Assembly: GCF_004365355.1 (NCBI RefSeq) | Contig: NZ_SODP01000003.1 | Coordinates: 1,116,001 to 1,180,000, forward strand | Origin: Kribbella pratensis | GTDB taxonomy: Bacteria > Actinomycetota > Actinomycetes > Propionibacteriales > Kribbellaceae | DNA: 64,000 bases | Reading direction: 5' to 3' | Part shown: in pieces, positions 1 to 64,000 of the stretch | Layout: every line of letters begins with the position of its first letter | How positions within the stretch are numbered: position 1 is the first letter of the stretch | The notes under the pieces: model-generated | The model's input: the letters and a program-made list of their open reading frames with translations, nothing else | The model's database searches: none | Told to the model about the DNA's origin: nothing | Program-made: the position numbers and the translations under genes

Positions 1-809
1 TTCGCCGTACCGCGCAGCCGCGCGGTGATGCGGCCGGCGCGCACCCGGCGACCGAGGTCGGGGACCAGGAGCTCCAGCTGTTCAACGAAGACTGTCGAGC
101 GCTCGGCGCCCGCGGTCCGGATCGGTTCCAGCAGCGGAGTCGGGCGGATCAACCAGACACACGCCTCGCCGTCGTTGGTCGGGAAGACCCCGGCGAAGGC
201 GTCGGATGCGATGTGGAACTCATACGTGTCCCGGCGGAGACCGGTCACATACGTGTAGAAGACCGCACAGGGTGAGGTGAACCGCTCCAGCATCTCCGCA
301 CCGAGGAAGCCGGCCATGCGTGACCCGCGCCCATCTGCGCCGACGACCATCCGGGCGGGCAGTTCAATGTAATCGCCCCTCGTGGTGAGACCGGCGATTC
401 CGTTGACTCTTCCGTCGTCTGTCCTCAGCACACCGATCGCGGTCACACCGCTCTGGAGTCGCGCGCCGGCTTCCCCCGCGGCGTCGGCGAGCAGGCTGTC
501 GAGCACCCGGCGTCGCGGTGCGACCAGCATGTCCACACCGGCGCGCTGCTTGATTCGCCGTACCTTCGGATCGCCCTCGATGTCGAACAGGACCTGTGTG
601 ATCGGCGGCGCGCCACTGCCCAGGACGCGATCGAGCAGCCCCCACCGGGAGAGTTGGACGACGCCTCCGCGGATCAGACCGTGCGTCGACAGCGTGTCGC
701 TCGGCAGCGGCGTCCTGTCGACCATGAGGACGTCGTGGCCCATCCCGGCCAGCAGTCTCCCGGTCGCCGCCCCGGCACACCGTGCCCCCACCACCACGAC
801 GTCGTACAT
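1..809 (-). CDS. FAD-dependent monooxygenase (partial)
   Basis: The gene reads leftward from an ATG at 809 and runs off the left edge, so about 269 N-terminal residues are visible. The protein opens with a beta strand and a dinucleotide-binding loop (VVVVGARCAGAATG) followed by an acidic strand end (VLMVD), the FAD ADP-binding fold. At about residue 160 it has VVGADGRGS, the second FAD-contacting motif of class A flavoprotein monooxygenases and geranylgeranyl-reductase-like proteins. It probably oxidises a small aromatic or lipid substrate; the substrate cannot be told. No strong ribosome site is visible, only a GGGG 7 bases upstream. The C-terminal half lies outside the window. Confidence 0.85.
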   Translation of the reverse strand, partial: MYDVVVVGARCAGAATGRLLAGMGHDVLMVDRTPLPSDTLSTHGLIRGGVVQLSRWGLLDRVLGSGAPPITQVLFDIEGDPKVRRIKQRAGVDMLVAPRRRVLDSLLADAAGEAGARLQSGVTAIGVLRTDDGRVNGIAGLTTRGDYIELPARMVVGADGRGSRMAGFLGAEMLERFTSPCAVFYTYVTGLRRDTYEFHIASDAFAGVFPTNDGEACVWLIRPTPLLEPIRTAGAERSTVFVEQLELLVPDLGRRVRAGRITARLRGTA

Positions 810-940
810 TTCGGCCCCATCTCTCAGTTCTGATGGGACGACTCTGCGCGCGACGGTGGTCAGTTACTTGGAGACGGCATGGAGGACGGGTGGAGGCCGG
901 ATCTCCACGACTTCTCCACAGTCCCCGCTGAACTGGTTAG

Positions 941-991
941 CGTAGTCGTAGGGCCATTCGGAGGTTGTCCATTCAGGACCGGCGAGGTAGC
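941..991 (-). pseudogene. Remnant of a GH1 beta-glucosidase 3' end
   Basis: This stretch aligns, with two single-base indels, to positions 1955-2006 inside the intact GH1 gene and in the same orientation. Read on the minus strand it encodes YLAGPEWTTSEWPYDYANQF, which matches the GH1 segment YLAWSLLDNFEWAYGYVKRF at 9-10 of 20 positions. The frame then continues into unrelated sequence and stops at 864-866. It looks like a decayed duplicate of a glucosidase C-terminus; the hydrolase gene now lies between the two copies. The match is short, so chance or gene conversion is not excluded. Confidence 0.45.
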
Positions 992-994
992 AAT

Positions 995-1882
995 TTGACT
1001 GGATCAGAACGCGTCGTGTTCGAGGACGAGCGGGTTGTCGAGGTCTGGGAAGGTGGCGATCCTGCGGGGGCGCCGGTGGTGTTTCAGCCTGGGACGCCGT
1101 CTGGGCGGTTGCAGGGGGTGTTGGGGGATGCGGCTGCGAAGCGGTGTGGGGTTCGGTTGATCTCGGTTAGTCGGCCTGGGTACGGCGGGTCGACGTACAC
1201 GTCGCCGAGTTTGGCGTCGGTTGGCCACGACACTCTGCTCGTTGCCGATGAGCTTGGTGTTGGTGAGTTCGCCGTACTCGGTGCTTCGGGTGGTGGGCCG
1301 TATGCGATCGCCACCGGATTGGCGGATCCTCAGCGTGTGAAGGCCGTTGGGCTTGCGGGTGCGGTCGGACCGTGGCGATTGATCGAGCCGCCGGACCCCG
1401 ATGACCCGGACCTGCCGCTGCTCGCGTTGGTGGACGCGGGTGATGTCGCCGGCGCGTTGGACGGCTTCCGGCGGCAGGGTGCGCAGGCCTTCGACCGGAT
1501 GCTCGCGCTCGACGACACCGCGATGATCGACACGTTCTTCGAGGGGGCGCCCAGCGAGGACCTCGGCTGGCTGGATGCGGAGGCTCGGGTGGTGTGGGCG
1601 GCCGATGCGCGGGAGGCGCTGGCGTCGTACGACGGTTATGCGCGCGACAACGTGGCGTGGGGAGGCGCGTGGGATGTGGATCCGACGCGCCTCACTGTGC
1701 CTACGTGGTTGTGGTACGGCGAGGCGGACCGGATGGTGCCGCCCTCACAAGCCCGTTGGCTGGCCCAACGGATCCCGCGCGCCACGCTGATCGTGCGGCC
1801 AGGCGAAGGCCACGGCCGCACGATCTTCGGGCATTGGGCCGAGATGTTCAGCGCGCTCGGTGCTGGGCCGCCAGCTCCTTGA
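995..1882 (+). CDS. Alpha/beta hydrolase
   Basis: The 295-residue protein has the alpha/beta hydrolase fold. The nucleophile elbow is LGASGGGPYA (Ser98), an acid is in YGEADRMVPP and the catalytic His is in GEGHG near the C-terminus. It probably acts on an ester, lactone or similar bond; the substrate is unknown. I chose the TTG at 995 because GAGG at 984-987 lies 7 bases ahead; a longer frame opens at TTG 965. The 3' end overlaps the convergent GH1 gene by 35 bases. The assumed ribosome site lies in DNA resembling the end of a GH1 gene, so this gene may have been inserted or rearranged here. Confidence 0.85.
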   Translation: MTGSERVVFEDERVVEVWEGGDPAGAPVVFQPGTPSGRLQGVLGDAAAKRCGVRLISVSRPGYGGSTYTSPSLASVGHDTLLVADELGVGEFAVLGASGGGPYAIATGLADPQRVKAVGLAGAVGPWRLIEPPDPDDPDLPLLALVDAGDVAGALDGFRRQGAQAFDRMLALDDTAMIDTFFEGAPSEDLGWLDAEARVVWAADAREALASYDGYARDNVAWGGAWDVDPTRLTVPTWLWYGEADRMVPPSQARWLAQRIPRATLIVRPGEGHGRTIFGHWAEMFSALGAGPPAP

Positions 1883-3245
1883 GGTACGCCGCGCTGGCCT
1901 TAGGGATGCGTTTCTGCGTGTCGTAGTCGACTCGGACGATGCCGAAGCGTTTGACGTAGCCGTAGGCCCATTCGAAGTTGTCCAGCAGGGACCAGGCGAG
2001 GTAGCCACGGATGTCGGCGCCCTGGGCGATGGCGTCGGCGACGGCGGTGAGGTGGGACGTGAAGTACGCCGTACGGTCGGTGTCGTCGACGAAGCCGTTG
2101 GCGTCGGGGACGTCCTCGAAAGCCGAGCCGTTCTCGGTGATGACCATCGGGAGGCCGGGGTAGTCGCGGGCGATGCTCAGCAGCAGATCCGTGAAGCCCT
2201 CGGGGACGATCTCCCAGTCCATCGCGGTGCGCGGCTTGCCGAGCGGTACGTCGCGGCTGATGGGGAGACCGTTCGCGTCGACGGTGCTGCCGTCCTCGGC
2301 GTACCCGGTGAACTTCTGGCTGAAGTAGTAGTTCACCCCGAGCACATCGATCGGCGCCGAGATGATTTCCAGATCGCCGTCCACGATCGGCAACTCGACA
2401 CCCTCGCGGGCGAGATCGGCCACCACATCGGCGGGGTAGTGGCCGTGCACCAGCGGATCGAGGTAGATCCGCCGGCCCATCCCGTCCGCACGGCGCGCCG
2501 CGTCGACGTCCGGCTGGGCGTCCGATGCCGGGTACGCCGTCGCGACGTTCAACGTGATGCCGAGATCCAGCGGTCGTGGCGCCGCCTCCCGCAGCTGCGA
2601 CGTCGCGAGCCCGTGCCCGAGCAGCAGATGATGGACGGCGGCAATCGCGGCCGGGTACTCGCGCCGACCCGGGGCATGTGCGCCGTACGCATACCCGAGC
2701 ATCGCCGAGCACCACGGCTCGTTCAGCGTGGTCCAGGTGCCGACCCGATCCTTCAACGCGTCGAACACCAGCATCGAGTACTCCGCGAACCGGTACGCCG
2801 TGTCGCGCACCGGCCAGCCGCCCGCGTCCTCGAGCTCCTGCGGCAGGTCCCAGTGGTACAGCGTCACCCACGGATCGATGCCCTGGGCAAGCAGCTCGTC
2901 GACCAGCCGGTCGTAGAAGCCGAGACCGGCCGGGTTCACCGGACCCTTGCCGTGCGGCTGCACCCGCGGCCACGCGACCGAGAAGCGGTACGTGTCGAGA
3001 CCGAGATCCTTGATCAGGGCAACATCGGACGGCATCCGGTGATAGTGGTCGCAGGCAACATCCCCGGTGTCGCCGTTGTCGATCGCACCGGGAACCCGGC
3101 AGTACGTGTCCCAGATCGACGGCGTGCGGCCGTCCGCGGTGATCGCGCCCTCGATCTGGTACGCCGACGTCGCGACGCCCCAGCGGAATCCGGGCGGAAG
3201 TCCCGCGACCAGGCCGGCCGCCCCCGAGACAGACGTTGTGCTCAT
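1848..3245 (-). CDS. GH1 family beta-glucosidase
   Basis: The 465-residue protein has the normal length of a single-domain GH1 retaining beta-glucosidase. The acid/base is Glu176 in TLNEPW and the nucleophile is Glu371 in VITENGS. The N-terminal PPGFRWGVATSAYQIEG and C-terminal WSLLDNFEWAYGY blocks are standard for the family. There is no signal peptide, so it acts in the cytoplasm, cleaving imported beta-gluco-oligosaccharides to glucose. It is the last gene of the importer operon: its ATG lies two bases after the stop of the upstream ATPase gene, with AAAGGTG as ribosome site. This placement supports a role in using oligosaccharides brought in by that transporter. An open frame runs upstream into the ATPase gene but is not the real start. 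Confidence 0.96.
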   Translation of the reverse strand: MSTTSVSGAAGLVAGLPPGFRWGVATSAYQIEGAITADGRTPSIWDTYCRVPGAIDNGDTGDVACDHYHRMPSDVALIKDLGLDTYRFSVAWPRVQPHGKGPVNPAGLGFYDRLVDELLAQGIDPWVTLYHWDLPQELEDAGGWPVRDTAYRFAEYSMLVFDALKDRVGTWTTLNEPWCSAMLGYAYGAHAPGRREYPAAIAAVHHLLLGHGLATSQLREAAPRPLDLGITLNVATAYPASDAQPDVDAARRADGMGRRIYLDPLVHGHYPADVVADLAREGVELPIVDGDLEIISAPIDVLGVNYYFSQKFTGYAEDGSTVDANGLPISRDVPLGKPRTAMDWEIVPEGFTDLLLSIARDYPGLPMVITENGSAFEDVPDANGFVDDTDRTAYFTSHLTAVADAIAQGADIRGYLAWSLLDNFEWAYGYVKRFGIVRVDYDTQKRIPKASAAYLKELAAQHRAR

Positions 3246-3247
3246 GT

Positions 3248-4257
<1,010 letters not shown>

Positions 4258-4261
<4 letters not shown>

Positions 4262-5301
4262 GCGACCTCCTCCTCAGCACGACGCCGTACGACGGGCGTC
4301 ACCGGTTCGCGCGACGACGACAGAACCGGCGTGAACCCGACCCGCATCCGCACCGAGTGCCCGTCCTTCGTCTTCACCTTCGTGTGACCGCTCGACCGCA
4401 ACCGCGGGCTGACGAACTCGTCGATCCCGAAGTTGATCAGCGACAGCGCCGTACCGAGGACCGCGATCGCGAGGCCGGCCGGAACGAACCACCACCACGC
4501 ACCCTGGGCCAAGGCCTGCTGGGACTGCGCCCAGAACAAAATCGTGCCCCAGTTCCAATCGGAGATCGTCGAGATGCCGATGAACGCCAGCGTGATCTCG
4601 GACATCACCGCGAAGATCACCGTGCCGACGAAACCGGACGCAATGATCGCCGTCAGGTTCGGCATGATCTCGAACGTGATCAACCGCCACGTGCTCTCAC
4701 CTGTCGCCCGCGCGGCCTCCACATAGTCCCGCCGTCGTAGCGACAACGTCTGCGCGCGAAGCACTCGCGCTCCCCAGGCCCACGAGGTGAAACCGATGAC
4801 CAAGGCAACCATGAGGTCGCCGGCCGAAGGGATGGTCGAAGCAACGATGATGATCAGCGGCAGGGCCGGGATCACCAGGAAGACGTTCGACAAGGCGGAC
4901 AGGCCGTCGTCCGCGGCGCCGCCGAGGAAGCCCGCGCTGACGCCGATCAGGATCGACAACGCGGTCGCGACCAGGCCGGCCAGCAGACCGACGAACATCA
5001 CTCCGCGCGTGCCGACGAGCACCTGACTGAAGATGTCCTGGCCGAGGTGCGTCGTACCGAACCAGTGTTTGCCGGACGGCGGCTGGATCAGGTCACTGCT
5101 GCGAGCGGACGGATCGTACGGCGCGATCCACGGGCCGATGATCGCGATCAGACAGAAGAACGCGAGCACGACCAGGCCGGTGGCCGCCTTCGGGTTGGCG
5201 ATGAACCGCAGCCGGCGGCGCTTGGCCGGAACACCTGGGTTGCTAGGGACCTCCGGCCCCTCCGGTGTGACCGCGGTGATGGTGCTGGTTGGTGCGGACA
5301 C
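4258..5301 (-). CDS. ABC importer permease, OppC/DppC type
   Basis: The 347-residue inner-membrane permease has the OppC-type N-terminal domain, a first membrane segment (ATGLVVLAFFCLIAIIGPWI) and the periplasm-facing HWFGTTHLGQDIFSQVL motif. The EAA loop that docks the ATPases is YVEAARATGESTWRLITFEIMPN. I take the GTG at 5301 as start because AGGAGGG lies five to six bases upstream and it sits one base after the preceding permease stop; an in-frame codon at 5349 would lie inside that gene. It forms the membrane channel with the OppB-type permease. Confidence 0.94.
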
Positions 5302-5302
5302 G

Positions 5303-6279
5303 TCAGCCCTCCTTCCGGGTACGCGGGTCGAGGAGCAGGTACGCGACATCGGCCAGCAGGTTGGCCACGAGGACCGAGAGCGTGATCACCAGGAAGACGC
5401 CCTGCATCAGCGGATAGTCCTTGGCGCCGACCGCCTGGAACAGGTTGTAGCCGATGCCCGGGTAGGAGAAGACGATCTCGACCAGCAGCGTGCCACCGAC
5501 GATGAAGCCGAGCGACAGCGCGAAGCCGGACACGTTCGGCAGCAGGGCGTTGCGGGCGGCGTAGCTGACCATCACCCGTCGCTCGGACAGACCCTTCGCG
5601 TGCGCGACGGTGATGTAGTCCTCCGACGCCACCGTCACCATCATGTTCCGCATGGTCAGGATCCAGCCGCTGACCGACGAGATCAGGATCGTCAGCGCCG
5701 GCAGCAGACTGTGCTGGATCGCACTGCCGATGAACGACCCGGTCCAGCCGGGCACCAGGCCGGGCTCGTACCCGCCGGACGACGGGAAGAAGCTGTCCGG
5801 ACCGGCCAGCAGCGTGATCGCCAGCAGACCGAGCCAGAAGTACGGGATCGACGACAGGAAGGTTGTCACCGGCAACAAGCCGTCCATGATCGAACCCCGA
5901 CGCCAGCCGGCGACGACGCCGAGCGACGTACCGATCATGAAGCTGGCGAACGTCGTGATGCCGACCAGCGCGATCGTCCACGGCAGGCTCTGCTTGAGGA
6001 TGTCCGCGACCGGAGTCGGGAAGAACGTGAACGACAACCCGAGGTCCCCGTGGAACACCTGGCCCCAGTAGTCGACGTACTGACTCCAGAGCGACGCGTT
6101 CTTGTCCAGGCCGAACAGCACGTACAGCGAGTTGATCGCCTCGGTGCTCATCTGGCCCTGGAACTTGTTGATCAGCGAGGTGACCGGGTCGCCCGGGATC
6201 AGGCGCGGGATGAAGAAGTTGATCGTCAGCGCGGCCCATGCCGTGAAGACGTAGAACGCCAGCCGTTGCAGAAGGAACT

Positions 6280-6283
<4 letters not shown>
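5303..6283 (-). CDS. ABC importer permease, OppB/DppB type
   Basis: The 326-residue permease has the family's N-terminal membrane helix ([25 protein letters not shown] cut short here) and the RLIPGDPV motif. The C-terminal EAA loop reads [27 protein letters not shown]. Six membrane segments are expected. The start codon overlaps the stop of the OppF-type gene (ATGA), so translation is coupled. It forms the channel with the OppC-type subunit, delivering oligosaccharide or peptide cargo collected by the lipoprotein encoded at 7369-9051. Confidence 0.94.
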
Positions 6284-7311
<1,028 letters not shown>

Positions 7312-7330
7312 AAGTCTCCCCTCAGGGGAA

Positions 7331-7360
7331 CCGCGGCGCCGGCCGGAGCCGGCGCCGCGG
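7331..7360 (-). terminator. Hairpin between binding-protein gene and ATPase gene
   Basis: A perfect 13-bp inverted repeat (CCGCGGCGCCGGC and its complement) with a four-base loop lies just after the binding-protein stop and before the ATPase start. There is no T-tract. In high-GC binding-protein operons such a hairpin usually acts as a partial terminator or as a 3' stabiliser, giving more binding protein than membrane subunits. That role is inferred. Confidence 0.7.
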
Positions 7361-7368
7361 TCCGTGAG

Positions 7369-9051
7369 TCACTGGCTGCCGGCGGGCTTCAGGTTGAGGA
7401 TGATCTGCAGAGCGTTCTGCTGGGTCGGCTGCGCCGGCCCGTACTGGTTCTGCTCGTCGGGCCAGCCGACCCAGTTCTTCGTGCTGTAGAGACCGCCGAC
7501 GTTGGACGCCGAGGTGGGGATGATCGGCATCTGCTCGACCATGATCTTCTGCAGCGTGTTCAGCGCGGTGGTCCGGGTCGCGTCGTCCGCGGCGTTGGCG
7601 TACTGGTCCAGCGCCTTGGTCGCCTCCGGGCTGTTGAACCGGCCGTAGTTGCCGCTCACGCCGCCCTTGCCGACCGGCTTCAGGATCTTGCCGTCCATGA
7701 TGTTCTGGTAGATGTCGAACGGCGTCGCGCCGCCGTTGGTCCAGTGCATCGCGGCGTCGAAGTTGCCCTCGTCGATGTTCTTGAACCACGCGTCCTGGTT
7801 GGCCTTGTCGACCGTCGCCTTGATGCCGATCGTGGACAGGTTGTCCTTGATGATCTCCAGGTCGGTGATGTAGTCGGACCAGCCGGCCGGGTCGGTCAGC
7901 GTGATCGTCACCGGCTTGCCGGTCGGGTCCTTCAGCACGTCGCCCTCGAGCTTGAAGCCCGCGTCGGTGAGCTCCTTCTTCGCGCCGTCGACATCGACCG
8001 CGTGCTTCTTGTCCTTGTACTCCGGAGCGATGAACGAGTCACCGGCCGGTGTCGGGATCCCGGTGATCGACTCGACCTTCGGGTAGAAGTACCCGGCCTC
8101 GCCCTGGTTGAAGATGTCGTCGCGGTTGATCACCAGGTTCATCGCGCGCCGCAGGGCCGGGTTGTCGAACGGCTTCTTGGTGGTGTTGATCCACAGACCG
8201 TGGATACCGAGGTTCGCCGGGAACCAGAGCTTGTGGTTCTTCGGGTCCTTGTCCTGGTAGACGGCCTTCACGTTCGGGACGAAGACGAAGCTCCACTCCG
8301 ACGAGCCGTTGGCCAGCGCGGTGGTCTGCGCGTTGTTGTCGTTGTACGACGTGTACCGCAGCTCCTTGACCTTCGGCAGGTCCTGCCAGTACGAGTCGCG
8401 CAGCGTCAGCGTGGTGGTCTGCGGGGTGAACGACTTGACCGTGTACGGGCCGGTGCCGATCGGGTTCTTCAGCGTGTCCTGGGTCGGGTCCTTGAGCGTG
8501 GACCACTGGTGCTTCGGGACCACGAAGACAGTCAGGATCTTGTTCTGGTTGGTGAACTGCGACCGGGTGAAGGTCAGGTCCACCTTGTTGCCGGAGGCGG
8601 TGATCGTGCCGTACGGGATCGCGTCCTGGTTCAGGCCGTCGTACTTCTTCCGCAGCTCGAACGAGTACGCGACGTCGTCGGCGGTCATCGGCTGGCCGTC
8701 GGAGAACTTCACGCCGTCCCGGATGGTCAGCGAGAGCTTGGTGTAGTTGGCGTCCCACTTCCACTCGGTCGCCAGCCACGGCTTGCCCGGCTCGGTCGGC
8801 TTGATCCCGTTGATCATCACCAGCGGCTCGAAGATCATCCAGCGGTAGCCCAAGGAGGCGCCGGCGGAGGAGCCGAGGAACGGGTTGTGGTTCTCGGTCT
8901 GCGGCCCGTTCGGCATGCCGATGTTCAGTACGGTCGCGCCGCTGCTCGACCCGCTGTTCTCGGTCTTCCCGTCCCCGTTACTGCAGGCAGCCAGCGTGGC
9001 TGCCGCGAGCAGGCCCGTGAGGGCCAGCGCGACGGTACGTCGTGCTCGCAT
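7369..9051 (-). CDS. Family-5 extracellular solute-binding lipoprotein
   Basis: The 560-residue protein begins with a lipoprotein signal: basic MRARR, a hydrophobic core, and lipobox LAAC with Cys23 as lipidation site. It then has a Gly/Ser-rich linker and a long SBP_bac_5 domain, the class that binds peptides, nickel or, in several bacteria, beta-gluco-oligosaccharides. I chose the ATG at 9051 because AGGAGG is 6 bases upstream and the signal peptide begins there. It would be anchored outside the membrane and hand cargo to the downstream ABC genes. The operon also carries a GH1 glucosidase and shares an operator with a beta-glucanase gene, so cello-, laminari- or gentio-oligosaccharides are the likely ligands. 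Confidence 0.93.
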
Positions 9052-9079
9052 CGGTTCCTCCTGTGTATCTGTTGGCGGA

Positions 9080-9138
9080 TGCTCACGCCTGAGCCGCGTG
9101 AGCAGGTGCATCGTGGCGTGAGAACGCTCTCATGGGAA
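9080..9138 (-). promoter_or_regulatory. Importer-operon promoter with LacI-type operator
   Basis: On the minus strand, TGAGAGCGTTCTCA (9119-9132) is a near-perfect 14-bp palindrome of the LacI/CebR class. It lies exactly between a -35-like TTCCCA and a -10-like CACGAT (spacer 17), about 68 bases upstream of the lipoprotein ATG. The same operator with the same flank (CACG, then TGC) occurs upstream of the GH16 gene at 13075-13088. The hexamers are weak matches and were placed by eye. Repression by the neighbouring LacI protein is the simplest reading. Confidence 0.7.
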
Positions 9139-9217
9139 GAGCGGACGCCTTAACGGATAGATATCGGGGGAGTACGCCGGCGGCGGAACAGGGGCAGCTG
9201 CCCCGCCGCCGGAGCTT

Positions 9218-10261
9218 TCAGTGGGACCGGTGTTTCGGGGCGGGTCTGGTCCTTGATGTGACCTTCGGGGCGGTTGAGCTGCGGACGATCAGTGTCGTCG
9301 GCAGCACGTGCGGGGTATCCGGCAGCGGCGTACCGCCGAAGTACCCCATCAGCATCCGGGCCGCGGCCTGACCCATCTGGCGCATCGGCTGATGCACCGT
9401 GGTCAGCGGCGGCTCGGTGTGTTCGGCGTACGGGATGTCGTCGAACCCGACCACCGACACGTCGTTCGGCACGTTCCGCCCGGTCTCCCGGACGGCCTGG
9501 ATGGCGCCACCGGCGGACAGGTCGTTGTGCGCGAAGACCGCGTCGAAGTCGAGTCGTTCGTCCAGTGCGTACTGGACGCCGCGGCGTCCGCTCTCATGGG
9601 TGAAATCGCCTTCGAACACGAGTCTCGGGTCGAGCTCGGTACCGGCGGCCGCGTAGGTGTCGCGGAAGCCGTCCAGGCGTTCGTGGGTGCAGCCGAAGCG
9701 CTCGACGCCGGTGATCACCAGTGGCCGGCGGCGACCGAGCTCCAGCAGGTGCCGGGCGGCGGACTCGCCGCCGGCGTAGTTCGTAGTGGCGACGGACGGG
9801 AACTGCGGGCGCTTGTCGCGGTCGTCGATCAGGACCACCGGCAGACCACGCGCATGGAGTTGCTCGATGAAGGTGAGTGTGCCCTCGGGCTCGATCACCA
9901 GCAGGCCGTCGAACGACTGCGACGAGACCTGGGAGGCGAACTGCTGCATGGATTCCGCACCCCGGTTGAAGGTGAACAGCAGCAGGCCGTACCCCTCGCT
10001 CTCGACCACGTCGACCGCGCCCTGCAGCACCTCGCCCATCCAGGGCCAGGTGAGCGACGGGACCAGCATTCCGACGATCCGGGTCCGGCCGCGGGCCAGG
10101 CCGACGGCACGGGCGCTCGGCACGTACCCGAGCTCCTCGATCACCTGCCGGACCCGCTCGGCCGTCCGCAGGTCCAGCTCGCCCTTGCCGTTGAGGACAC
10201 GCGACACGGTGGTCTTGCTGACACCGGCGCGGGCCGCGACATCGGCGATGGTGATGGACAC
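9218..10261 (-). CDS. LacI-family transcriptional regulator
   Basis: The 347-residue protein begins with the LacI helix-turn-helix and hinge: [24 protein letters not shown] periplasmic-binding-protein-like sensor domain of normal length follows ([28 protein letters not shown]). I use the GTG at 10261, which has a GGGGAG ribosome site and places the HTH at the very N-terminus; the frame is open further upstream. It is encoded next to the importer operon, in the same direction and upstream of it, so it is the natural candidate for the regulator that binds TGAGAACGCTCTCA. The inducer is probably a beta-gluco-oligosaccharide (inference). Confidence 0.93.
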
Positions 10262-10309
10262 GCTGAATCTCCCCTCGGGCGGTCGGGGGTGCTGGGCGGA
10301 TTTCCGGTC

Positions 10310-10333
10310 GGAACCGGTTTCGGAAGCGGTTCC
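10310..10333 (-). promoter_or_regulatory. Tandem LacI-type operators upstream of the lacI-family gene
   Basis: Two adjacent near-palindromes, GGAACCGGTTTC (10310-10321) and GGAAGCGGTTCC (10322-10333), lie 49-72 bases upstream of the regulator start. Both have the central CG of LacI-family operators, but they differ from the TGAGAACGCTCTCA sites. Either autoregulation with relaxed specificity or control by another LacI member is possible. Confidence 0.5.
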
Positions 10334-10493
10334 GTAGATCAAAGCGGAGACCGCAAGTCACCGTCAATCACGGAGCGGTAACGAATCGAGTCTTAGTTCA
10401 CGACCTGGAAGAAGGGAGCTCTTCCGTGCGCCGGGGCGGCATGATGGACTCGGACCGAATGGCCCGCCCGGGGCCGGGCAGGGTGAGGTAAGG

Positions 10494-11678
10494 ATGGAAG
10501 TACGCCGGACCACGGTGCGTGACATGCGCCGGTCCAACCGCTCGGTGATCCTCACCAGCATCTACCGCGAGGGTCCGCTGAGCCGCCAGGAGCTGACCGT
10601 GCGGACCTCGCTCAGCGCCGCGAGCGTGAGCAACCTGGTCGCGGAGCTGATCGCCGAGGGCGTGGTCGAGGAGGCCGGCTCGGTCGAGTCCGAGGGCGGG
10701 CGGCCACGCGTTTTGTTGCGGGTCGCGCCGACGTTCCGGTACGTCGTAGGCGCCGAGGTCGGCGAGACGCGCGTCCGGGTGGAGCTGTTCGACCTGGCGA
10801 TGAACGTGCTCGCCCGCGCCGACCATCCGACCAGCGCGCCAACCCCGGCAGAGGTCGTGAAGCACGTACTGGAAGGGCTTTCGAGCGTCATCACGGCATC
10901 CGGCGTGCAGCCCCAGCAGGTGCTCGGGCTGGGTGTCGCGGTCGCCGGTGTGGTCGAGGACAACGCGGTCGTCGACGCGCAGACGCTCGGCTGGGAAGCT
11001 GTTCCGCTCGCCGAGATGCTTGCTGAGGGCACCGATATTCCGGTGCACGTCGACAACGGTGCGAACATGCTCGGCCAGGCCGAGATGTACTTCGGCGCGG
11101 GCCGCGGAGCGACCGATGCGGTCGTGGCGCTGGTCGGCTCCGGTGTCGGCTCCGCCCTTGTCGCCGGTGGATCCAGCTACCGCGGCACCCGCAGCAGTGC
11201 AGGCGAGTGGGGCCACATGACCATCGTGTACGGCGGCCGCCAATGCCGCTGCGGCGCGCTCGGTTGCCTCGAGGCCTATGTCGGCGCGGAAGGCGTTCTC
11301 GATCGGTATCGCGAGGCCGGTGGGCTGGTCGAGGGGGACGAGGAGACCGCCTTCGTCGCGCTGCTCTCGTCGACTTCGGAGCCGGCGGCAACCATCATCG
11401 CGGACACGATCGGCTACCTGGCCGCGGGATTCGCGAACCTGGTCAACCTCGTGAACCCCGAACGGATCGTGCTCGGCGGCTGGGCCGGTCTGGCGCTCGG
11501 TGAGAAGCACTTGGACGAACTGCGCGCCGAGGTGGGCAAGCACGCTCTCCGGCGGCCGTACGCTCAGGTGTCCATCGTGCTGTGCGAGCTGGGCCGCGAC
11601 GCCGTAGCACTCGGCGCCGCGACCCTTCCCGTGGTGCGTTTGCTGCGCGACGGCGGCGCGCTACCCAACCGGCGCTGA
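10494..11678 (+). CDS. ROK-family transcriptional regulator
   Basis: The 394-residue protein has an N-terminal winged HTH of the NagC/XylR type (LSRQELTVRTSLSAASVSNLVAELIAEG) and a ROK sugar-kinase-like domain. The ROK zinc site is visible as GHMTIVYGGRQCRCGALGCLE, with three Cys and one His. It is a sugar-responsive repressor or activator. It is divergent from the LacI gene and convergent with GH16, so it may add a second sugar signal to the glycan locus. Start ATG at 10494 follows GGTGAGGTAAGG. Confidence 0.92.
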   Translation: MEVRRTTVRDMRRSNRSVILTSIYREGPLSRQELTVRTSLSAASVSNLVAELIAEGVVEEAGSVESEGGRPRVLLRVAPTFRYVVGAEVGETRVRVELFDLAMNVLARADHPTSAPTPAEVVKHVLEGLSSVITASGVQPQQVLGLGVAVAGVVEDNAVVDAQTLGWEAVPLAEMLAEGTDIPVHVDNGANMLGQAEMYFGAGRGATDAVVALVGSGVGSALVAGGSSYRGTRSSAGEWGHMTIVYGGRQCRCGALGCLEAYVGAEGVLDRYREAGGLVEGDEETAFVALLSSTSEPAATIIADTIGYLAAGFANLVNLVNPERIVLGGWAGLALGEKHLDELRAEVGKHALRRPYAQVSIVLCELGRDAVALGAATLPVVRLLRDGGALPNRR

Positions 11679-11685
11679 CCGTCTG

Positions 11686-11769
11686 GTGGGTATACCCACG
11701 AGAAGGTGGGTTGGCCAACCGGAATCCGGTTGGCCAACCCCGGGTCTGGTGGGTATACCCACCAGACCC
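11686..11769. terminator. Nested palindromes between convergent ROK and GH16 genes
   Basis: Three stacked palindromes fill the gap. They are GTGGGTATACCCAC (11686-11699), a near-perfect 31-bp palindrome built from two GGTTGGCCAACC boxes (11709-11739), and a perfect 28-bp palindrome (11742-11769) that again contains the GTGGGTATACCCAC core. The site between two convergent stops suggests a bidirectional terminator. The repeated symmetric boxes could equally be protein sites. Confidence 0.6.
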
Positions 11770-11788
11770 CGGGGACGCAAGGTTGGGG

Positions 11789-13015
11789 TTAGACGGTCCA
11801 CTTCTGGTTTGCTCCGCCGGTGCAGGTCCAGATCTGCGTCGGTGTCGAGTTGGCGGAGTTGTTGCCGGTGACATCGAGGCACTTGTTCGCGTGTGGATTC
11901 ACCAGGTCGTGCCCGCCTGTGTAGGTCCATTGCTGGGCCGCATTGCCGTTACACGTTGCCAGCTGGACTCTGGTGCCATCGGCAACGCCGGCGTTCGCGA
12001 CGTCGAGGCATTTGCCCAGAGCCCGGATCGTGCCGTCACCAGGGCGGCTCCACTGCTGGGCGTTCGTGCCGTTGCAGTCGTACAGCTGGACTGTCGTACC
12101 GTCTGCGGAGTTCGCGCCGGCGACATCCAGGCACTTGCCGGCCAGGCCGGTGATCTGCGAGCCGCCGCCGCCGGAGCTGCCGAGCGTGGAGACGCGGACG
12201 TAGTCGACGGTCATGGTCTGCGGCATCACCGTGGAGCCGTCCGGGTTGCCCGGCCAGCCGCCGCCCACCGCGACGTTCATGATCATGAAGAACGGGTGGT
12301 TGAAGACCCAGGTGTTGCCGTTCAGGTCCGCCGGGGTCCGGCGCTCGTACTGGACGCCGTCGACGTACCAGGTGATCGAGTCCGGTGCCCAGTCGACGGT
12401 GAAGGTGTGGAAGTCGTCGGCGAACGACCAGCCGTTCGGATGGTTGTACGCGGCACCGATACCGCCGGCGCCGGAGTAGCCCGGTCCGTGGATCGTGCCG
12501 TGGACGGTGGCCGGCTCCTTGCCGATGTTCTCCATGATGTCGATCTCGCCGTCGTTCGGCCAGTTGCCGCCGCCGAGCATCCAGAAGGCCGGCCAGAGTC
12601 CTTGGCCGCGGGGGATCTTGATCCGCGCCTCGAACCGGCCGTACGTCTGGGTGAAGGTCTGCGCGGTGAGCAGCCGGGCCGAGGTGTACTGGCACGGGCC
12701 GTACCAGCACTGGAAGCCGCCGCTCTCCTTGCGGGCGGTGATGACCAGATTGCCGTTGCCGTCGAGCGCGGAGTTGCGAGTGCTGTTGGTGTAGTACTCG
12801 AGTTCGCTGTTGCCCCAGCCACCGCCGCCGGTGTCGTAACGCCACTTGTTGGGATCGGGGGCTTGGCCGGATGGTCCGTCGAAGTTGTCCTCCCAGACCG
12901 TCGCCGTGGTTGCGGCGGCGGCCTGCTGATGCGCTGTGGCAGCAGGCTGGAGGAGGGCGGTGCCGGCCAGTGCGGCACCGATCGCGAGGAACGCGAGCAT
13001 GCGGGGACGCTTCAT
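11789..13015 (-). CDS. Secreted GH16 endo-beta-glucanase with CBM13
   Basis: The 408-residue secreted enzyme has a signal peptide (basic MKRPR, hydrophobic core, cleavage near ATAHQQA). A GH16 catalytic domain spans about 40-280, with the motif DGEIDIMENIG: Glu157 nucleophile, Asp159, Glu162 acid/base. A Gly/Ser linker and a C-terminal ricin-type CBM13 (about 288-408) with three CLDV...QW repeats follow. This GH16 group cleaves beta-1,3- or beta-1,3-1,4-glucans such as laminarin or fungal wall glucan. The ATG has GAGG 5-6 bases upstream. Its promoter holds the operator also found at the importer operon, linking secretion of the depolymerase to uptake of its products. Confidence 0.95.
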   Translation of the reverse strand: MKRPRMLAFLAIGAALAGTALLQPAATAHQQAAAATTATVWEDNFDGPSGQAPDPNKWRYDTGGGGWGNSELEYYTNSTRNSALDGNGNLVITARKESGGFQCWYGPCQYTSARLLTAQTFTQTYGRFEARIKIPRGQGLWPAFWMLGGGNWPNDGEIDIMENIGKEPATVHGTIHGPGYSGAGGIGAAYNHPNGWSFADDFHTFTVDWAPDSITWYVDGVQYERRTPADLNGNTWVFNHPFFMIMNVAVGGGWPGNPDGSTVMPQTMTVDYVRVSTLGSSGGGGSQITGLAGKCLDVAGANSADGTTVQLYDCNGTNAQQWSRPGDGTIRALGKCLDVANAGVADGTRVQLATCNGNAAQQWTYTGGHDLVNPHANKCLDVTGNNSANSTPTQIWTCTGGANQKWTV

Positions 13016-13048
13016 GAGTACCTCATTTCCGGGGGGCGTCTGAATGAG

Positions 13049-13096
13049 GGCAGGAATTGGACCGCAGCGTGCCGTGAGAACGCTCTCAGGTCAACC
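13049..13096 (-). promoter_or_regulatory. GH16 promoter with LacI-type operator
   Basis: Read leftward: -35 TTGACC, then the operator TGAGAGCGTTCTCA (13075-13088), then -10-like CACGCT. The spacer between the hexamers is 17 bases and the operator occupies nearly all of it. The ATG of GH16 is 60 bases downstream. The operator and flanking bases match the copy at the importer operon, so both should answer to one repressor. Confidence 0.7.
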
Positions 13097-13100
13097 CCGG

Positions 13101-13170
13101 GACTAAATAAAAGATCTGAAAAAAGTCTCGGTTTCGGCGTTGACACCGGTGTGCACGGATGGTTACCTCT
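13101..13170 (+). promoter_or_regulatory. Candidate promoter for the GH30-GH18 operon
   Basis: A consensus -35 TTGACA (13140-13145) overlaps the 10-bp palindrome ACACCGGTGT (13143-13152). A weak -10 (TTACCT, 13163-13168) follows at 17 bases. Upstream lies an AT-rich tract (about 13103-13126) that stands out in this GC-rich DNA and may be an UP element. The operator at 13075-13088 lies about 55 bases further upstream, so the same LacI protein could affect both directions. Confidence 0.45.
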
Positions 13171-13251
13171 TGCTGACCACCTGTTGCGGCGCGGGCAGAC
13201 GCCGGCAACTCCACCGCCCCAAACTCCTTTATACAAAGGGAGAACCGCCCC

Positions 13252-15114
13252 ATGAAACGCTTCCTGCCGCTCGTGGTCGCTGCGCTCTGCGCGGCCGCCG
13301 CCGGCCTCGGCATCGGCACCGCTCCACCGGCGCAGGCCGCCGGCGAGCAGGTCAACATCTGGCTGACCACCACCAACGACAGCGCCGGCCAGAACGTCAC
13401 CCGCGGTCTGCAGCAGCAGACCCCGGTCAGCTTCGGCCCGGCCGGCGGATCGGCCAACCAGACGATCACGGTCAACGAGAACACGACGTACCAGTCCTTC
13501 GAAGGCGGCGGCGCGTCGTTCGCCGACAGCTCCGCCTGGCTGCTGAACAGCAGCAACACGATCTCGGCCACGACCCGCAATCAGGTGATGAAGGACCTGT
13601 TCGACCCCGTCGACGGGATCGGCCTGGCCTTCATCCGCAACCCGATGGGCGCCTCCGACCTCGCCCGGTTCAACTACTCCTACGACGACACGTGCTGCGA
13701 CCTGAACGACTTCAGCATCCAGCACGACCTGGCGGACGTCGTACCGCTGACCAAGCAGGCCCGGCAGCTCAACCCGGCCGTCAAGGTGATGGGCTCGCCG
13801 TGGAGTGCGCCGGCCTGGATGAAGGACAACAACGACTTCGTCCACCGCGGCTGGCTGAAGGCGCAGTACTACCCGATGTACGCGCAGTACTTCGTCAAGT
13901 ACCTGCAGCAGAACGAGGCCCAGGGCAACCACATCGACTACGTCTCGGTGCAGAACGAGCCGACCTGTTGCGGCACGGACAGCACCGGGTACGCGTCGAT
14001 GAACTGGAACGGCTCCGGGTTGCTGGAGTTCACCAAGAACAACCTGATGCCTGCGCTGCACGCCGCCGGGTTGACGACCAAGGTGCTGATCCTCGACTAC
14101 AACTGGGGCAACTACAACGACCTCGGTTCGGTCCCGATCGCGGACGCGGCGCTGCGCAACGATCCGAACTTCGGCGGTATCGCCTGGCACGGGTACGGCG
14201 GTGACGTGAACCTGCAGACGCAGATCCACAACCAGTACCCGAACGTGAACGCGTACATGACCGAGCACTCGGGCGGCACCTGGATCGCGAACCAGCAGGT
14301 CGAGGACATGAACAACCTGATCGACTACACCCGCAACTGGGACAAGTCGTGGGTCAAGTGGGGTATCGCTCTGGACGAGGACCACCTGCCGTTCGTCGGC
14401 GCCGGCTGCAATGTCTGCACCGGACTCGTCACCGTGCACCGCAACGACAGCCTGCGCGGCCAGGTCACCAAGACCGTCGAGTACTACACGATGGGCCACC
14501 TGACCAAGTTCGTGAAGCCGGGCGCACTGCGGATCGACTCGACCGCGAACAGCTCGGTGAAGAACGTGGCCTGGAAGAACCCTGACGGTTCGAAGGCACT
14601 GATCGCGTTCAACACCACCGGTAGTTCGCAGTCGGTGCGGGTGAACTGGGGCTCGCAGTCCTTCACCTACACGCTGCCGACCAAGACCTCGGCGACCTTC
14701 ACCTGGTCCGGCACGCAAAGTGGCGGCGGTGGCGGTGGCGGTCAGATCACCGGCCTGGCCGGTAAGTGCATGGACGTCGCCGGCGCGAACAGCGCGGACG
14801 GTACGGCGGTGCAGCTGTACGACTGCAACGGTACGACGGCACAGCAGTGGGACCGTCCCGGTGACGGGACGATCCGTGCCCTCGGCAAGTGCCTCGACGT
14901 CAACGCAGGCTCCGTCGCCAACGGGGCGAAGGTGCAGCTCTATTCGTGCAACGGCAGCGCCGCCCAGCAATGGACCTACACGAGCGGGAGAGATCTGGTG
15001 AATCCACAGGCGAACAAGTGTCTCGATGTCACGGGCAACAACTCGGCGAACGGTACGCCGCTGCAGCTTTGGAGCTGCACCGGTGCCGCGAACCAGAAGT
15101 GGACCGTGTCATGA
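13252..15114 (+). CDS. Secreted GH30 glycosidase with CBM13
   Basis: The 620-residue secreted enzyme has a signal peptide ending near AQAAGEQ and a GH30 (beta/alpha)8 barrel plus beta domain (about 32-485). The acid/base is Glu236 in VSVQNEPT and the nucleophile is Glu338 in MTEHSGG. A glycine linker and a C-terminal CBM13 (about 498-620) follow. Family members of this layout are glucosylceramidase-like or endo-beta-1,6-glucanases; beta-1,6-glucan fits a neighbour that attacks beta-1,3-glucan. AGGGAG precedes the ATG. It overlaps the chitinase-like gene by four bases (ATGA), forming one operon. The CBM13 DNA is nearly the same as in the flanking genes. Confidence 0.94.
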   Translation: MKRFLPLVVAALCAAAAGLGIGTAPPAQAAGEQVNIWLTTTNDSAGQNVTRGLQQQTPVSFGPAGGSANQTITVNENTTYQSFEGGGASFADSSAWLLNSSNTISATTRNQVMKDLFDPVDGIGLAFIRNPMGASDLARFNYSYDDTCCDLNDFSIQHDLADVVPLTKQARQLNPAVKVMGSPWSAPAWMKDNNDFVHRGWLKAQYYPMYAQYFVKYLQQNEAQGNHIDYVSVQNEPTCCGTDSTGYASMNWNGSGLLEFTKNNLMPALHAAGLTTKVLILDYNWGNYNDLGSVPIADAALRNDPNFGGIAWHGYGGDVNLQTQIHNQYPNVNAYMTEHSGGTWIANQQVEDMNNLIDYTRNWDKSWVKWGIALDEDHLPFVGAGCNVCTGLVTVHRNDSLRGQVTKTVEYYTMGHLTKFVKPGALRIDSTANSSVKNVAWKNPDGSKALIAFNTTGSSQSVRVNWGSQSFTYTLPTKTSATFTWSGTQSGGGGGGGQITGLAGKCMDVAGANSADGTAVQLYDCNGTTAQQWDRPGDGTIRALGKCLDVNAGSVANGAKVQLYSCNGSAAQQWTYTSGRDLVNPQANKCLDVTGNNSANGTPLQLWSCTGAANQKWTVS

Positions 15115-16478
15115 AGCGCGTGGCGGCGGCAGCCGGGGCTCTGATGCTCGGTTCCGGTCTGTTGATCACGGCAACGCCCGCGCAGGCGGCGACCGGAGCG
15201 ATCACCGGCTTGGCCGGTAAGTGCGTGGACGTGGCGGCTGCGAACAGTGCGGACGGTACGCCGGTCCAGCTGTACGACTGCAACGGAACCGGCGCGCAGC
15301 AGTGGAGCCGTTCGAGCGACGGCACAGTGCGTGCCCTCGGCAAGTGTCTCGATGTGTCGGGCGGCTCGGTGGCCAACGGCGCTCGCGTCCAGCTGTGGAC
15401 CTGCAACGGGTCGGCCGCCCAGCAGTGGACGTATACCTCCGGCCGGGATCTCGTGAACCTGCAAGCGAACAAGTGTCTCGATGTCACCGGCAACAACTCC
15501 GCGAACGGTACGCCGCTGCAGTTGTGGAGCTGCACAGGAGCGGCGAACCAGAAGTGGAATGCCCCGGCCGCCGACGACGGGCCTCCGCCGACGGGTGGTG
15601 CGCCGATGGCGGCTGCGCCGTACCTGTATGAAGGCTGGGGCGACCCGCCGAACCCGGCGACCGTGATGAACGCGTCCGGGGTGAAGTGGTTCACGATGGC
15701 CTTCATCCTCTCCAACGGGTACTGCAACCCGCAGTGGGACGGCGGGCGTCCGCTGACCGGTGGCGTGGACCAGCAGGCGATCAACACGATCAGGTCGAAC
15801 GGCGGTGACGTCGTGGTCTCGATCGGCGGCTGGTCGGGCAACAAGCTCGGTCAGAGCTGCGGGTCGGCGAGCGAGCTCGCGGCGGCGTACCAGAAGGTGA
15901 TCAACGCGCTGTCGCTGAAGGCGATCGACATCGACATCGAGGACCAGGAGATCGCTCAGGCTGGTCCGCGGCAGAAGGTGATCGACGCGCTGAAGATCAT
16001 CGAGCAGAACAATCCCGGGATCACGACGTACCTGACCTTCGGGACGACCACGTCCGGTCCGGACGGGAACGGTCAGGACCTGATCCGGCGCGGTGCGGCG
16101 TCCGGGCTGAACCTCGACGGCTGGGTGATCATGCCGTTCGACTTCGGCGGCGGCACCACCAACATGGGCTCGCTGATGGTGCAGGCGGCCGAGGGCCTGA
16201 AGAACCAGGTGAAGGCGGCGTACGGCCTGAGCGACGACGCGGCGTACCGGAAGATCGGCATCTCGTCGATGAACGGCATCACCGACAACGCCGAGCGGGT
16301 GAACGTCTCCGACTTCGAGACGATGCTGTCCTACGCGTCGCAGCACCACCTGGCGCGGTTCACCTTCTGGTCCGCGAACCGCGACCGCCCCTGCACCGGC
16401 GGCAGCGCCGACAGCTGCTCCGGCATCTCCCAAAACCCCTGGGACTTCACCAAGGTGATCGGCCGCTACCGGGGATAG
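15111..16478 (+). CDS. Secreted GH18 chitinase-like protein with N-terminal CBM13
   Basis: The 455-residue protein has a signal peptide (cut near AQAATGA), a CBM13 at about 29-150, a Pro-rich linker and a GH18 domain (about 165-455). It shows the SIGG substrate motif (237-240) and the IDIDIE catalytic motif with Asp273, Asp275 and Glu277 as acid. It likely cleaves chitin or GlcNAc-containing glycans outside the cell. Here the lectin domain is N-terminal, unlike in the GH16 and GH30 neighbours. The start overlaps the GH30 stop (ATGA). I take the short form because the signal peptide starts at 15111; the frame is open further upstream inside GH30. Confidence 0.92.
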   Translation: MKRVAAAAGALMLGSGLLITATPAQAATGAITGLAGKCVDVAAANSADGTPVQLYDCNGTGAQQWSRSSDGTVRALGKCLDVSGGSVANGARVQLWTCNGSAAQQWTYTSGRDLVNLQANKCLDVTGNNSANGTPLQLWSCTGAANQKWNAPAADDGPPPTGGAPMAAAPYLYEGWGDPPNPATVMNASGVKWFTMAFILSNGYCNPQWDGGRPLTGGVDQQAINTIRSNGGDVVVSIGGWSGNKLGQSCGSASELAAAYQKVINALSLKAIDIDIEDQEIAQAGPRQKVIDALKIIEQNNPGITTYLTFGTTTSGPDGNGQDLIRRGAASGLNLDGWVIMPFDFGGGTTNMGSLMVQAAEGLKNQVKAAYGLSDDAAYRKIGISSMNGITDNAERVNVSDFETMLSYASQHHLARFTFWSANRDRPCTGGSADSCSGISQNPWDFTKVIGRYRG

Positions 16479-16479
16479 C

Positions 16480-16567
16480 GGATCTCCAGGCCATCACAAT
16501 CGGCCCGCGACGGCGCGCGTTGATGTGCGCTCGTCGCGGGCCGATGATTGTGATGGCCTGGAGATCC
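16480..16567 (+). terminator. Long hairpin after the GH30-GH18 operon
   Basis: Two bases after the chitinase stop begins an inverted repeat: 16480-16512 pairs with 16532-16567, leaving a three-base bulge and a 19-base loop, for a stem of about 33 bp. There is no T-run. It most likely ends or protects the operon transcript and insulates the MerR promoter just downstream. Confidence 0.7.
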
Positions 16568-16570
16568 GGT

Positions 16571-16601
16571 TTGACCCTCCGGTTACCGGAGGGTGGAAGC
16601 T
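16571..16601 (+). promoter_or_regulatory. MerR-type promoter, 19-bp spacer
   Basis: TTGACC (-35) and GAAGCT (-10) are separated by 19 bases. That spacer includes most of the palindrome CCCTCCGGTTACCGGAGGG (16575-16593). A long spacer carrying a dyad is the hallmark of promoters that MerR-family proteins activate by twisting DNA. Seven bases after the -10 is the ATG at 16608, so the mRNA is probably leaderless. Confidence 0.75.
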
Positions 16602-16607
16602 TGGGGC

Positions 16608-17456
16608 ATGACGGCGACGGTGACGGTGGGGGAGTTTTCCCGCCTGACGCATCTGAGCGTGAAGACCCTGCACCACTACCACGAGATCGGCCTCCTCGCC
16701 CCGGTGTCGGTCGACGCTTCGTCGGGCTACCGGCGGTACAGCACTGCGCAGGTCGACACGGCCCAGTTGATCCGGCGGCTGCGCGAGCTGCGGATGCCGC
16801 TGGCCGACGTACAGGCAGTGGTCGATGCCGATGACGGAGCGGCGCGGGAGGAGCGGCTGCGGACGCATCTCGAGCGGATGGAGCAGGAGCTTCAGCACAC
16901 GCGTGACGTGGTCGTGTCACTGCGCGAGCTGCTGACGCCCGGGCAGCCCGTGCTCGACGTCGAGTACCGCTTCATCCCGTCGTTCCGTGCGTACGCCGTC
17001 CGTGGTCAGGTCGTGCGCGACGAGATCGGGCCGTGGTGCGAGTTCGCCTTCGGCCGGCTGGACGAGGTGGCCGGCGACATCCGCGCGACCGCGGGAGCGA
17101 CGTACAGCGACGAGTTCTTCACCGACGACGTGGGGGAGGTCGTCAGCTTCCTCCCGGTCGCGCCCGACCAGGCGCCCGCCGACGGGGTGGAGCTCGTCGA
17201 CCTGCCCGGCGGGTACTTCGCGATCGCCGTCCACGCGGGCCCGATGACCGACTTCGACCGCACGTACGGCGGGCTCGGAAGCCACGTCGCGGAGTACTGC
17301 GAGGTCGCACCCGGCCCGATCCGTGAGTTGTACCCCATCGGCCCGGGCGACGTGCCCGATCCGGCCGACTACCGAACCGAAGTCTGCTGGCCGATCCAGC
17401 GGATCCCTGTGACCGGGGCGGTGGGGCGGGAAAAGAATCCAACACTGAAAGGCTGA
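16608..17456 (+). CDS. MerR-family regulator with GyrI-like effector domain
   Basis: The 282-residue protein has an N-terminal MerR winged HTH (VGEFSRLTHLSVKTLHHYHEIGLLAP, cut here), a coiled coil (about 80-112) and a C-terminal GyrI/BmrR-type small-molecule-binding domain (about 125-275). It resembles drug-sensing MerR activators such as BmrR and TipA. The ATG at 16608 is favoured over an earlier in-frame codon because the MerR-type promoter would start transcription there. The VOC gene follows after three bases and is probably co-regulated. Confidence 0.92.
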   Translation: MTATVTVGEFSRLTHLSVKTLHHYHEIGLLAPVSVDASSGYRRYSTAQVDTAQLIRRLRELRMPLADVQAVVDADDGAAREERLRTHLERMEQELQHTRDVVVSLRELLTPGQPVLDVEYRFIPSFRAYAVRGQVVRDEIGPWCEFAFGRLDEVAGDIRATAGATYSDEFFTDDVGEVVSFLPVAPDQAPADGVELVDLPGGYFAIAVHAGPMTDFDRTYGGLGSHVAEYCEVAPGPIRELYPIGPGDVPDPADYRTEVCWPIQRIPVTGAVGREKNPTLKG

Positions 17457-17459
17457 AAC

Positions 17460-17807
17460 GTGTCTATTTCCCTTGAGAACATCGCTTTCGACTGTTCCGA
17501 CGCGGCGACCCTGGCGGCCTTCTGGGCCGGCGTGCTCTCCACCGAGGTCGATGCTGATGGCAACGAGTTCTTCGCGACCGTGAACCGCGCCGCGGACGGG
17601 CCGACGCTGATGTTCCTGCAGGTCCCCGAGCCGCGCAACGGCAAGAACCGCCTGCACGTCGACCTTGCCGCCACCGACTGGGCCGCCGAGGTCGACCGCC
17701 TGGTCGGGCTCGGCGCCAAGCGCGTCGACGAGCACACCGAGTACGGCACCCACTGGATCACCCTGGCCGACCCGGAAGGCAACGTCTTCGACGTAGCCGA
17801 GCACTAG
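17460..17807 (+). CDS. VOC (glyoxalase/bleomycin-resistance) family protein
   Basis: A 115-residue single VOC module: IAFDCSDAATLAAFWAGVL opens the first beta-alpha-beta unit and HWITLADPEGNVFDV closes the second. Such proteins bind metals or small molecules and can be drug-binding resistance proteins. The start is GTG, three bases after the MerR stop with GAAAGG nearby. Co-transcription with a drug-sensing MerR protein favours a resistance or detoxification role; the ligand is unknown. Confidence 0.88.
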   Translation: MSISLENIAFDCSDAATLAAFWAGVLSTEVDADGNEFFATVNRAADGPTLMFLQVPEPRNGKNRLHVDLAATDWAAEVDRLVGLGAKRVDEHTEYGTHWITLADPEGNVFDVAEH

Positions 17808-17836
17808 GCCGGGGTCGAGTGACCCTCGGCTCCATC

Positions 17837-18592
17837 TCAGGGGTGGTTGAACGAGTACCGGGTGCCGTCAGATCTCGCCCGGCCGTTCTCGGCCAACTCG
17901 TCCAAGCGGGCTCGTGCGTGCGCAACGGGCCAGCGGAAGGCGCGGCCGAGCTCGCCTGGCGTGGTCTGCAGCATCGTGGCCAGGAACTGCTCGGTTGCGA
18001 GTGCGTGGTCGGTGCCGCCGCCGACCTCGAACTGCTCGCAGGTCAAGGCGATCAGCGCCGCGGGCCAGCCGGAACCGCTCTCGTGGACGCCGGCCGTGGT
18101 GACCAGCAGATTGCGCTGGAGCTCGGTGATCGCGCGCTGGTAGCGGCTCCGATCGCCGATCAGTGCTCGCAGCGTTGCGCTCGGCAATGGTTCGTCGGCG
18201 ATGGCTTCGGCGATCTCATGGGCGGCCGGCGACAGCTCCAGCGACTGGTGGTCACCCGGGTGGCCCGCGGCCGGGTAGAGCGCGGTGAGAAGGTTCGGCG
18301 ACAGGAACGTTCCACGCCCGCCGAGGTACGCGCCGTACCAGGCGAGGCCGCGGCGCGGCAGTTCGTCCTTCCAGGTCCAGACCCGTTGCTCGTTCTTCCC
18401 CATCCCCGAACGGAACGGCTCCTCGTCCTCGCCGGCGACCGCCTCCCACAGTGACGGTACGACGGCGCGCGGTGCCGGAAACAACAAGGCGAACCCGACA
18501 TCGTCGATGAACGCGCCCGCCCGCTCGATCGACCCGATCCGTCGTCCCCGCACCCACCAGCGCGCGGCCCGCGCCCGCCCGAGTTCCGTCAT
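17837..18592 (-). CDS. Winged-helix protein, AlkZ/YcaQ-like
   Basis: About 251 residues, without signal peptide or membrane segment. The N-terminal half ([28 protein letters not shown], cut here) and the middle recall AlkZ/YcaQ-related winged-helix proteins that include DNA glycosylases. I could not locate the catalytic QxQ motif, so glycosylase activity is not claimed. The start could be the ATG at 18592 or a TTG at 18604; neither has a clear ribosome site. It is convergent with the VOC gene. Confidence 0.7.
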
Positions 18593-18699
18593 CGGGACAG
18601 TCAATCACTGGCCCCTTGCGTCGGTGGCTCGGGCGGAGCAACGTGGAGTCCGACCGGTGGCGTCACCGGGGCGCCGCCCTGAGGCAAAGGGGGTGGATC

Positions 18700-19323
18700 G
18701 TGTACGCGCGTTCCACCACGATCAACGCCAGGCCGGAGTCGATCGACGCCGGCATCACGCAGCTGCGTGACGAGGTGATGCCCATGATCCTGGAGCTGGA
18801 CGGCTGTATCGGCTTGTCCATGCTGGTCGACCGGGAATCCGGCCGTTGCATCGCCACCAGCGCCTGGCAGTCGGAGGAGGCGATGCGGGCCACCGACGAA
18901 GAGCTCCGTCCCGTCCGCGACCGGCTGGCGGATCAGATGGGCAGTGGCAGTCCCAAGGTGGAGGAGTGGGAGATCGCCGTACTGCACCGTGACCACCGCT
19001 CCGCCGAGGGTGCCTGTGTCCGCGCGACCTGGATGAAGGTCGACCCTGCGAACCTCGAGCGTGCCATCGACGTCTACAAGATGGCCGCACTGCCGAGGCT
19101 GGAGGACCTGGCCGGGTTCTGCAGCGCCAGCTTGCTGATCGACCGCGCCTCCGGCCGGTGTGTTTCCTCGGTGTCCTACGACAGTCTGGAGGCCATGGAC
19201 AACAACCGCGAAGCCGCCGCCTCGATGCGCTCCGCCACCACCAAGGACGCAGGCGCCGAAGTTGTCGATGTGGGCGAGTTCGAGCTCGCTCTCGCCCATC
19301 TCCGCGTGCCCGAACTGACCTGA
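18700..19323 (+). CDS. Tandem-duplicated ABM-like (dimeric alpha-beta barrel) protein
   Basis: The 207-residue protein consists of two similar halves: [18 protein letters not shown] in the first matches [18 protein letters not shown] in the second, and each half ends in a similar EAM helix. This is the layout of two fused antibiotic-biosynthesis-monooxygenase-like ferredoxin folds. Members can be small oxygenases, heme-degrading or sensing proteins. I chose the GTG at 18700 because AAGGGGGTGG lies just before it. No catalytic residues are diagnostic, so only the fold is assigned. Confidence 0.75.
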
Positions 19324-19384
19324 CCCGCTGAAGCGATCAGCCCCAGGCCCTCCAGTGAGCGCGGGGCACCCCGCCGGTCGCGGG

Positions 19385-19690
19385 CTAGTCCATCTGGTCG
19401 AGGTGTGCCTCGAGGGCGTCGAGGCGGTTGCGCCACAGGTCGCGGTACGGCGCCAGCCAGGCGTCGACCTCGGCCAGTGGCGCCGGGCGGAGGCGGTACC
19501 AGCGGCGCTGGGCGTCGTGACGGACCTCCACCAGCCCGGCGTCGCGCAGTACCTTCAAATGCTTCGACACCGCAGGCTGGCTGAGGGACAGCGCGTCGAC
19601 AAGCTCGCCCACGGGCCGCTCACCGGCGCGCAACAGATCGAGGATGTCCCGCCGCCGAGGCTCCGCCAACACCTCGAACGTAGTTGCCAT
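19385..19690 (-). CDS. ArsR-family transcriptional regulator
   Basis: A 101-residue single-domain ArsR winged helix: LAEPRRRDILDLLRAGERPVGELV, then the recognition helix LSQPAVSKHLKVLRDAGLVEVR. No Cys residues are present, so it is not a classical metal sensor. The ATG at 19690 lies seven to eight bases after a TATATT box (minus strand) and has no ribosome site, which suggests a leaderless mRNA. No obvious target gene lies next to it; it probably regulates itself or a distant gene. Confidence 0.9.
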   Translation of the reverse strand: MATTFEVLAEPRRRDILDLLRAGERPVGELVDALSLSQPAVSKHLKVLRDAGLVEVRHDAQRRWYRLRPAPLAEVDAWLAPYRDLWRNRLDALEAHLDQMD

Positions 19691-19728
19691 ACCAGGAATA
19701 TAACCCGATCTCTCACTTTTCACGCGTG

Positions 19729-20289
19729 TCAGGGTGCGTGGCCGAAGACGGCCGTGAAGGCTTCGCGGTAAAGGTCCGGGAGGTCGGCGTCGCCGTTGTC
19801 GGCGGCCCAGCGGAGCAGGGCGGTGTGGGTTATTCCCAGGCAGGCGCTCGCGGCCGCGCGGGCGGCGTACTCGAGGGTCGGCTCGTCGGCGCAGATCGCT
19901 TGCACGAACGCCTCCTGCAGGCGGAACTGGCTGTCGAGGTGACGGGCCTGGAGGGCGGGGGTCGAGATCATCAGCCGGAGCCGGACGAGGAGCACGTCCG
20001 TGTTCGCGCGCTCGATGGTTGCCAGTACGGCGCGGCCGATGCGATCGGTGAGGGAACCGGTCGAGGGGAGTTCCGCGATCGACGCCGCGGCCTGCTGGTC
20101 GAAGTCGTCGTACAGGACGAGGTCTTCCTTGGTGGGGAAGTTCCGGTAGACCGTCATCGCCGAGACGCCGGCCGCGTCGGCGACCTCGTTGACCGTCGTC
20201 GCGTCGTACCCCTGGTCGGCGAACAGGCGGAGTGCCTGTCGCTGGATGCGTTGCCGGGTGTCGGCGCGCTGGCGGTCCCTCAAGCTCAT
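19729..20289 (-). CDS. TetR-family transcriptional regulator
   Basis: The 186-residue protein has an N-terminal TetR HTH (ALRLFADQGYDATTVNEVADAAGVSAMTVYRNFPTKEDLV, cut) and a ligand-binding C-domain. It is divergent from the SDR gene, with 33 bases between starts and a palindrome in that gap, so it should repress itself and the SDR. A TAGTAT box lies seven bases before the ATG on the minus strand, consistent with a leaderless transcript. Confidence 0.92.
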   Translation of the reverse strand: MSLRDRQRADTRQRIQRQALRLFADQGYDATTVNEVADAAGVSAMTVYRNFPTKEDLVLYDDFDQQAAASIAELPSTGSLTDRIGRAVLATIERANTDVLLVRLRLMISTPALQARHLDSQFRLQEAFVQAICADEPTLEYAARAAASACLGITHTALLRWAADNGDADLPDLYREAFTAVFGHAP

Positions 20290-20290
20290 G

Positions 20291-20312
20291 TGGTAGATAC
20301 TACCAATATGAT
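20291..20312. promoter_or_regulatory. TetR operator and -10 box between tetR and SDR genes
   Basis: TGGTAGATACTACCA (20291-20305) is a perfect 6-3-6 palindrome two bases from the TetR start. It directly abuts TATGAT (20307-20312), a good -10 for the SDR gene. A TetR dimer bound here would block both promoters. From TATGAT, transcription should begin within a few bases of the SDR ATG at 20323. Confidence 0.7.
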
Positions 20313-20322
20313 AGTTTCTAAC

Positions 20323-21066
20323 ATGAGCGATAGGGTCGCGCTGGTGACGGGCGCGTCGCGTGGCATCGGCCGGGCGATCGCGGAGCGGTTGGCCGCCGCG
20401 GGGGTCTCCGTGGCGGTGCACTACAACCAGGACAAGGCTGGGGCCGAGGAGACGCTCGAGCGGATCGGCGGTCGTGGGTTCGTGATCGGGGCCGAGCTCG
20501 GTGTGCCGGGTGATACCGGCGCGGTGGTCAGGCAGTTGACTGCGGCACTGGATGGCCGACGGCTGGAGGTGTTGGTGAACAACGCCGCGGCGCCGCCGGC
20601 CGGTCCGATCGGAACGGACTCGGAGGAGGCGTTCGACCGGTTGATGGCGGTGAACGTACGGGCGCCGTACTTCCTGATCCAGCGCCTGCTGCCGGTGCTC
20701 GCCGACGGCGGCCGGATCATTTCGGTCTCGTCGGTCGCGACCCGGATGGCCAACCCGGCGCAGACCTCGTTCGCGATGACCAAGGGCGCGGTCGAGACGA
20801 TGACGCGCACGCTGGCACAGGAGCTCGGCCGGCGAAGCATCACGGTGAATGCGGTGGCGCCCGGCGCGACACGGACCGAGGCGAACGGCGCGATCTTCGA
20901 GACTCCGGGGCTGTCCGAGTTGGTCGTCGGTCACACCGCACTCGGCCGGCTGGGTACGGGGGAGGATGTCGCCGAGGTGGTCGCGTTCCTTGCCTCACCC
21001 CAGGCTCGGTGGATCACGGGGCAGGTCGTGGACGCCTCCGGCGGTCTACACCTCGGCGTCGGCTGA
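20323..21066 (+). CDS. SDR-family oxidoreductase-like protein with Phe at the catalytic Tyr
   Basis: The 247-residue protein is a classical-length SDR: TGASRGIG cofactor loop (9-16), NNAA (86-89), catalytic-type Ser136/137 in ISVSS and a C-terminal GQVVDASGG. The usual YxxxK reads FAMTK: Phe150 in place of the catalytic Tyr, Lys154 kept. Reductase activity may therefore be lost or altered. I use the ATG at 20323 because the -10 at 20307-20312 would make an earlier ATG (20308) untranscribed. It is divergent from, and likely controlled by, the TetR gene. It overlaps the convergent NagB-like gene by 21 bases. Confidence 0.9.
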   Translation: MSDRVALVTGASRGIGRAIAERLAAAGVSVAVHYNQDKAGAEETLERIGGRGFVIGAELGVPGDTGAVVRQLTAALDGRRLEVLVNNAAAPPAGPIGTDSEEAFDRLMAVNVRAPYFLIQRLLPVLADGGRIISVSSVATRMANPAQTSFAMTKGAVETMTRTLAQELGRRSITVNAVAPGATRTEANGAIFETPGLSELVVGHTALGRLGTGEDVAEVVAFLASPQARWITGQVVDASGGLHLGVG

Positions 21067-21798
21067 TCCGGTGTCAGATGATTCCGTGTCCAGGAAGAGT
21101 TGTACGTCGGCGTGCGTGCGTAGCGCCGTGCCGGGATAGTCGGGGCTGATCGGTTGCGTGAGGGAGTCGCGGACGGCCTGTCGCTTGACTGAGCCGGGGA
21201 CCGATCCGATCAGCGCATGCGCGTTGAGCAGGCGGGGGATCGTCACCGTGACGGCGTGGGTGGGTACGTCGTCCATCGCGGCGAAATTGCCTTCGTCGAC
21301 CTGTTGGCGGCGGCTGGTTTCGTCCAGCGCGACGACCTTCACGGCGCGTGGGTCGTCGAAGTCGGCGGGCGGGTCGTTGAAGGCGAGGTGGCCGTTGACA
21401 CCGAGGCCGAACAGGACGAGGTCGAACGGCTCGTCGCCCATCAGTTCCGCGTAGCTGTCCGGGCCTGCTTCGGGCGCCAGCGGGTGGAATGTTGCCTGAG
21501 GCACCTGATCGAGGAAGTTGCGGTGCAGCCAGTTCCGGAACGACTGCGGGGCGTCCGGCGACAGGTCGACGTACTCGTCCATGTGGAAGCACTCGACGCG
21601 GCTCCAGTCGAGGTCCGGCTCCACGGCGAGCGCGGCCAAGGTCGCGGCCTGGCTCGGTGCGGCGGCGAGCATGATCCGCGCACGTCCGGTGGTCGCGATC
21701 GCCTTGCGGATCTGCTCGGCGGCGGCGCCGGCCGCGGCCCGGCCGAGCTCCTCGCGCGACGGGTACGTGCTGGTCCGGGGGGCGTGCTCGACTGTCAT
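21046..21798 (-). CDS. Glucosamine-6-phosphate deaminase (NagB) family protein
   Basis: The 250-residue protein matches NagB: FHMDEYVDL (Asp74) and GLGVNGHLAFNDP (His137). NagB turns glucosamine-6-phosphate into fructose-6-phosphate and ammonia. The family's usual FNEP is FNDP here, and Asn is found where E. coli has Asp141, as in Gram-positive NagB proteins. ATG at 21798 with AAAGGGG ahead. It is not next to other amino-sugar genes, although a GH18 chitinase lies 5 kb away. A sugar-phosphate isomerase with another substrate remains possible. Confidence 0.82.
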   Translation of the reverse strand: MTVEHAPRTSTYPSREELGRAAAGAAAEQIRKAIATTGRARIMLAAAPSQAATLAALAVEPDLDWSRVECFHMDEYVDLSPDAPQSFRNWLHRNFLDQVPQATFHPLAPEAGPDSYAELMGDEPFDLVLFGLGVNGHLAFNDPPADFDDPRAVKVVALDETSRRQQVDEGNFAAMDDVPTHAVTVTIPRLLNAHALIGSVPGSVKRQAVRDSLTQPISPDYPGTALRTHADVQLFLDTESSDTGSADAEV

Positions 21799-21910
21799 CC
21801 AAAACCCCTTTCTATTGGTGGCAAATGCTCGCACAACGGGGTTTTCCCCCGGTCTGTACGGTGGGTGGCTCCAGTGTGTGGGGCATGTCCGCGGACCTAG
21901 CGTCGCACCC

Positions 21911-22588
21911 ATGATGACGACGACGAATCAGGTGATGATGACCGCGCTGCAGGCGACGCAGGAGCCGACCGGCGGAGTGGCCGGGTGGGCGACCGATCTG
22001 ATGGAGCGGATGGGTCCGGCGGGTGCGGGGCTGGCGGTCGCGCTGGAGAATCTGTTCCCGCCGTTGCCGAGCGAGGTGATCCTGCCGCTGGCCGGCTTCG
22101 CGGCGGCCCGGGGTGATCTCGGCCTGATCAGCGCGATCGTGTTCACCACGCTGGGGTCGGTCGTCGGCGCGCTCGCGTTGTACGGCGTGGGCGCGGTGCT
22201 CGGCCGCGATCGCACTCGCGCGATGGCCGGGAAGCTGCCATTGGTGAAGGTGGCCGATATTGACAAGGCCGAGGAGTGGTTCCTGCGACACGGTGCCAAG
22301 GCGGTGCTGATCGGGCGGCTGGTCCCGGTCGTGCGGAGCCTGATCTCGGTGCCGGCCGGGGTCGAGCGGATGCGGGTTGCGCTGTTCGTGCCGCTGACCG
22401 CAGCCGGGAGCCTGGTGTGGAACTCGCTGCTGATCCTGGCCGGTTACCAGCTCGGTGAGCGGTGGCATCTGGTCGAGTCGTCGGTCGGGGTGTTCCAGAA
22501 GCTGGTGATCGCCGGTGCGGTCGCCACCGTGGCGTGGTTCGTGGTCGTGAAGCTGCGCGGGCGTTCAGATCCTGAGAAAGTCAAGTAG
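21911..22588 (+). CDS. DedA-family membrane protein
   Basis: About 225 residues with the DedA signature: an amphipathic entry ENLFPPLPSEVILPLAGFAAARG, then FTTLGSVVGALALYGVG, and a conserved GRLVPVVRSLISVPAG helix. DedA proteins are inner-membrane flippases for lipid carriers such as undecaprenyl phosphate or for phospholipids. The start is uncertain among ATG codons at 21911, 21914 and 21938; none has a clear ribosome site. It is encoded alone, divergent from the NagB-like gene. Confidence 0.9.
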   Translation: MMTTTNQVMMTALQATQEPTGGVAGWATDLMERMGPAGAGLAVALENLFPPLPSEVILPLAGFAAARGDLGLISAIVFTTLGSVVGALALYGVGAVLGRDRTRAMAGKLPLVKVADIDKAEEWFLRHGAKAVLIGRLVPVVRSLISVPAGVERMRVALFVPLTAAGSLVWNSLLILAGYQLGERWHLVESSVGVFQKLVIAGAVATVAWFVVVKLRGRSDPEKVK

Positions 22589-22647
22589 CGCGCTCGACTT
22601 TGACTACGCTCGAGGTATCACTGCCGATGCCTCAGGAGTTGGGTCAG

Positions 22648-23271
22648 ATGCCCTCAGTCGCGTTCGAATCGCAGGTCGCGCCCCAGGCCGTGTCACAGGA
22701 TGGGCCGGTCTGGCCCCAGTCCGTGGTCACGGTGGTCGGCAATCCACGCGCGGGTTCGCGGACGGCGGCCGCCGCGGCGTCGGTCGCGGAGTTGCTGGCC
22801 TCCGAGCTCGGTGCGCCGTACCGGATCGACGAGCTGATCGACCTGGTGACGTTCGCGCCGGCGATCTTCGAAGGTGACCGCGCCAAGGAGCATCCGGCGT
22901 TGGAGAACGCCATCGACCTGGTGTCGTCGGCCTCGGTGATCGTGATCGCGACCCCGGTCTACAAAGGCAGCTACACCGGCCTGCTGAAGAGCTTCCTCGA
23001 CGTACTGCGGCCCGGGGCGCTGGCCGGCGCGGTCGTCGTACCGGTCACCGTCTCGGCGGCCCCGAGCCACAAGTTGCTCGCCGACCATCATCTCCGCCCG
23101 GTCCTCGCGGAGCTCGGTGCCAGCGTCCCGGTCCCCGGCGTGATCCTCGAGGAGCGTGACCTGGAAGACCTCCAGGTCGTCCTCTCCGCTTGGATCCGCG
23201 CCAACGCCGGCATCATCCAGGCCACCACGATCGCCCTCCAGCCGGTCGCGGAGCCTACGCCGGCCCGATAG
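22648..23271 (+). CDS. NADPH-dependent FMN reductase (SsuE/MsuE-like)
   Basis: About 207 residues. After a variable N-terminus comes the flavodoxin-like fold: VVTVVGNPRAGSRT (phosphate loop), then VIVIATPVYKGSYTGLLKSFLDVL, the pattern of NADPH-dependent FMN reductases such as SsuE. These supply FMNH2 to partner monooxygenases. The ATG at 22648 has AGGAG nine bases ahead; in-frame TTG 22600 and ATG 22627 are alternatives. No sulfonate monooxygenase is nearby, so the partner is unknown. Confidence 0.88.
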   Translation: MPSVAFESQVAPQAVSQDGPVWPQSVVTVVGNPRAGSRTAAAAASVAELLASELGAPYRIDELIDLVTFAPAIFEGDRAKEHPALENAIDLVSSASVIVIATPVYKGSYTGLLKSFLDVLRPGALAGAVVVPVTVSAAPSHKLLADHHLRPVLAELGASVPVPGVILEERDLEDLQVVLSAWIRANAGIIQATTIALQPVAEPTPAR

Positions 23272-23282
23272 CTCCGGCGTAG
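23255..23282. terminator. Bidirectional hairpin between convergent genes
   Basis: CTACGCCGG (23255-23263) and CCGGCGTAG (23274-23282) form a nine-bp stem with a ten-base loop. It spans the last codons of the FMN reductase gene and the short gap before the FtsX-like gene on the other strand. It probably ends transcription from both sides. Confidence 0.5.
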
Positions 23283-23286
23283 CTTC

Positions 23287-25752
23287 TTAGTCGTTGTAGC
23301 TCGGTTGGGTGGGGGCGTGGCGCAGGGTCGTGGTTGCCGGGAGCAGCGTCGAGCCGAAGGTGAGGATGGTGGCGGCTGCGACGATGACTCCGTAGATCCA
23401 CAGCGGTCCGGTGGGCAGCGCACTGGTCGAGACCTTCGCGGAGTACGGGAGCAGGCAGGCGAGGGCTACCGCGGTGCCCAGCGTGACTCCGGCGAGGGTG
23501 ACCAGAGTGCTCTCGGTCCACAACATCCGCAGGATCTGCAGTCGGGTCGATCCGGTCAACCTTTGCAGGGCGAACTCCCGGCGCCGGCGCAGGGTCGACG
23601 ACACCAGCGTGTTGACGACCGAGACCGCGGTGTACGCGATGAGCATTCCGACGAGCATGTAGTTGACCCACGCCTGCGTCTGCAGATCTTCGGCGTTGGC
23701 GGCGACCAACGTACTGCGGTCTGCGACCTGGACGGTCGGATGCGCAGCTGCCAGCTTGGCCAGCCCCGGTCGTACGTCGGCACCCGGTGCGGCGCGCACG
23801 AGGATCTGCTTGGTCAGACCGTCCGTGGTGTGAGCGGCGACCAACGACGCGGGCATGATGATCGTCTCGTACCCACGCTCCGCCGCGAACGTCGCGACCA
23901 CCCGCAGCTTCACCGGGGTCCCGTCGCCCAACGTCATCGTGATCTCGGACCCCACTCCGCGGCCGGTCTTCGTGGCCATGTAGTCCGGGATCGCGACAGT
24001 CGAACCAGTAAGCCCGGCGAGCGATCCGTTCGTGAGCCGGACCGGGGCCGTACCGTCCGCGCCCTGGGCGTCCACGCCGATCACCGGCGCACCGTCCTCG
24101 TCGAACGGCGCCTTGCGCGGGTCGTCGACCGCACCGATGCTCCGGACGTACGCCGACGCGCTCGCAACGCCCGGCATTGCGCGGACCTGCTGGAGCAGTG
24201 CCTGCGACAGGCCGGCGTCCGAGACCAGTACCGCGTCTGCGCGCAGATCCCGCGTGAAGGCCTCGGAGGACGCGTGGACCTGTGTGGTCTGCATATACAG
24301 GTTGGCGGTCGAGATGCCGACGGCAAGCATCACTGGCATCACCGCGGCGGACATCGCGACCGATCGCGCGGAGAGATTACGGATCGCGAGACGACCGTTG
24401 ACCCGGGTCAGTGCCTGCACCGGCCACCGCCAGAACGCCAGCACGGCCTTTGTCCAGAAGGGGCCGAGTAAAGCGACACCGATTGCCCAGCAGAGGATCG
24501 ACGGACCGGCAGTCGAAGCAGCGAGCGGTCCGGTCATCACCGTGGCGGTGACGATCAGCAGCGCGAGTCCACCGCCGAGGAACAGCAGACCGAAGAGCAG
24601 CCGCATCCAGCTGAACCACTTCCGCTGGAGCGAGGCCTCGACCAGCGCCTCGATCGGGCGGATCTTCGCGGACTTCCGGGCCGCGATCAGTCCCGCTCCG
24701 ATCGCTGCGAGGACGGCGGCACCGGCGCCGGCCGCGAAGGGGATCCAGCCTTGTGAGAACTCGATCACCGAGGACGCGACGCCGTGGGTGCTGAGCTGGT
24801 CGAAGAGGAATCGTCCCAGGAAGGTGCCTGGGATGACGCCTACCGCTACCGCCGGCAGCGAGACCATGAGCGCTTCGCCGAGGATCATCCGGCGGACCTG
24901 CCCAGGCGTCGTACCGATGCCGCGGAGGAGCGCGAACTCGCGCTCGCGGTGCTGGGCGGCCAGGGCCAGGGTCGACGCGACGACGAACATCATCGTCATG
25001 GTTGCGATGCCGCCGAACGAGCCGGCGACCGCGATGAGAGCTGTTTTGTGGGACTCGGCGTCGGGGTGTTCGGCCAGGCCGCGGTCGACACCTCCGCGGA
25101 CCGTGAGGTTCCTGTCGATCGCCTTCAGACGGTCCTTCACGTCGTCGAGGTTGGTGCCCGGGGCAATCAGTACGCCGACGTCGGCGAAGCGCTCCGGGTT
25201 ACGGACCAGCTGGGCTGCGTCGTGGTCGGAGAAGAACGCGTTGCCGGCCGCCGTGGGGGCGATTCCGCTGACGGTGAAGGTCTTCGGGTCGCCGTTGATG
25301 ATGAGGGTGAGGTGATCGCCTGGCTGGCCCGACGAAACGACGACCTGACCGGAACGTGGTGCGTGCCCGGTGCTGAGGTGGTAGGGAGCCAAGGAGGCGC
25401 TGGACCAGTTGTGGCCTTCGGCAACCGATGGACCGACGGTGGGGAAGGTGTAGTCGCCGATGGCGGAGGAGACGCCTTCTGTGGAACGGATTTTCGCCAG
25501 TGCGTCCACCGGGACGCCGACGCGTTCCGGCAGGGGAGTGGCGTCTTCCTCGCCGGGGCGGAGGTGGGATTGTTTGCCGGTGACAACCAGTGCGGTGCCG
25601 GCCAGGCGCTGGGGTTCGACGTTGGAGCGGACGCCGGTTTCCAGCAGGCCGCCGCAGGCCATCACGATCGCCGTACCGAAGACGACCGCGACGAAGGTGG
25701 CGATGAATCCGCTCTTGCGGTGCCGCAAGGTGCGGATGGCTTGGCGCATCAT
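23287..25752 (-). CDS. ABC transporter permease, MacB/FtsX family
   Basis: The 821-residue permease has the long actinobacterial layout: an N-terminal membrane helix (GFIATFVAVVFGTAIVMACGG), a large extracellular domain, a first FtsX module (about 250-370), central helices, a second extracellular domain and a C-terminal FtsX module (about 690-800). Such proteins couple ATP use to export of lipoproteins, peptides or antimicrobials, or to envelope remodelling. It overlaps the ATPase stop by four bases (ATGA), so the two form one transporter. The substrate is unknown. Confidence 0.93.
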   Translation of the reverse strand: MMRQAIRTLRHRKSGFIATFVAVVFGTAIVMACGGLLETGVRSNVEPQRLAGTALVVTGKQSHLRPGEEDATPLPERVGVPVDALAKIRSTEGVSSAIGDYTFPTVGPSVAEGHNWSSASLAPYHLSTGHAPRSGQVVVSSGQPGDHLTLIINGDPKTFTVSGIAPTAAGNAFFSDHDAAQLVRNPERFADVGVLIAPGTNLDDVKDRLKAIDRNLTVRGGVDRGLAEHPDAESHKTALIAVAGSFGGIATMTMMFVVASTLALAAQHREREFALLRGIGTTPGQVRRMILGEALMVSLPAVAVGVIPGTFLGRFLFDQLSTHGVASSVIEFSQGWIPFAAGAGAAVLAAIGAGLIAARKSAKIRPIEALVEASLQRKWFSWMRLLFGLLFLGGGLALLIVTATVMTGPLAASTAGPSILCWAIGVALLGPFWTKAVLAFWRWPVQALTRVNGRLAIRNLSARSVAMSAAVMPVMLAVGISTANLYMQTTQVHASSEAFTRDLRADAVLVSDAGLSQALLQQVRAMPGVASASAYVRSIGAVDDPRKAPFDEDGAPVIGVDAQGADGTAPVRLTNGSLAGLTGSTVAIPDYMATKTGRGVGSEITMTLGDGTPVKLRVVATFAAERGYETIIMPASLVAAHTTDGLTKQILVRAAPGADVRPGLAKLAAAHPTVQVADRSTLVAANAEDLQTQAWVNYMLVGMLIAYTAVSVVNTLVSSTLRRRREFALQRLTGSTRLQILRMLWTESTLVTLAGVTLGTAVALACLLPYSAKVSTSALPTGPLWIYGVIVAAATILTFGSTLLPATTTLRHAPTQPSYND

Positions 25753-26534
25753 CCTGCCACCACCTGCAGGTTGGACCGTGCGCCGAGGTGGGTCATCCGG
25801 TCGGCAACCTGCTCGGCCGTCGGTGCGGTCAGGCTGCCGGCGAGGACGCCGTCGGCCAGGAAGACGACCTGATCGGCGTACGACGCCGCGACCGGGTCGT
25901 GGGTGACCATCACGACCGTCTGTCCCTGCGTGCGAACGGGCTCGCGAAGCAGCTCGAGTACGTCGGCCGCGGTCTGCGTGTCCAGTGCGCCGGTCGGCTC
26001 GTCGGCGAAGATGACCGCCGGACGGGCGACGAGTGCGCGGGCGATCGCCACGCGCTGCTGCTGACCGCCGGATAGCTCACCCGGGCGACTCCTCTGCTTG
26101 TCAGACAAGCCGACGCGCTCCAGGACCTGGCGGACCGCGGCCTTGTTCACGCGCCGGCCGTCGAGCTCCTGCGGCAGGCAGACGTTCTGCCGGACGGTCA
26201 GTGCGGGCAGCAGATTGAAGGACTGGAACACGAATCCGATCCGCTCGCGGCGGAGCTCGGTCAGCTTGCGCTCGCTCAGCCCGGCCAGCGGCAGGCCGTC
26301 GATCAGCACCGTGCCCGACGTCGGCCGGTCGAGCCCGGCCGCACAGTGCAGGAACGTGCTCTTGCCCGAACCCGACGGACCCATCACCGCGGTGAAGGTG
26401 CCGGGGGCGAATTTCATCGAGATCCCGTTGAGGGCGGTGACGGTGTTCCCGCCACGGCCGTAGACCCGTCGTACGTCCTGCAGGACGACCGAGTATCCGG
26501 TCCCGTCGACTGCTTCCTGCTTCGGCTTTCTCAT
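25749..26534 (-). CDS. ABC transporter ATP-binding protein, MacB/LolD type
   Basis: About 261 residues with Walker A GPSGSGKST, Q-loop FVFQSFNLLP, signature LSGGQQQR, Walker B VIFADEPTGALD and an H-loop THD. It powers the downstream FtsX-type permease. I prefer the ATG at 26534: a TAGCGT box (minus strand) ends seven bases before it, implying a leaderless mRNA, and no ribosome site serves the ATG at 26555. Confidence 0.93.
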   Translation of the reverse strand: MRKPKQEAVDGTGYSVVLQDVRRVYGRGGNTVTALNGISMKFAPGTFTAVMGPSGSGKSTFLHCAAGLDRPTSGTVLIDGLPLAGLSERKLTELRRERIGFVFQSFNLLPALTVRQNVCLPQELDGRRVNKAAVRQVLERVGLSDKQRSRPGELSGGQQQRVAIARALVARPAVIFADEPTGALDTQTAADVLELLREPVRTQGQTVVMVTHDPVAASYADQVVFLADGVLAGSLTAPTAEQVADRMTHLGARSNLQVVAG

Positions 26535-26618
26535 GCCGTCGACGCTACGGAGCATCGGCGTACCGCCCCATGGTGCTGGACCACCGGACGGGGTGGGTGA
26601 AACTCCACCCCGTACGAG

Positions 26619-26650
26619 CGCCTTATGAGCCCCTTATGAGCCCTTTATGA
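26619..26650. repeat. Tandem CTTATGAG repeats after tetR
   Basis: Three consecutive units of about 11 bases around CCTTATGAG (the last reads CCTTTATGAA) lie between the TetR stop and the ABC ATPase promoter. The final unit includes the TetR stop codon. Their role is unknown; they could be sites for a protein acting on the ABC promoter. Confidence 0.4.
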
Positions 26651-27241
26651 ACGCAGCAGCGCGCGCAGTCCGGCCTTGTAGGTCGCCGGAGTGATGTCGC
26701 CGATCAGCAGCCGCTGCAGGACGAAGCCAGGGATCATGCTGAACATGACCTGCGCGACGTGCTCGGGATCGACGTCCGGGTCGAGGGTGCCGTCGGCCTG
26801 CGCGCGGCGGGCGATCACCAGGAAATGGTTGCGGAGCTTGCAGTACTTGCCCTTCGCGATCTGGCGGATGTCCTCGTTCCGAAGGGCCTCGGCCCAGGCC
26901 TGGACGGCGATCCGGGTGACATCGCCGGCGGGCGCACCCGCGACCCGGACCACTTGGTCGACGGTGGCTTCCAGTGCGGCCAGCGGAGTGAGCGGCTCGT
27001 CGGAGGCGAGCAGGTTCTCGAAGAGCTCGTCGACCGTGCTGAGCGCGTCCTCGGCGATCGCCGCGACGATCTCTTCCTTACTCTTGAAGTAGCCGTACAC
27101 GGCGCCCGCGGACAGCTCGGACTCGCGGATCACGTCGGCCATCGTCGTCTTGTGGAAACCCTGCGCGTTCATGCAGACGCGCGCCGCCGCGACGATCTGC
27201 TCGCGGCGAGCCAGGCGGTGTTCCTCGGTGACCTTCGGCAC
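26645..27241 (-). CDS. TetR-family transcriptional regulator
   Basis: The 198-residue protein has a TetR HTH (QGFHKTTMADVIRESELSAGAVYGYFKSKEEIV, cut) and a C-terminal ligand domain. I use the GTG at 27241: on the minus strand TTGTCA and TTATGT are spaced 16 bases and the GTG follows seven bases after the latter, so the mRNA is probably leaderless. The gene is divergent from a membrane-protein gene, with two copies of one operator in the gap, so it likely represses that gene and itself. Confidence 0.92.
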   Translation of the reverse strand: MPKVTEEHRLARREQIVAAARVCMNAQGFHKTTMADVIRESELSAGAVYGYFKSKEEIVAAIAEDALSTVDELFENLLASDEPLTPLAALEATVDQVVRVAGAPAGDVTRIAVQAWAEALRNEDIRQIAKGKYCKLRNHFLVIARRAQADGTLDPDVDPEHVAQVMFSMIPGFVLQRLLIGDITPATYKAGLRALLRS

Positions 27242-27257
27242 GCTCGCAACATAAAAC

Positions 27258-27315
27258 GAATGTCCGTTCTTGACAAGTCGCCGAGCCCTGAGGAGTCTAT
27301 AAAGAACGGACATTC
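27258..27315. promoter_or_regulatory. Paired TetR operators in divergent promoter region
   Basis: GAATGTCCGTTC (27258-27269) and its reverse complement GAACGGACATTC (27304-27315) lie 46 bases apart. Each is itself an imperfect palindrome (GAAyG, two bases, CrTTC), and the matching flanks extend to 15 bases (CGAATGTCCGTTCTT). The left copy overlaps the tetR promoter; the right copy lies 29 bases before the membrane-protein ATG, at its likely promoter. Confidence 0.75.
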
Positions 27316-27343
27316 GGTTTTCTTCGTCGAAGGAGTTCCCGCC

Positions 27344-28339
27344 ATGACCACTGAGGCGCACGCGGCCGAACGTCGCCGGCCGCCCCTGATCGCCGTCATC
27401 GTGCTGTTGACCGCGGTCCTCACGGTGTTCCTGATCGCCTTCGCCTGGCCGTCCGCGCGCTCCGCGCCGCGGGACGTCCCGATCGCGGTGTCCGGTCCGA
27501 CACCGGCCGTCGAGCAGGTCAAGGGCCGGCTCGCCCAGGCGGTGCCGGGCGGCTTCGACATCACCGCCGTGCCGGACCGGCAGACGGCCGTGCAGCGGAT
27601 CGAGGACCGGGACGTGTACGGCGCGATCGTGCTGGACTCGGCACAACCCGAGGTGCTCACGGCGTCAGCGGGCGGACCGGTCGTGGCGCAACTCCTGACG
27701 CAATTGGCCGGTCAGCTGGATACGCGGGCAAAGGTCACCGATATCGTCCCGCTGCCGAAGGACGATCCGCGGGGCGCCGGCCTGGCCGCGGGTGCGCTGC
27801 CGCTCGTGCTCGGCGGGATCATCGCGGCCGCCGCTCTGACCCAGTTGGTGAAGCCCGGGGTGAAGCGGGTGATCGGCGCTCTCACGTTCGCGATCACCGG
27901 TGGGCTCGCGCTGGCCGCCGTACTGCAGTTCTGGCTCGGCTCGTTCGAGGGCAGCTACCTCGGCAACGCGGGCGTGATCGCCATGTCCATCGGTGCGATC
28001 AGCGTCACGCTGCTCGGACTCGAATGGCTGATCGGCACGGCGGGACTCGCGCTCGGCGGCGCGACGATGATGCTGCTCGGCAACCCGCTGTCCGGGATGA
28101 CGAGTGCACCGGAGATGCTGCCGAACGGCTGGAGCACGCTCGGGCAGTTGCTGCCGCCCGGAGCCGCGGGTACGGCGCTACGGTCGGTGAGCTTCTTCGA
28201 CGGCGCCGGGGCGGCCAGACCACTCGTCGTACTGGCCTGCTGGTTGGCCGGCGGATTGGCGCTGTGTGCGCTCGGATCGGTCCGCACGCGGGGACGCGCC
28301 GTGCCGGCTCGACACGAGGCCTCCACCGTCGCAGCCTGA
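27344..28339 (+). CDS. ABC-2-like membrane protein, YhgE/Pip-related
   Basis: The 331-residue protein has an N-terminal membrane helix (LIAVIVLLTAVLTVFLIAFAW), an extracellular domain of about 130 residues and five or so C-terminal helices. This is the layout of ABC-2-type and YhgE/Pip-like membrane proteins. AAGGAG lies eight bases before the ATG. No ATPase gene is adjacent. Repression by the divergent TetR suggests an inducible export or envelope-stress role; the substrate is unknown. Confidence 0.8.
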   Translation: MTTEAHAAERRRPPLIAVIVLLTAVLTVFLIAFAWPSARSAPRDVPIAVSGPTPAVEQVKGRLAQAVPGGFDITAVPDRQTAVQRIEDRDVYGAIVLDSAQPEVLTASAGGPVVAQLLTQLAGQLDTRAKVTDIVPLPKDDPRGAGLAAGALPLVLGGIIAAAALTQLVKPGVKRVIGALTFAITGGLALAAVLQFWLGSFEGSYLGNAGVIAMSIGAISVTLLGLEWLIGTAGLALGGATMMLLGNPLSGMTSAPEMLPNGWSTLGQLLPPGAAGTALRSVSFFDGAGAARPLVVLACWLAGGLALCALGSVRTRGRAVPARHEASTVAA

Positions 28340-28411
28340 CAAAGTGAAGGTATGACAGCGGGGTGACCGGATCGTTACAACCCGGTCACCCCGGTTCCGC
28401 CTTACTGCTGC

Positions 28412-28462
28412 GACAACGTTGTCTGTCAAGCATTGACTTCGGTTGCTCGAGGCTCCTACGGT
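28412..28462 (+). promoter_or_regulatory. Promoter and LacI-type operator of the CUT1 sugar operon
   Basis: GACAACGTTGTC (28412-28423) is a perfect 12-bp palindrome with the central CG of LacI-family sites. It lies just ahead of TTGACT (28433-28438) and TACGGT (28457-28462), an 18-base-spaced promoter. A related half-conserved TGACAACGATTGCC lies downstream at about 28501-28514. No LacI gene is adjacent, so the regulator must act from elsewhere. Confidence 0.6.
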
Positions 28463-28528
28463 CGCGGGAAGCCCGCAGGGTTTGGGCCGTGGTACCGGGA
28501 TGACAACGATTGCCCGAAGGTGGACCTG

Positions 28529-29929
28529 ATGGTGACAAGGAAACGTTTCATGGCAGCGGCCGCCGCGGGCGCGCTGCTGCTGGGGGTCTCAGCCTGTAGT
28601 CAAGGCTCGACGACCAAGCAGCCGGAGGCCGGCAGCTCACAGAGCTCCGGACCCGCGCACATCAAGATCGCGTACCAGCAGTGGGGTCCGGGCGTGGTGA
28701 TGAAGAACTTCCTCACCGGCGTCAAGACCGAGTACGAAGCCGCGCACCCGGGATCCCAGGTCGAGATCGTTCCGGTCGTTGCCAGCGAGAACGACTACTA
28801 CACCAAGATCCAGTTGATGATGCGGTCGCCGAACACGGCGCCGGACATCGTCTACGAGGACACCTTCCTGATCAACTCCGACATCACCGCCGGGTACCTG
28901 AAGCCGCTGGACGACTACATCGGCAAGTGGGACCAGTGGAGCCAGTTCGAGGACACGGCCAAGGGCGCGGCGCGGGGCCAGGACGGCAAGACGTACGGCG
29001 TACCGGACGGCACCGATACCCGGGCGCTCTGGTACAACAAGCAGATCTTCGCGAAGGCCGGCCTGCCCGCCGACTGGCAGCCGAAGACGTGGGACGACGT
29101 GCTCAGCGCCGCGCGCACCATCAAGCAGAAGGTGCCGGGCGTGATCCCGTTCAACATGTACTCCGGTAAGCCGATGGGTGAGGCCTCGGCCATGCAGGGC
29201 TTCGAGATGCTGCTCTACGGCACCAAGGACACCCTGTACAACTACGACCAGAAGAAGTGGGTCGTCGGCAGCCAGGGCTTCAAGGACTCGCTGAACTTCG
29301 TCAAGACGGTCTTCTCCGAGGGCCTCGCGCCGTCGCCGAAGGACGCCCTCAGCCCGAACATGGGCAGCAAGGTCGGCACCGAGCTGCTGCCGCAGCAGAA
29401 GCTGGCGATCGACCTGGACGGCTCCTGGATCTACGGCAACTGGCTGAAGTCCGGCGCCAAGCCGTGGCCGCAGTGGAGCACGGTGCTCGGCCAGACCGCG
29501 ATGCCGACGCAGGACGGCGGCGGCAAGGGCAAGGTCAGCCTCTCCGGCGGCTGGACCTGGGCGATCCCGGCCAAGTCGAAGAACCCCGACGCGGCCTGGG
29601 ACTTCATCAAGACCCTGCAGACCCAGAAGAACGCGGCGAAGTACGCCACCGACGGCGCGCAGATCGCGGTCCGCAAGGACGTTGCCGCCGATGCGGCGTA
29701 CAAGTCCTCCTCGGCGAGCACCCAGTTCTTCACCGACCTGGTCTCGGTCACCGTCTACCGGCCGGCGCTGCCGGAGTACCCGAAGGTCTCCAACGAGATC
29801 ATCACCGCGATGGAATCGGTGATGACCGGGCAGTCCCAGCCTGATGCGGCCGCGAAGAACTACGACCAGGCGGTCGAGGGCATCGTCGGCGGCAAGGACA
29901 GTACGACGACGAAGAGCACTGGCCAGTAG
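28529..29929 (+). CDS. CUT1 sugar ABC transporter binding lipoprotein
   Basis: The 466-residue protein is a family-1 extracellular solute-binding protein with a lipobox GVSAC (Cys23). The mature domain carries typical sugar-binding-protein features (WDDVLSAARTIKQKVPG, DGSWIYGNW, AIPAKSKNPDAAWDFI). It should capture an oligosaccharide outside the membrane for the two permeases that follow. ATG at 28529 with AAGGTGG ahead; the frame is open further upstream but the signal peptide starts here. The sugar cannot be named from sequence. Confidence 0.93.
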   Translation: MVTRKRFMAAAAAGALLLGVSACSQGSTTKQPEAGSSQSSGPAHIKIAYQQWGPGVVMKNFLTGVKTEYEAAHPGSQVEIVPVVASENDYYTKIQLMMRSPNTAPDIVYEDTFLINSDITAGYLKPLDDYIGKWDQWSQFEDTAKGAARGQDGKTYGVPDGTDTRALWYNKQIFAKAGLPADWQPKTWDDVLSAARTIKQKVPGVIPFNMYSGKPMGEASAMQGFEMLLYGTKDTLYNYDQKKWVVGSQGFKDSLNFVKTVFSEGLAPSPKDALSPNMGSKVGTELLPQQKLAIDLDGSWIYGNWLKSGAKPWPQWSTVLGQTAMPTQDGGGKGKVSLSGGWTWAIPAKSKNPDAAWDFIKTLQTQKNAAKYATDGAQIAVRKDVAADAAYKSSSASTQFFTDLVSVTVYRPALPEYPKVSNEIITAMESVMTGQSQPDAAAKNYDQAVEGIVGGKDSTTTKSTGQ

Positions 29930-29947
29930 CTCGGAGGATTCTCCCCT

Positions 29948-30874
29948 GTGACGACGACTGTCGCTCCTACCTCCACGGCCGCCGCTGGTACCCCCAGCCG
30001 GCGGCCGCGGGGGGCCAAACTCGTCCGGATGCTGCCGCTGTCGCCGGCCATCGGACTGATGCTGGTCTTCCTGGCCGGCCCGATCATCTACTGCGTGTAC
30101 GCCGCGTTCACGAACATGGCGCTCACCGGTACCGGCGCGGCGAACGTGAAGTTCGTCGGCCTGGACAACTTCCGCAAGGCGTTCTCCAGCGGCGCGTTCA
30201 CGAACTCGATCTGGCTGACGCTGGTGTTCACGGTGATCTCCGCGATCATCGGCCAGAACACGCTCGGTCTCGGCCTTTCGCTGCTGATGCGCCGGTCGAC
30301 GAAGGTCGTGCGTAACTTCGTCGGTACGGCGGTCATCGGCGCGTGGGTGCTGCCCGAGGTCGTCGCGGCGTACCTGCTGAGCGCGTTCTTCAACGACGAC
30401 GGCACGCTGAACGTGATGCTGCACGCGGTCGGCCTGCCCGGACAGGACTGGTTGTACGCGGCGCCGATCATCGCGGTGTCGCTGGCCAACATCTGGCGCG
30501 GTACGGCGTTCTCGATGCTGGTGTACTCCGCCGCGCTCAGCGAGATCCCCAAGGAGATCGAGGAGTCCGCGGAGATGGACGGCGCCGGCGGCTGGCGGCG
30601 GCTGATCTTCGTCACGCTGCCGATGATCACCCGCGCGATCATGACCAACCTGATGCTGATCACGCTGCAGACGCTGAGCGTGTTCGGCCTCATCTACGCA
30701 ATGACCCGCGGCGGCCCCGGGACCAAGAGTCAGACGCTGCCGCTGTACATGTACGAGCAGGCGTTCAGCTTCTCCCAGATCGGCTACGGTACGGCGATCG
30801 CGTTGGTGATGCTGGCGATCGGTGCGGTCTTCTCACTGATCTACCTGCGTGGCCTGAACTCGGAGGCAGCATGA
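29948..30874 (+). CDS. CUT1 sugar ABC transporter permease (MalF/UgpA type)
   Basis: The 308-residue permease has six predicted helices, the first being LSPAIGLMLVFLAGPIIYCVYAAF. Its cytoplasmic EAA loop (EIEESAEMDGAGGWRRLIFVTLP) docks an ATPase. It starts at GTG with GGAGG ahead and overlaps the next permease by four bases (ATGA). Confidence 0.93.
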   Translation: MTTTVAPTSTAAAGTPSRRPRGAKLVRMLPLSPAIGLMLVFLAGPIIYCVYAAFTNMALTGTGAANVKFVGLDNFRKAFSSGAFTNSIWLTLVFTVISAIIGQNTLGLGLSLLMRRSTKVVRNFVGTAVIGAWVLPEVVAAYLLSAFFNDDGTLNVMLHAVGLPGQDWLYAAPIIAVSLANIWRGTAFSMLVYSAALSEIPKEIEESAEMDGAGGWRRLIFVTLPMITRAIMTNLMLITLQTLSVFGLIYAMTRGGPGTKSQTLPLYMYEQAFSFSQIGYGTAIALVMLAIGAVFSLIYLRGLNSEAA

Positions 30875-31698
30875 TTGCCCGCGACCGGATGAGCAAGCTC
30901 GCGTCGAACCTGGTGCTGCTGGCCATCGGCGTACTGTTCGTCCTGCCGTTGCTGTGGGTGCTGTTCGCATCGATCAACCGGACGGCGGGGCTGCGCGTCG
31001 AGTTCCCGACACATCCCACGCTCGGGAACTTCAGGGCGGTGCTGAACACCGACACGACGTACCGGCCTGTTCTGAACGGGATCATCCTGTGCGGCGGGGC
31101 GGCGTTGCTGACGATGGTGTGCGCGGTGCTGGCGGCTTATCCGTTGTCGCGCTTCAGGACGCGCTTCAACCGGCCGTTCCTGCTGACCGTGTTGTTCTGC
31201 ACGGGGTTGCCGATCACTGCGGTCATGGTGCCGGTCTATGGGCTGTTCGTGCAGCTGAACCTGGTGGACACGCTGGGCGGCACGATCATGTTCATGGCGA
31301 CGGCGTCGTTGCCGTTTGCGATCTGGCTGACCAAGACGTTCATGGACGGCGTACCGCTTTCGCTGGAGGAAGCGGCGTGGGTTGATGGCGCCGGGAACAT
31401 GCGCGCGCTGTGGGCGATCGTGCTGCCGCTGATGTGGCCGGGGATCGCGGTCGTGCTGATCTTCACGTTCATCGGCATGTGGGGCAACTTCTTCGTCCCC
31501 TTCATGCTTCTGCTGTCGCCCGAGCGGCTGCCGGCCTCGGTCAGCATCTTCACGTTCTTCGGCCAGTACGGCGAACCGAACTACGGACAGCTGGCGGCGT
31601 ACTCGCTCATCTACACCACGCCCGTCCTGCTCCTGTACCTGCTCCTCAGCCGCAAGCTGGGCGGCGCCTTCGCCCTGGGCGGCGCCATCAAGGGCTGA
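30871..31698 (+). CDS. CUT1 sugar ABC transporter permease (MalG/UgpE type)
   Basis: The 275-residue permease pairs with the preceding one: helix NLVLLAIGVLFVLPLLWVLFA and EAA loop LSLEEAAWVDGAGNMRALWAIVLPLMWPG. It completes a transporter with no ATPase gene in the operon, as is common in actinobacteria, where a shared MsiK-type ATPase energises several CUT1 importers (established for Streptomyces; inferred here). Start overlaps the preceding stop. Confidence 0.93.
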   Translation: MIARDRMSKLASNLVLLAIGVLFVLPLLWVLFASINRTAGLRVEFPTHPTLGNFRAVLNTDTTYRPVLNGIILCGGAALLTMVCAVLAAYPLSRFRTRFNRPFLLTVLFCTGLPITAVMVPVYGLFVQLNLVDTLGGTIMFMATASLPFAIWLTKTFMDGVPLSLEEAAWVDGAGNMRALWAIVLPLMWPGIAVVLIFTFIGMWGNFFVPFMLLLSPERLPASVSIFTFFGQYGEPNYGQLAAYSLIYTTPVLLLYLLLSRKLGGAFALGGAIKG

Positions 31699-31817
31699 AA
31701 TCAACTAGTCGGCCGCCGCGAACCCGGTTCGCGGCGGCTGTCTCTCGTCCGGCCTCGTCGCGGCGCACACGGTACGGCGGGCGCCGGGCGGCGGGCGCGG
31801 ATCGTCCGTCCGTTTGC

Positions 31818-31892
31818 GGGGTTGACCCCTGAGGTGGTCGGTTGGCTCCTGAGAATCTGGGTGGACAACCGACAATCTCAGGGGTCAACCCC
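31818..31892. terminator. Long inverted repeat between convergent genes
   Basis: GGGGTTGACCCCTGAG (31818-31833) pairs perfectly with 31877-31892. The 43 bases between contain a second short pairing (GTCGGTTG with CAACCGAC). A shorter GGGG/CCCC hairpin follows at about 31897-31909. The position between the sugar permease stop and the convergent unknown gene suggests a bidirectional terminator. Confidence 0.6.
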
Positions 31893-31909
31893 TCACATGG
31901 GGCGACCCC

Positions 31910-32581
31910 TTAGTGGGCTGCGGCTTCCTTCCACGTGGCGAGTTTTTGGTCGAAGGTGCGGTCCCATTGGGGGTCGGGGAGAGCCTGCGCGTAGCGGTCC
32001 AGGGCCAAGGGCGCCAGGGTGGCGGTGGTTTCGGGGGAGTTGGTGGTGACTACGGCCAGGCGCACCACGAAGGTGACCAAGCGGGTGAGCTTTGAGTGGT
32101 CCTTGGTGGATTCCAGCTCTTTGAGTTGGGAGCGGAGTTGCTTGATGGTGCGCAGAGCGGCGCGGTGCTCACCTCGGCCGGGGGCCTGGGTGAGGTCGTC
32201 GGCGGGGATACCCAGGAGTGCGGCGAAGGGCTCCAGGTCCGCGTCGTCGGAGGACGTGGCGGCGGACTTGCCGAAGCGGCGCGGTTTGTCGGCCTGGAGG
32301 CGGTTGGCGAGTTGGTCGAGTAGTTCGTCCAGGCGCTGGACGACCTGGGGGAGGACACCGTCGGCGGTTCTGCGACGGTTGGTTGCCAGCGCGGTGACAC
32401 GGTCGTGTTCTGCTTCGACGGTCGCGCGCAGCGTGTCGGGCCAGTCGTCGAGACCGGTCAGCTCCTCCTGCGGGGGAGCGGACGCGTTCAGGTCACCCGC
32501 CTGCAACGGCTTGGCGCCGGAGCGGGCCGCGTCGATCTCCTGCTCGAGCTTCTTCTGCGGACCCGGAACGATTGAGCTCAC
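31910..32581 (-). CDS. Protein of unknown function, helical and charged
   Basis: I do not recognise this 223-residue protein. It has no signal peptide or membrane helix. It is rich in Leu, Arg, Asp and Glu, with long heptad-like helices (EAEHDRVTALATNRRRTADGV; HRAALRTIKQLRSQLKELES, cut). The helical stretches suggest a soluble helical bundle or coiled-coil protein. It starts at GTG with no clear ribosome site, and a 24-bp terminal repeat of the adjacent inverted-repeat element begins 13 bases upstream, so its promoter may lie within that element. Confidence 0.7.
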   Translation of the reverse strand: MSSIVPGPQKKLEQEIDAARSGAKPLQAGDLNASAPPQEELTGLDDWPDTLRATVEAEHDRVTALATNRRRTADGVLPQVVQRLDELLDQLANRLQADKPRRFGKSAATSSDDADLEPFAALLGIPADDLTQAPGRGEHRAALRTIKQLRSQLKELESTKDHSKLTRLVTFVVRLAVVTTNSPETTATLAPLALDRYAQALPDPQWDRTFDQKLATWKEAAAH

Positions 32582-32593
32582 ACGTCCAGCTTA

Positions 32594-32755
32594 GTGTCTC
32601 GCAAGCGCTGTAGCTCGACGCTATCGGCGCCCAGGCACGCACCTCGCGGCACTTGAGCAGCGCCCACGATGCTCCGCATCGAGGCCACTACTCAAGCACC
32701 CCGATGCACGCACCTGGACACCGCTATCGCTCGAGCTACAGCGCTTACGAGACAC
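32594..32755. repeat. MITE-like element with 24-bp inverted ends
   Basis: The left end (GTGTCTCGCAAGCGCTGTAG..., 32594-32617) and the right end (32732-32755) are inverted repeats matching at 23 of 24 bases. The 114-base interior has further symmetric pieces (CACTTGAG and CTCAAG; two copies of GCACGCACCT). There is no coding potential and no clear target duplication. The right end overlaps the last codons of the MFS gene. It could be a miniature transposable element, a cruciform terminator, or both. Confidence 0.5.
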
Positions 32756-33953
32756 GACGCAGGTTCCAGACGGAAGGGACGACCAGCGTGAGCACGGTGA
32801 TCAGGACGAAGAGGGCGGCGCCGTACAGTTCGACGGCTTTGACGCTGACCACCGCAGCGACGTATCCGACGGTGAGCTGACCCACGGGACCGGCGATGAA
32901 CGAACCGAGCATGTCGTACGACGAGACGCGGGAGAGCTTCTCGATCGGGACGTGCTGGCCGAGGGCGGTCTCCCAGCTGATGCCGAAGATGTCGAAGCCG
33001 ACGCCGAGGAGGAACGCCGCGATCGCCATCGCCCAGGTGTAGGGCAGGAGCGCCAGGCACAGCATGACCGGGACCGTGAGCAGCATGCCGAGCATGCCCG
33101 TGCGGAGCGGACGGCGTGGTTTGAGGCGGAGCATGATGATGCCGCTGGCAACTAGTCCGGCGCCGAAGCACGCGCTGACCACGCCCCAGCCGGTTCGCCC
33201 GAACGTACGGTCCGCGATCACCGGGCCGAGCGTCTGGTAGCACGCGGTGAAGATCAGGTTCAGCAGGCCGAACGCGAGCACGATCACCCAGATCCATTGC
33301 CTGGAGACGAACTCGCTCCAGCCGTCGCGCAGGTCGGTCAGCATCGAGGTGGCCGCGCGTTCGATCCGTGGGATCGTCAGGCGGGACAGCAGCGCGGCGG
33401 CGATCAGGAACGTCGCGGCGTCGACCGCGAGCCCGACGCCGGGACCGGTCAGCCCGACGATCACACCCGCGACCGCGCCGCCGCCGATCATCGCGCTCGA
33501 CCGGGCGAAGCCGGCGATCGCGTTCGCCTGCGGGAGTTCGCTGCGGTCCACGATCGACGGGAGGATGCCGGTCATCGCGGGCATCACGAACGCGGCCGCG
33601 ATCCCGTTGACCGCCTCGATCGCGGCGAGTTGCCAGATGGTCGCGTGCCCGGAGAGGACCAGCGTTGCGGCGAGTCCCTGCGTGAGTCCGCTGACCGTGT
33701 TGGCGACGACCAGTACGAGGTGGCGGGGGAGCCGGTCGGAGATGACGCCGCCGATCAGCAGGAAGACGATGTTCGGGATGCTGCGCGCCGCGAGCACGAT
33801 GCCGACCGCGCTCGCGGAGTCCGACACATCCAGTACTGCGAACACCAGCGCCACGGGCGCGATCGTCGAGCCGAGGATCGAGATGAACCGCGCGGAGATG
33901 AACAGCCGCACGTCCCGATGCCGCAGTACGGCCAGATCCTGCCGGAACCCCAC
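32745..33953 (-). CDS. MFS transporter
   Basis: The 402-residue protein has twelve predicted helices and the MFS loop 2-3 motif in GGVISDRLPRHLVLV. It resembles the DHA/enterobactin-exporter-like efflux group (FISARFISILGSTIAPVAL). It probably exports a drug or siderophore-like compound; the substrate is not visible. Start GTG at 33953 with GGAGGGGG ahead. The last codons lie in the inverted repeat ending at 32755. Confidence 0.9.
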   Translation of the reverse strand: MGFRQDLAVLRHRDVRLFISARFISILGSTIAPVALVFAVLDVSDSASAVGIVLAARSIPNIVFLLIGGVISDRLPRHLVLVVANTVSGLTQGLAATLVLSGHATIWQLAAIEAVNGIAAAFVMPAMTGILPSIVDRSELPQANAIAGFARSSAMIGGGAVAGVIVGLTGPGVGLAVDAATFLIAAALLSRLTIPRIERAATSMLTDLRDGWSEFVSRQWIWVIVLAFGLLNLIFTACYQTLGPVIADRTFGRTGWGVVSACFGAGLVASGIIMLRLKPRRPLRTGMLGMLLTVPVMLCLALLPYTWAMAIAAFLLGVGFDIFGISWETALGQHVPIEKLSRVSSYDMLGSFIAGPVGQLTVGYVAAVVSVKAVELYGAALFVLITVLTLVVPSVWNLRRVS

Positions 33954-34037
33954 AACGCCCCCTCCGTCATCCCGAACCCGCTGATCCTACGGCCGGCCGG
34001 TCCGACCTGGCGGTCAGTTTTCGCAGGGCAGAGCGCG

Positions 34038-34535
34038 CTAGCCGTCGGCGAGCCGCATCTCGAGCTCGACCTCCCACTTGGTCTTGCGCGGTTCGGTGCG
34101 GGGATCGGTCCGGAACGCCTCGTACCTGCACCCGAAGAGATCGCCCTCGGGGACCTCGCGGCGATCGAGGGCCAACTGCTGGTCGGCGATCCAGTCGAGC
34201 AGGGCGCGGTTGGCCCGGAGCGAGTGGTTACGGTACGTGAGCGTGGCGTACCGCCCGGCCGGGAGCGTCGCCGGGCGCACACGGTCGTCGCCGGGCAGCG
34301 GCTTCGGAGTCATCATGCCTACTTCAAGATCCATCGGCCCGGCCATGTCGATCACGTGCAGCCGGAGGAAGAACATCCCGGAGTCGTCGACGCCCGCCGT
34401 ACGAAGCCAACCGAACAACTCGTCGAGCAGTTCGTTGCGCTTGGCCAGCATGCCGCGGAACGGCGTGATCACCCGGATGCCGAGGTAATGCTGCTCCGGT
34501 CGCTCGACCACCCGCGGTGCCTCGAGTAGGTCCAC
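34038..34535 (-). CDS. GyrI-like small-molecule-binding domain protein
   Basis: A 165-residue single-domain protein of the GyrI/AraC-effector-binding type: an N-terminal strand RVVERPEQHYLGIRV, a central helix, ATLPAGRYATLTYRNH and a C-terminal WEVELEMRL strand. Stand-alone members bind or hydrolyse small molecules, and some protect from drugs. Start GTG with GAGGAG ahead. It lies upstream of the MFS gene on the same strand, 84 bases away, so the two may be co-transcribed as a drug-response pair. Confidence 0.82.
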   Translation of the reverse strand: MDLLEAPRVVERPEQHYLGIRVITPFRGMLAKRNELLDELFGWLRTAGVDDSGMFFLRLHVIDMAGPMDLEVGMMTPKPLPGDDRVRPATLPAGRYATLTYRNHSLRANRALLDWIADQQLALDRREVPEGDLFGCRYEAFRTDPRTEPRKTKWEVELEMRLADG

Positions 34536-34673
34536 GCTCGTCTCCTCGGTCGCTCGACTATATGCAGGCTGCGTAGGTAATTCTCTACACCTACATGTCC
34601 TTCGTTGTCACTGGGTGTGATGGGGCGAATGCCGTTACCTTGGGGTATTGGTCCTCGATCTGCAGGAGGCTCC

Positions 34674-35099
34674 GTGAAGATCAACGACGTACTGCGTGGC
34701 AAGGGCAATCAGGTCGTCACCATCTCCCCAGAAGCCACTGTCACCGAGCTGCTCGCCCTGCTGGCCGAGAAGAACATCGGCGCGGTGGTGGTCAGCGCGG
34801 ACGGGTCGACGGTGTCCGGGATCGTGTCGGAGCGTGACGTGGTGCGGCTCTGGAACGGTACGCCGGACGCGGGCGACGTGCGCGTGAGCGCGATCATGAC
34901 GGCCGAGGTACACACCTGTACGCCGGACGACCTGATCGACAACCTGATGCGACTGATGACGGACCGCCGGATCCGGCACGTCCCGGTCGTTGTCGACGGC
35001 AACCTTGCCGGGCTGGTCAGCATCGGCGACGTGGTCAAGTCCCGCATCGGCGAACTCGAGTTCGAGAGGGAACAGCTCTCCAACTACATCAGCAGCTGA
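34674..35099 (+). CDS. CBS-domain pair protein
   Basis: The 141-residue protein is two CBS modules and nothing else: the first ends IVSERDVVRLW, the second reads RRIRHVPVVVDGNLAGLVSIGDVV. CBS pairs bind adenine nucleotides and act as energy sensors. Start GTG at 34674 with AGGAGG five bases ahead. It is divergent from the GyrI-like gene; no partner is evident. Confidence 0.93.
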   Translation: MKINDVLRGKGNQVVTISPEATVTELLALLAEKNIGAVVVSADGSTVSGIVSERDVVRLWNGTPDAGDVRVSAIMTAEVHTCTPDDLIDNLMRLMTDRRIRHVPVVVDGNLAGLVSIGDVVKSRIGELEFEREQLSNYISS

Positions 35100-35109
35100 T
35101 CGGGCCGGG

Positions 35110-35148
35110 CTGTTCCTCCACCCGGACGAGTGCCGCGCGGAGGAACAG
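35110..35148. terminator. Bidirectional terminator hairpin
   Basis: CTGTTCCTCC (35110-35119) pairs perfectly with GGAGGAACAG (35139-35148) across a 19-base loop. It sits between the convergent CBS and M16 genes. Confidence 0.6.
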
Positions 35149-35156
35149 GTGACCCG

Positions 35157-36506
35157 TCAGCTCAGGTCGATCAGGTCGCCGAGGTCGAGGCCCTCGAGCT
35201 GCGGCCGGACGTCCTTGGCTTCCCCGACGACGACGACCAGCAGGCCGTCGGTCCCGACGTACCGGCGGTAGGCGTCGGTCGCCTCGGCCGCGGTGGTCGC
35301 CGCGATCTGACTCAGATAAGTGTCGGCGAAGTCGACCGGTACGCCGTTCGCGATGTTGCTGCCGACCTGCTGGGCGACCGAATCGGCCTGCTCGTAGCGC
35401 AGCGGAGCGGTGCGGATCAGGCTGTCCTTCGCCTCCTGGACCTCCTGCTCGGTGAGGCCGTCGCGGGCCTCGCGCAGGATGCGCAGCGCGTCACCGATCG
35501 CTGCGCCGGTCACCTCGGTCCGTACGGCGCCGCCGAGGCTGAACGTCCCGCCCTTGCGCGGCGCGGCGAAGCTGGTCCGCGTGCCGTACGTGTACCCCTT
35601 CTCCTCACGCAGCACGGTGTCCACGCGGGAGGTGATCGTCCCGCCGACCACGTGGTTCGCGACCGCGGCCGAACCCCAGCCCGGGTCGCGGCGATCCGGA
35701 CCCGCGCAGCCGATCAGCAGTTGGCTCTGCACCGAGCCGGGCCGGTTGACGAGCACGACGCGATTGCCCGGAATGTAGATCGGCTCCGGCGTCTCGAGCG
35801 CCGTCCCGGCCGTGGACGTCCAGTTGCCGAACGCTTCGTCGATGATCGCGGCCGCGTCGACACCGGTCGCGTCGCCGGCGAAGAGGATCTCCGCCCGCTC
35901 CGGCCCGATGTTGCGGCGGTAGAAGTCGGCGACCTCGACGTTGGTCAGCGGCCGGATCGTGTCCGGCGTACCAGCGGTCGGGCGGGAACGACGGGTCGAC
36001 GAGTCGAACAGGTGCGACGCGAACGCCTCGCGCGCCCGGTACCCGGCGTTGGCGCGTTCCTGGTTGATCTCGCCGAGCCGGATCGTCACGTGCCGTCCGA
36101 CATCGGCCTGGTTGAACGCGGGCCGCGTGATCGCCTCGGCGAGCAGCGCGACGGCCGGCGCGAGATGCGACACCGGTACTGAGATCTCCACGTGCAGCGC
36201 GTCCGAGCTGACATCCACGCCGTACGCCGCTCCGTGCCGCTCCAACGCGGCCGCGAACTCGTTGGCCGAATGCAACTCGGTGCCCTCGTCGAGCGTCCGC
36301 GACATGATCGTCGCGACGCCCTCGAGCTCACGCGGCTCGGCGATCAGCGGCATCGCGATCGTGACGCGCACGGTGGCGACGTACTGCCCGGGGCGGTCGA
36401 AGACGTGCACCGGCGTACCCACGCTGGTCCGCGTGGTCACCGCCTCCGGGAACCTCCACGGACGCGGTGCGCCGACAGCCGGTGGGGTGGTCAGAACCTG
36501 GCTCAT
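35157..36506 (-). CDS. M16-family peptidase-like subunit, non-catalytic
   Basis: The 449-residue protein has the M16 (pitrilysin/processing-peptidase) fold but lacks the HxxEH zinc motif; that place reads IMSRTLDEG. It keeps the C-terminal-half features (YRRNIGPERAEILFAGD; VLREEKGYTYGTR; glycine-rich sheet). Such inactive partners pair with an active M16 subunit. The start overlaps the stop of the active gene (ATGA), so they are made together, as in two-chain M16B peptidases. Confidence 0.92.
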   Translation of the reverse strand: MSQVLTTPPAVGAPRPWRFPEAVTTRTSVGTPVHVFDRPGQYVATVRVTIAMPLIAEPRELEGVATIMSRTLDEGTELHSANEFAAALERHGAAYGVDVSSDALHVEISVPVSHLAPAVALLAEAITRPAFNQADVGRHVTIRLGEINQERANAGYRAREAFASHLFDSSTRRSRPTAGTPDTIRPLTNVEVADFYRRNIGPERAEILFAGDATGVDAAAIIDEAFGNWTSTAGTALETPEPIYIPGNRVVLVNRPGSVQSQLLIGCAGPDRRDPGWGSAAVANHVVGGTITSRVDTVLREEKGYTYGTRTSFAAPRKGGTFSLGGAVRTEVTGAAIGDALRILREARDGLTEQEVQEAKDSLIRTAPLRYEQADSVAQQVGSNIANGVPVDFADTYLSQIAATTAAEATDAYRRYVGTDGLLVVVVGEAKDVRPQLEGLDLGDLIDLS

Positions 36507-37810
36507 TCCTGCTCTCCTGCCGTCTCTGCCATCTCTGATTTGGCCTCCTGACGGCGGTAGCTGACCTGCACCCGTCCGGCCGCACGGATCCACTTGGCCG
36601 CGGCCGCCTGCACCTGCTCGACGGTCACGGCCTGGACCTGGTCGATGCGGGTGTTGATCCGGTTCGGGTCGCCGAACAGCAACGCGTAGTGCGAGATCTC
36701 GTCGGCCCGGCCGGCGCACGTCGCCAACTGCTCCAGCCAGTCCCGCTCGGCCTGCGCCTGCACGGTGGCCAGCTCTTCCGAGGACACACCCTCGGTTGCA
36801 AGCTTCTCGATCTCCTCGAGCAGCGCGTCCTCGACTTTCTGCAGGTCGACGCCGTCCGACGCGATCCCGGTCAGCGTCCCGAACGAGACGCCGCCGATCA
36901 GCGGCAGCGCGCCGCCGGACACCGACTGCGCGATCTGCTCGTCGCGGACCAGCCGCCGGTTCAGCCGGCCGCTCTGCCCGGCCGCGAGGATGTCGAGCGC
37001 GAGCCCGGCCGCGTCGAGCTCCGGAGTACCGTCCACCGGCAGCCGGAACATCATCGTGATCAGGTCGGACGGTACGTCGGACTCCACGTCGTCACGCTGT
37101 ACGTCGGTCATCGGCCCGATCGTCCCGTCCGGCGCCGGCGGCGGCGTGGGGATCGCGGGCAGGTGGCCGAAGTACCGCTTGGCGGCGTCGAACGCGTCGT
37201 CCTCGGACACGTCGCCGACGATCGTCAGGACGGCGTTGTTCGGGCCATAGTACTTGCGGAAGAACGCGTGCACGTCCTCCAGCGACGCCGCGTCGAGGTC
37301 GGCCATCGAGCCGATCGTCATATGCGCGTACGGGTGGCCCTCGGGGAACGCGAGCCGGACGAGCCGCTCGTACGAATCGCCGTACGGGCGGTTGTCGTAG
37401 CTCTGTCGCTTCTCTTCCTTCACCACGTCGCGCTGGTTGTCCAGGTTCTCCTGGTTGACCGCGTCGAGCAGGTAGCCCATCCGGTCCGCCTCGAGCCAGA
37501 GCGCGAGGTCGAGACCGCCGCTGGGCAGCGACTCGAAGTAGTTGGTGCGATCGAAGAACGTGCTCGCGTTCAGGCTGGCGCCGGCGGTCTCCAGCAGGCT
37601 GAAGTGCTGACCGGACGCGACATTGCGCGACCCCTGGAACATCAGGTGCTCGAAGAGGTGCGCGAACCCGGTCAGACCCGGTGGTTCATGGCGCGATCCG
37701 ACGTCGTACCAGAGGTTGACGGCGACGATCGGGACAGCGCGGTCCGAGCTCACGACGACCCGGAGGCCGTTGTCGAGCGTCTGCTCCGCGATGGGGTACG
37801 TCAAGGGCAT
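36503..37810 (-). CDS. M16-family zinc metallopeptidase, catalytic subunit
   Basis: The 435-residue protein has the inverted zinc motif HLFEH (His51, Glu54, His55) and a downstream acidic helix (QRDVVKEEKRQ) for the third ligand. It forms a two-subunit peptidase with the next gene. No signal peptide is seen, so a cytosolic role in peptide turnover is likely. The start is the ATG at 37810 or the ATG at 37822; the former begins MPLTYPIAEQTLDNGLRVVV. Confidence 0.94.
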   Translation of the reverse strand: MPLTYPIAEQTLDNGLRVVVSSDRAVPIVAVNLWYDVGSRHEPPGLTGFAHLFEHLMFQGSRNVASGQHFSLLETAGASLNASTFFDRTNYFESLPSGGLDLALWLEADRMGYLLDAVNQENLDNQRDVVKEEKRQSYDNRPYGDSYERLVRLAFPEGHPYAHMTIGSMADLDAASLEDVHAFFRKYYGPNNAVLTIVGDVSEDDAFDAAKRYFGHLPAIPTPPPAPDGTIGPMTDVQRDDVESDVPSDLITMMFRLPVDGTPELDAAGLALDILAAGQSGRLNRRLVRDEQIAQSVSGGALPLIGGVSFGTLTGIASDGVDLQKVEDALLEEIEKLATEGVSSEELATVQAQAERDWLEQLATCAGRADEISHYALLFGDPNRINTRIDQVQAVTVEQVQAAAAKWIRAAGRVQVSYRRQEAKSEMAETAGEQE

Positions 37811-37850
37811 ACCGGCCACCATACGTGCTCACGAAATTCGCGGCAGGTCG

Positions 37851-37877
37851 TGTCGATTCCGGCCCGGGTCGCGCATC
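37851..37877 (+). promoter_or_regulatory. Candidate ECF42-type promoter for DGPF-sigma operon
   Basis: TGTCGA (37851-37856) and CATC (37874-37877) are spaced 17 bases and lie 49 bases before the DGPF gene start. As I recall, ECF42-group sigma factors recognise TGTCGA at -35 and CGA/TC-like sequence at -10. This would be an autoregulated promoter of the sigma factor encoded in the operon. Confidence 0.55.
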
Positions 37878-37925
37878 GGAGTGGTAGATGCTGTAACCGG
37901 CAGCGGACGAGAGAGGTGACCCCCA

Positions 37926-38273
37926 GTGGGCAAGTACCTGGTGATGATCTACGACGACGAGGCGAAGTGGGCCGCGGACGACGGATCGGTGATGGAGCAG
38001 AACCACAAGAACCATCAAGCGTTTGCCGAGGCCAATGGCTCCGCGATCCGCGGCGGCGGGCAGCTCGACGGGAGTGAGACCGCGACCTCGATCCGCGCGG
38101 ACGGAAACGGCGGGTACGTCGTCACCGACGGCGTCTTCGCCGAGACCAAGGAAGTGATGGGCGGGTACTACATCATCGAGGCGGCCGACCTGGACGAGGC
38201 GCTCGCGATCGCGAAGCAGGTGCCGTCGCCGACGGGTGGTGTCGAGGTCCGCCCGCTGGTCAACGGTGGCTGA
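37926..38273 (+). CDS. YCII-related DGPF-family protein
   Basis: A 115-residue YCII-like protein: YLVMIYDDEAKW at the start, and TDGVFAETKEVMGGYYIIEA where the family has DGPFAETKE. Proteins of this family are the standard partners and targets of ECF42 sigma factors. Start GTG with AGAGGTG ahead. It overlaps the sigma gene by eight bases, so both are co-transcribed and coupled. Confidence 0.92.
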   Translation: MGKYLVMIYDDEAKWAADDGSVMEQNHKNHQAFAEANGSAIRGGGQLDGSETATSIRADGNGGYVVTDGVFAETKEVMGGYYIIEAADLDEALAIAKQVPSPTGGVEVRPLVNGG

Positions 38274-39498
38274 CCTGGACACCCAGGAAATAGCGCAGGC
38301 GGTCGCGGAAGCCCACTCGACCGAGTGGGCCTCCGTGCTCGCCGCGACCGCACGCGTCGCCGCCGACCTCGATCTGGCCGAGGACTGCGTGCAGGACGCG
38401 TACGCGAAGGCGCTGGTGCACTGGCGGGAACAGGGTGTGCCGCGCAAGCCCGGCGCGTGGTTGACGACCGTCGCCACGCGGCGGGCGTTGGAGCTTCGGC
38501 GGCGAGCTGATGTTGCTCGCCGGAAGCTGCCGTTGCTGGTGCCGGTCGAGGACGTTCCGGACGGGACGTTTCCCGATGACCGGTTGCGGTTGGTGTTCAC
38601 GTGCTGCCACCCGGCACTGGCGCAGGAGGCGCAGGTCGCGCTGACGCTGCGGCTGGTGTGCGGGTTGTCGTCGGCGGAGATCGCGAGAGCGTTCCTGGTG
38701 AAGGAAGCCACGATGCAGGCGCGCATCACGCGCGCCAAACAGAAGATCTCGCGGACCGGCATCCCCTACCGCATCCCGCGCGCCGACGAGTTGCCGGAGC
38801 GCATCGAGGCCGTGCTCGACGTGGTTCACCTCGTGTACACGGCAGGTCACACAGCAGTGGACGGCGACGGGCTGAGCCGGCCGGACCTCGCCCGCCGGGG
38901 GATCGACCTGGCGCGGATGATGCGGATGCTGCTGCCGGACAGCGCGGAGACGGCGGGTCTGCTCGCGCTCTTGTTGCTCACGCAGGCGCGGGAGGCATCG
39001 CGGGTCGAGGCCGGCCGCTTGGTGCTGATGGAGGATCAGGACAGATCACGATGGGATCAGGGACTGATCGCCGAGGGGCTGGAGCTGGTGCCGGAGGCCC
39101 TCGCTGGCCGGCCGGACGTGGGTGCGACGGTCGGGCGGTTCGCGGTGATGGCCGCCATTGCCGCCGTCCATGCGGAGGCGGGGCGGTGGGAGGACACCGA
39201 CTGGGGCGAGATCCTCGGCCTCTACGACGTGTTGCTGGCCCGTTGGCCGTCGCCGGTCGTCGCCTTGAACCGGGTGGTGGCGCTGAGCTACGTGGCCGGA
39301 CCGGATGCGGCGCTGCGGCAGCTGCCCGACGACCCGGCGTTGGCGACGTACCCGTATCTGGCGTCTACCCGCGCGGAGTTGCTCTGGCGCACCGGGAGAA
39401 CAGAAGAGGCGCGGGCGGCGTACGAGGAGGCGCTGGCGTTCACCAGCAACCCGGTGGAGGCCGAGTTCCTGCAGCGCAGGATCACTCGAGGCGCTTGA
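38266..39498 (+). CDS. ECF sigma factor, ECF42-like, with C-terminal TPR-like extension
   Basis: The 410-residue protein has sigma-2 (DLAEDCVQDAYAKALVHW) and sigma-4 (GLSSAEIARAFLVKEATMQARITRAK, cut) in its first 185 residues. A long helical C-terminal extension follows (YDVLLARWPSPVVALNRVVALSY; AAYEEALAFTSNPVEAEFLQRR) with TPR-like character. This matches ECF42, whose extension replaces an anti-sigma factor in controlling activity. Start GTG at 38266 inside the DGPF gene. No anti-sigma gene is present nearby. The 3' end overlaps hisN by 17 bases. Confidence 0.93.
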   Translation: MADLDTQEIAQAVAEAHSTEWASVLAATARVAADLDLAEDCVQDAYAKALVHWREQGVPRKPGAWLTTVATRRALELRRRADVARRKLPLLVPVEDVPDGTFPDDRLRLVFTCCHPALAQEAQVALTLRLVCGLSSAEIARAFLVKEATMQARITRAKQKISRTGIPYRIPRADELPERIEAVLDVVHLVYTAGHTAVDGDGLSRPDLARRGIDLARMMRMLLPDSAETAGLLALLLLTQAREASRVEAGRLVLMEDQDRSRWDQGLIAEGLELVPEALAGRPDVGATVGRFAVMAAIAAVHAEAGRWEDTDWGEILGLYDVLLARWPSPVVALNRVVALSYVAGPDAALRQLPDDPALATYPYLASTRAELLWRTGRTEEARAAYEEALAFTSNPVEAEFLQRRITRGA

Positions 39499-40261
39499 GT
39501 ACTTCGTCGTGGAGGCGGCCGTTGGTGGCGACCGCGTTGGGCCCGTTGGGGCCCGGGGCGCCGTCGACCGAGGTGAACCTGCCGCCGGCCTCGTCGACGA
39601 TGATGGCCAGCGCGGCCATGTCGTAGAGGTTGAGCTCAGGCTCCGCGGCGATGTCGACCGCGCCCTCCGCGACGAGCATGTACGACCAGAAGTCCCCGTA
39701 CGCGCGGGTCCGCCAGACCGAGTCCATCAGGTCGGCCCACTGGTTCTTCTTGCCGAGCTTCTCCCAGCCCTTGAGCGACGCGTACGACAACGAGGCGTCC
39801 TCGATCCTGCTCACGTCGCTGACCCGGCACGGCTGCGACGAGTGCAGCGCGCGGCCGGTCCAGGCGCCGTCGCCGTACGACGCCCACCAGCGCTTGCCGA
39901 GCGCCGGCGCGGAGACCACGCCGACGACGACCTGGTCCTCGATCATCAGGCTGATCAGCGTCGCCCAGACCGGGACGCCGCGGATGTAGTTCTTGGTGCC
40001 GTCGATCGGGTCGACCACCCAGCGGCGGACGCCCCAGCCGCTGGTGCCGTCCTCCTCGCCCACGAACGCGTCCCGCGGACGGGCCCGGGCGAGCGTCTTG
40101 CGCATCACATCTTCGACCTTCTTGTCCGATTCGCTCACCGGGGTGAGGTCGGGCTTGGTGGCCACGTGCAGGTCGAGCGCCTTGTAGCGGTCCATCGTGG
40201 TCGAGTCCGCGTCGTCGGCCAGGATGTGGGCGAGCCGCAGGTCATCCGTGTGCGAAGGCAT
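39482..40261 (-). CDS. hisN: Histidinol-phosphatase, inositol-monophosphatase family
   Basis: The 259-residue protein is an IMPase-fold phosphatase: metal-binding GEEDG, WVVDPIDGTKNYIRG and LNLYDMAALAIIVDEAGG. The sequence KALDLHVATKPDLTPVSESD is typical of actinobacterial HisN, which removes phosphate from histidinol phosphate in His synthesis. The position near aroA and rsgA is common in actinobacteria, which supports HisN over a general inositol phosphatase. Confidence 0.9.
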   Translation of the reverse strand: MPSHTDDLRLAHILADDADSTTMDRYKALDLHVATKPDLTPVSESDKKVEDVMRKTLARARPRDAFVGEEDGTSGWGVRRWVVDPIDGTKNYIRGVPVWATLISLMIEDQVVVGVVSAPALGKRWWASYGDGAWTGRALHSSQPCRVSDVSRIEDASLSYASLKGWEKLGKKNQWADLMDSVWRTRAYGDFWSYMLVAEGAVDIAAEPELNLYDMAALAIIVDEAGGRFTSVDGAPGPNGPNAVATNGRLHDEVLKRLE

Positions 40262-40409
40262 GCCGGAAGGCTAGCCTGAGCACCGCTCCAGCGGGCCGGC
40301 CGTCCGCGAAGTGTTGCGGATCGGTTGCGGCCCAGATTGAACCGAACGCGGTCGTTGAACGTGCCATTAGGGTCTGACCACGTCGTTACGACTCCCATGG
40401 AGGCTGTCC

Positions 40410-40904
40410 ATGTTCGAGCGCTTCGGGGACCTGCCGCTGCACGTGCTCGTGATCCATCTCGCAGTAGTGGTACTGCCGGTGGCCGCGCTCACCGCGATCG
40501 TCTTCGCGCTGGTGCCGAAGTGGCGCTGGTTCCTGCGCTGGCCGGCCCTCGTGCTCGGCCTGGGTGCACTGGTGTGCGCGTTCGTCGCGAAGAAGAGCGG
40601 CGACGCGTTCGTGGCCGCGATCCCGCAACTGGCCAAGCTGGTCGACCTGCACAGGTCCCGGGGAAACTTGCTCCTGTGGTTCGTCCTGGCGTTCGCCGTG
40701 GTGGTGGTGGCCGCGTTCCTGCTGCTGAGTGGGCCGACGGCGCTGGCGAACGGAAAGGGTGCGAAGGCAACCACGAGCCGTCCGCTCGAGCTGGTCGTCA
40801 CCGCGGCGGTCGTGGTGCTCGGGGTCGTCGTGATCTACCAGACCATCCGCACCGGCGACGCCGGCGCCCGGGCCGTCTGGAGCGGCACGCTGCCTAAGAA
40901 GTAG
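40410..40904 (+). CDS. DUF2231-type four-helix membrane protein
   Basis: The 164-residue protein has four membrane helices with the DUF2231 opening LPLHVLVIHLAVVVLPVAAL and a conserved His/Asp pair region (LVDLHRSRGNLL). Family function is not known; a heme- or redox-linked role is sometimes suggested. GGAGG lies seven bases before the ATG. It is divergent from hisN and overlaps rsgA by 11 bases at the 3' end. Confidence 0.85.
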   Translation: MFERFGDLPLHVLVIHLAVVVLPVAALTAIVFALVPKWRWFLRWPALVLGLGALVCAFVAKKSGDAFVAAIPQLAKLVDLHRSRGNLLLWFVLAFAVVVVAAFLLLSGPTALANGKGAKATTSRPLELVVTAAVVVLGVVVIYQTIRTGDAGARAVWSGTLPKK

Positions 40905-41919
40905 CGTCCGGCTCGGGGGTGGCATCGTGCTGGGTCTCGCGGCCTTCCCGGCTTGCCAGCAGGCGACGGAAGGAGGCGACCCGATCGGCGTCGGCCCGGC
41001 CCGCGGCGACAGCCTCGTCCAGCGCGCAGTCGGGGGCGGTCTCGGTGTGGGTGCAGCCACGGGGGCAGTCGGCGGCGATGTCGGCCAGGTCGGGAAACGC
41101 GCCGATCAGCTTGCCGGGGTCGACGTGGGCCAGGCCGAAGGAACGGATACCCGGGGTGTCGATGATCCATCCGCCCTCGGGCAGGCGCAGTACGAGCGTG
41201 TTCGTCGACGTATGACGCCCGCGGCCGGTCACCTCGTTGACGACGCCGATGGCCCGGTCCGCGCCCGGGATGAGGCCGTTGACCAGCGTGGACTTGCCGA
41301 CCCCGGAGTGGCCGACGAGAACGCTCGTCCGGTCGTCGAGCTGCTCCCGGAGTTTGCTCAGGTCGCCACCCTGCTGGGTCGCCACCGACTCGACGCCGAG
41401 CGGGCGGTAGATCGACAGCAGCGGATCCGGGTCGGCCAGGTCGGTCTTCGTCAGGCAGAGCAGTGGCCGCATGCCGGCGTCGTAGGCCGCGACCAGGAAG
41501 CGGTCGATCAGTCCGGTCCGGGGCTCCGGGTTCGCCACCGCGACGACGATGACGAGTTGGTCCGCGTTCGCGACCAGGGGGCGCTCGACCGGGTCGTCGT
41601 CATCGGCGGAGCGGCGCAGCAGCGTCGTACGCGGGAGAACCTCGACGATCCGGGCCAGCGAGCCCTCGTCACCGGTGGCGTTGCCGTCCAGCTTGACCCG
41701 GTCGCCGACGATCACGCCGGTGCGGCCGAGCTGACGGGCCTTCATCGCGGTTACCTCGCGACCGCCGTCCGGACCGTCGACCCAGCAGGCGTACCGCCCG
41801 CGGTCGCGGGTGAAGACGAACCCGATCACGGCGTCGTCGTACGAGGGGCGGTCCTTGGTCCGCGGCCGAGTCCGGCGCTTGGGCCGGTCGTACTTGGCCT
41901 CCTCGTCGTACCGCGACAT
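40894..41919 (-). CDS. rsgA: Ribosome small-subunit GTPase RsgA
   Basis: The 341-residue protein has an OB fold followed by a circularly permuted GTPase: TKTD (G4) comes before GHSGVGKST (G1), then DTPGIRSFG (G3). It ends in a Cys/His zinc knuckle (DCPRGCTHTETAPDC). RsgA acts in 30S subunit maturation. The ATG at 41919 overlaps the aroA stop by one base (TGATG); an in-frame earlier codon lies inside aroA. Confidence 0.96.
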   Translation of the reverse strand: MSRYDEEAKYDRPKRRTRPRTKDRPSYDDAVIGFVFTRDRGRYACWVDGPDGGREVTAMKARQLGRTGVIVGDRVKLDGNATGDEGSLARIVEVLPRTTLLRRSADDDDPVERPLVANADQLVIVVAVANPEPRTGLIDRFLVAAYDAGMRPLLCLTKTDLADPDPLLSIYRPLGVESVATQQGGDLSKLREQLDDRTSVLVGHSGVGKSTLVNGLIPGADRAIGVVNEVTGRGRHTSTNTLVLRLPEGGWIIDTPGIRSFGLAHVDPGKLIGAFPDLADIAADCPRGCTHTETAPDCALDEAVAAGRADADRVASFRRLLASREGRETQHDATPEPDATS

Positions 41920-43190
41920 CAGCTCACGAGTCCCGACCACATGTCGGGGAACTCGGGCAGGGTCTTCGCTGTGGTTCCGATGTTCTCGACCTCCAGGCCG
42001 TCGACGAGCAGGCCGAGTACGGCGGCGGCGTGCGCCATCCGGTGGTCGTTATAGGTGTGGAAAAGCCCGCTGTGCAAGGTCTTCGGCCGGATCTCCAGCC
42101 CGTCCTCGAGCTGCGTGACATCCCCGCCTAGCGTATTGAACTCGGTCTCGAGCGCCGCCAGCCGGTCGGTCTCGTGGAAGCGCAGGTGCGCGATACCCCG
42201 CAGGTACGACGGACCGTCGGCGAAGGCCGCGACCGCAGCAATCACGGGCGACAGCTCGCCCACGTCGCTCAGGTCGAGGTCGACAGCCGCGACACGGCCC
42301 GTGCCGCGAACCGTCAGGCCGTCTGCCGACCGAGTCACCTCCGCGCCGAAGCGAGTGAAGATGTCGCGCAGCTGATCACCCGGCTGCGTGGTCTGCGTCG
42401 GCCACCCGGTCACGGTCACCGTCCCGCCGGTGATGACGGCCGCGGCCAGGAACGGCGCCGCGTTCGACAGGTCCGGCTCGATCGCGGTGTCCAGCGCGCG
42501 AATGGGGCCCGGGGCAACGACCCACCGGTTCGGCTCGGCGTCGTCGACCTGGACGCCGCGCTCGCGCAGCATGCCGACCGACATGTCCAGGTGCGGCTGG
42601 GACGGCACCGGCTTCCCGTCGTGCCGGATGTCGACGCCCTCGTCGTACCGCGCGCCGGCCAGCAGCAACGCCGACACGAACTGGCTCGACCCGGACGCGT
42701 CCAGCGTCACCTTCCCGCCCCGCACCGAGCCGGTGCCCGACAGCGTGTACGGCATCCGCCCGGTGCCACCGTCGTCGATCTGTACGCCGAGGGTCCGCAG
42801 CGCGCCCAGGATCACGCCCATCGGACGCTCCCGCGCGTACTCGTCGCCGTCGAAGGCGACCAGACCGTCAGCCAGCGCGGCGACCGGCGGCACGAACCGC
42901 ATCACGGTGCCGGCGAGACCACAGTCGACGGTGGCCGGGCCCTTGAGCGAGCCAGGGGTGACCGTGACCGTCGTACCGCTCTCAGCGATGCCTACGCCGA
43001 GCGAGACCAGGGCGGACCGCATGAGGGTGGTGTCCCGCGCCGCCAGCAGCCCGGTCAGGTGTGACGGACCGTCGGCGAGTGCGGTGAGGATGAGGGCACG
43101 GTTGCTGATCGACTTCGACCCAGGAACCGTGACCGTACCGCTCACGGCTCCGGTGGCCCGCGGCGCCGGCCAGCCCTGCAACTCGCTCAT
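41919..43190 (-). CDS. aroA: 3-phosphoshikimate 1-carboxyvinyltransferase (EPSP synthase)
   Basis: The 423-residue enzyme adds enolpyruvate from PEP to shikimate-3-phosphate. The motifs are [71 protein letters not shown] (cut) and [12 protein letters not shown]. Length is normal. It is cotranscribed with rsgA, as in many actinobacteria. Three 9-base tandem repeats lie upstream, in or near its promoter. Confidence 0.97.
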
Positions 43191-43205
43191 CCCACTCCCT
43201 CGACT

Positions 43206-43232
43206 CAGGTATCTCAGATATCTCAGGTATCT
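43206..43232 (-). repeat. Three 9-bp tandem repeats upstream of aroA
   Basis: CAGGTATCT, CAGATATCT and CAGGTATCT follow each other without gaps, 16 to 42 bases before the aroA start. They contain GATATC-like dyads. They may be a regulator site or simple slippage; no -10/-35 pair is convincing. Confidence 0.5.
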
Positions 43233-43259
43233 ACAGCCCTGAGCCTAGGGCATGGCGAA

Positions 43260-43871
43260 TCAGCCGAGGTGGAGTTCGGCCTTCGCGAGACGAGCAGCTT
43301 GCTTGGCCTCGCGGGCCAACTGCTTGGCCTCGCGCTTGGCGGCGTTCGCACCGCGCTTGGTCTCACGCTTGGCGGCCTTGGCACCGCGCTTGGTCTCACG
43401 CTTGGCGGCCTTCGCGCCGTGTGTGGCGCGCCAGGCGACGCCCGGCTTGCCCTCGGTGTCGACGGCGGCGAGCAGCAGACCGCCCATGATGCCCAGGTTC
43501 TTCATGAACTGGATGCGCTGCTGGTAGCGGACGGTCTTGTCCTTCTCCAGCCAGAACGGGTGGCCGGCGAGCGTCGTCGGCACCAGCGAAGCCGCCAGCA
43601 GGGACGCTCCGAGGCGACGGCCCTTGCCGGTCGCCAGGGCGAGGCCGCCGAGCACGTGGACCGCGCCGTTCAGCCGGACCAGGTTGGCGGTCGTGTCAGG
43701 GAGCCGGTCGCTGACCTGCGCCGGCGCGACCCGCTTCACCATCGGCACCAGCCGGTCGGTGACCGGCTGTGCCTTGGGTACCAGCGGCTCGGGGTTGCGG
43801 ATCGCGTTCGCGCCCTGCGCGACGAAAATGACGGACAGCAACGGCCTGGCCAATGCGCGCACGACAGTCAT
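43260..43871 (-). CDS. DoxX-family membrane protein with histone-H1-like tail
   Basis: The 203-residue protein has a DoxX/SURF4-like membrane part (LSVIFVAQGANAIRNPEPL; RLNGAVHVLGGLALATGKG; LVPTTLAGHPFW). After about residue 150 comes a tail of Lys, Arg and Ala repeats: GAKAAKRETKR twice, then GANAAKREAKQ and similar. The 33-base repeats at about 43340-43440 encode it. The tail resembles those of HupB and histone H1 and could bind DNA, RNA or acidic lipid. GGAGG precedes the ATG. Confidence 0.88.
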   Translation of the reverse strand: MTVVRALARPLLSVIFVAQGANAIRNPEPLVPKAQPVTDRLVPMVKRVAPAQVSDRLPDTTANLVRLNGAVHVLGGLALATGKGRRLGASLLAASLVPTTLAGHPFWLEKDKTVRYQQRIQFMKNLGIMGGLLLAAVDTEGKPGVAWRATHGAKAAKRETKRGAKAAKRETKRGANAAKREAKQLAREAKQAARLAKAELHLG

Positions 43872-43929
43872 GCCTCCTTCATACACCACGGTTTGTACGA
43901 CTTCCGGTACCCACCGCTGATGCGGATGC

Positions 43930-44661
43930 TCAGATCGGGCAGCCATCCGGTCCGCAGGCGGCGTCACCGTCGGTCGTCGCGCCGGGTGCGGTAATGAGAG
44001 TTACCGGCTTCCGGTCCGCGTTCGCCCGGCGCAGTGCTTCCTGGAAGACCTCTACAGGCTGCGCCCCGCTCACGCCGTACTTCTCGTCGATGACGAAGAA
44101 CGGAACGCCGTTCGCGCCGTACGCCAGGGCCTGTGCCTGGTCCGCGGCGACGTCGTCGGTGTACGTCGTACTCGCGAGGACCTCACGCACCTGCTCGGTG
44201 GGCAGACCGGCCTCGGTGGCCAGCTCGGTCAGCGTGGCGTGGTCACCGACCGGGAGGCCGTCGGTGAAGTACGCCTTGAGCAGCCGCTCCTTGAGGCGGC
44301 CCTGCGTCTCCGCGGGCACCTCACCGGCCTCCTCGAGCTCGCGAGCGAGGTGGAGCAACCGGTGCGCGTCCACGGTGTTCGCCGGCTTCGCCTGGTCGAG
44401 GTGGTACTCCAGACCGACCTCTGCGGCGATGTCGGTGACCTGTGCGTTGGCCTGCAGGGCCCAGTCGCGGCCGCGGCCGTACTTCTCGGCCAGCCGCGTG
44501 GCCAGGTCCCGCGGGTCGTCGTTCGTCGACGAGGGGTCAAGCTGGAAGCTGTGCCAGACGACCGTCGCGGTGTCGCCACTGGCAGCCAGGGCCTCTTCGA
44601 GCCGGCGCTTGCCGATGTAGCACCACGGGCAGACGACGTCGGACCACACATCAATGCGCAT
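43930..44661 (-). CDS. DsbA-family oxidoreductase, FrnE-like
   Basis: The 243-residue protein has the thioredoxin-fold active site VCPWCYIG near the N-terminus, the all-alpha insertion and the cis-Pro loop NGVPFFVID of FrnE/DsbA-like proteins. It lacks a signal peptide, so it acts in the cytosol as a disulfide isomerase or glutathione-transferase-like enzyme. The tail CGPDGCPI adds two Cys. No clear ribosome site at ATG 44661. It is divergent from the phosphotransferase gene. Confidence 0.92.
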   Translation of the reverse strand: MRIDVWSDVVCPWCYIGKRRLEEALAASGDTATVVWHSFQLDPSSTNDDPRDLATRLAEKYGRGRDWALQANAQVTDIAAEVGLEYHLDQAKPANTVDAHRLLHLARELEEAGEVPAETQGRLKERLLKAYFTDGLPVGDHATLTELATEAGLPTEQVREVLASTTYTDDVAADQAQALAYGANGVPFFVIDEKYGVSGAQPVEVFQEALRRANADRKPVTLITAPGATTDGDAACGPDGCPI

Positions 44662-44730
44662 AACTGTCGCAACTGAGCACTTTCCGCACCTATTCCCAAC
44701 CAGGTACCGGTGTGACGCGTCTGACGCTCC

Positions 44731-45573
44731 ATGGACGACGAACTCGTGCGGACCCTCCTGAAGGATCAGCACCCGGACCTGGCGGACCTCGAGCTGCAGG
44801 AGGTCGTCGGGGGCTGGGGCAACCAGATGTGGCGCCTCGGTGAGGACCTGGCGGTCCGGATGCCCCGCACCCACGGATCGCCCGAACAGCTCCGGAAGGA
44901 GCACCGCTGGATGCCTGGCCTGGCCGCTCGTCTTCCGCTGCCGGTCCCCGCGCCGGTCCGCCTCTGTGAACCGTCGGACCGCTTCCCCAACCCGTGGCTG
45001 ATCACCACCTGGGTCCACGGAGTACCCGCGGAGCACACACCGATCACGAACCCGGCCGCAGCCGACGTGCTGGCCGACTTCCTGCGGGCACTGCACACCG
45101 AGGCACCGGCGGACGCACCGGTCAGCGACCGGACCGCTCTGCCGCAGGGCCTGGGCTTCCCAGAGGTCCAGGAGTACGTCGGCCGCCACGACGCGCTCCG
45201 TGCGGTCTGGGAGGACGCGGCCGCGGCGCCGGCGTGGAGCGGGCCGCCGCTGTGGGTACATGGTGACCTGCACCCTGCCAACGTGGTCGTTGCCGATGGC
45301 ACGCTTGCGGGCGTCGTCGACTTCGAGGAGCTGGGCTCAGGGGATCCGGCAACCGACCTCGCGTCCGCCTGGGTCCTGCTCCCGGACGGAGCCGCCGACC
45401 GCTTCTTCGACCGCTACCGGGCGGACGAAGCGACGGTACGGCGAGCTCGCGCGTGGGGTGTGATCCGTGCGCTGTTCCTGATCGCGATGGGCATCAACGG
45501 CGAGAAGGGCATCCCCGGCGGCAAGGCCCACTGGGGACCGGCTGGGCAGGCGGCACTCGAACGCCTGCTGTAA
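44731..45573 (+). CDS. Aminoglycoside-phosphotransferase-family kinase
   Basis: The 280-residue protein has the APH fold: glycine loop GGWGNQMWRLG, catalytic WVHGDLHPANVVV with Asp and Asn, and metal site VVDFEELGSGDPATDLA. It would phosphorylate a hydroxyl on a small molecule, such as an antibiotic, sugar or amino alcohol. The substrate cannot be told from sequence. Its ATG lies 69 bases from the DsbA-like start on the other strand. Confidence 0.9.
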   Translation: MDDELVRTLLKDQHPDLADLELQEVVGGWGNQMWRLGEDLAVRMPRTHGSPEQLRKEHRWMPGLAARLPLPVPAPVRLCEPSDRFPNPWLITTWVHGVPAEHTPITNPAAADVLADFLRALHTEAPADAPVSDRTALPQGLGFPEVQEYVGRHDALRAVWEDAAAAPAWSGPPLWVHGDLHPANVVVADGTLAGVVDFEELGSGDPATDLASAWVLLPDGAADRFFDRYRADEATVRRARAWGVIRALFLIAMGINGEKGIPGGKAHWGPAGQAALERLL

Positions 45574-45626
45574 TACCGCTGCAGAAATACGCCTGCTGCA
45601 GTACGGGATCCGGCGAAGGGCTGAGG

Positions 45627-47909
45627 GTGCGCGATGAGTTGGCGGGGCAGCTGTCACAGCTGCGGGACCTGACCGGCCGGAGCCTGCGTCAGCTCGCCCA
45701 GGACACCGACACGAGCAGTTCGTCCCTGTCGCGGTACTGCTCCGGGCAGGCCGTCCCGCCCTGGGCGGCTGTCGTGGCACTCTGCAAGGCGGCCGGTCGC
45801 GATCCGCGACCGCTGCGCGAGGTGTGGGAGCGCGCCAAGGACGGACCGGAGACGGCACCGCCCGCTGCTGTGAGCGTCCGGAACGACCTGCCGCACGACG
45901 TCACCGCCTTCACCGGACGCCGGGCCGAGCTGGACGTGCTCCTGGCCGCTGCAGAGACTATGTCGGCCGTAGCCATCGACGGTATGGGCGGAGTGGGAAA
46001 GTCGGCGCTGGCGGTGCATGCTGCGCACAGGCTGACCTCGCAGTTCCCCGACGGACAGTTCTACCTCGATCTTCACGGATTCACGCCGGGACGGGAACGA
46101 GTCGAACCCGCTGAAGCGCTACGCGTGCTGTTGTCCGCACTGGGGTTACCGCCAGGCCGGATTCCGGATCTGCTGGCCGAGCGGGCGGCGCTGTGGCGGT
46201 CGGAGCTCGCGACCCGGCGCGCGATCGTACTGCTGGACAACGCGGCAGATGCAGACCACGTACGAGACCTCCTGCCCGGTGCCGGGCAGATCTTCGTCGT
46301 CATCACCAGCCGGCGACGCATGGTGGAGCTGGACGGCGTACAGCCCGTCTCACTCGACGTTCTGCCGAGTGAGGACGCGGCGCGGCTGTTCGTCGAGTCC
46401 GCGGGCGGAGCCCGCCCGGGCGACGTGGACGAGGTACTGCGTCGTTGCGGGAACCTGCCACTAGCTATCAGGGTCGCAGCGGCCCGGCTGCGGCACCGAC
46501 CGGCGTGGACGCTCGACACCCTGGTGGAGCGGCTGCGCGAGGGCGAGCTGGCGGTGTCGGACGTGTTCGAGATGTCACTGCGCCAACTCGACCCTGCGCA
46601 GCGGCGGATGTTCCGCCTGCTCGGCCTGGTCCCCGGCGAGGACATCGACGCGTACTGCGCGGCCGCACTCGCCGGGATCCCGCTCGCCAACGCCCGCTCG
46701 CTGCTCGAGGATCTCGTGGACGTCCATCTGGTCCAGGAGCCTGCTGCGGGCCGCTACCGGATGCATGACCTGCTCCGACAGGCCGCCCGCGCGGACGACC
46801 CGACCGCCGATCCGGTGCCGGCGGTCGCCCGGCTGGCCGACTACTACCTCAGCTGCATGCTGGTGGTGAAGAAGCAGATCCAGATCCTCATCCCGTTGCC
46901 GGTCACCGTGTCGCAGCCGCCGTCGGCGGTTCCCGAGCTCGACGGGCAGGACAGGGCCGTCGGCTGGCTCGATACCGAATGGGACAACCTCAACGCGACG
47001 TTTGCGCTGACCGTGCGGCTGGGCATCGACGTAGCGGCGGTCGGACTCGCACAGCTCGCCACGATGGCTCATGCGCGACGCGGTGGTTCCGTGCAGTTGC
47101 GCGAAGATCTCGAGGTCACCCTGCCCGCCGCCGAACGGCTCGGCGACCGTCGGCTGCTCGCCTCCCACCGGTATCTGCTGGGCAGCTTGCTGCTGCGCAT
47201 GGGCCGGCTGGATGACGCGATGTCGGAGCTCGAGAAGGCCAGTGTGCTGATGGCAGCGGAAGGCGATGCCGTCGGCGAGGCCATGTCGCTGTTCCAGCAG
47301 GGCGAGGTCCAGGAGGAACTCGGGAACGCGGAGCGCGCAGTGGAGCTCCTGGAGCGCGCGGTGGCCGTGGTGCCGCCGCACGAGGTCGCCGTACGCGGGC
47401 GACTGCGCAGCAGCCTCAGTCATGCCCTGCTGAGCCTCGGTGACTATGCCGCGGCCCGTGAGGTCGCTGCGGACGTGTTGGAGACGGCTCGGGAGACCGA
47501 CCGGCAGACCGCCCGGATGTGCCTGGAGGTGCTCGGACAGGCGGCACTGGGCCTCGGGGACGCCGAGACTGCGCTCGACCTCGCCGAACAGGCCGTAGTA
47601 CTGAATCGGGTGACCCACCACGCGTTCTTCGAGGCAATCAGCCTCGCGGACGTAGCTGTGGCATTGCTCCACCTCGGGCGCATGGAGGAGGCGGCAGACC
47701 GACACGCCCAGGCGGTCGCGATGCTCGAACTGGCCGGTGAGCCGGACCGACTGGCCCGAGTCCACCTCCAGTTCGCAAAGGCCTGCCTGGGCACCGGCGA
47801 CCGGGACACGGCTGCTCGGCACTTCCAGGAGGTCCTGGACCTCGCCACTGCTCACGGACTCGACTACCTGGCGCCAGAGGCGCGTTCCGGCCTGTCCCGC
47901 GCGTCCTGA
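45627..47909 (+). CDS. HTH-NB-ARC-TPR STAND regulator
   Basis: The 760-residue protein has an N-terminal HTH (SLRQLAQDTDTSSSSLSRYCSG), a linker and an NB-ARC ATPase with Walker A GMGGVGKSA (Lys125) and Walker B AIVLLDNA (199-206). The winged-helix part of the NB-ARC and about 300 residues of TPR repeats (EKASVLMAAEGDAVGEAMSL; ERAVELLERAVAVV) follow. This is the AfsR-like STAND design but with an XRE-like HTH in place of a SARP domain. Such proteins oligomerise on signal binding. Start GTG at 45627. A hairpin follows the stop. Confidence 0.93.
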   Translation: MRDELAGQLSQLRDLTGRSLRQLAQDTDTSSSSLSRYCSGQAVPPWAAVVALCKAAGRDPRPLREVWERAKDGPETAPPAAVSVRNDLPHDVTAFTGRRAELDVLLAAAETMSAVAIDGMGGVGKSALAVHAAHRLTSQFPDGQFYLDLHGFTPGRERVEPAEALRVLLSALGLPPGRIPDLLAERAALWRSELATRRAIVLLDNAADADHVRDLLPGAGQIFVVITSRRRMVELDGVQPVSLDVLPSEDAARLFVESAGGARPGDVDEVLRRCGNLPLAIRVAAARLRHRPAWTLDTLVERLREGELAVSDVFEMSLRQLDPAQRRMFRLLGLVPGEDIDAYCAAALAGIPLANARSLLEDLVDVHLVQEPAAGRYRMHDLLRQAARADDPTADPVPAVARLADYYLSCMLVVKKQIQILIPLPVTVSQPPSAVPELDGQDRAVGWLDTEWDNLNATFALTVRLGIDVAAVGLAQLATMAHARRGGSVQLREDLEVTLPAAERLGDRRLLASHRYLLGSLLLRMGRLDDAMSELEKASVLMAAEGDAVGEAMSLFQQGEVQEELGNAERAVELLERAVAVVPPHEVAVRGRLRSSLSHALLSLGDYAAAREVAADVLETARETDRQTARMCLEVLGQAALGLGDAETALDLAEQAVVLNRVTHHAFFEAISLADVAVALLHLGRMEEAADRHAQAVAMLELAGEPDRLARVHLQFAKACLGTGDRDTAARHFQEVLDLATAHGLDYLAPEARSGLSRAS

Positions 47910-47935
47910 GCTGTCCCGTCCCGTCCCGGGACAGC
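47910..47935 (+). terminator. Terminator hairpin after the STAND gene
   Basis: GCTGTCCCG (47910-47918) and CGGGACAGC (47927-47935) form a nine-bp stem with an eight-base loop directly after the stop codon. Confidence 0.65.
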
Positions 47936-48035
47936 CGTACGACGAGGCAAAAGCGCAGGTCAGGCTCGGATTCAGCGTCCCGGACCCACTGGCACGGGTA
48001 GTCCGCGGACCTCGGGGCCGGTCAGGATCTCGGCC

Positions 48036-48506
48036 ATGGACACGACGCCTTCGCTGCTCGCCCAACTGGATGCGTTGCCCGTGCTGTGGGAGGTGCGAGG
48101 CACCGTCCCCGCACCCGTCGGGTCAGTCGCCGACTTGTTGCTCGCCGTCGGCGAGGGACGCGTCGGCGACGACAACCTGCTCGTGCTGGCCCGGGCTTCG
48201 GCGGCACGACGGGGCGCGATGACGGTCGTCGGTACTGCGGGCAGGTACCGGGCCGAGCTCGCCGGCCAGGTCGAGCCGGTGGCGATCGAGGTGGACGACG
48301 CGCGGCTCGCCGTACAGAGCTGGTACGCCGGCGTCCACACCGCCACAGCGAGCGCTGAAGGAACCCTGGTGAGCCATCGCGTCCACCGGGTTCTACCCGA
48401 CCACCCGGGGTTCGCGCCGGGGATCGCCGAGCTCGGTCTGCGGGCCCGGATGGCCCGTGATCTGGCCCAGGTCCTGGATGTCATCGCCGACCGTCTCGGC
48501 TGCTGA
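48036..48506 (+). CDS. Small soluble protein, possibly SRPBCC-like
   Basis: I do not firmly recognise this 156-residue protein. It ends with a long helix (LRARMARDLAQVLDVIADRLG) after a strand pair (SWYAGVHTATASAEGTLVSHRVHRVLP), a layout seen in small SRPBCC/START lipid-binding proteins. It lacks signal or membrane segments. ATG at 48036; GGATC upstream is a weak ribosome site. It sits between the STAND regulator and a DUF4097-like gene, possibly as part of the same response. Confidence 0.65.
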   Translation: MDTTPSLLAQLDALPVLWEVRGTVPAPVGSVADLLLAVGEGRVGDDNLLVLARASAARRGAMTVVGTAGRYRAELAGQVEPVAIEVDDARLAVQSWYAGVHTATASAEGTLVSHRVHRVLPDHPGFAPGIAELGLRARMARDLAQVLDVIADRLGC

Positions 48507-48620
48507 CAGGCAGGGACGCCGGATGTCAGAGGCCGTGTCAGCAACGCGGCGGTCCGGTGTCAGGGCGGTCTTCGAAGCTTGTCCCAGTCGAACAACTCAA
48601 CGAATCCGAAAGGTACGACA

Positions 48621-49289
48621 ATGTCTACTTTCAACACCCCCGAGCCGATCTCCGCAGTCCTCGACATCCCCGCCGGCCGGATCGAGCTGGTCGCCGCCGA
48701 CCGGGCCGACACCGCCGTCGAGGTGCGGCCCGCGGACCCCTCCAAGAGCCGTGACGTCAAGGCCGCCGAAGAGGCAAAGGTCGGGTACGCCGACGGCGTC
48801 CTGCGGGTCGAGATCGCCGCGAAGAAGCAGTACTTCGGACCGTCCGGGTACGTCGCGGTGAAGGTCGAACTGCCCGCCGGCTCCCAGGTCGAGGTGAAGG
48901 TCGCCAGCTCCGAGCTCCGGTCCACCGGGCGTCTCGGCGACGTGGCGATCAACAGCGCGCACGGCTCGATCGACCTCGAGGACGTCGCGAGCGCCCGCCT
49001 CACCCTGACCGCCGGCGACGTCTCGATCGGCCGCCTCAACGGCTCCGCGGAGATCCGGACCAGCAAGGGCGACGTCCGGATCGCCGAGGCCGCCGCCGGC
49101 GCGCTCGAACTGCGCACCGACGTCGGCGAGATCGAGGTCGGCGCCGCCGCCGGTGTGTCGGGCTCCCTGAACGCCGGCACCACCACCGGCCGGATCGACA
49201 ACGCACTCAAGAACGCCGAAGGCGCCGGTGCGCAGCTGACCATCCACGCGACCACCACTGTCGGCGACATCGTCGCCCGCAGCCTCTGA
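48621..49289 (+). CDS. DUF4097-like beta-helix protein
   Basis: The 222-residue protein is rich in short strands (INSAHGSIDLEDVASARLTLTAGDVSIGRL, cut; TSKGDVRIAEAAAGALELRTDVGEIEVG, cut), the repeating GD/GxI pattern of DUF4097/adhesin-like right-handed beta-helices. There is no signal peptide. AAAGG precedes the ATG at 48621; the frame is open upstream. Function is unknown. In many actinobacteria such proteins follow regulator genes. Confidence 0.85.
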   Translation: MSTFNTPEPISAVLDIPAGRIELVAADRADTAVEVRPADPSKSRDVKAAEEAKVGYADGVLRVEIAAKKQYFGPSGYVAVKVELPAGSQVEVKVASSELRSTGRLGDVAINSAHGSIDLEDVASARLTLTAGDVSIGRLNGSAEIRTSKGDVRIAEAAAGALELRTDVGEIEVGAAAGVSGSLNAGTTTGRIDNALKNAEGAGAQLTIHATTTVGDIVARSL

Positions 49290-49330
49290 ACCTCACCTCA
49301 CCTCACCTCCGATCGAAGGAGTACGCCACG

Positions 49331-50554
49331 ATGTCCACCTCCAACGGCTTCACCGAAGCGGGCCTGCGCCGGCTGCACGACGTACTCGCCCGGCACGTCG
49401 ACTCCGGGAAGATCCCCGGGGTCGTCGCCCTGGTCAGCCGGGGCGACGGGGAGCCGCACGTCGAGACGCTCGGGACCATGCGCCACGACGGCGGCGCCCC
49501 GATGCAGCGCGACACCATCTTCCGGATGGCGTCGACGTCCAAGCCGGTCTCGATCTCGGCCGCGATGGTGCTACTCGACGAGTGCCGGCTGCGGCTCGAC
49601 GACCCGGTCGAGCCGTGGCTGCCCGAGCTCGCGAACCGTCAGGTGCTGAAGCGGATCGACAGCCCGGTGGACGAGACCGTGCCGGCGAAGCGGCCGATCA
49701 CGGTCCGGGACGTGCTCACCTCGACGTTCGGGCTCGGCATGGACATGACGATGATCGGTACGCCGATCATGGCCGCCCTGTTCGAGCAGGGCATCACGCC
49801 GAACGGACCGGTGCCGATGCCCGAGCAGGACGAGTGGATGCGCCGGCTCAGCACGCTGCCGCTGATGTACCAGCCCGGCGAGCGGTGGCAGTACCAGATC
49901 AGCAGCGACCTGGTCGGCGTCCTCGTCTCCAGGGTCACCGGTCAGTCGTACGACGACTTCCTGCGCGAGCGGATCTTCGAGCCGCTCGGGATGAAGGACA
50001 CCGGGTTCTGGGTGCCGGCCGACCAGATCGACCGCCTGCCTCCGCTGTACGCGCCGGACCCGGCGACCGGCGAGTTCCAGGTGTGGGACGAGGCGGAGGG
50101 CGGCCGGCACAGCGCTCCGCCGGCGTTCCAGGGCGGTGGCGGCGGGCTGAACTCCACCGCCGACGACTACCACGCGTACTTCCGGATGCTGCTGAACCAC
50201 GGCGTGCACAACGGCGAGCAGATCCTGTCCAAGCCTGCAGTCGAGCTGATGACCAGCAACAGCCTCACACCGGACGTACTGGCCGCACGCGAGACGCTGG
50301 CCCGGGACAACGTGCACATCTCCTTCGGCCAGGGACAGCAGGGCGGCTGGGGCCTCGGGATGGCCGTCCGCACCTACCGGGGCGACTATGCGCCGATCGG
50401 TCAGTTCGGCTGGGACGGTGGCGCGGGTACCTCGACGTACGCCGACCCGGTCAACCAGATCGTCGGCATCCTGCTCACCCAGGTCGGTACGACGGTGCCG
50501 TCCGCGGTGCAGCTTGCCGGCGATTTCTGGACCACCCTCTACCAGGCCATCTGA
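49331..50554 (+). CDS. Serine hydrolase, class-C beta-lactamase / EstB family
   Basis: The 407-residue protein has the SxxK motif STSK (Ser68, Lys71), a Tyr motif in WQYQISSDLVG and a C-terminal GWDGGAGTSTY region in place of KTG. This is the EstB-like esterase branch of the class C beta-lactamase/DD-peptidase clan. There is no signal peptide, so it is likely a cytosolic esterase. GAAGGAG lies seven bases before the ATG. A CCTCA repeat (49291-49310) lies just upstream. Confidence 0.93.
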   Translation: MSTSNGFTEAGLRRLHDVLARHVDSGKIPGVVALVSRGDGEPHVETLGTMRHDGGAPMQRDTIFRMASTSKPVSISAAMVLLDECRLRLDDPVEPWLPELANRQVLKRIDSPVDETVPAKRPITVRDVLTSTFGLGMDMTMIGTPIMAALFEQGITPNGPVPMPEQDEWMRRLSTLPLMYQPGERWQYQISSDLVGVLVSRVTGQSYDDFLRERIFEPLGMKDTGFWVPADQIDRLPPLYAPDPATGEFQVWDEAEGGRHSAPPAFQGGGGGLNSTADDYHAYFRMLLNHGVHNGEQILSKPAVELMTSNSLTPDVLAARETLARDNVHISFGQGQQGGWGLGMAVRTYRGDYAPIGQFGWDGGAGTSTYADPVNQIVGILLTQVGTTVPSAVQLAGDFWTTLYQAI

Positions 50555-50559
50555 CCAAC

Positions 50560-50591
50560 CGGCCGGACCGCTGAAGTCAGCGGTCCGGCCG
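50560..50591 (+). terminator. Terminator hairpin after the serine hydrolase
   Basis: A perfect 15-bp stem (50560-50574 with 50577-50591, CGGCCGGACCGCTGA and complement) flanks two bases, so the real loop is about four bases. It begins six bases after the hydrolase stop. Confidence 0.7.
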
Positions 50592-50606
50592 ACGGCTGTT
50601 CAGCTG

Positions 50607-50836
50607 TCATGCCCGAGCGCGCCGGTCACCGGCGTACCGCTCCAGCACCGCCTGGATCCGCCGGGCCGGCGCGGTTGCCCCGAGAGCGATCAGCCTGTCC
50701 AGTGCACGCTCCAGCGCCGGGACACCGGTCTGACGGTCGCCGGCCTCCAGAGCGGCTCGGCCCAGGCGTTCCTCGGCCAGAGCGAGCAGCAGGGGTCGGT
50801 TCGCAGTACGTACCACTTCAACAGCCTCCAGTTACC
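50607..50836 (-). pseudogene. TPR-like C-terminal fragment
   Basis: This minus-strand frame encodes LEAVEVVRTANRPLLLALAE and goes on with ALERALDRLIALGATAPARR, a TPR-like end as in large LuxR or AfsR-type regulators. It begins right after an in-frame TAA that overlaps the end of the peptidase gene, and has no ribosome site. It is likely the leftover C-terminus of a lost regulator. A 69-residue gene starting at GTG 50816 is the alternative. Confidence 0.35.
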
Positions 50837-52060
50837 TCAGCCGCAGCGACGGACGGCGAGGACGGCGTAGGTGCGGGCAGCGTGCAGTACGTCGGCCAGC
50901 AGCACGTGCTCGTCCGCGGCGTGGGCGTACCGGACATCGCCAGGCCCGTACTGCAGCGTCGGGATGGCCGCGCCGGCGTACAGCCGCAGATCCGAACCGT
51001 ATGGCGCGCCCTGGACTTGGGGGGCCGGCTTATCTGTGTCGATCACAGCCTGCACGGTATCGGTGAGCAGCGGGTCACCGTCCGGCAGGACCCCAGACGC
51101 GAATGCACCGCCCGGCCAGCTCACTTTCACCGGGTGATCGCGCAGCCAATCGTCCTCGATGCCGGCGACCGCGTCCTCGAAAGCCTTGCGCGCCGCATCG
51201 ACCGGCTCACCGAGGCGTACGCCGTACCTGCCCTCGGCGATCAGGCGGTCGGGCACGGTGCTCGCCCAATCGCCGGCCGCGATCGTGCCGACGGAGAGAG
51301 GGTTCGCGAGGTCGAGGTGCGCGAGCAGCGGATGCGGATCAGAATTGCGCGCGGCCTCGAGCTTCTGCAGCGCGGTCTGGATCACCGTGAACTTCTCGAT
51401 CGCGCTCACCCCGCGACTGCGTGTCGAGCCGTGCGTCGCCAGCCCCGGTACCTCCAGCCGGAACGTCAGCGAGCCCGCATTGGCGGGGATCACCGCTCCG
51501 GCTGTGGGCTCCGCGATCAGGCACGCCTCGCCACGATGACCGCGACGCAGTGTCGCGAACGCACCGAGTCCGCCGTCCTCCTCGCCGATCACCGTGTGCA
51601 CGGCCAGCGGCTTGCGCAACTGGATGCCGGAGGCAACAATCGCCGCCACCGCGCCGAAGATCGCCGCGACACCGCCCTTCATGTCGCAGGTCCCACGCCC
51701 CCACATCACGCCGTCCTCGATCCGCGCGTCGAAGGCATCACCCGGCACCACATCCACATGCCCGTTGAAGATCAGCCCCGGCGTCCCATCCCCACCCAGC
51801 ACGCCGACACAACCCCACGCCTCGCCCCGCTCGACCTCCATCCCCGGGAACTCCGGGTCGGACGTCAACCCCTCCAGGTCCAGCTGCCAGTGATCAACCG
51901 ACGCCCCAAGCGCCCCCAGCCGCTCAGCACACCACGCCTGTACAACGTTCTCGGCCGCGGTGCCGTCAGCGCTGGGAATCCGCACCAGCTCGCGCAGCTC
52001 CGCGACGATCCGCTCATCGTCGATCGCCGCCAGGACGGCCTGCTCGGTCTCGTAAGTCAC
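50837..52060 (-). CDS. M20-family metallopeptidase (ArgE/DapE-like)
   Basis: The 407-residue protein has the two-zinc M20 pattern: FNGHVDVVPG, then GRGTCDMKGG, then GEEDGG (catalytic Glu pair), and a C-terminal His in RYAHAADEHV. Family members remove acyl groups from amino acids or cleave small peptides (ArgE, DapE, carboxypeptidase). Start GTG at 52060, chosen because the peptidase domain begins here; the open frame further upstream crosses a repeated operator. The exact substrate is unknown. Confidence 0.92.
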   Translation of the reverse strand: MTYETEQAVLAAIDDERIVAELRELVRIPSADGTAAENVVQAWCAERLGALGASVDHWQLDLEGLTSDPEFPGMEVERGEAWGCVGVLGGDGTPGLIFNGHVDVVPGDAFDARIEDGVMWGRGTCDMKGGVAAIFGAVAAIVASGIQLRKPLAVHTVIGEEDGGLGAFATLRRGHRGEACLIAEPTAGAVIPANAGSLTFRLEVPGLATHGSTRSRGVSAIEKFTVIQTALQKLEAARNSDPHPLLAHLDLANPLSVGTIAAGDWASTVPDRLIAEGRYGVRLGEPVDAARKAFEDAVAGIEDDWLRDHPVKVSWPGGAFASGVLPDGDPLLTDTVQAVIDTDKPAPQVQGAPYGSDLRLYAGAAIPTLQYGPGDVRYAHAADEHVLLADVLHAARTYAVLAVRRCG

Positions 52061-52074
52061 GCCACAGGAATACC

Positions 52075-52111
52075 ACCGATCGGCCGACAAAGACTGACCG
52101 ATCGGCCGACA
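52075..52111. promoter_or_regulatory. Two direct operator repeats, 22-bp period
   Basis: ACCGATCGGCCGACA occurs at 52075-52089 and again at 52097-52111. Each contains the dyad CCGATCGG, and the 22-base period places both on one face of the helix. The sites lie 15 bases from the peptidase start and 74 bases from the divergent secreted-protein start, so a regulator bound here could control both. Confidence 0.65.
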
Positions 52112-52184
52112 GAATGTCCGTGCCGGTGCTGACAGCATTCCTCGGGAGACGGCCCGATCCGGGCCGGGGGGAAGGGAAACCGCA

Positions 52185-52649
52185 ATGCACCGCAAGAAGA
52201 AGATCATCATCGCCGCCGCAGCCACCCTTGTGATCGGCGCCGGCTCGGCGTTCGCCTACTGGAGCACGACCGGCTCCGGCAGCGGCTCCGCGACCACGTC
52301 CGCCGGCGCCAGCAACCTGGCGATCGCGCAGACCAGCACGATCGCGAACATGTACCCCGGCGACAGCGCGCAGACCATCAGCGGCACCGTCACGAACAAC
52401 GCGTCGAACAGCGCGTACGTCAACTCCGTCACGGTGAGCATCGCCAGTGTGACCCAGGCGTCGGGCGCCGGCGGCACCTGCGACGCCTCGGACTACACGC
52501 TGGCGAGCCCGACGATGTCCGTCGCCGCCGACGTCGCGGCGGGCGGCTCGGCGAACTTCACCGGCGCGACGATCAAGTTCAACAACAAGGCCTCCAACCA
52601 GGACGGCTGCAAGGGCGCGACGGTCAACCTGTCGTACGCCAGCAACTAG
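52185..52649 (+). CDS. Secreted protein with SipW/TasA-type signal peptide
   Basis: The 154-residue protein begins MHRKKKIIIAAAATLVIGAG and continues FAYWSTTGSGSGSATTSAG, the pattern of SipW-cognate signal peptides of TasA/camelysin-like fibre proteins. The mature part is a small beta-rich domain with Cys pairs and ends SNQDGCKGATVNLSYAS. The next protein ends almost the same way (SNQDGCKGATLKLTYSG). GGGGGAAGGG precedes the ATG. It is the first of four secreted-protein genes. No SipW peptidase gene is in the window. Confidence 0.85.
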   Translation: MHRKKKIIIAAAATLVIGAGSAFAYWSTTGSGSGSATTSAGASNLAIAQTSTIANMYPGDSAQTISGTVTNNASNSAYVNSVTVSIASVTQASGAGGTCDASDYTLASPTMSVAADVAAGGSANFTGATIKFNNKASNQDGCKGATVNLSYASN

Positions 52650-52748
52650 TTCGCCGCCGCGGTTTCCCAGGCCTGGGCGGGGCGCCCCCTCGACCCAGCG
52701 CCCCGTCCAGGCCGGGACCGCACGAACTCCGGGGGGAGTGAGCAGTAG

Positions 52749-53873
52749 ATGCGAGGCACGCGCAGCGGCCCGTTCCGGGTGATCAGGTTCCTGGTCGCCG
52801 GACTGTGTCTCCTGCTTGCCATGGCCGGTCTGTCGTACGCGGCCCAGCCGGCCAAGCCCGGCATCAGTTTGGGTGTCACCCCGGCCGGCCAGTCGGTGAC
52901 CCGAGGCCAGACAGCGACGTACACCGCCAGTGTGACGTCGACCGGCGGGTTCACCGGGGCCGTCTCGTTCGAGGCCACCGGCGGACCGGGCAGCGGGTCG
53001 GCCTCCTTCAGTCCGTCCTCGGTGACCCTGAGCTCCGGCCGTACGGCGACCACGACGCTGAGCGTGCGGACCTCGTCCACCACGCCGACCGGATCGGTCA
53101 CGCTGACCGTTCAAGGACGTGGCGCGAAGGTGAGTGCGACCGTCACTGCCGGCCTGGTCGTGAACGCTCCGATCGCCAGCTCGCTGTCGATGACCGCAAC
53201 CCCTGCGTCGATCACCCAGTCGCCCGGCGCTACTGCGGTGTTCGCCGTACAGCTGAACCGGACAAACCTTCCGGGACCTGTCACCCTGGCGGTCATCGGG
53301 GTCTTGCCTCTCGGCGCGAAGGCCACCTACACACCCGATCCGGTGACGGGGAACAGTTCGGCCCTGCAGATCACCACTCCGGCGACTGCTGCTGACGGCA
53401 ACTACTCGCTCTATCTCACCGCGATCGGCAAGGACCCGGCAGGAGTGCTGCGATTCGCGAACGTCACTGTGACGCTCGTCGTACAGCGCAACGGCAAGGA
53501 CTTCGCGATCAGCGGCAACCTGTCCGGTCAGTTGGCGCCCGGAGTCTCGCGACCTCTCGATCTGATGCTGACGAACCCGAACAAGAAACCCATCTCCGTG
53601 ACGAACCTGACCGTCGCGCTGACCTCGGTCACGCGGACGCAGTACGCCGTAGCTCACAACCTCCCGTGCGGGCCGGCCGACTACAGGATCACGCAGTACG
53701 CCGGAACGTATCCGCTGACCGTGCCCGGCGACGCGAGTGCCGCACTCTCGGGACTGCACGTACCGCAGTCGGCCTGGCCGCAAGTGGCCATGCTCAACAC
53801 CGCGTCGAACCAGGACGGCTGCAAGGGCGCGACACTCAAGCTCACGTACTCAGGCAGCGGGAGCGGATCATGA
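52749..53873 (+). CDS. Secreted Ig-like protein
   Basis: The 374-residue protein has a signal peptide (FLVAGLCLLLAMAGLSYAAQP) and two beta-sandwich modules (SLGVTPAGQSVTRGQTATYTASV, cut; SSLSMTATPASITQSPGATAVFAV, cut). A C-terminal domain like that of the preceding gene follows, ending SNQDGCKGATLKLTYSG. No catalytic motif is seen, so it is probably a surface or matrix protein. GGGGGGAG lies 11 bases before the ATG. It overlaps the next gene by four bases (ATGA). Confidence 0.82.
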   Translation: MRGTRSGPFRVIRFLVAGLCLLLAMAGLSYAAQPAKPGISLGVTPAGQSVTRGQTATYTASVTSTGGFTGAVSFEATGGPGSGSASFSPSSVTLSSGRTATTTLSVRTSSTTPTGSVTLTVQGRGAKVSATVTAGLVVNAPIASSLSMTATPASITQSPGATAVFAVQLNRTNLPGPVTLAVIGVLPLGAKATYTPDPVTGNSSALQITTPATAADGNYSLYLTAIGKDPAGVLRFANVTVTLVVQRNGKDFAISGNLSGQLAPGVSRPLDLMLTNPNKKPISVTNLTVALTSVTRTQYAVAHNLPCGPADYRITQYAGTYPLTVPGDASAALSGLHVPQSAWPQVAMLNTASNQDGCKGATLKLTYSGSGSGS

Positions 53874-54931
53874 CTCGCCGCCTGTTCCTCGTCCTCGGCG
53901 TCGTCGTCCTCGTGATGACCGGCGGCCAGGTCGCCTGGGGATTCTGGACCGGAGCCGGCACCGGCTCGGGCTCCGCATCGACCGGGACGCTGGCCCTACC
54001 GGCGCCAGTGACGGCCTCGGCCCCACCAGGTGGTCAAACAGTCAGCGTCAGCTGGACAGCTTCGGCACGGGCCACCGGCTACGTCGTGACTCGAGTGCGC
54101 ACCAGCGACGGTGTGACCGCGGCAGCGTGCAGTACGACGACTGCCACGTCCTGCGCCGACCTGAACGTCACCGACGGCACGTACCACTACCTCGTCACTG
54201 CGCTCTCCGGCAGCTGGACCGCGACTGCGTCGAGTGCGGACGTGGTCGTGCATAACGCGCGGCCGGTGGTCACCGTCAACCAGGCCACTGGGCAGGCCGA
54301 CCCGGTCGCGACGTCACCAGTCAACTTCACCGTGGTCTTCAGTGAGGCTGTGGGCGACTTCACCAGTGCGGACGTCTCCGTCGTACCGGCCACCGCGACG
54401 GTCCTGGTGTCCGGCAGTGGTACGACGTACAACGTCGCTGTCAGCGGATTGACCAGCAGCGCGGTCAGCGTCTCGATTGCGGCGGACACAGCGCATGACT
54501 CGGGCGGTGCCGGCAATACGGCGTCGACGAGCACGGACAACACGGTGACGTACGACGCGACCGCACCGACGGCCCCGGCACCCACGGTCGCAGCAGCTCT
54601 GACCTTCGGGAGCTTTGTCGGCAACACGGCGGTGACGCTGTCCGACGCGGCCACCGACGACTTCTCCGGCGTCCGCTCGGTCACCTACTACCGCTGCATC
54701 GGCTCCACCGGTAGCTGCACGGCGGCGAACTGGACTGCCCTCGGATCGTCCACCTCTGCAGGCTTCTCGCTGACGAAGAACGCCCCCTTCGCCGCCGACG
54801 GTGGCTATCGGGTCGTAGCCGTCGCAACCGATGCCGCCGGCAACGTCAGTGCACCGAGCGCGGCGACGGCCATCACCGTGGACACGACCCCACCGACCGT
54901 CAGCCGCCCAGCAGTGAACGGACACTCCTGA
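53870..54931 (+). CDS. Secreted FnIII/Ig-like protein with SipW-type signal peptide
   Basis: The 353-residue protein starts MTRRLFLVLGVVVLVMTGGQ and continues WGFWTGAGTGSGSASTGTL, again the SipW-cognate pattern. A fibronectin-III-like module (VSWTASARATGYVVTRV), an Ig-like module (PVVTVNQATGQADPVATSPVNF, cut; DVSVVPATATVLVSGSGTTY) and a module with paired Cys (YYRCIGSTGSCTAANWTALG) follow. No LPxTG or membrane anchor is present. ATGA overlap before, TGATG overlap after: fully coupled. Confidence 0.82.
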   Translation: MTRRLFLVLGVVVLVMTGGQVAWGFWTGAGTGSGSASTGTLALPAPVTASAPPGGQTVSVSWTASARATGYVVTRVRTSDGVTAAACSTTTATSCADLNVTDGTYHYLVTALSGSWTATASSADVVVHNARPVVTVNQATGQADPVATSPVNFTVVFSEAVGDFTSADVSVVPATATVLVSGSGTTYNVAVSGLTSSAVSVSIAADTAHDSGGAGNTASTSTDNTVTYDATAPTAPAPTVAAALTFGSFVGNTAVTLSDAATDDFSGVRSVTYYRCIGSTGSCTAANWTALGSSTSAGFSLTKNAPFAADGGYRVVAVATDAAGNVSAPSAATAITVDTTPPTVSRPAVNGHS

Positions 54932-56016
54932 TGAGCCTCAAACGCATCTGCCTGGCCGCACTCCTTGCGTTGCTCGTCGGCGCCGGCATCCTCACCGGCC
55001 CGGCGGCCTTCGCAGCCAACGGAGTAAGCAACGTCACCTTCAACGGCTCGTCCCTGGTGGGTGGAGCGACAGCCGCCTGGACGATCGGATTCACCACCAG
55101 CAACGGCGCCGGTGGCGCGCTCGGCCCCGGCAGCACGATCGTGGTCACCTTCAACACCAGCTTCGCTGAGCCGTCCAGCCCGGCCGTGACCCTCGGCACG
55201 GGGTTCACCGGGTGTACGGCGACGGCGTCAACCGCAAGCAGCACCGACGTTGTCACGGTGACCCTCGCCGGCTCGAGCTGCGCACTTCCGAAGAGCACCG
55301 CCGCCGCTCTCACGATCGCCGGGATCACCAACGCGCCGGTCGGCACGTATCCGGCGAGCACCTTCACGGTGTCCACGTCCAGCGACACCAACGTGGTGTC
55401 GTCGGGCGCCGCGATCACCCTGACAGCAGGCGCGGCAAGCAAGCTCGCCTTCGTCCAGGGACCGGCCAGTGGATTCGCAGGTACGGCGTTGTCGCCGGCG
55501 ATCACCGTCCAGGTCCAGGACCAATCCGGCAACCCGGTCAGTGGATCCGGTCGGACCGTCACGCTGACGCCTTCGGCGGGAGTGATCGATGCCGGTGCCT
55601 CCGCGAGCACCGACAGCAGTGGACGAGCCACGTTCAGCGGCGTGACGATCAACACGGCCGCACTCGGCCTGACCCTCACCGCATCCGCCTCCGGTCTCAC
55701 CACGACCGGCCCGTCGGCGGTGTTCAACGTCACCGTCGCGGTCAGCAGCGGCGCGACGCTCACCGACACCACGTCCGACGACTCCGGCTCCGGAGTGAAG
55801 TCAGTGGCGTACTTCTTCTGTGCCGGATACTCCGGGGCCTGCACGAGCGCCAACTGGACGGCTATCGGTTCGTCGACCAACGCAGCCACCAACTACCTGG
55901 TCAGCTGGACGTCGCAACCGGCCGGCGGCGCATACCGGGTCGTTGCCGTCAGCACCGACAACGTGACGAACGCGAGCCAGCCGAGTAGCAGCACCCCGGT
56001 CACGGTCGGAAGTTAG
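54931..56016 (+). CDS. Secreted Ig-like protein
   Basis: The 361-residue protein has a signal peptide (LAALLALLVGAGILTGPAAFAAN), a large beta-rich N-terminal domain and an invasin/Big-1-like module (AITVQVQDQSGNPVSGSGRTVTL, cut). The C-terminal module YFFCAGYSGACTSANWTAIG matches that of the preceding protein. The start overlaps the preceding stop by one base. It is the last gene of the operon and overlaps the convergent phosphotransferase by four bases. A role in the cell-surface matrix or adhesion is inferred. Confidence 0.82.
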   Translation: MSLKRICLAALLALLVGAGILTGPAAFAANGVSNVTFNGSSLVGGATAAWTIGFTTSNGAGGALGPGSTIVVTFNTSFAEPSSPAVTLGTGFTGCTATASTASSTDVVTVTLAGSSCALPKSTAAALTIAGITNAPVGTYPASTFTVSTSSDTNVVSSGAAITLTAGAASKLAFVQGPASGFAGTALSPAITVQVQDQSGNPVSGSGRTVTLTPSAGVIDAGASASTDSSGRATFSGVTINTAALGLTLTASASGLTTTGPSAVFNVTVAVSSGATLTDTTSDDSGSGVKSVAYFFCAGYSGACTSANWTAIGSSTNAATNYLVSWTSQPAGGAYRVVAVSTDNVTNASQPSSSTPVTVGS

Positions 56017-56870
56017 CCCTCGAGCAACTCCAGCATCCGTCGGGCGCCGTGCTCGATCAGTTCGGCCGATCCCACCCGGTCATGGACGAACTCGGCAATG
56101 CTCACGTACGCCGCCCCGGCGCACAGCGCGACCGTTGCCCGGCCGGCGGCGCGCAGCGCTGCTTCCACGAACAGCTCGTCGACACCGGGTGCCGCGCCGT
56201 CCCGCGCCGCCGATGTTGCGAGCGAGATCAGGTCGTACGCGCGGGAGCCCGCGCCGGCCGCCTCGATGTCGACGATGCCGGTGATCCGCCCGTCCTCGAC
56301 GATCAGGTTTCCGAGGTTCAGATCGCCGTGGACGAAGTCGTTGTCCGGCAGCACCTCGTCGCGGTACGGCCGGCACAGCAACTCGTAGCGGCGGAGCAGC
56401 TCGTCCGTCTCACCGCCGTACTTGCTGACGCGTTCCCAGATGCCGTCCCAGCCCTCCAGAACCACGCCGCGGGACCACGACGACCAGCTGATCCCCGGCT
56501 CCGGCACCAGATCGCGCTGCAGCTCGCACACGGCGATCAGCTCGCGGGCAAGTGCCTGGTCGACCACCGAGTAGTCGCGGACCGGCGTACCGGACACGAA
56601 CTCCTGCAGCTGGTACGGCGACCCCGCGGCCGTCGTACCCACAGTCAACCAGGCGGGCGTCGGATAGCCGACCGCACGGGCGCGACGGACGAGCTCGGCC
56701 GCCCGCCGTACCCGCGCTGCCCAGCCGGGGTCGTCGGTCCATTTGAGGACGACCCCGCCGGTCAGCTCGAACGCGCCCGACTGGAACCCACCGGTCAGTT
56801 GCCGGACCAACCGATAATCGGTGCCTAGGGCAACATTCAGCTCGGCGACAACCGACTCGGTGGTATCCAT
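56013..56870 (-). CDS. Phosphotransferase (APH-fold) coupled to aspS
   Basis: The 285-residue protein has the APH pattern: nucleotide loop TGGFQSGAFELTGGVVLKW, catalytic DFVHGDLNLGNLIV and metal site IVDIEAAGAGSRAYDLISL. It should phosphorylate a small hydroxylated molecule. Its ATG overlaps the aspS stop by one base (TGATG), so it lies under the same T-box control. Coupling a kinase of this fold to a tRNA synthetase is unusual and may point to resistance against an AspRS-directed inhibitor (speculative). Confidence 0.88.
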   Translation of the reverse strand: MDTTESVVAELNVALGTDYRLVRQLTGGFQSGAFELTGGVVLKWTDDPGWAARVRRAAELVRRARAVGYPTPAWLTVGTTAAGSPYQLQEFVSGTPVRDYSVVDQALARELIAVCELQRDLVPEPGISWSSWSRGVVLEGWDGIWERVSKYGGETDELLRRYELLCRPYRDEVLPDNDFVHGDLNLGNLIVEDGRITGIVDIEAAGAGSRAYDLISLATSAARDGAAPGVDELFVEAALRAAGRATVALCAGAAYVSIAEFVHDRVGSAELIEHGARRMLELLEG

Positions 56871-58159
56871 CAGGGCGTGAGGCGGTGCAGGTCGCGGGGG
56901 AACAGCGTGACCTCACGGACGTTCTCCGCGCCGGTCAACCGCGCGACGAACCGCTCCAGCCCGATCGCGAACCCGCCGTGCGGAGGCATCCCGTGCTTGA
57001 ACGCCTGCAGATACGAGCTGTACGCCGGGGCGTCCGCCGACTCGCCACGTGCCTCGAGAGCCGCGACGTAGGCGGAGTACCGGTGCAGACGCTGGCCACC
57101 GGTGACCAGCTCGACCCCGCGGAACAGCAGGTCGAACGAGTTCGACCACCGCGGGTCCGACGGCTGCGGATGCGTGTAGAACGGCCGCTTCACCATCGGG
57201 TAGCCCTCGACCGCGACGAACTCGCTGCCGTGCTCGCGCCGCGCCCACTCGCCGATCGCACGCTCGTCGGCCGGTGCCAGGTCCGGCTCGTCCGGGTCCG
57301 CGCCGGCGATCTTCAGCGCCTCGCTGAAGTGCACCACCGGTACGTCGACCGGGATCTCGGGCAACGCAACGCCCAGCCTCTCCAACGCGCCCGCTGCCCG
57401 CTCACCCACTGCTTCAAGCATTCCGGCAACCGCCGAGCGCAGCATGACCAGCACGTCCCGGTGGTCGCTGATGAAGCCGAACTCGGCGTCGAGCGACACG
57501 TACTCCGCGAGGTGCCGGACCGTGTCGTGCGGCTCGGCCCGGAACACCGGACCGACCTCGAAGACCCGCTCGAACACCCCGACCATCTGCTGCTTGTAGA
57601 ACTGCGGCGACTGCGCGAGGTACGCCGGTCCGCCGAAGTAGTCCAAGGCGAACACGTTCGCGCCGGACTCGGTCGCCGTACCGACGATCTTCGGCGTCTG
57701 GATCTCCGTGAAGTCCTGACCGCTCAACGCCTCGCGGAACCCGTGCATGGCGGCCGCCGCGATCTCCCACCCGGCCCGGACGACCGGATGCCGGAGCGCG
57801 ACCGGTGCGTTGTCCAGTACGACGGGAAGCCCCGCGCCGACCGTCGGCCGCCAGAGCTCGATCGGCGGCGTCGCGGCCGGTTCGGTCAACGGCTCGATCA
57901 CCGGGTCGACGATCTCCGCGCCGCCGGGAGCCTGCGGGTTGGCGGCGACCGTACCGGTCACCTGAACGACCGTCTCTTCACCCAGCTCGTCCAACTGCGC
58001 CTGTACGTCAGGTGCCTTCACGACGATCTGGGCCAGGCCGGACCGGTCGCGCAGGATCAGGAAACTGACGGCTGCGAGCCGTCGTCTTCGGTGCACCCAG
58101 CCGGCCACCGTGACGGACTGGCCTACTGCTGAGGGGATCTCATGGCTGAGAATGCGCAT
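56870..58159 (-). CDS. aspS: Aspartyl-tRNA synthetase, compact archaeal-type (AspS2)
   Basis: The 429-residue class II synthetase has an N-terminal OB anticodon-binding fold (VTVAGWVHRRRRLAAVSFLILRDRSG, cut), motif 2 (VGPVFRAEPHDTVRHLAEY) and motif 3 (GGFAIGLERFVARLTG). It lacks the large GAD insertion of bacterial AspRS (about 590 residues) and matches the short archaeal/eukaryal type, often non-discriminating for tRNA-Asp and tRNA-Asn. The family assignment favours Asp over Asn because the leader's specifier codon is GAC. It is probably a second, inducible AspRS. Translation is controlled by the T-box directly upstream. Confidence 0.92.
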   Translation of the reverse strand: MRILSHEIPSAVGQSVTVAGWVHRRRRLAAVSFLILRDRSGLAQIVVKAPDVQAQLDELGEETVVQVTGTVAANPQAPGGAEIVDPVIEPLTEPAATPPIELWRPTVGAGLPVVLDNAPVALRHPVVRAGWEIAAAAMHGFREALSGQDFTEIQTPKIVGTATESGANVFALDYFGGPAYLAQSPQFYKQQMVGVFERVFEVGPVFRAEPHDTVRHLAEYVSLDAEFGFISDHRDVLVMLRSAVAGMLEAVGERAAGALERLGVALPEIPVDVPVVHFSEALKIAGADPDEPDLAPADERAIGEWARREHGSEFVAVEGYPMVKRPFYTHPQPSDPRWSNSFDLLFRGVELVTGGQRLHRYSAYVAALEARGESADAPAYSSYLQAFKHGMPPHGGFAIGLERFVARLTGAENVREVTLFPRDLHRLTP

Positions 58160-58375
58160 TGCTGTTTCACCTCCAGGTCTGTCTCGAACCCCGGAGGTGT
58201 GGGCGAAGGGGAATCTCGCGGTGCCACCACACCTTCACCGGATCCCTGGATGTCGCAGCGATCCGGCCTCTTGCACAACATCCGCTCGGGAGTGTCTTCG
58301 CCACCGCTCCACGTGCCGCCTTCACAGCTACCGGCGACTCTCTCGGACGTGGTGTACGGCGCTACTCGGTTCCGT
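58160..58375 (-). promoter_or_regulatory. Asp-specific translational T-box riboswitch
   Basis: The aspS leader on the minus strand holds a T-box core, GTGGTGGCACCGCGAG (58230-58215), and a stem I region (about 58358-58290) with an AGAGA motif. The specifier loop reads GAAGACA, with codon GAC (Asp) at 58296-58294. The ribosome site GGAGGTG (58174-58168) can pair with CACCTCC (58199-58193), closing it. An alternative helix, GGUGUGG (58233-58227) with CCACACC (58202-58196), overlaps that anti-SD and would free the ribosome site when uncharged tRNA-Asp binds. No terminator T-run is seen, so control is at translation, as in actinobacterial ileS leaders. Confidence 0.88.
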
Positions 58376-58433
58376 CAGCGCGAACAAACCCAGAATAAGG
58401 GATCGAGCAACCCCATTTCACCAGCAGCACTGT

Positions 58434-60716
58434 TCACCGACGGGACGACGTCGGCGGGATCTGGACGCTGTCGGTGTCCTCGCGGCCGCCGAGCCGGGCG
58501 TGCACGGTGATCGCGTTGTTGGACCCGGTGCCGGGCAGCCAGGCGTTCCACTCCGAGTTGAGCGGCTTCTTGTAGTTGTTCGTCCAGCAGGTCGCGCGCC
58601 GGATGTCGCTGGTCCGGTCACACGTCCACCCGGGACTCCAGACCGGCAGCAGCGTGAGGTTCTTGCCCCAGGAGATGTCCAGGGTCACCTTCCGCCCGGT
58701 GGCGCCGTTGACCTGCAGGAACCGGTTGTAGACGAACGGGTTCGGGTCGGTCTGCGGCGTCGGGGTCAGGATCTGCAGCAGCGACTCGTCCTGCTGGACC
58801 TCCGGCAGGACCTCCGAGTCGGTGTCGCTGACCAGGTCCGCGGTCGCGGCGACGGTGAATGTCCGCGCCGCGGTCGACGAGTCATCGGGTACGTCGAAGT
58901 TCGCCGGCAGCGCTGCGGGACGGTCCGGGTTCAGCGCCGTACACGTCCTGGTCGACGACGAGCACTTCCAGCCGGCCGGGTTGGCGGCGATCGGCCACTC
59001 GAGCTCGGAGCCGTAGCTGAGCTTCAGTGTCACCTTGGTCCGATCGGTGCGTGGGGCAACGGTGATGATCCGGTGGTGGACGTCGGGGTCCGCCTTGCCG
59101 TCGAGGATCTTCAGCAGGTTCTCGTCGGTGCTCGGCTGGGCCTGCACGGTCGCCGAGTCGTCGTCGTACAGCCGGCCGGTCTTGGCCGAGACGGTGAACG
59201 TACGGTCCGGGGCCGTGCCACCGGTCGGGGCGTCGAAGGTCACCGGCAGCGGCGACGGCGCGGCCGGGTTGCTCGCCGTACACGTGCCGGCCGTCGGGTT
59301 GCACGTCCAGCCCGGCGGGTTGCCGGTGAGGGGCCATTCCAGCTCGGCGCCGTACTTCAGGCCGATCACCACCGGGTTCGCGTTCGCGGCCGGGGTCTTG
59401 ATCGTGATCACGAACCGGATCCCGTTGGCAGCGCCCGCGGTCTCCCGGTAGGCCGGGCTACCGCCGCCGCCCGGCATGCTGATCGTCACCAGCGCCTCGT
59501 CGAGCACCGGAGTGGTCGGCGTCGGCTTTGTGGGCGTCGGAGTCGGCGTCGTCGGGACCGGTGTGGTCGCCGTCGGCGTGGGAGTCTGGCCGGGTTGCGT
59601 CGGGGCCGTCGTGGGCGCGGTCGTCGGGGCAGTGGTCGGAGCCGTTGTGGGGTTGGACGCCGGCGGCTTGGTCGACGGGGGTTTCACCGACGGCGGCACG
59701 ACCGGCGGGACCGTCGGCTTCTGTCCAGGTGGCTGTGTCGGCTGCTGTGTCGGCGGCTTCTCGATCGCCGCCTGAGGCTTGTCGTTGGCGGTCAGTGCCA
59801 TTGCGGCGAGTACGGCGGCGATCGCGACGACCACCACAGCACCGGCGCCGACTGCGGTGCGGGTGCTGTTCTCGGTGGCCTTCTTCCAACCGGTGACGAA
59901 GAAGCCGACCAGTCCGACCTTCGCACCGGACGTGGCGGCCAGGTAGCCGAGGCCCGCGGTGCCCAGCAGGGCCGGGGCGAGCAGCGCCGGCAGAGCGCTG
60001 TTGACCTCGACGAGCTCGAGGTACACGGCGGTGCACTTCGCGCAGTCGTCCAGGTGCTCGCGGACGTTCCGGTTCTCGCGCTTGGTCAGGCCGCCACGGA
60101 CGTAGGCGCCGAGGCGCTCGGTCGTCCAACGGCAACGGTCGCCGGCGACGTCGGCGAGGTGCTGCTGCAGGTACGCCTGGCGTAGACCTTCACGGGCCCG
60201 ATAGGCCAGCGCGGACACGCCATTCGCGGTCAGGCCGAGCAGGGGAGCGATGGCGGCCGGCTTCTCGCCCTCGACCTCGGTGTGCCAGAGAACGGCCTGC
60301 CAGCGCTCGGGCAGGCTGGCGAACGCCTTCGCCGCCGCGCCGCTCTCGAAGCCGGTGACAGTCGGGTCGTCGAACGTCTCCGGCTCACGCTCGTACGACG
60401 CGATGTCGTCGGTGGACTGCACCTTCTTGCCAGAGCGGATCCGGTCGACGTGCACCCGCCGTACCGTCGTCAGGAGGTAGGCGCGGAACGAGATGTCCGG
60501 TCCGCCGCCGGCCCGGAGCGCGTCGAGGACCTTGGCGAAGGCGTCGCTGGCCAGGTCGTCGGCGTCGTTGGCCGGGACGAGCTGCCGGGCCATCCGCTCG
60601 GCGGCGTGGTGATGCCGCGCGTAGAGCTCGCCGTACGCCTCCAGGTCGCCGTTGCGGACGCGCGCGATCAGTTCGGCGTCGCCGGCAACGTCCGGCCGGC
60701 CTGGCGGCGTGTCCAT
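58434..60716 (-). CDS. Membrane-tethered ECF sigma factor fused to zinc-finger and extracellular domains
   Basis: The 760-residue protein has sigma-2 (about 20-95) and sigma-4 (about 130-185; AIAPLLGLTANGVSALAYRA). An anti-sigma-like zinc finger follows, HLDDCAKC (His221, Cys225, Cys228), with a hydrophobic stretch at 242-262 and a membrane helix at 288-308. A Pro/Thr-rich stalk (about 318-425) then leads to three extracellular beta modules with paired Cys (LEWPLTGNPPGWTCNPTAGTC; LEWPIAANPAGWKCSSSTRTC, each cut). Sigma, anti-sigma and sensor thus lie in one chain. GGGGAG precedes the ATG at 60716; an earlier in-frame codon lacks one. Release of the sigma part would need proteolysis or a shape change. 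Confidence 0.93.
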   Translation of the reverse strand: MDTPPGRPDVAGDAELIARVRNGDLEAYGELYARHHHAAERMARQLVPANDADDLASDAFAKVLDALRAGGGPDISFRAYLLTTVRRVHVDRIRSGKKVQSTDDIASYEREPETFDDPTVTGFESGAAAKAFASLPERWQAVLWHTEVEGEKPAAIAPLLGLTANGVSALAYRAREGLRQAYLQQHLADVAGDRCRWTTERLGAYVRGGLTKRENRNVREHLDDCAKCTAVYLELVEVNSALPALLAPALLGTAGLGYLAATSGAKVGLVGFFVTGWKKATENSTRTAVGAGAVVVVAIAAVLAAMALTANDKPQAAIEKPPTQQPTQPPGQKPTVPPVVPPSVKPPSTKPPASNPTTAPTTAPTTAPTTAPTQPGQTPTPTATTPVPTTPTPTPTKPTPTTPVLDEALVTISMPGGGGSPAYRETAGAANGIRFVITIKTPAANANPVVIGLKYGAELEWPLTGNPPGWTCNPTAGTCTASNPAAPSPLPVTFDAPTGGTAPDRTFTVSAKTGRLYDDDSATVQAQPSTDENLLKILDGKADPDVHHRIITVAPRTDRTKVTLKLSYGSELEWPIAANPAGWKCSSSTRTCTALNPDRPAALPANFDVPDDSSTAARTFTVAATADLVSDTDSEVLPEVQQDESLLQILTPTPQTDPNPFVYNRFLQVNGATGRKVTLDISWGKNLTLLPVWSPGWTCDRTSDIRRATCWTNNYKKPLNSEWNAWLPGTGSNNAITVHARLGGREDTDSVQIPPTSSRR

Positions 60717-60746
60717 CGATCTCCCCGTGGGTTCTGACTGTCTGTT

Positions 60747-60778
60747 CGGCAACGTGACGGTCCGTCACTTTGTTGCCG
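60747..60778 (-). promoter_or_regulatory. Perfect palindrome upstream of the sigma-fusion gene
   Basis: GTGACGGTCCGTCAC (60754-60768) is a 7-1-7 palindrome. The flanks extend the symmetry with CGGCAAC (60747-60753) and GTTGCCG (60772-60778), giving 14-base arms with a three-base offset. It begins 31 bases before the sigma start. It may be an operator or a 5' leader hairpin. Confidence 0.55.
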
Positions 60779-60838
60779 GAGACAAGGCTCCCACGAGAGA
60801 CGGGCTGTGCGCACTATTTGGTGCACCCTTCCTGACGC

Positions 60839-60863
60839 GGAACCGTGCTCCTTCTCTGACGAG
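60839..60863 (+). promoter_or_regulatory. ECF-type promoter candidate
   Basis: GGAAC (60839-60843), 16 bases, then CGAG (60860-60863) resembles the common ECF promoter form (GGAAC, 16-17 bases, CGT-like). It points toward the gene at 60997, about 130 bases downstream, and is divergent from the sigma-fusion gene. Confidence 0.35.
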
Positions 60864-60996
60864 ATGCTCCGCCGGAAGTTACGCGAAAAAACTTCTGCGA
60901 ATCCGCGTCATGAACCGCTCACGAGTCTGTCTCTTCGGCGTACGACGCTTCCGGCCGGCCGGTCGGGAGACTGACGGGGCTGTTTCGAGGAGGGCC

Positions 60997-61830
60997 ATGT
61001 CGCTGTTCGCGGATCTCCGCAGACGCTTCGACCTGCGTCCGGCCAAGTCCCTGAACCTGGCGGGGTCGCCCGCCCGGACCCGGCCGGAAGCGTCGTCCAA
61101 AGACACGGGGGACTTCACGGGGGTGGAACCGTGCGGAAGGAGGGAGCCGCACGGCACAGACGGCACCGACCACAGCGCCTACCTCGCAATCGCGGAGGCG
61201 CTGACGGACGGAGCCGATGTCGTGCCTGCATCGGACGAGGTCGGACGTCAGTTGGCGACCGACGGAGTCTCGCTGGTGGAGGCACTTGATGGGCTGAGTG
61301 CGTTGTACCGCTCGATCGCCGGGGGCGAGCCGGCTTTCGATGCGGTACGCGCACTCAGTTCCAGCTGGGCCGAGGCCTCGCTGGTCTACCTGCACGCGCT
61401 GTCCTGCGAGGACCCGCTGACCGGGCTGTCCAGCCTGGCGCACCTGCGGTCCCGCCTGGGAGAGCTTTACCGAGAGGCGGAGTTCCGTGGAACTTCCGTA
61501 CCGCAAACCCATGCACTGGTGGTTGTCGAGCCGCTCAATCCCGCGGGTACGTCGCCGTTCGACCGCGAGCTCCGGCTCGTCGACGTCGCGGAATGCCTGC
61601 GGATCGTCTTCTGCGGCGGTGACGTACTGGGTCGCGTCGGCTCACGCCGCGCGGCGGCGCTCGTCGGCCGCGAGCCGAACCTGCCGGAGCAGGTCGCGAC
61701 GGTACGAGCCCTGATCACCCAGTGGCGGCTGGACACCGACGTACCCCAGCTCGCCCGGATCTGGATCGAAGGCCTGCCCAGCACCGACGAGATGGCCGGG
61801 AGGTTGCTCGACGAGCTCGCCAGACCCTGA
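60997..61830 (+). CDS. Protein with degenerate GGDEF-like domain
   Basis: The 277-residue protein has a variable, charged first 60 residues, a helical region, then CEDPLTGLSSLAHLRSRLGE, which matches the DPLTGLxNR start of GGDEF domains. The GGDEF signature itself is missing; the matching place reads VFCGGDVLGRVG. It is therefore unlikely to make c-di-GMP and could be a sensor or binding protein. GAGGAGGG lies just before the ATG; the frame is open further upstream without start signals. It is divergent from the sigma-fusion gene. Confidence 0.75.
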   Translation: MSLFADLRRRFDLRPAKSLNLAGSPARTRPEASSKDTGDFTGVEPCGRREPHGTDGTDHSAYLAIAEALTDGADVVPASDEVGRQLATDGVSLVEALDGLSALYRSIAGGEPAFDAVRALSSSWAEASLVYLHALSCEDPLTGLSSLAHLRSRLGELYREAEFRGTSVPQTHALVVVEPLNPAGTSPFDRELRLVDVAECLRIVFCGGDVLGRVGSRRAAALVGREPNLPEQVATVRALITQWRLDTDVPQLARIWIEGLPSTDEMAGRLLDELARP

Positions 61831-61876
61831 GACCTGCGTCCGGGCGCCAACAGGGGGGCGACCGGGCGCATCAGTC

Positions 61877-61918
61877 CGACGGTGGATCGCCTAACACGGG
61901 GTGGGCGATCCACCGTCG
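61877..61918. terminator. Bidirectional terminator hairpin
   Basis: CGACGGTGGATCGCC (61877-61891) pairs perfectly with 61904-61918 across a 12-base loop, between the GGDEF-like gene and the convergent MFS gene. Confidence 0.65.
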
Positions 61919-61946
61919 CTTGCCCGCGCCTACTCCGGTACTGCGT

Positions 61947-63689
61947 TCATTCGGGTACTGCAGCCGTCGCCGGCTGGGCCACCGCTTCCGGCTCCACGTA
62001 GATGTAGCGCGGGCCGCGGAACAACGAGGCACAGGCTGCGATCAGGGACATGGCGATGGCTATGGAGAAGACGATGACCAGGCCGTGGTGGAAGGGTTGT
62101 GAGATCAGCTGGGGGAAGTAGGCCTTGCTGGTCAGGGTGCTTACGTCGGCGCCCTTGACGGCTGAGGTGGGGAGGGCGCTGAGCGCCGTGCCGATCGGGT
62201 TGTAGCCGAGGAAGGCGGCGAAGAGGCTGCCGACCGGCGGTTGGTTGCCGATGGCCACTGCTGCGGCCTGCGAGACGCCATGGGACCGCAGGCCCTCGGT
62301 CAGCGTGCGGGGCAGGGTCTGTGCGAGGCCGATGATCATCAGCGTGAAGAAGACGCCGATCGACAGCGACGTACCCGAGTTGAGGAACGTGCCGATCATG
62401 CCCGACGCGGATCCCCGCCGGTTGGCCGGAACGCTGCTCATGATCGCGCTGGTGTTCGGCGCGGAGAACAGTCCGGAGCCGACACCGTTCAGCACCAGCA
62501 GACCGGCGAAGGCCCAGTAGCTGAAGTCGGTGGGTAGCAGCATGAAGCCGAGGAAGCTGAGTGCCACGAGCAACAACCCGAGGGTGGACAAGGTGCGGGC
62601 GCCGAGCCGGTCGGAGAAGTAGCCCGACAGCGGACCCGCGAGCAGGAACGCCATCGTCAGCGGCAGTAGATAGATGCCGGCCCACAACGGCGTACTGGAG
62701 AAGCTGTAGCCGTGTAGGGGAAGCCAGATGCCCTGCAACCAGATGATCAGGATGAATTGCAGGCCGCCGCGGCTGATCGACGCCAACAGGCCGGCCAGGT
62801 TGCCCGCGGAGAACGCCTTGATCCGGAACAGCGACATGTCGAACATCGGATCGACCGTGTTCGCCTCGACCAGGCAGAACGCGATCAGCAGGGCGACGCC
62901 GCCGATCAGCCCGCCCAGCACCCACGGACTGGTCCAGCCCATGTTGTGCCCGCCGTACGGCTGGATGCCGTAGGTGATCGCCACCAGGATCGCCGTCACG
63001 CTGACCGCGAACAGCCCGTTGCCCCACCAGTCGATCTTCGCCGCCGATCGGGTGCTGGTCTCGCGCAGGCTGCGGTACGACCAGACCGTGCCGAGCACAC
63101 CGAACGGGACCGACACGAAGAACACCAACCGCCAGTCGACCGGCGCCAGCACGCCGCCGACGATCAGCCCGATGAACGAGCCGCCGATCGCGGCGACCTG
63201 GTTGATGCCGAGCGCGAAGCCCCGGCGGTCGACCGGGAACGCGTCGGTCAGGATCGCCGTCGAGTTGGCGAACAGCATGGCGGCGCCGACGCCCTGGACG
63301 ATGCGCCACAGGATCAGCCAGAGCGCGCCGCTGCTCTGCGTCAGCGGGTCGAACACCAACGCGATCGACCCGATCGTGAACACCGCGAAGCCGAGGTTGT
63401 AGATCTTCACCCGGCCGTAGATGTCGCCGAGTCTGCCCAGCGTCACCACGAGCACCGCCGTGACGACCAGGAAGCCCATCAGCATCCAGAGCAGATAACT
63501 GACGTTGCCGGGACGGAGCGGATCGAGCTTGATGCCGCGGAAGATGTCCGGCAGCGAGATGATCACGATCGACGAGTTGATGGTTGCCATCAGCACCCCG
63601 AGCGTCGTGTTGGACAGCGCCACCCACTTGTAGTGAGGGTGATCCTTCTCGACCGCGAACCGGGACGCCGGCCTGTTGCCTGCACTCAC
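61947..63689 (-). CDS. MFS exporter, DHA2 (14-helix) family
   Basis: The 580-residue protein has 14 predicted helices with the DHA2 features: first helix region LGVLMATINSSIVIISLPDI, motif A-like GRLGDIYGRVKIYN and motif C-like region ALGINQVAAIGGSFIGLIVGG, cut. It would export drugs by proton antiport. I prefer the GTG at 63689, with GGGGAAG eight bases ahead; GTG at 63704 is possible. A palindrome upstream suggests control by a MarR/TetR-type repressor. Confidence 0.9.
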   Translation of the reverse strand: MSAGNRPASRFAVEKDHPHYKWVALSNTTLGVLMATINSSIVIISLPDIFRGIKLDPLRPGNVSYLLWMLMGFLVVTAVLVVTLGRLGDIYGRVKIYNLGFAVFTIGSIALVFDPLTQSSGALWLILWRIVQGVGAAMLFANSTAILTDAFPVDRRGFALGINQVAAIGGSFIGLIVGGVLAPVDWRLVFFVSVPFGVLGTVWSYRSLRETSTRSAAKIDWWGNGLFAVSVTAILVAITYGIQPYGGHNMGWTSPWVLGGLIGGVALLIAFCLVEANTVDPMFDMSLFRIKAFSAGNLAGLLASISRGGLQFILIIWLQGIWLPLHGYSFSSTPLWAGIYLLPLTMAFLLAGPLSGYFSDRLGARTLSTLGLLLVALSFLGFMLLPTDFSYWAFAGLLVLNGVGSGLFSAPNTSAIMSSVPANRRGSASGMIGTFLNSGTSLSIGVFFTLMIIGLAQTLPRTLTEGLRSHGVSQAAAVAIGNQPPVGSLFAAFLGYNPIGTALSALPTSAVKGADVSTLTSKAYFPQLISQPFHHGLVIVFSIAIAMSLIAACASLFRGPRYIYVEPEAVAQPATAAVPE

Positions 63690-63716
63690 AAGGCACTTCC
63701 CCACGGGATAGATTTC

Positions 63717-63731
63717 GTTAGCAAAACTAAC
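63717..63731 (-). promoter_or_regulatory. MarR/TetR-like palindrome upstream of MFS gene
   Basis: GTTAGCAAAACTAAC is a 5-5-5 inverted repeat in a locally AT-rich stretch 28 bases before the MFS start, where the promoter should be. No regulator gene is next to it in the window. Confidence 0.5.
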
Positions 63732-63766
63732 TGTATCTCGCTACCGGAGGTGGCCCTCCGGCCCCG

Positions 63767-64000
63767 TCAGGGCACCACCACGACGACCGGTGCGTCCTTG
63801 CGGCAGGTGAGCCGGTGGCCGAGCGAGCCGGTCAGGCGGTGCCATCGTTTGGCCGACCGGCCGACCACGATGAGGTGGGCGTCGACGGTGCGCGCAATCT
63901 CGGTGAGGGTGCCGATCGCGTCGCCGTACTCGCTGACGAAGCTCATCGGTACGCCGGCATCGCCGGCCCGGCGTACCGCGTCGGCCTTGATCTCGTCGGC
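63767..64000 (-). CDS. Universal stress protein (partial)
   Basis: The last 77 residues of a UspA-family protein, with the N-terminal part beyond the right edge. The end reads HLIVVGRSAKRWHRLTGSLGHRLTCRKDAPVVVVVP: the G-2x-G-9x-G(S/T) nucleotide-binding pattern is partly kept (GRS..., then GSLG). It probably binds ATP and acts in stress survival. Confidence 0.85.
   Translation of the reverse strand, partial: ADEIKADAVRRAGDAGVPMSFVSEYGDAIGTLTEIARTVDAHLIVVGRSAKRWHRLTGSLGHRLTCRKDAPVVVVVP

Follow-up and report, generated by a model that had tools for sequence, protein, structure and literature searches.

A genus-wide Kribbella protein with sigma, zinc-finger anti-sigma-like, membrane and three predicted Ig-like outside parts in one chain

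Background

Can one protein carry a signal from outside the cell to a promoter? The question is raised by an open frame in a stretch of 64,000 nucleotides from Kribbella pratensis (hereafter the window, meaning the whole stretch analysed), for which an initial annotation had proposed a single 760-residue chain with sigma, anti-sigma-like, membrane and outside parts, leaving the strand unnamed. We find such a chain on the minus strand, with an ATG at 60716 and a stop at 58434-58436.

The same annotation held that sigma/zinc-finger fusions are known among ECF groups, and the literature agrees: fused ECF sigma/anti-sigma proteins with the same order of parts, together with a proposed proteolytic release of the sigma factor, appear in PMC8999054 and PMC5826349. 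The fused sigma/anti-sigma/membrane architecture is already published and the Kribbella protein is a genus-wide member of it; what is new here is the outside part of three predicted Ig-like modules, which goes beyond the published description of the ECF52 group. Our literature searches, which did not take in the papers on ECF reclassification, turned up no description of the Kribbella protein.

The features referred to throughout are as follows.

58434..60716, minus strand: whole gene, 760 aa (sigma / zinc-finger anti-sigma-like / membrane / stalk / three predicted Ig-like modules)
60426..60626, minus strand: sigma-70 region 2, residues 31-97 (Pfam PF04542 Sigma70_r2, E 7e-10, above cut-off)
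60189..60332, minus strand: sigma-70 region 4, residues 129-176 (Pfam PF08281 Sigma70_r4_2, E 2e-4, below cut-off)
60033..60134, minus strand: zinc-finger anti-sigma domain, C195-x25-H221-xxx-C225-xx-C228 (Pfam PF13490)
59940..59996, minus strand: conserved hydrophobic stretch, residues 241-259 (hydropathy and alignment)
59799..59855, minus strand: putative membrane helix, residues 288-306 (Kyte-Doolittle maximum 2.58)
59505..59759, minus strand: Pro/Thr-rich stalk, residues about 320-404 (sequence composition)
59145..59498, minus strand: predicted Ig-like module 1, residues 407-524, Cys 472/479 (AlphaFold, hhalign, Cys conservation)
58797..59129, minus strand: predicted Ig-like module 2, residues 530-640, Cys 585/592 (AlphaFold, hhalign, Cys conservation)
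58449..58784, minus strand: predicted Ig-like module 3, residues 645-756, Cys 699/710 (AlphaFold, hhalign, Cys conservation)
60764..60792, minus strand: candidate promoter GGGAGCCTTG...CGGCAAC...GTGAC, conserved in Kribbella, 76 nt upstream of the ATG

Results

The gene and its neighbourhood

An in-frame TTG also lies 12 codons upstream of the ATG. The ATG is preferred because of the starts of the orthologs in the alignment, where METP or MDTP begins 19 upstream-aligned rows (L016-L018, whose start differs, were left out of the upstream alignment) and MEAP, MEPV or MEEV begins three further orthologs. That the 760-aa frame is not a chance ORF follows from dN/dS values of 0.02-0.45 across ten segments from residue 25 onwards and from its presence, as one copy each and at 92-99% identity, in all 12 other Kribbella genomes examined (13 of 13 at 92-100% when K. 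pratensis itself is counted, within a set of 20 relatives' genomes).

Downstream, on the same strand, stands a class-II tRNA synthetase gene. The upstream neighbour, at 60997-61830 and 280 bp away, is divergent on the plus strand; its product matched no Pfam family and by eye resembles a degenerate GGDEF protein, and in 19 aligned rows the region upstream of the fused gene retains its start. Further off in the window, plus-strand positions 52098-56016 hold a consecutive run of repeat-rich secreted proteins, two with starts that we take to be reminiscent of camelysin/TasA-type proteins. At two other loci (L026 and L031) a SRAP gene precedes the fused gene and DoxX-like and aroA-like genes follow it, a neighbourhood common to Kribbella and Nocardioides despite their differing outside parts; SRAP in both loci and DoxX in L031 were assigned through Pfam and the remainder by eye.

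Conservation within Kribbella

Among the best 80 of 102 relatives the closest are from Kribbella, with 97% to K. rubisoli. Across 21 aligned Kribbella-type sequences (L022, a gene cut by a contig end, was left out of this alignment and of the dN/dS analysis) identity to the window protein is 98-100% in sigma-4 and 96-100% in the zinc finger, falling to 55-97% in the modules. The dN/dS values over all pairs run from 0.018 in sigma-4 (residues 125-185), the lowest, through 0.026 in the zinc finger, 0.085 in sigma-2, 0.13 in the membrane helix and 0.35 in the stalk to 0.43-0.45 in the modules, so that selection acts on every segment of the protein measured. None of the nine cysteines in the zinc finger and modules is lost in any of the 21 sequences. 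As it is retained in all 12 further Kribbella genomes examined, the fused protein probably belongs to the core physiology of the genus.

We had suspected that outside parts were swapped within Kribbella, as at several loci the tblastn matches did not extend past about residue 320; full alignment recovered the same three modules and the idea was rejected. A record titled Streptomyces sp. SID13031 (L027) encodes a Kribbella-type protein, 90% identical over residues 1-318, and nests among the Kribbella rows in the inside-part tree; the genome is probably misnamed.

The inside part: sigma and zinc-finger domains

The sigma-2/4 regions and HxxxCxxC zinc finger of the initial annotation are both recovered by profile search (PF04542, PF13490 and NCBIfam TIGR02937). 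Residues 27-181 match the sigma70-ECF model TIGR02937 with 56.1 bits against a cut-off of 42.9, and zf-HC2 (PF13490) covers residues 195-228 with E 1e-9, above the Pfam cut-off. The Hx3Cx2C pattern of zinc-binding class-I anti-sigma domains is present as H221, C225 and C228, accompanied by C195, and almost no linker separates sigma-4 from the zinc-finger domain. In a wider set of 82 sequences, made up of the window protein, 77 loci (from the best 80 of 102 relatives) and four SCO4117-type proteins, 79 contain C-x22-29-HxxxCxxC; the three that do not are two sigma-only proteins from Phytohabitans and one short, apparently frameshifted copy.

The hydrophobic stretch after the zinc finger is also conserved. 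A single-sequence fold of the whole 760-aa protein was poor (pLDDT 41.8), which leaves the inside part without a reliable model and is too poor to be read for contacts between sigma and clamp. Class-I anti-sigma factors bind sigma-4 through helix 1 and sigma-2 through helix 4 (PMC7406223). The near-invariant sigma-4, zinc finger and hydrophobic stretch would fit a class-I clamp acting on its own chain, and the strongest constraint falls on sigma-4 and the zinc finger, as expected if these two touch each other.

Membrane topology

A single membrane helix had been proposed, and the hydropathy scales divide over where it lies. By Kyte-Doolittle, residues 288-306 form a strong membrane segment and 241-259 a weaker one, in keeping with the proposal, whereas the Wimley-White octanol scale reverses the order (3.0 for 241-259 vs 1.5 for 288-306) and makes 241-259 the sole peak in two of ten sequences tried. 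Lys/Arg residues lie on the N-terminal side of 288-306. In the ricin-type relatives L074-L076 the equivalent of 241-259 carries charged residues and a single membrane helix follows further on; for this reason, and because relatives have lectin domains beyond it, we favour reading 241-259 as cytoplasmic anti-sigma helix 4, with a membrane segment as the alternative. The protein is thus likely, from its sequence, to have one membrane helix, and cysteine pairs placed in hairpins of modelled Ig-like sandwiches fit modules that stand outside the cell.

The stalk and three outside modules

The Pro/Thr stalk and three cysteine-containing modules described at the outset hold up, the cysteine pairs being present in 21 of 21 Kribbella-type sequences. 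The modules are related to one another (hhalign probability 99.9, 97.8 and 92.3), and their paired cysteines are spaced by seven residues in modules 1 and 2 and by eleven in module 3. An AlphaFold model of the outside part, built from 21 sequences (pLDDT 84, pTM 0.66), contains three similar all-beta modules in which the paired cysteines sit in adjacent strands of a hairpin; the modules are predicted to be Ig-like beta-sandwiches.

No Pfam family, carbohydrate-binding families included, scores above cut-off in any of the 21 Kribbella-type outside parts. The nearest match, below cut-off, is NPCBM_assoc/NEW3 (4 of 21, best E 0.028), and PilA4 is likewise below cut-off in 3 of 21 (best E 0.009); a search of PDB sequences with the outside-part profile returned titin alone, at E 0.87. 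Foldseek and VIA-align on the model matched Ig-like and adhesin domains, the best multi-module structural match being Antigen I/II C123 (Z 11.6, rmsd 10.3 over 306 residues) and single modules matching Cnm (Z 8.5, rmsd 3.1 over 107 residues) and FnBPA (Z 8.5, rmsd 3.7 over 107 residues). Integrins, fibronectin and antibodies match too, with whole-model TM-scores of 0.13-0.30 among the matches listed. These tied matches to common folds indicate an Ig-like module and not its ligand; a fold of the predicted kind could serve many ligands. A glycan ligand for the modules, for which the initial annotation had suggested glycan arrays, finds no backing here, with no carbohydrate-binding family recognised in 21 outside parts and an Ig-like fold predicted.

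Relatives and the variety of their outside parts

A scan of genome contigs retained 77 loci from the best 80 of 102 relatives, all of them actinobacterial by record title. Clustering of 71 outside parts (7 of 78 sequences, cut or shorter than 400 aa, were set aside) gave seven clusters and five singles. Among 49 non-Kribbella outside parts (7 of the 56 loci being set aside for the same reasons) Pfam recognises ricin-B lectin in 14, DUF642 in five, Big_9 and CBM_4_9 in two each and DUF3344 in one. The kind of outside part tracks an inside-part tree of 77 rows, which excludes L071, with 11 changes where the minimum possible is seven; shuffling the kinds gave a mean of 46.5 changes, and none of 200 shuffles fell as low as 11. 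What these sequences share is a conserved inside part; their outside parts are specific to lineages, exchanged between them and not shuffled freely.

A genome from the same order (G018) carries three paralogs. Two of them have a stalk and a single GWxC-type module, and the third (L111) ends after sigma and zinc finger, without a membrane helix. Compared with the single modules of L110 and L112, the Kribbella modules score 89.3 and 68.1 in hhalign as a combined profile and 1.3-92.2 in single comparisons, and five shuffles of L112 score 0.1-0.3. This kinship is suggestive, and on its strength one ancestral module could plausibly have been triplicated to give the Kribbella outside part. No kinship was found with the outside domains of Nocardioides (three sequences, hhalign probability up to 1.6) or Micromonosporales (21 sequences, up to 20.4).

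Two Phytohabitans loci (L063 and L065, about 8001-8534) encode nothing but the sigma part; zinc finger, membrane helix and outside part are all missing. GtrA-type genes come after the sigma-only gene, as they do in fused relatives such as L033; a split sigma/anti-sigma pair was considered and rejected, as these next genes are GtrA-type and include no anti-sigma gene, and the sigma-only proteins probably reflect loss of the regulatory half. Streptomyces albospinus (L071, about 8001-8700) has a second copy that is short and apparently frameshifted.

A candidate promoter

The sequence TGGGAGCCTTGTCTCCGGCAACAAAGTGAC stands upstream of the ATG at 60716. The pattern GGGARC...GTGAC, which resembles ECF -35 elements, is present at 18 of the 21 Kribbella-type loci, 60-83 nt ahead of the matched start, and the 56 other loci lack it. 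The 21-base core GGGARCCTTG-N4-CGGCAAC has one exact copy in its own genome, that upstream of the gene itself; with up to two mismatches there are 19 matches against 5 for a reversed control, and the sole one-mismatch copy appears to fall within a coding frame. A regulon defined by this motif was accordingly rejected, the sole exact match being the gene's own upstream region, and the motif search of this genome found none. Autoregulation through the candidate promoter is possible, and the conservation of GGGARC...GTGAC could reflect any kind of genus-level element.

Comparison with known systems

The nearest described proteins are those of ECF52, a group confined to Actinobacteria, whose Streptomyces coelicolor member SCO4117 has the same order of ECF sigma, zinc finger, membrane helix, Pro-rich segment and outside domain (PMC5826349). 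The Kribbella protein has N-terminal sigma-2 and sigma-4, a zinc finger after sigma-4 and a Pro-rich extension, and hydropathy also gives it the 'one or more membrane helices' of the group, their number not being settled. SCO4117 has one C-terminal carbohydrate-binding module (smart00776; PMC5826349) in place of the three predicted Ig-like modules, and Pfam recognises no such C-terminal domain in any of the 21 Kribbella-type outside parts. Since this domain of the group description was sought and not found, we do not file the protein as ECF52, a distinction drawn from the group description and not from group models; as far as the sequence tells, it would work like an ECF52 protein.

Four Streptomyces genomes hold one protein each with the SCO4117 make-up of sigma, zinc finger, membrane segment, Pro-rich part and NPCBM. 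In the sigma/zinc-finger part, over some 265-272 aligned positions, their identity to the window protein is 44-45%. A TetR-type gene adjoins the SCO4117-type gene in L104, as atrA does SCO4117; the neighbour chosen in L107 matched nothing, making one of two neighbours tested TetR-type. In a 40-row tree, rooted on three ordinary ECF sigmas of the K. pratensis genome, the SCO4117-type and ricin-type rows group together (99/99), as do those of Kribbella and Nocardioides (92/96, not starred), with a weak root branch to the outgroup (66/60).

ECF53 and ECF48 resemble the Kribbella protein in having a fused zinc-finger anti-sigma part and membrane helices, and proteolytic activation is expected for ECF48, ECF52 and ECF53 (PMC8999054). 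Glycosyl hydrolase or carbohydrate-binding domains are predicted in some members of ECF52 and ECF53 (PMC10766802); neither was found by Pfam in the Kribbella protein. IutY of Pseudomonas putida (ECF243) likewise joins sigma and membrane anti-sigma in one chain, and its release by Prc and RseP has been shown (PMC8999054). Unlike our reading of the Kribbella protein, IutY pairs with an outer-membrane siderophore receptor, and no FecR-type domain is among the four Pfam matches of the Kribbella protein at E up to 1.

RsgI and SigI of Clostridium thermocellum are two separate proteins and not of the ECF/zinc-finger kind, in contrast to the single Kribbella chain. The outside parts of RsgI are exchangeable carbohydrate-binding modules. 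RsgI membrane anti-sigmas differ in the substrate that they sense, and RseP followed by ClpXP cleaves them (PMC12203970).

Discussion

Domain order, conservation, predicted fold and kinship with SCO4117-type proteins are supported by the computations above. Beyond them we infer how the chain is oriented in the membrane, that it is inhibited in cis and released by proteolysis, and what its signal, regulon and autoregulation would be, in a model that we consider moderately likely, namely one-protein transmembrane signalling in which a sigma factor clamped by a zinc finger at the membrane is released by proteolysis on an outside signal. Inside the cell, the class-I zinc-finger anti-sigma domain directly after the ECF sigma would block access to RNA polymerase, and the chain would cross the membrane into the Pro/Thr stalk and three tandem Ig-like modules. 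Ligand binding, wall contact or damage would alter the modules and so expose the stalk/membrane region to proteases, the sigma part would leave the membrane with its anti-sigma part removed or disabled, and the freed sigma would turn to its own regulon, in which its own gene probably figures. A wall or polysaccharide signal is possible by analogy, given the lectin- and CBM-type outside parts of relatives.

The initial annotation suggested that a signal could pass straight to a tethered sigma factor. The one-chain layout is supported; 'straight' overlooks the zinc finger directly after sigma-4, since a cut at the membrane alone would leave the presumed inhibitor in place. Because the clamp abuts sigma-4, such a cut would free sigma and clamp together, and further trimming or unfolding of the clamp would be required. 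A Peptidase_M50 (site-2-protease) match in the K. pratensis genome (E 5e-43) is permissive only, since the family is also found in 14 of 14 control genomes. Truncating SCO4117 to its sigma part increased the protein's own transcript by just 1.3-fold, in a strain that remained delayed (PMC5826349), which by analogy tells somewhat against release as the whole story.

The abutting domains also lend themselves to an account, unlikely in our view, in which the chain keeps its sigma: a conformational change transmitted across the membrane, or loss of zinc or oxidation in the zinc finger, would open the clamp so that the tethered sigma works in place. The complete C-H-C-C set of 79 of the 82 sequences and three structured modules that could pass on a mechanical or ligand state favour it, and conformational inactivation of the zinc finger forms part of a proposal by other authors cited in PMC5826349; yet in mixed class-I groups the zinc motif may be structural and not sensory (PMC7406223), and IutY, the only fused sigma with an experimental mechanism named in PMC8999054, is released by proteolysis. 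The outside part might instead be mainly an adhesin-like wall anchor that reports wall contact or integrity and not a soluble ligand. Bacterial adhesins are its best structural matches (Antigen I/II C123 for several modules, Cnm for one), the stalk is long, and no ligand-binding family was recognised in any of the 21 outside parts, but Ig-like matches are unspecific, extending to integrins, fibronectin and antibodies, and relatives bear lectin-type domains instead, so that we think this improbable.

Two further readings bear on the inside part and the topology. If 241-259 and 288-306 both crossed the membrane as a hairpin, the modules would be cytoplasmic; the octanol scale peaks at both stretches, the first higher, but the charged equivalent stretch and single later helix of L074-L076, the cysteine pairs conserved in 21 of 21 sequences and the lectin-type domains of relatives make this very unlikely. 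That the sigma part no longer works as a sigma, or that the anti-sigma part targets another sigma, could be read from the below-cut-off match to Sigma70_r4_2. It is hardly credible beside the low dN/dS of sigma-4 and sigma-2, a full ECF model above cut-off, and two Phytohabitans species that keep the sigma part alone, apparently at the same locus.

A wider reading, speculative and in its entirety rather doubtful, would see a shared actinobacterial chassis of sigma, clamp, helix and stalk bearing each lineage's own outside part, which in Kribbella would come from the triplication of one Ig-like module that relatives within the order retain; the clamp being welded directly to sigma-4, the working form would be a trimmed sigma-clamp chain or a still-tethered sigma. 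We know of no established example of a sigma factor that works while tethered to the membrane.

Conclusions

If the proposed mechanism holds, one gene would constitute a complete pathway from outside the cell to the promoter, whose input (the modules), cutting (stalk and membrane) and output (the regulon) could be dissected by swapping parts. Such swaps occur naturally in the family, where outside parts of at least seven kinds are joined to a conserved inside part, and they would make it directly testable how a fused anti-sigma factor releases its sigma.
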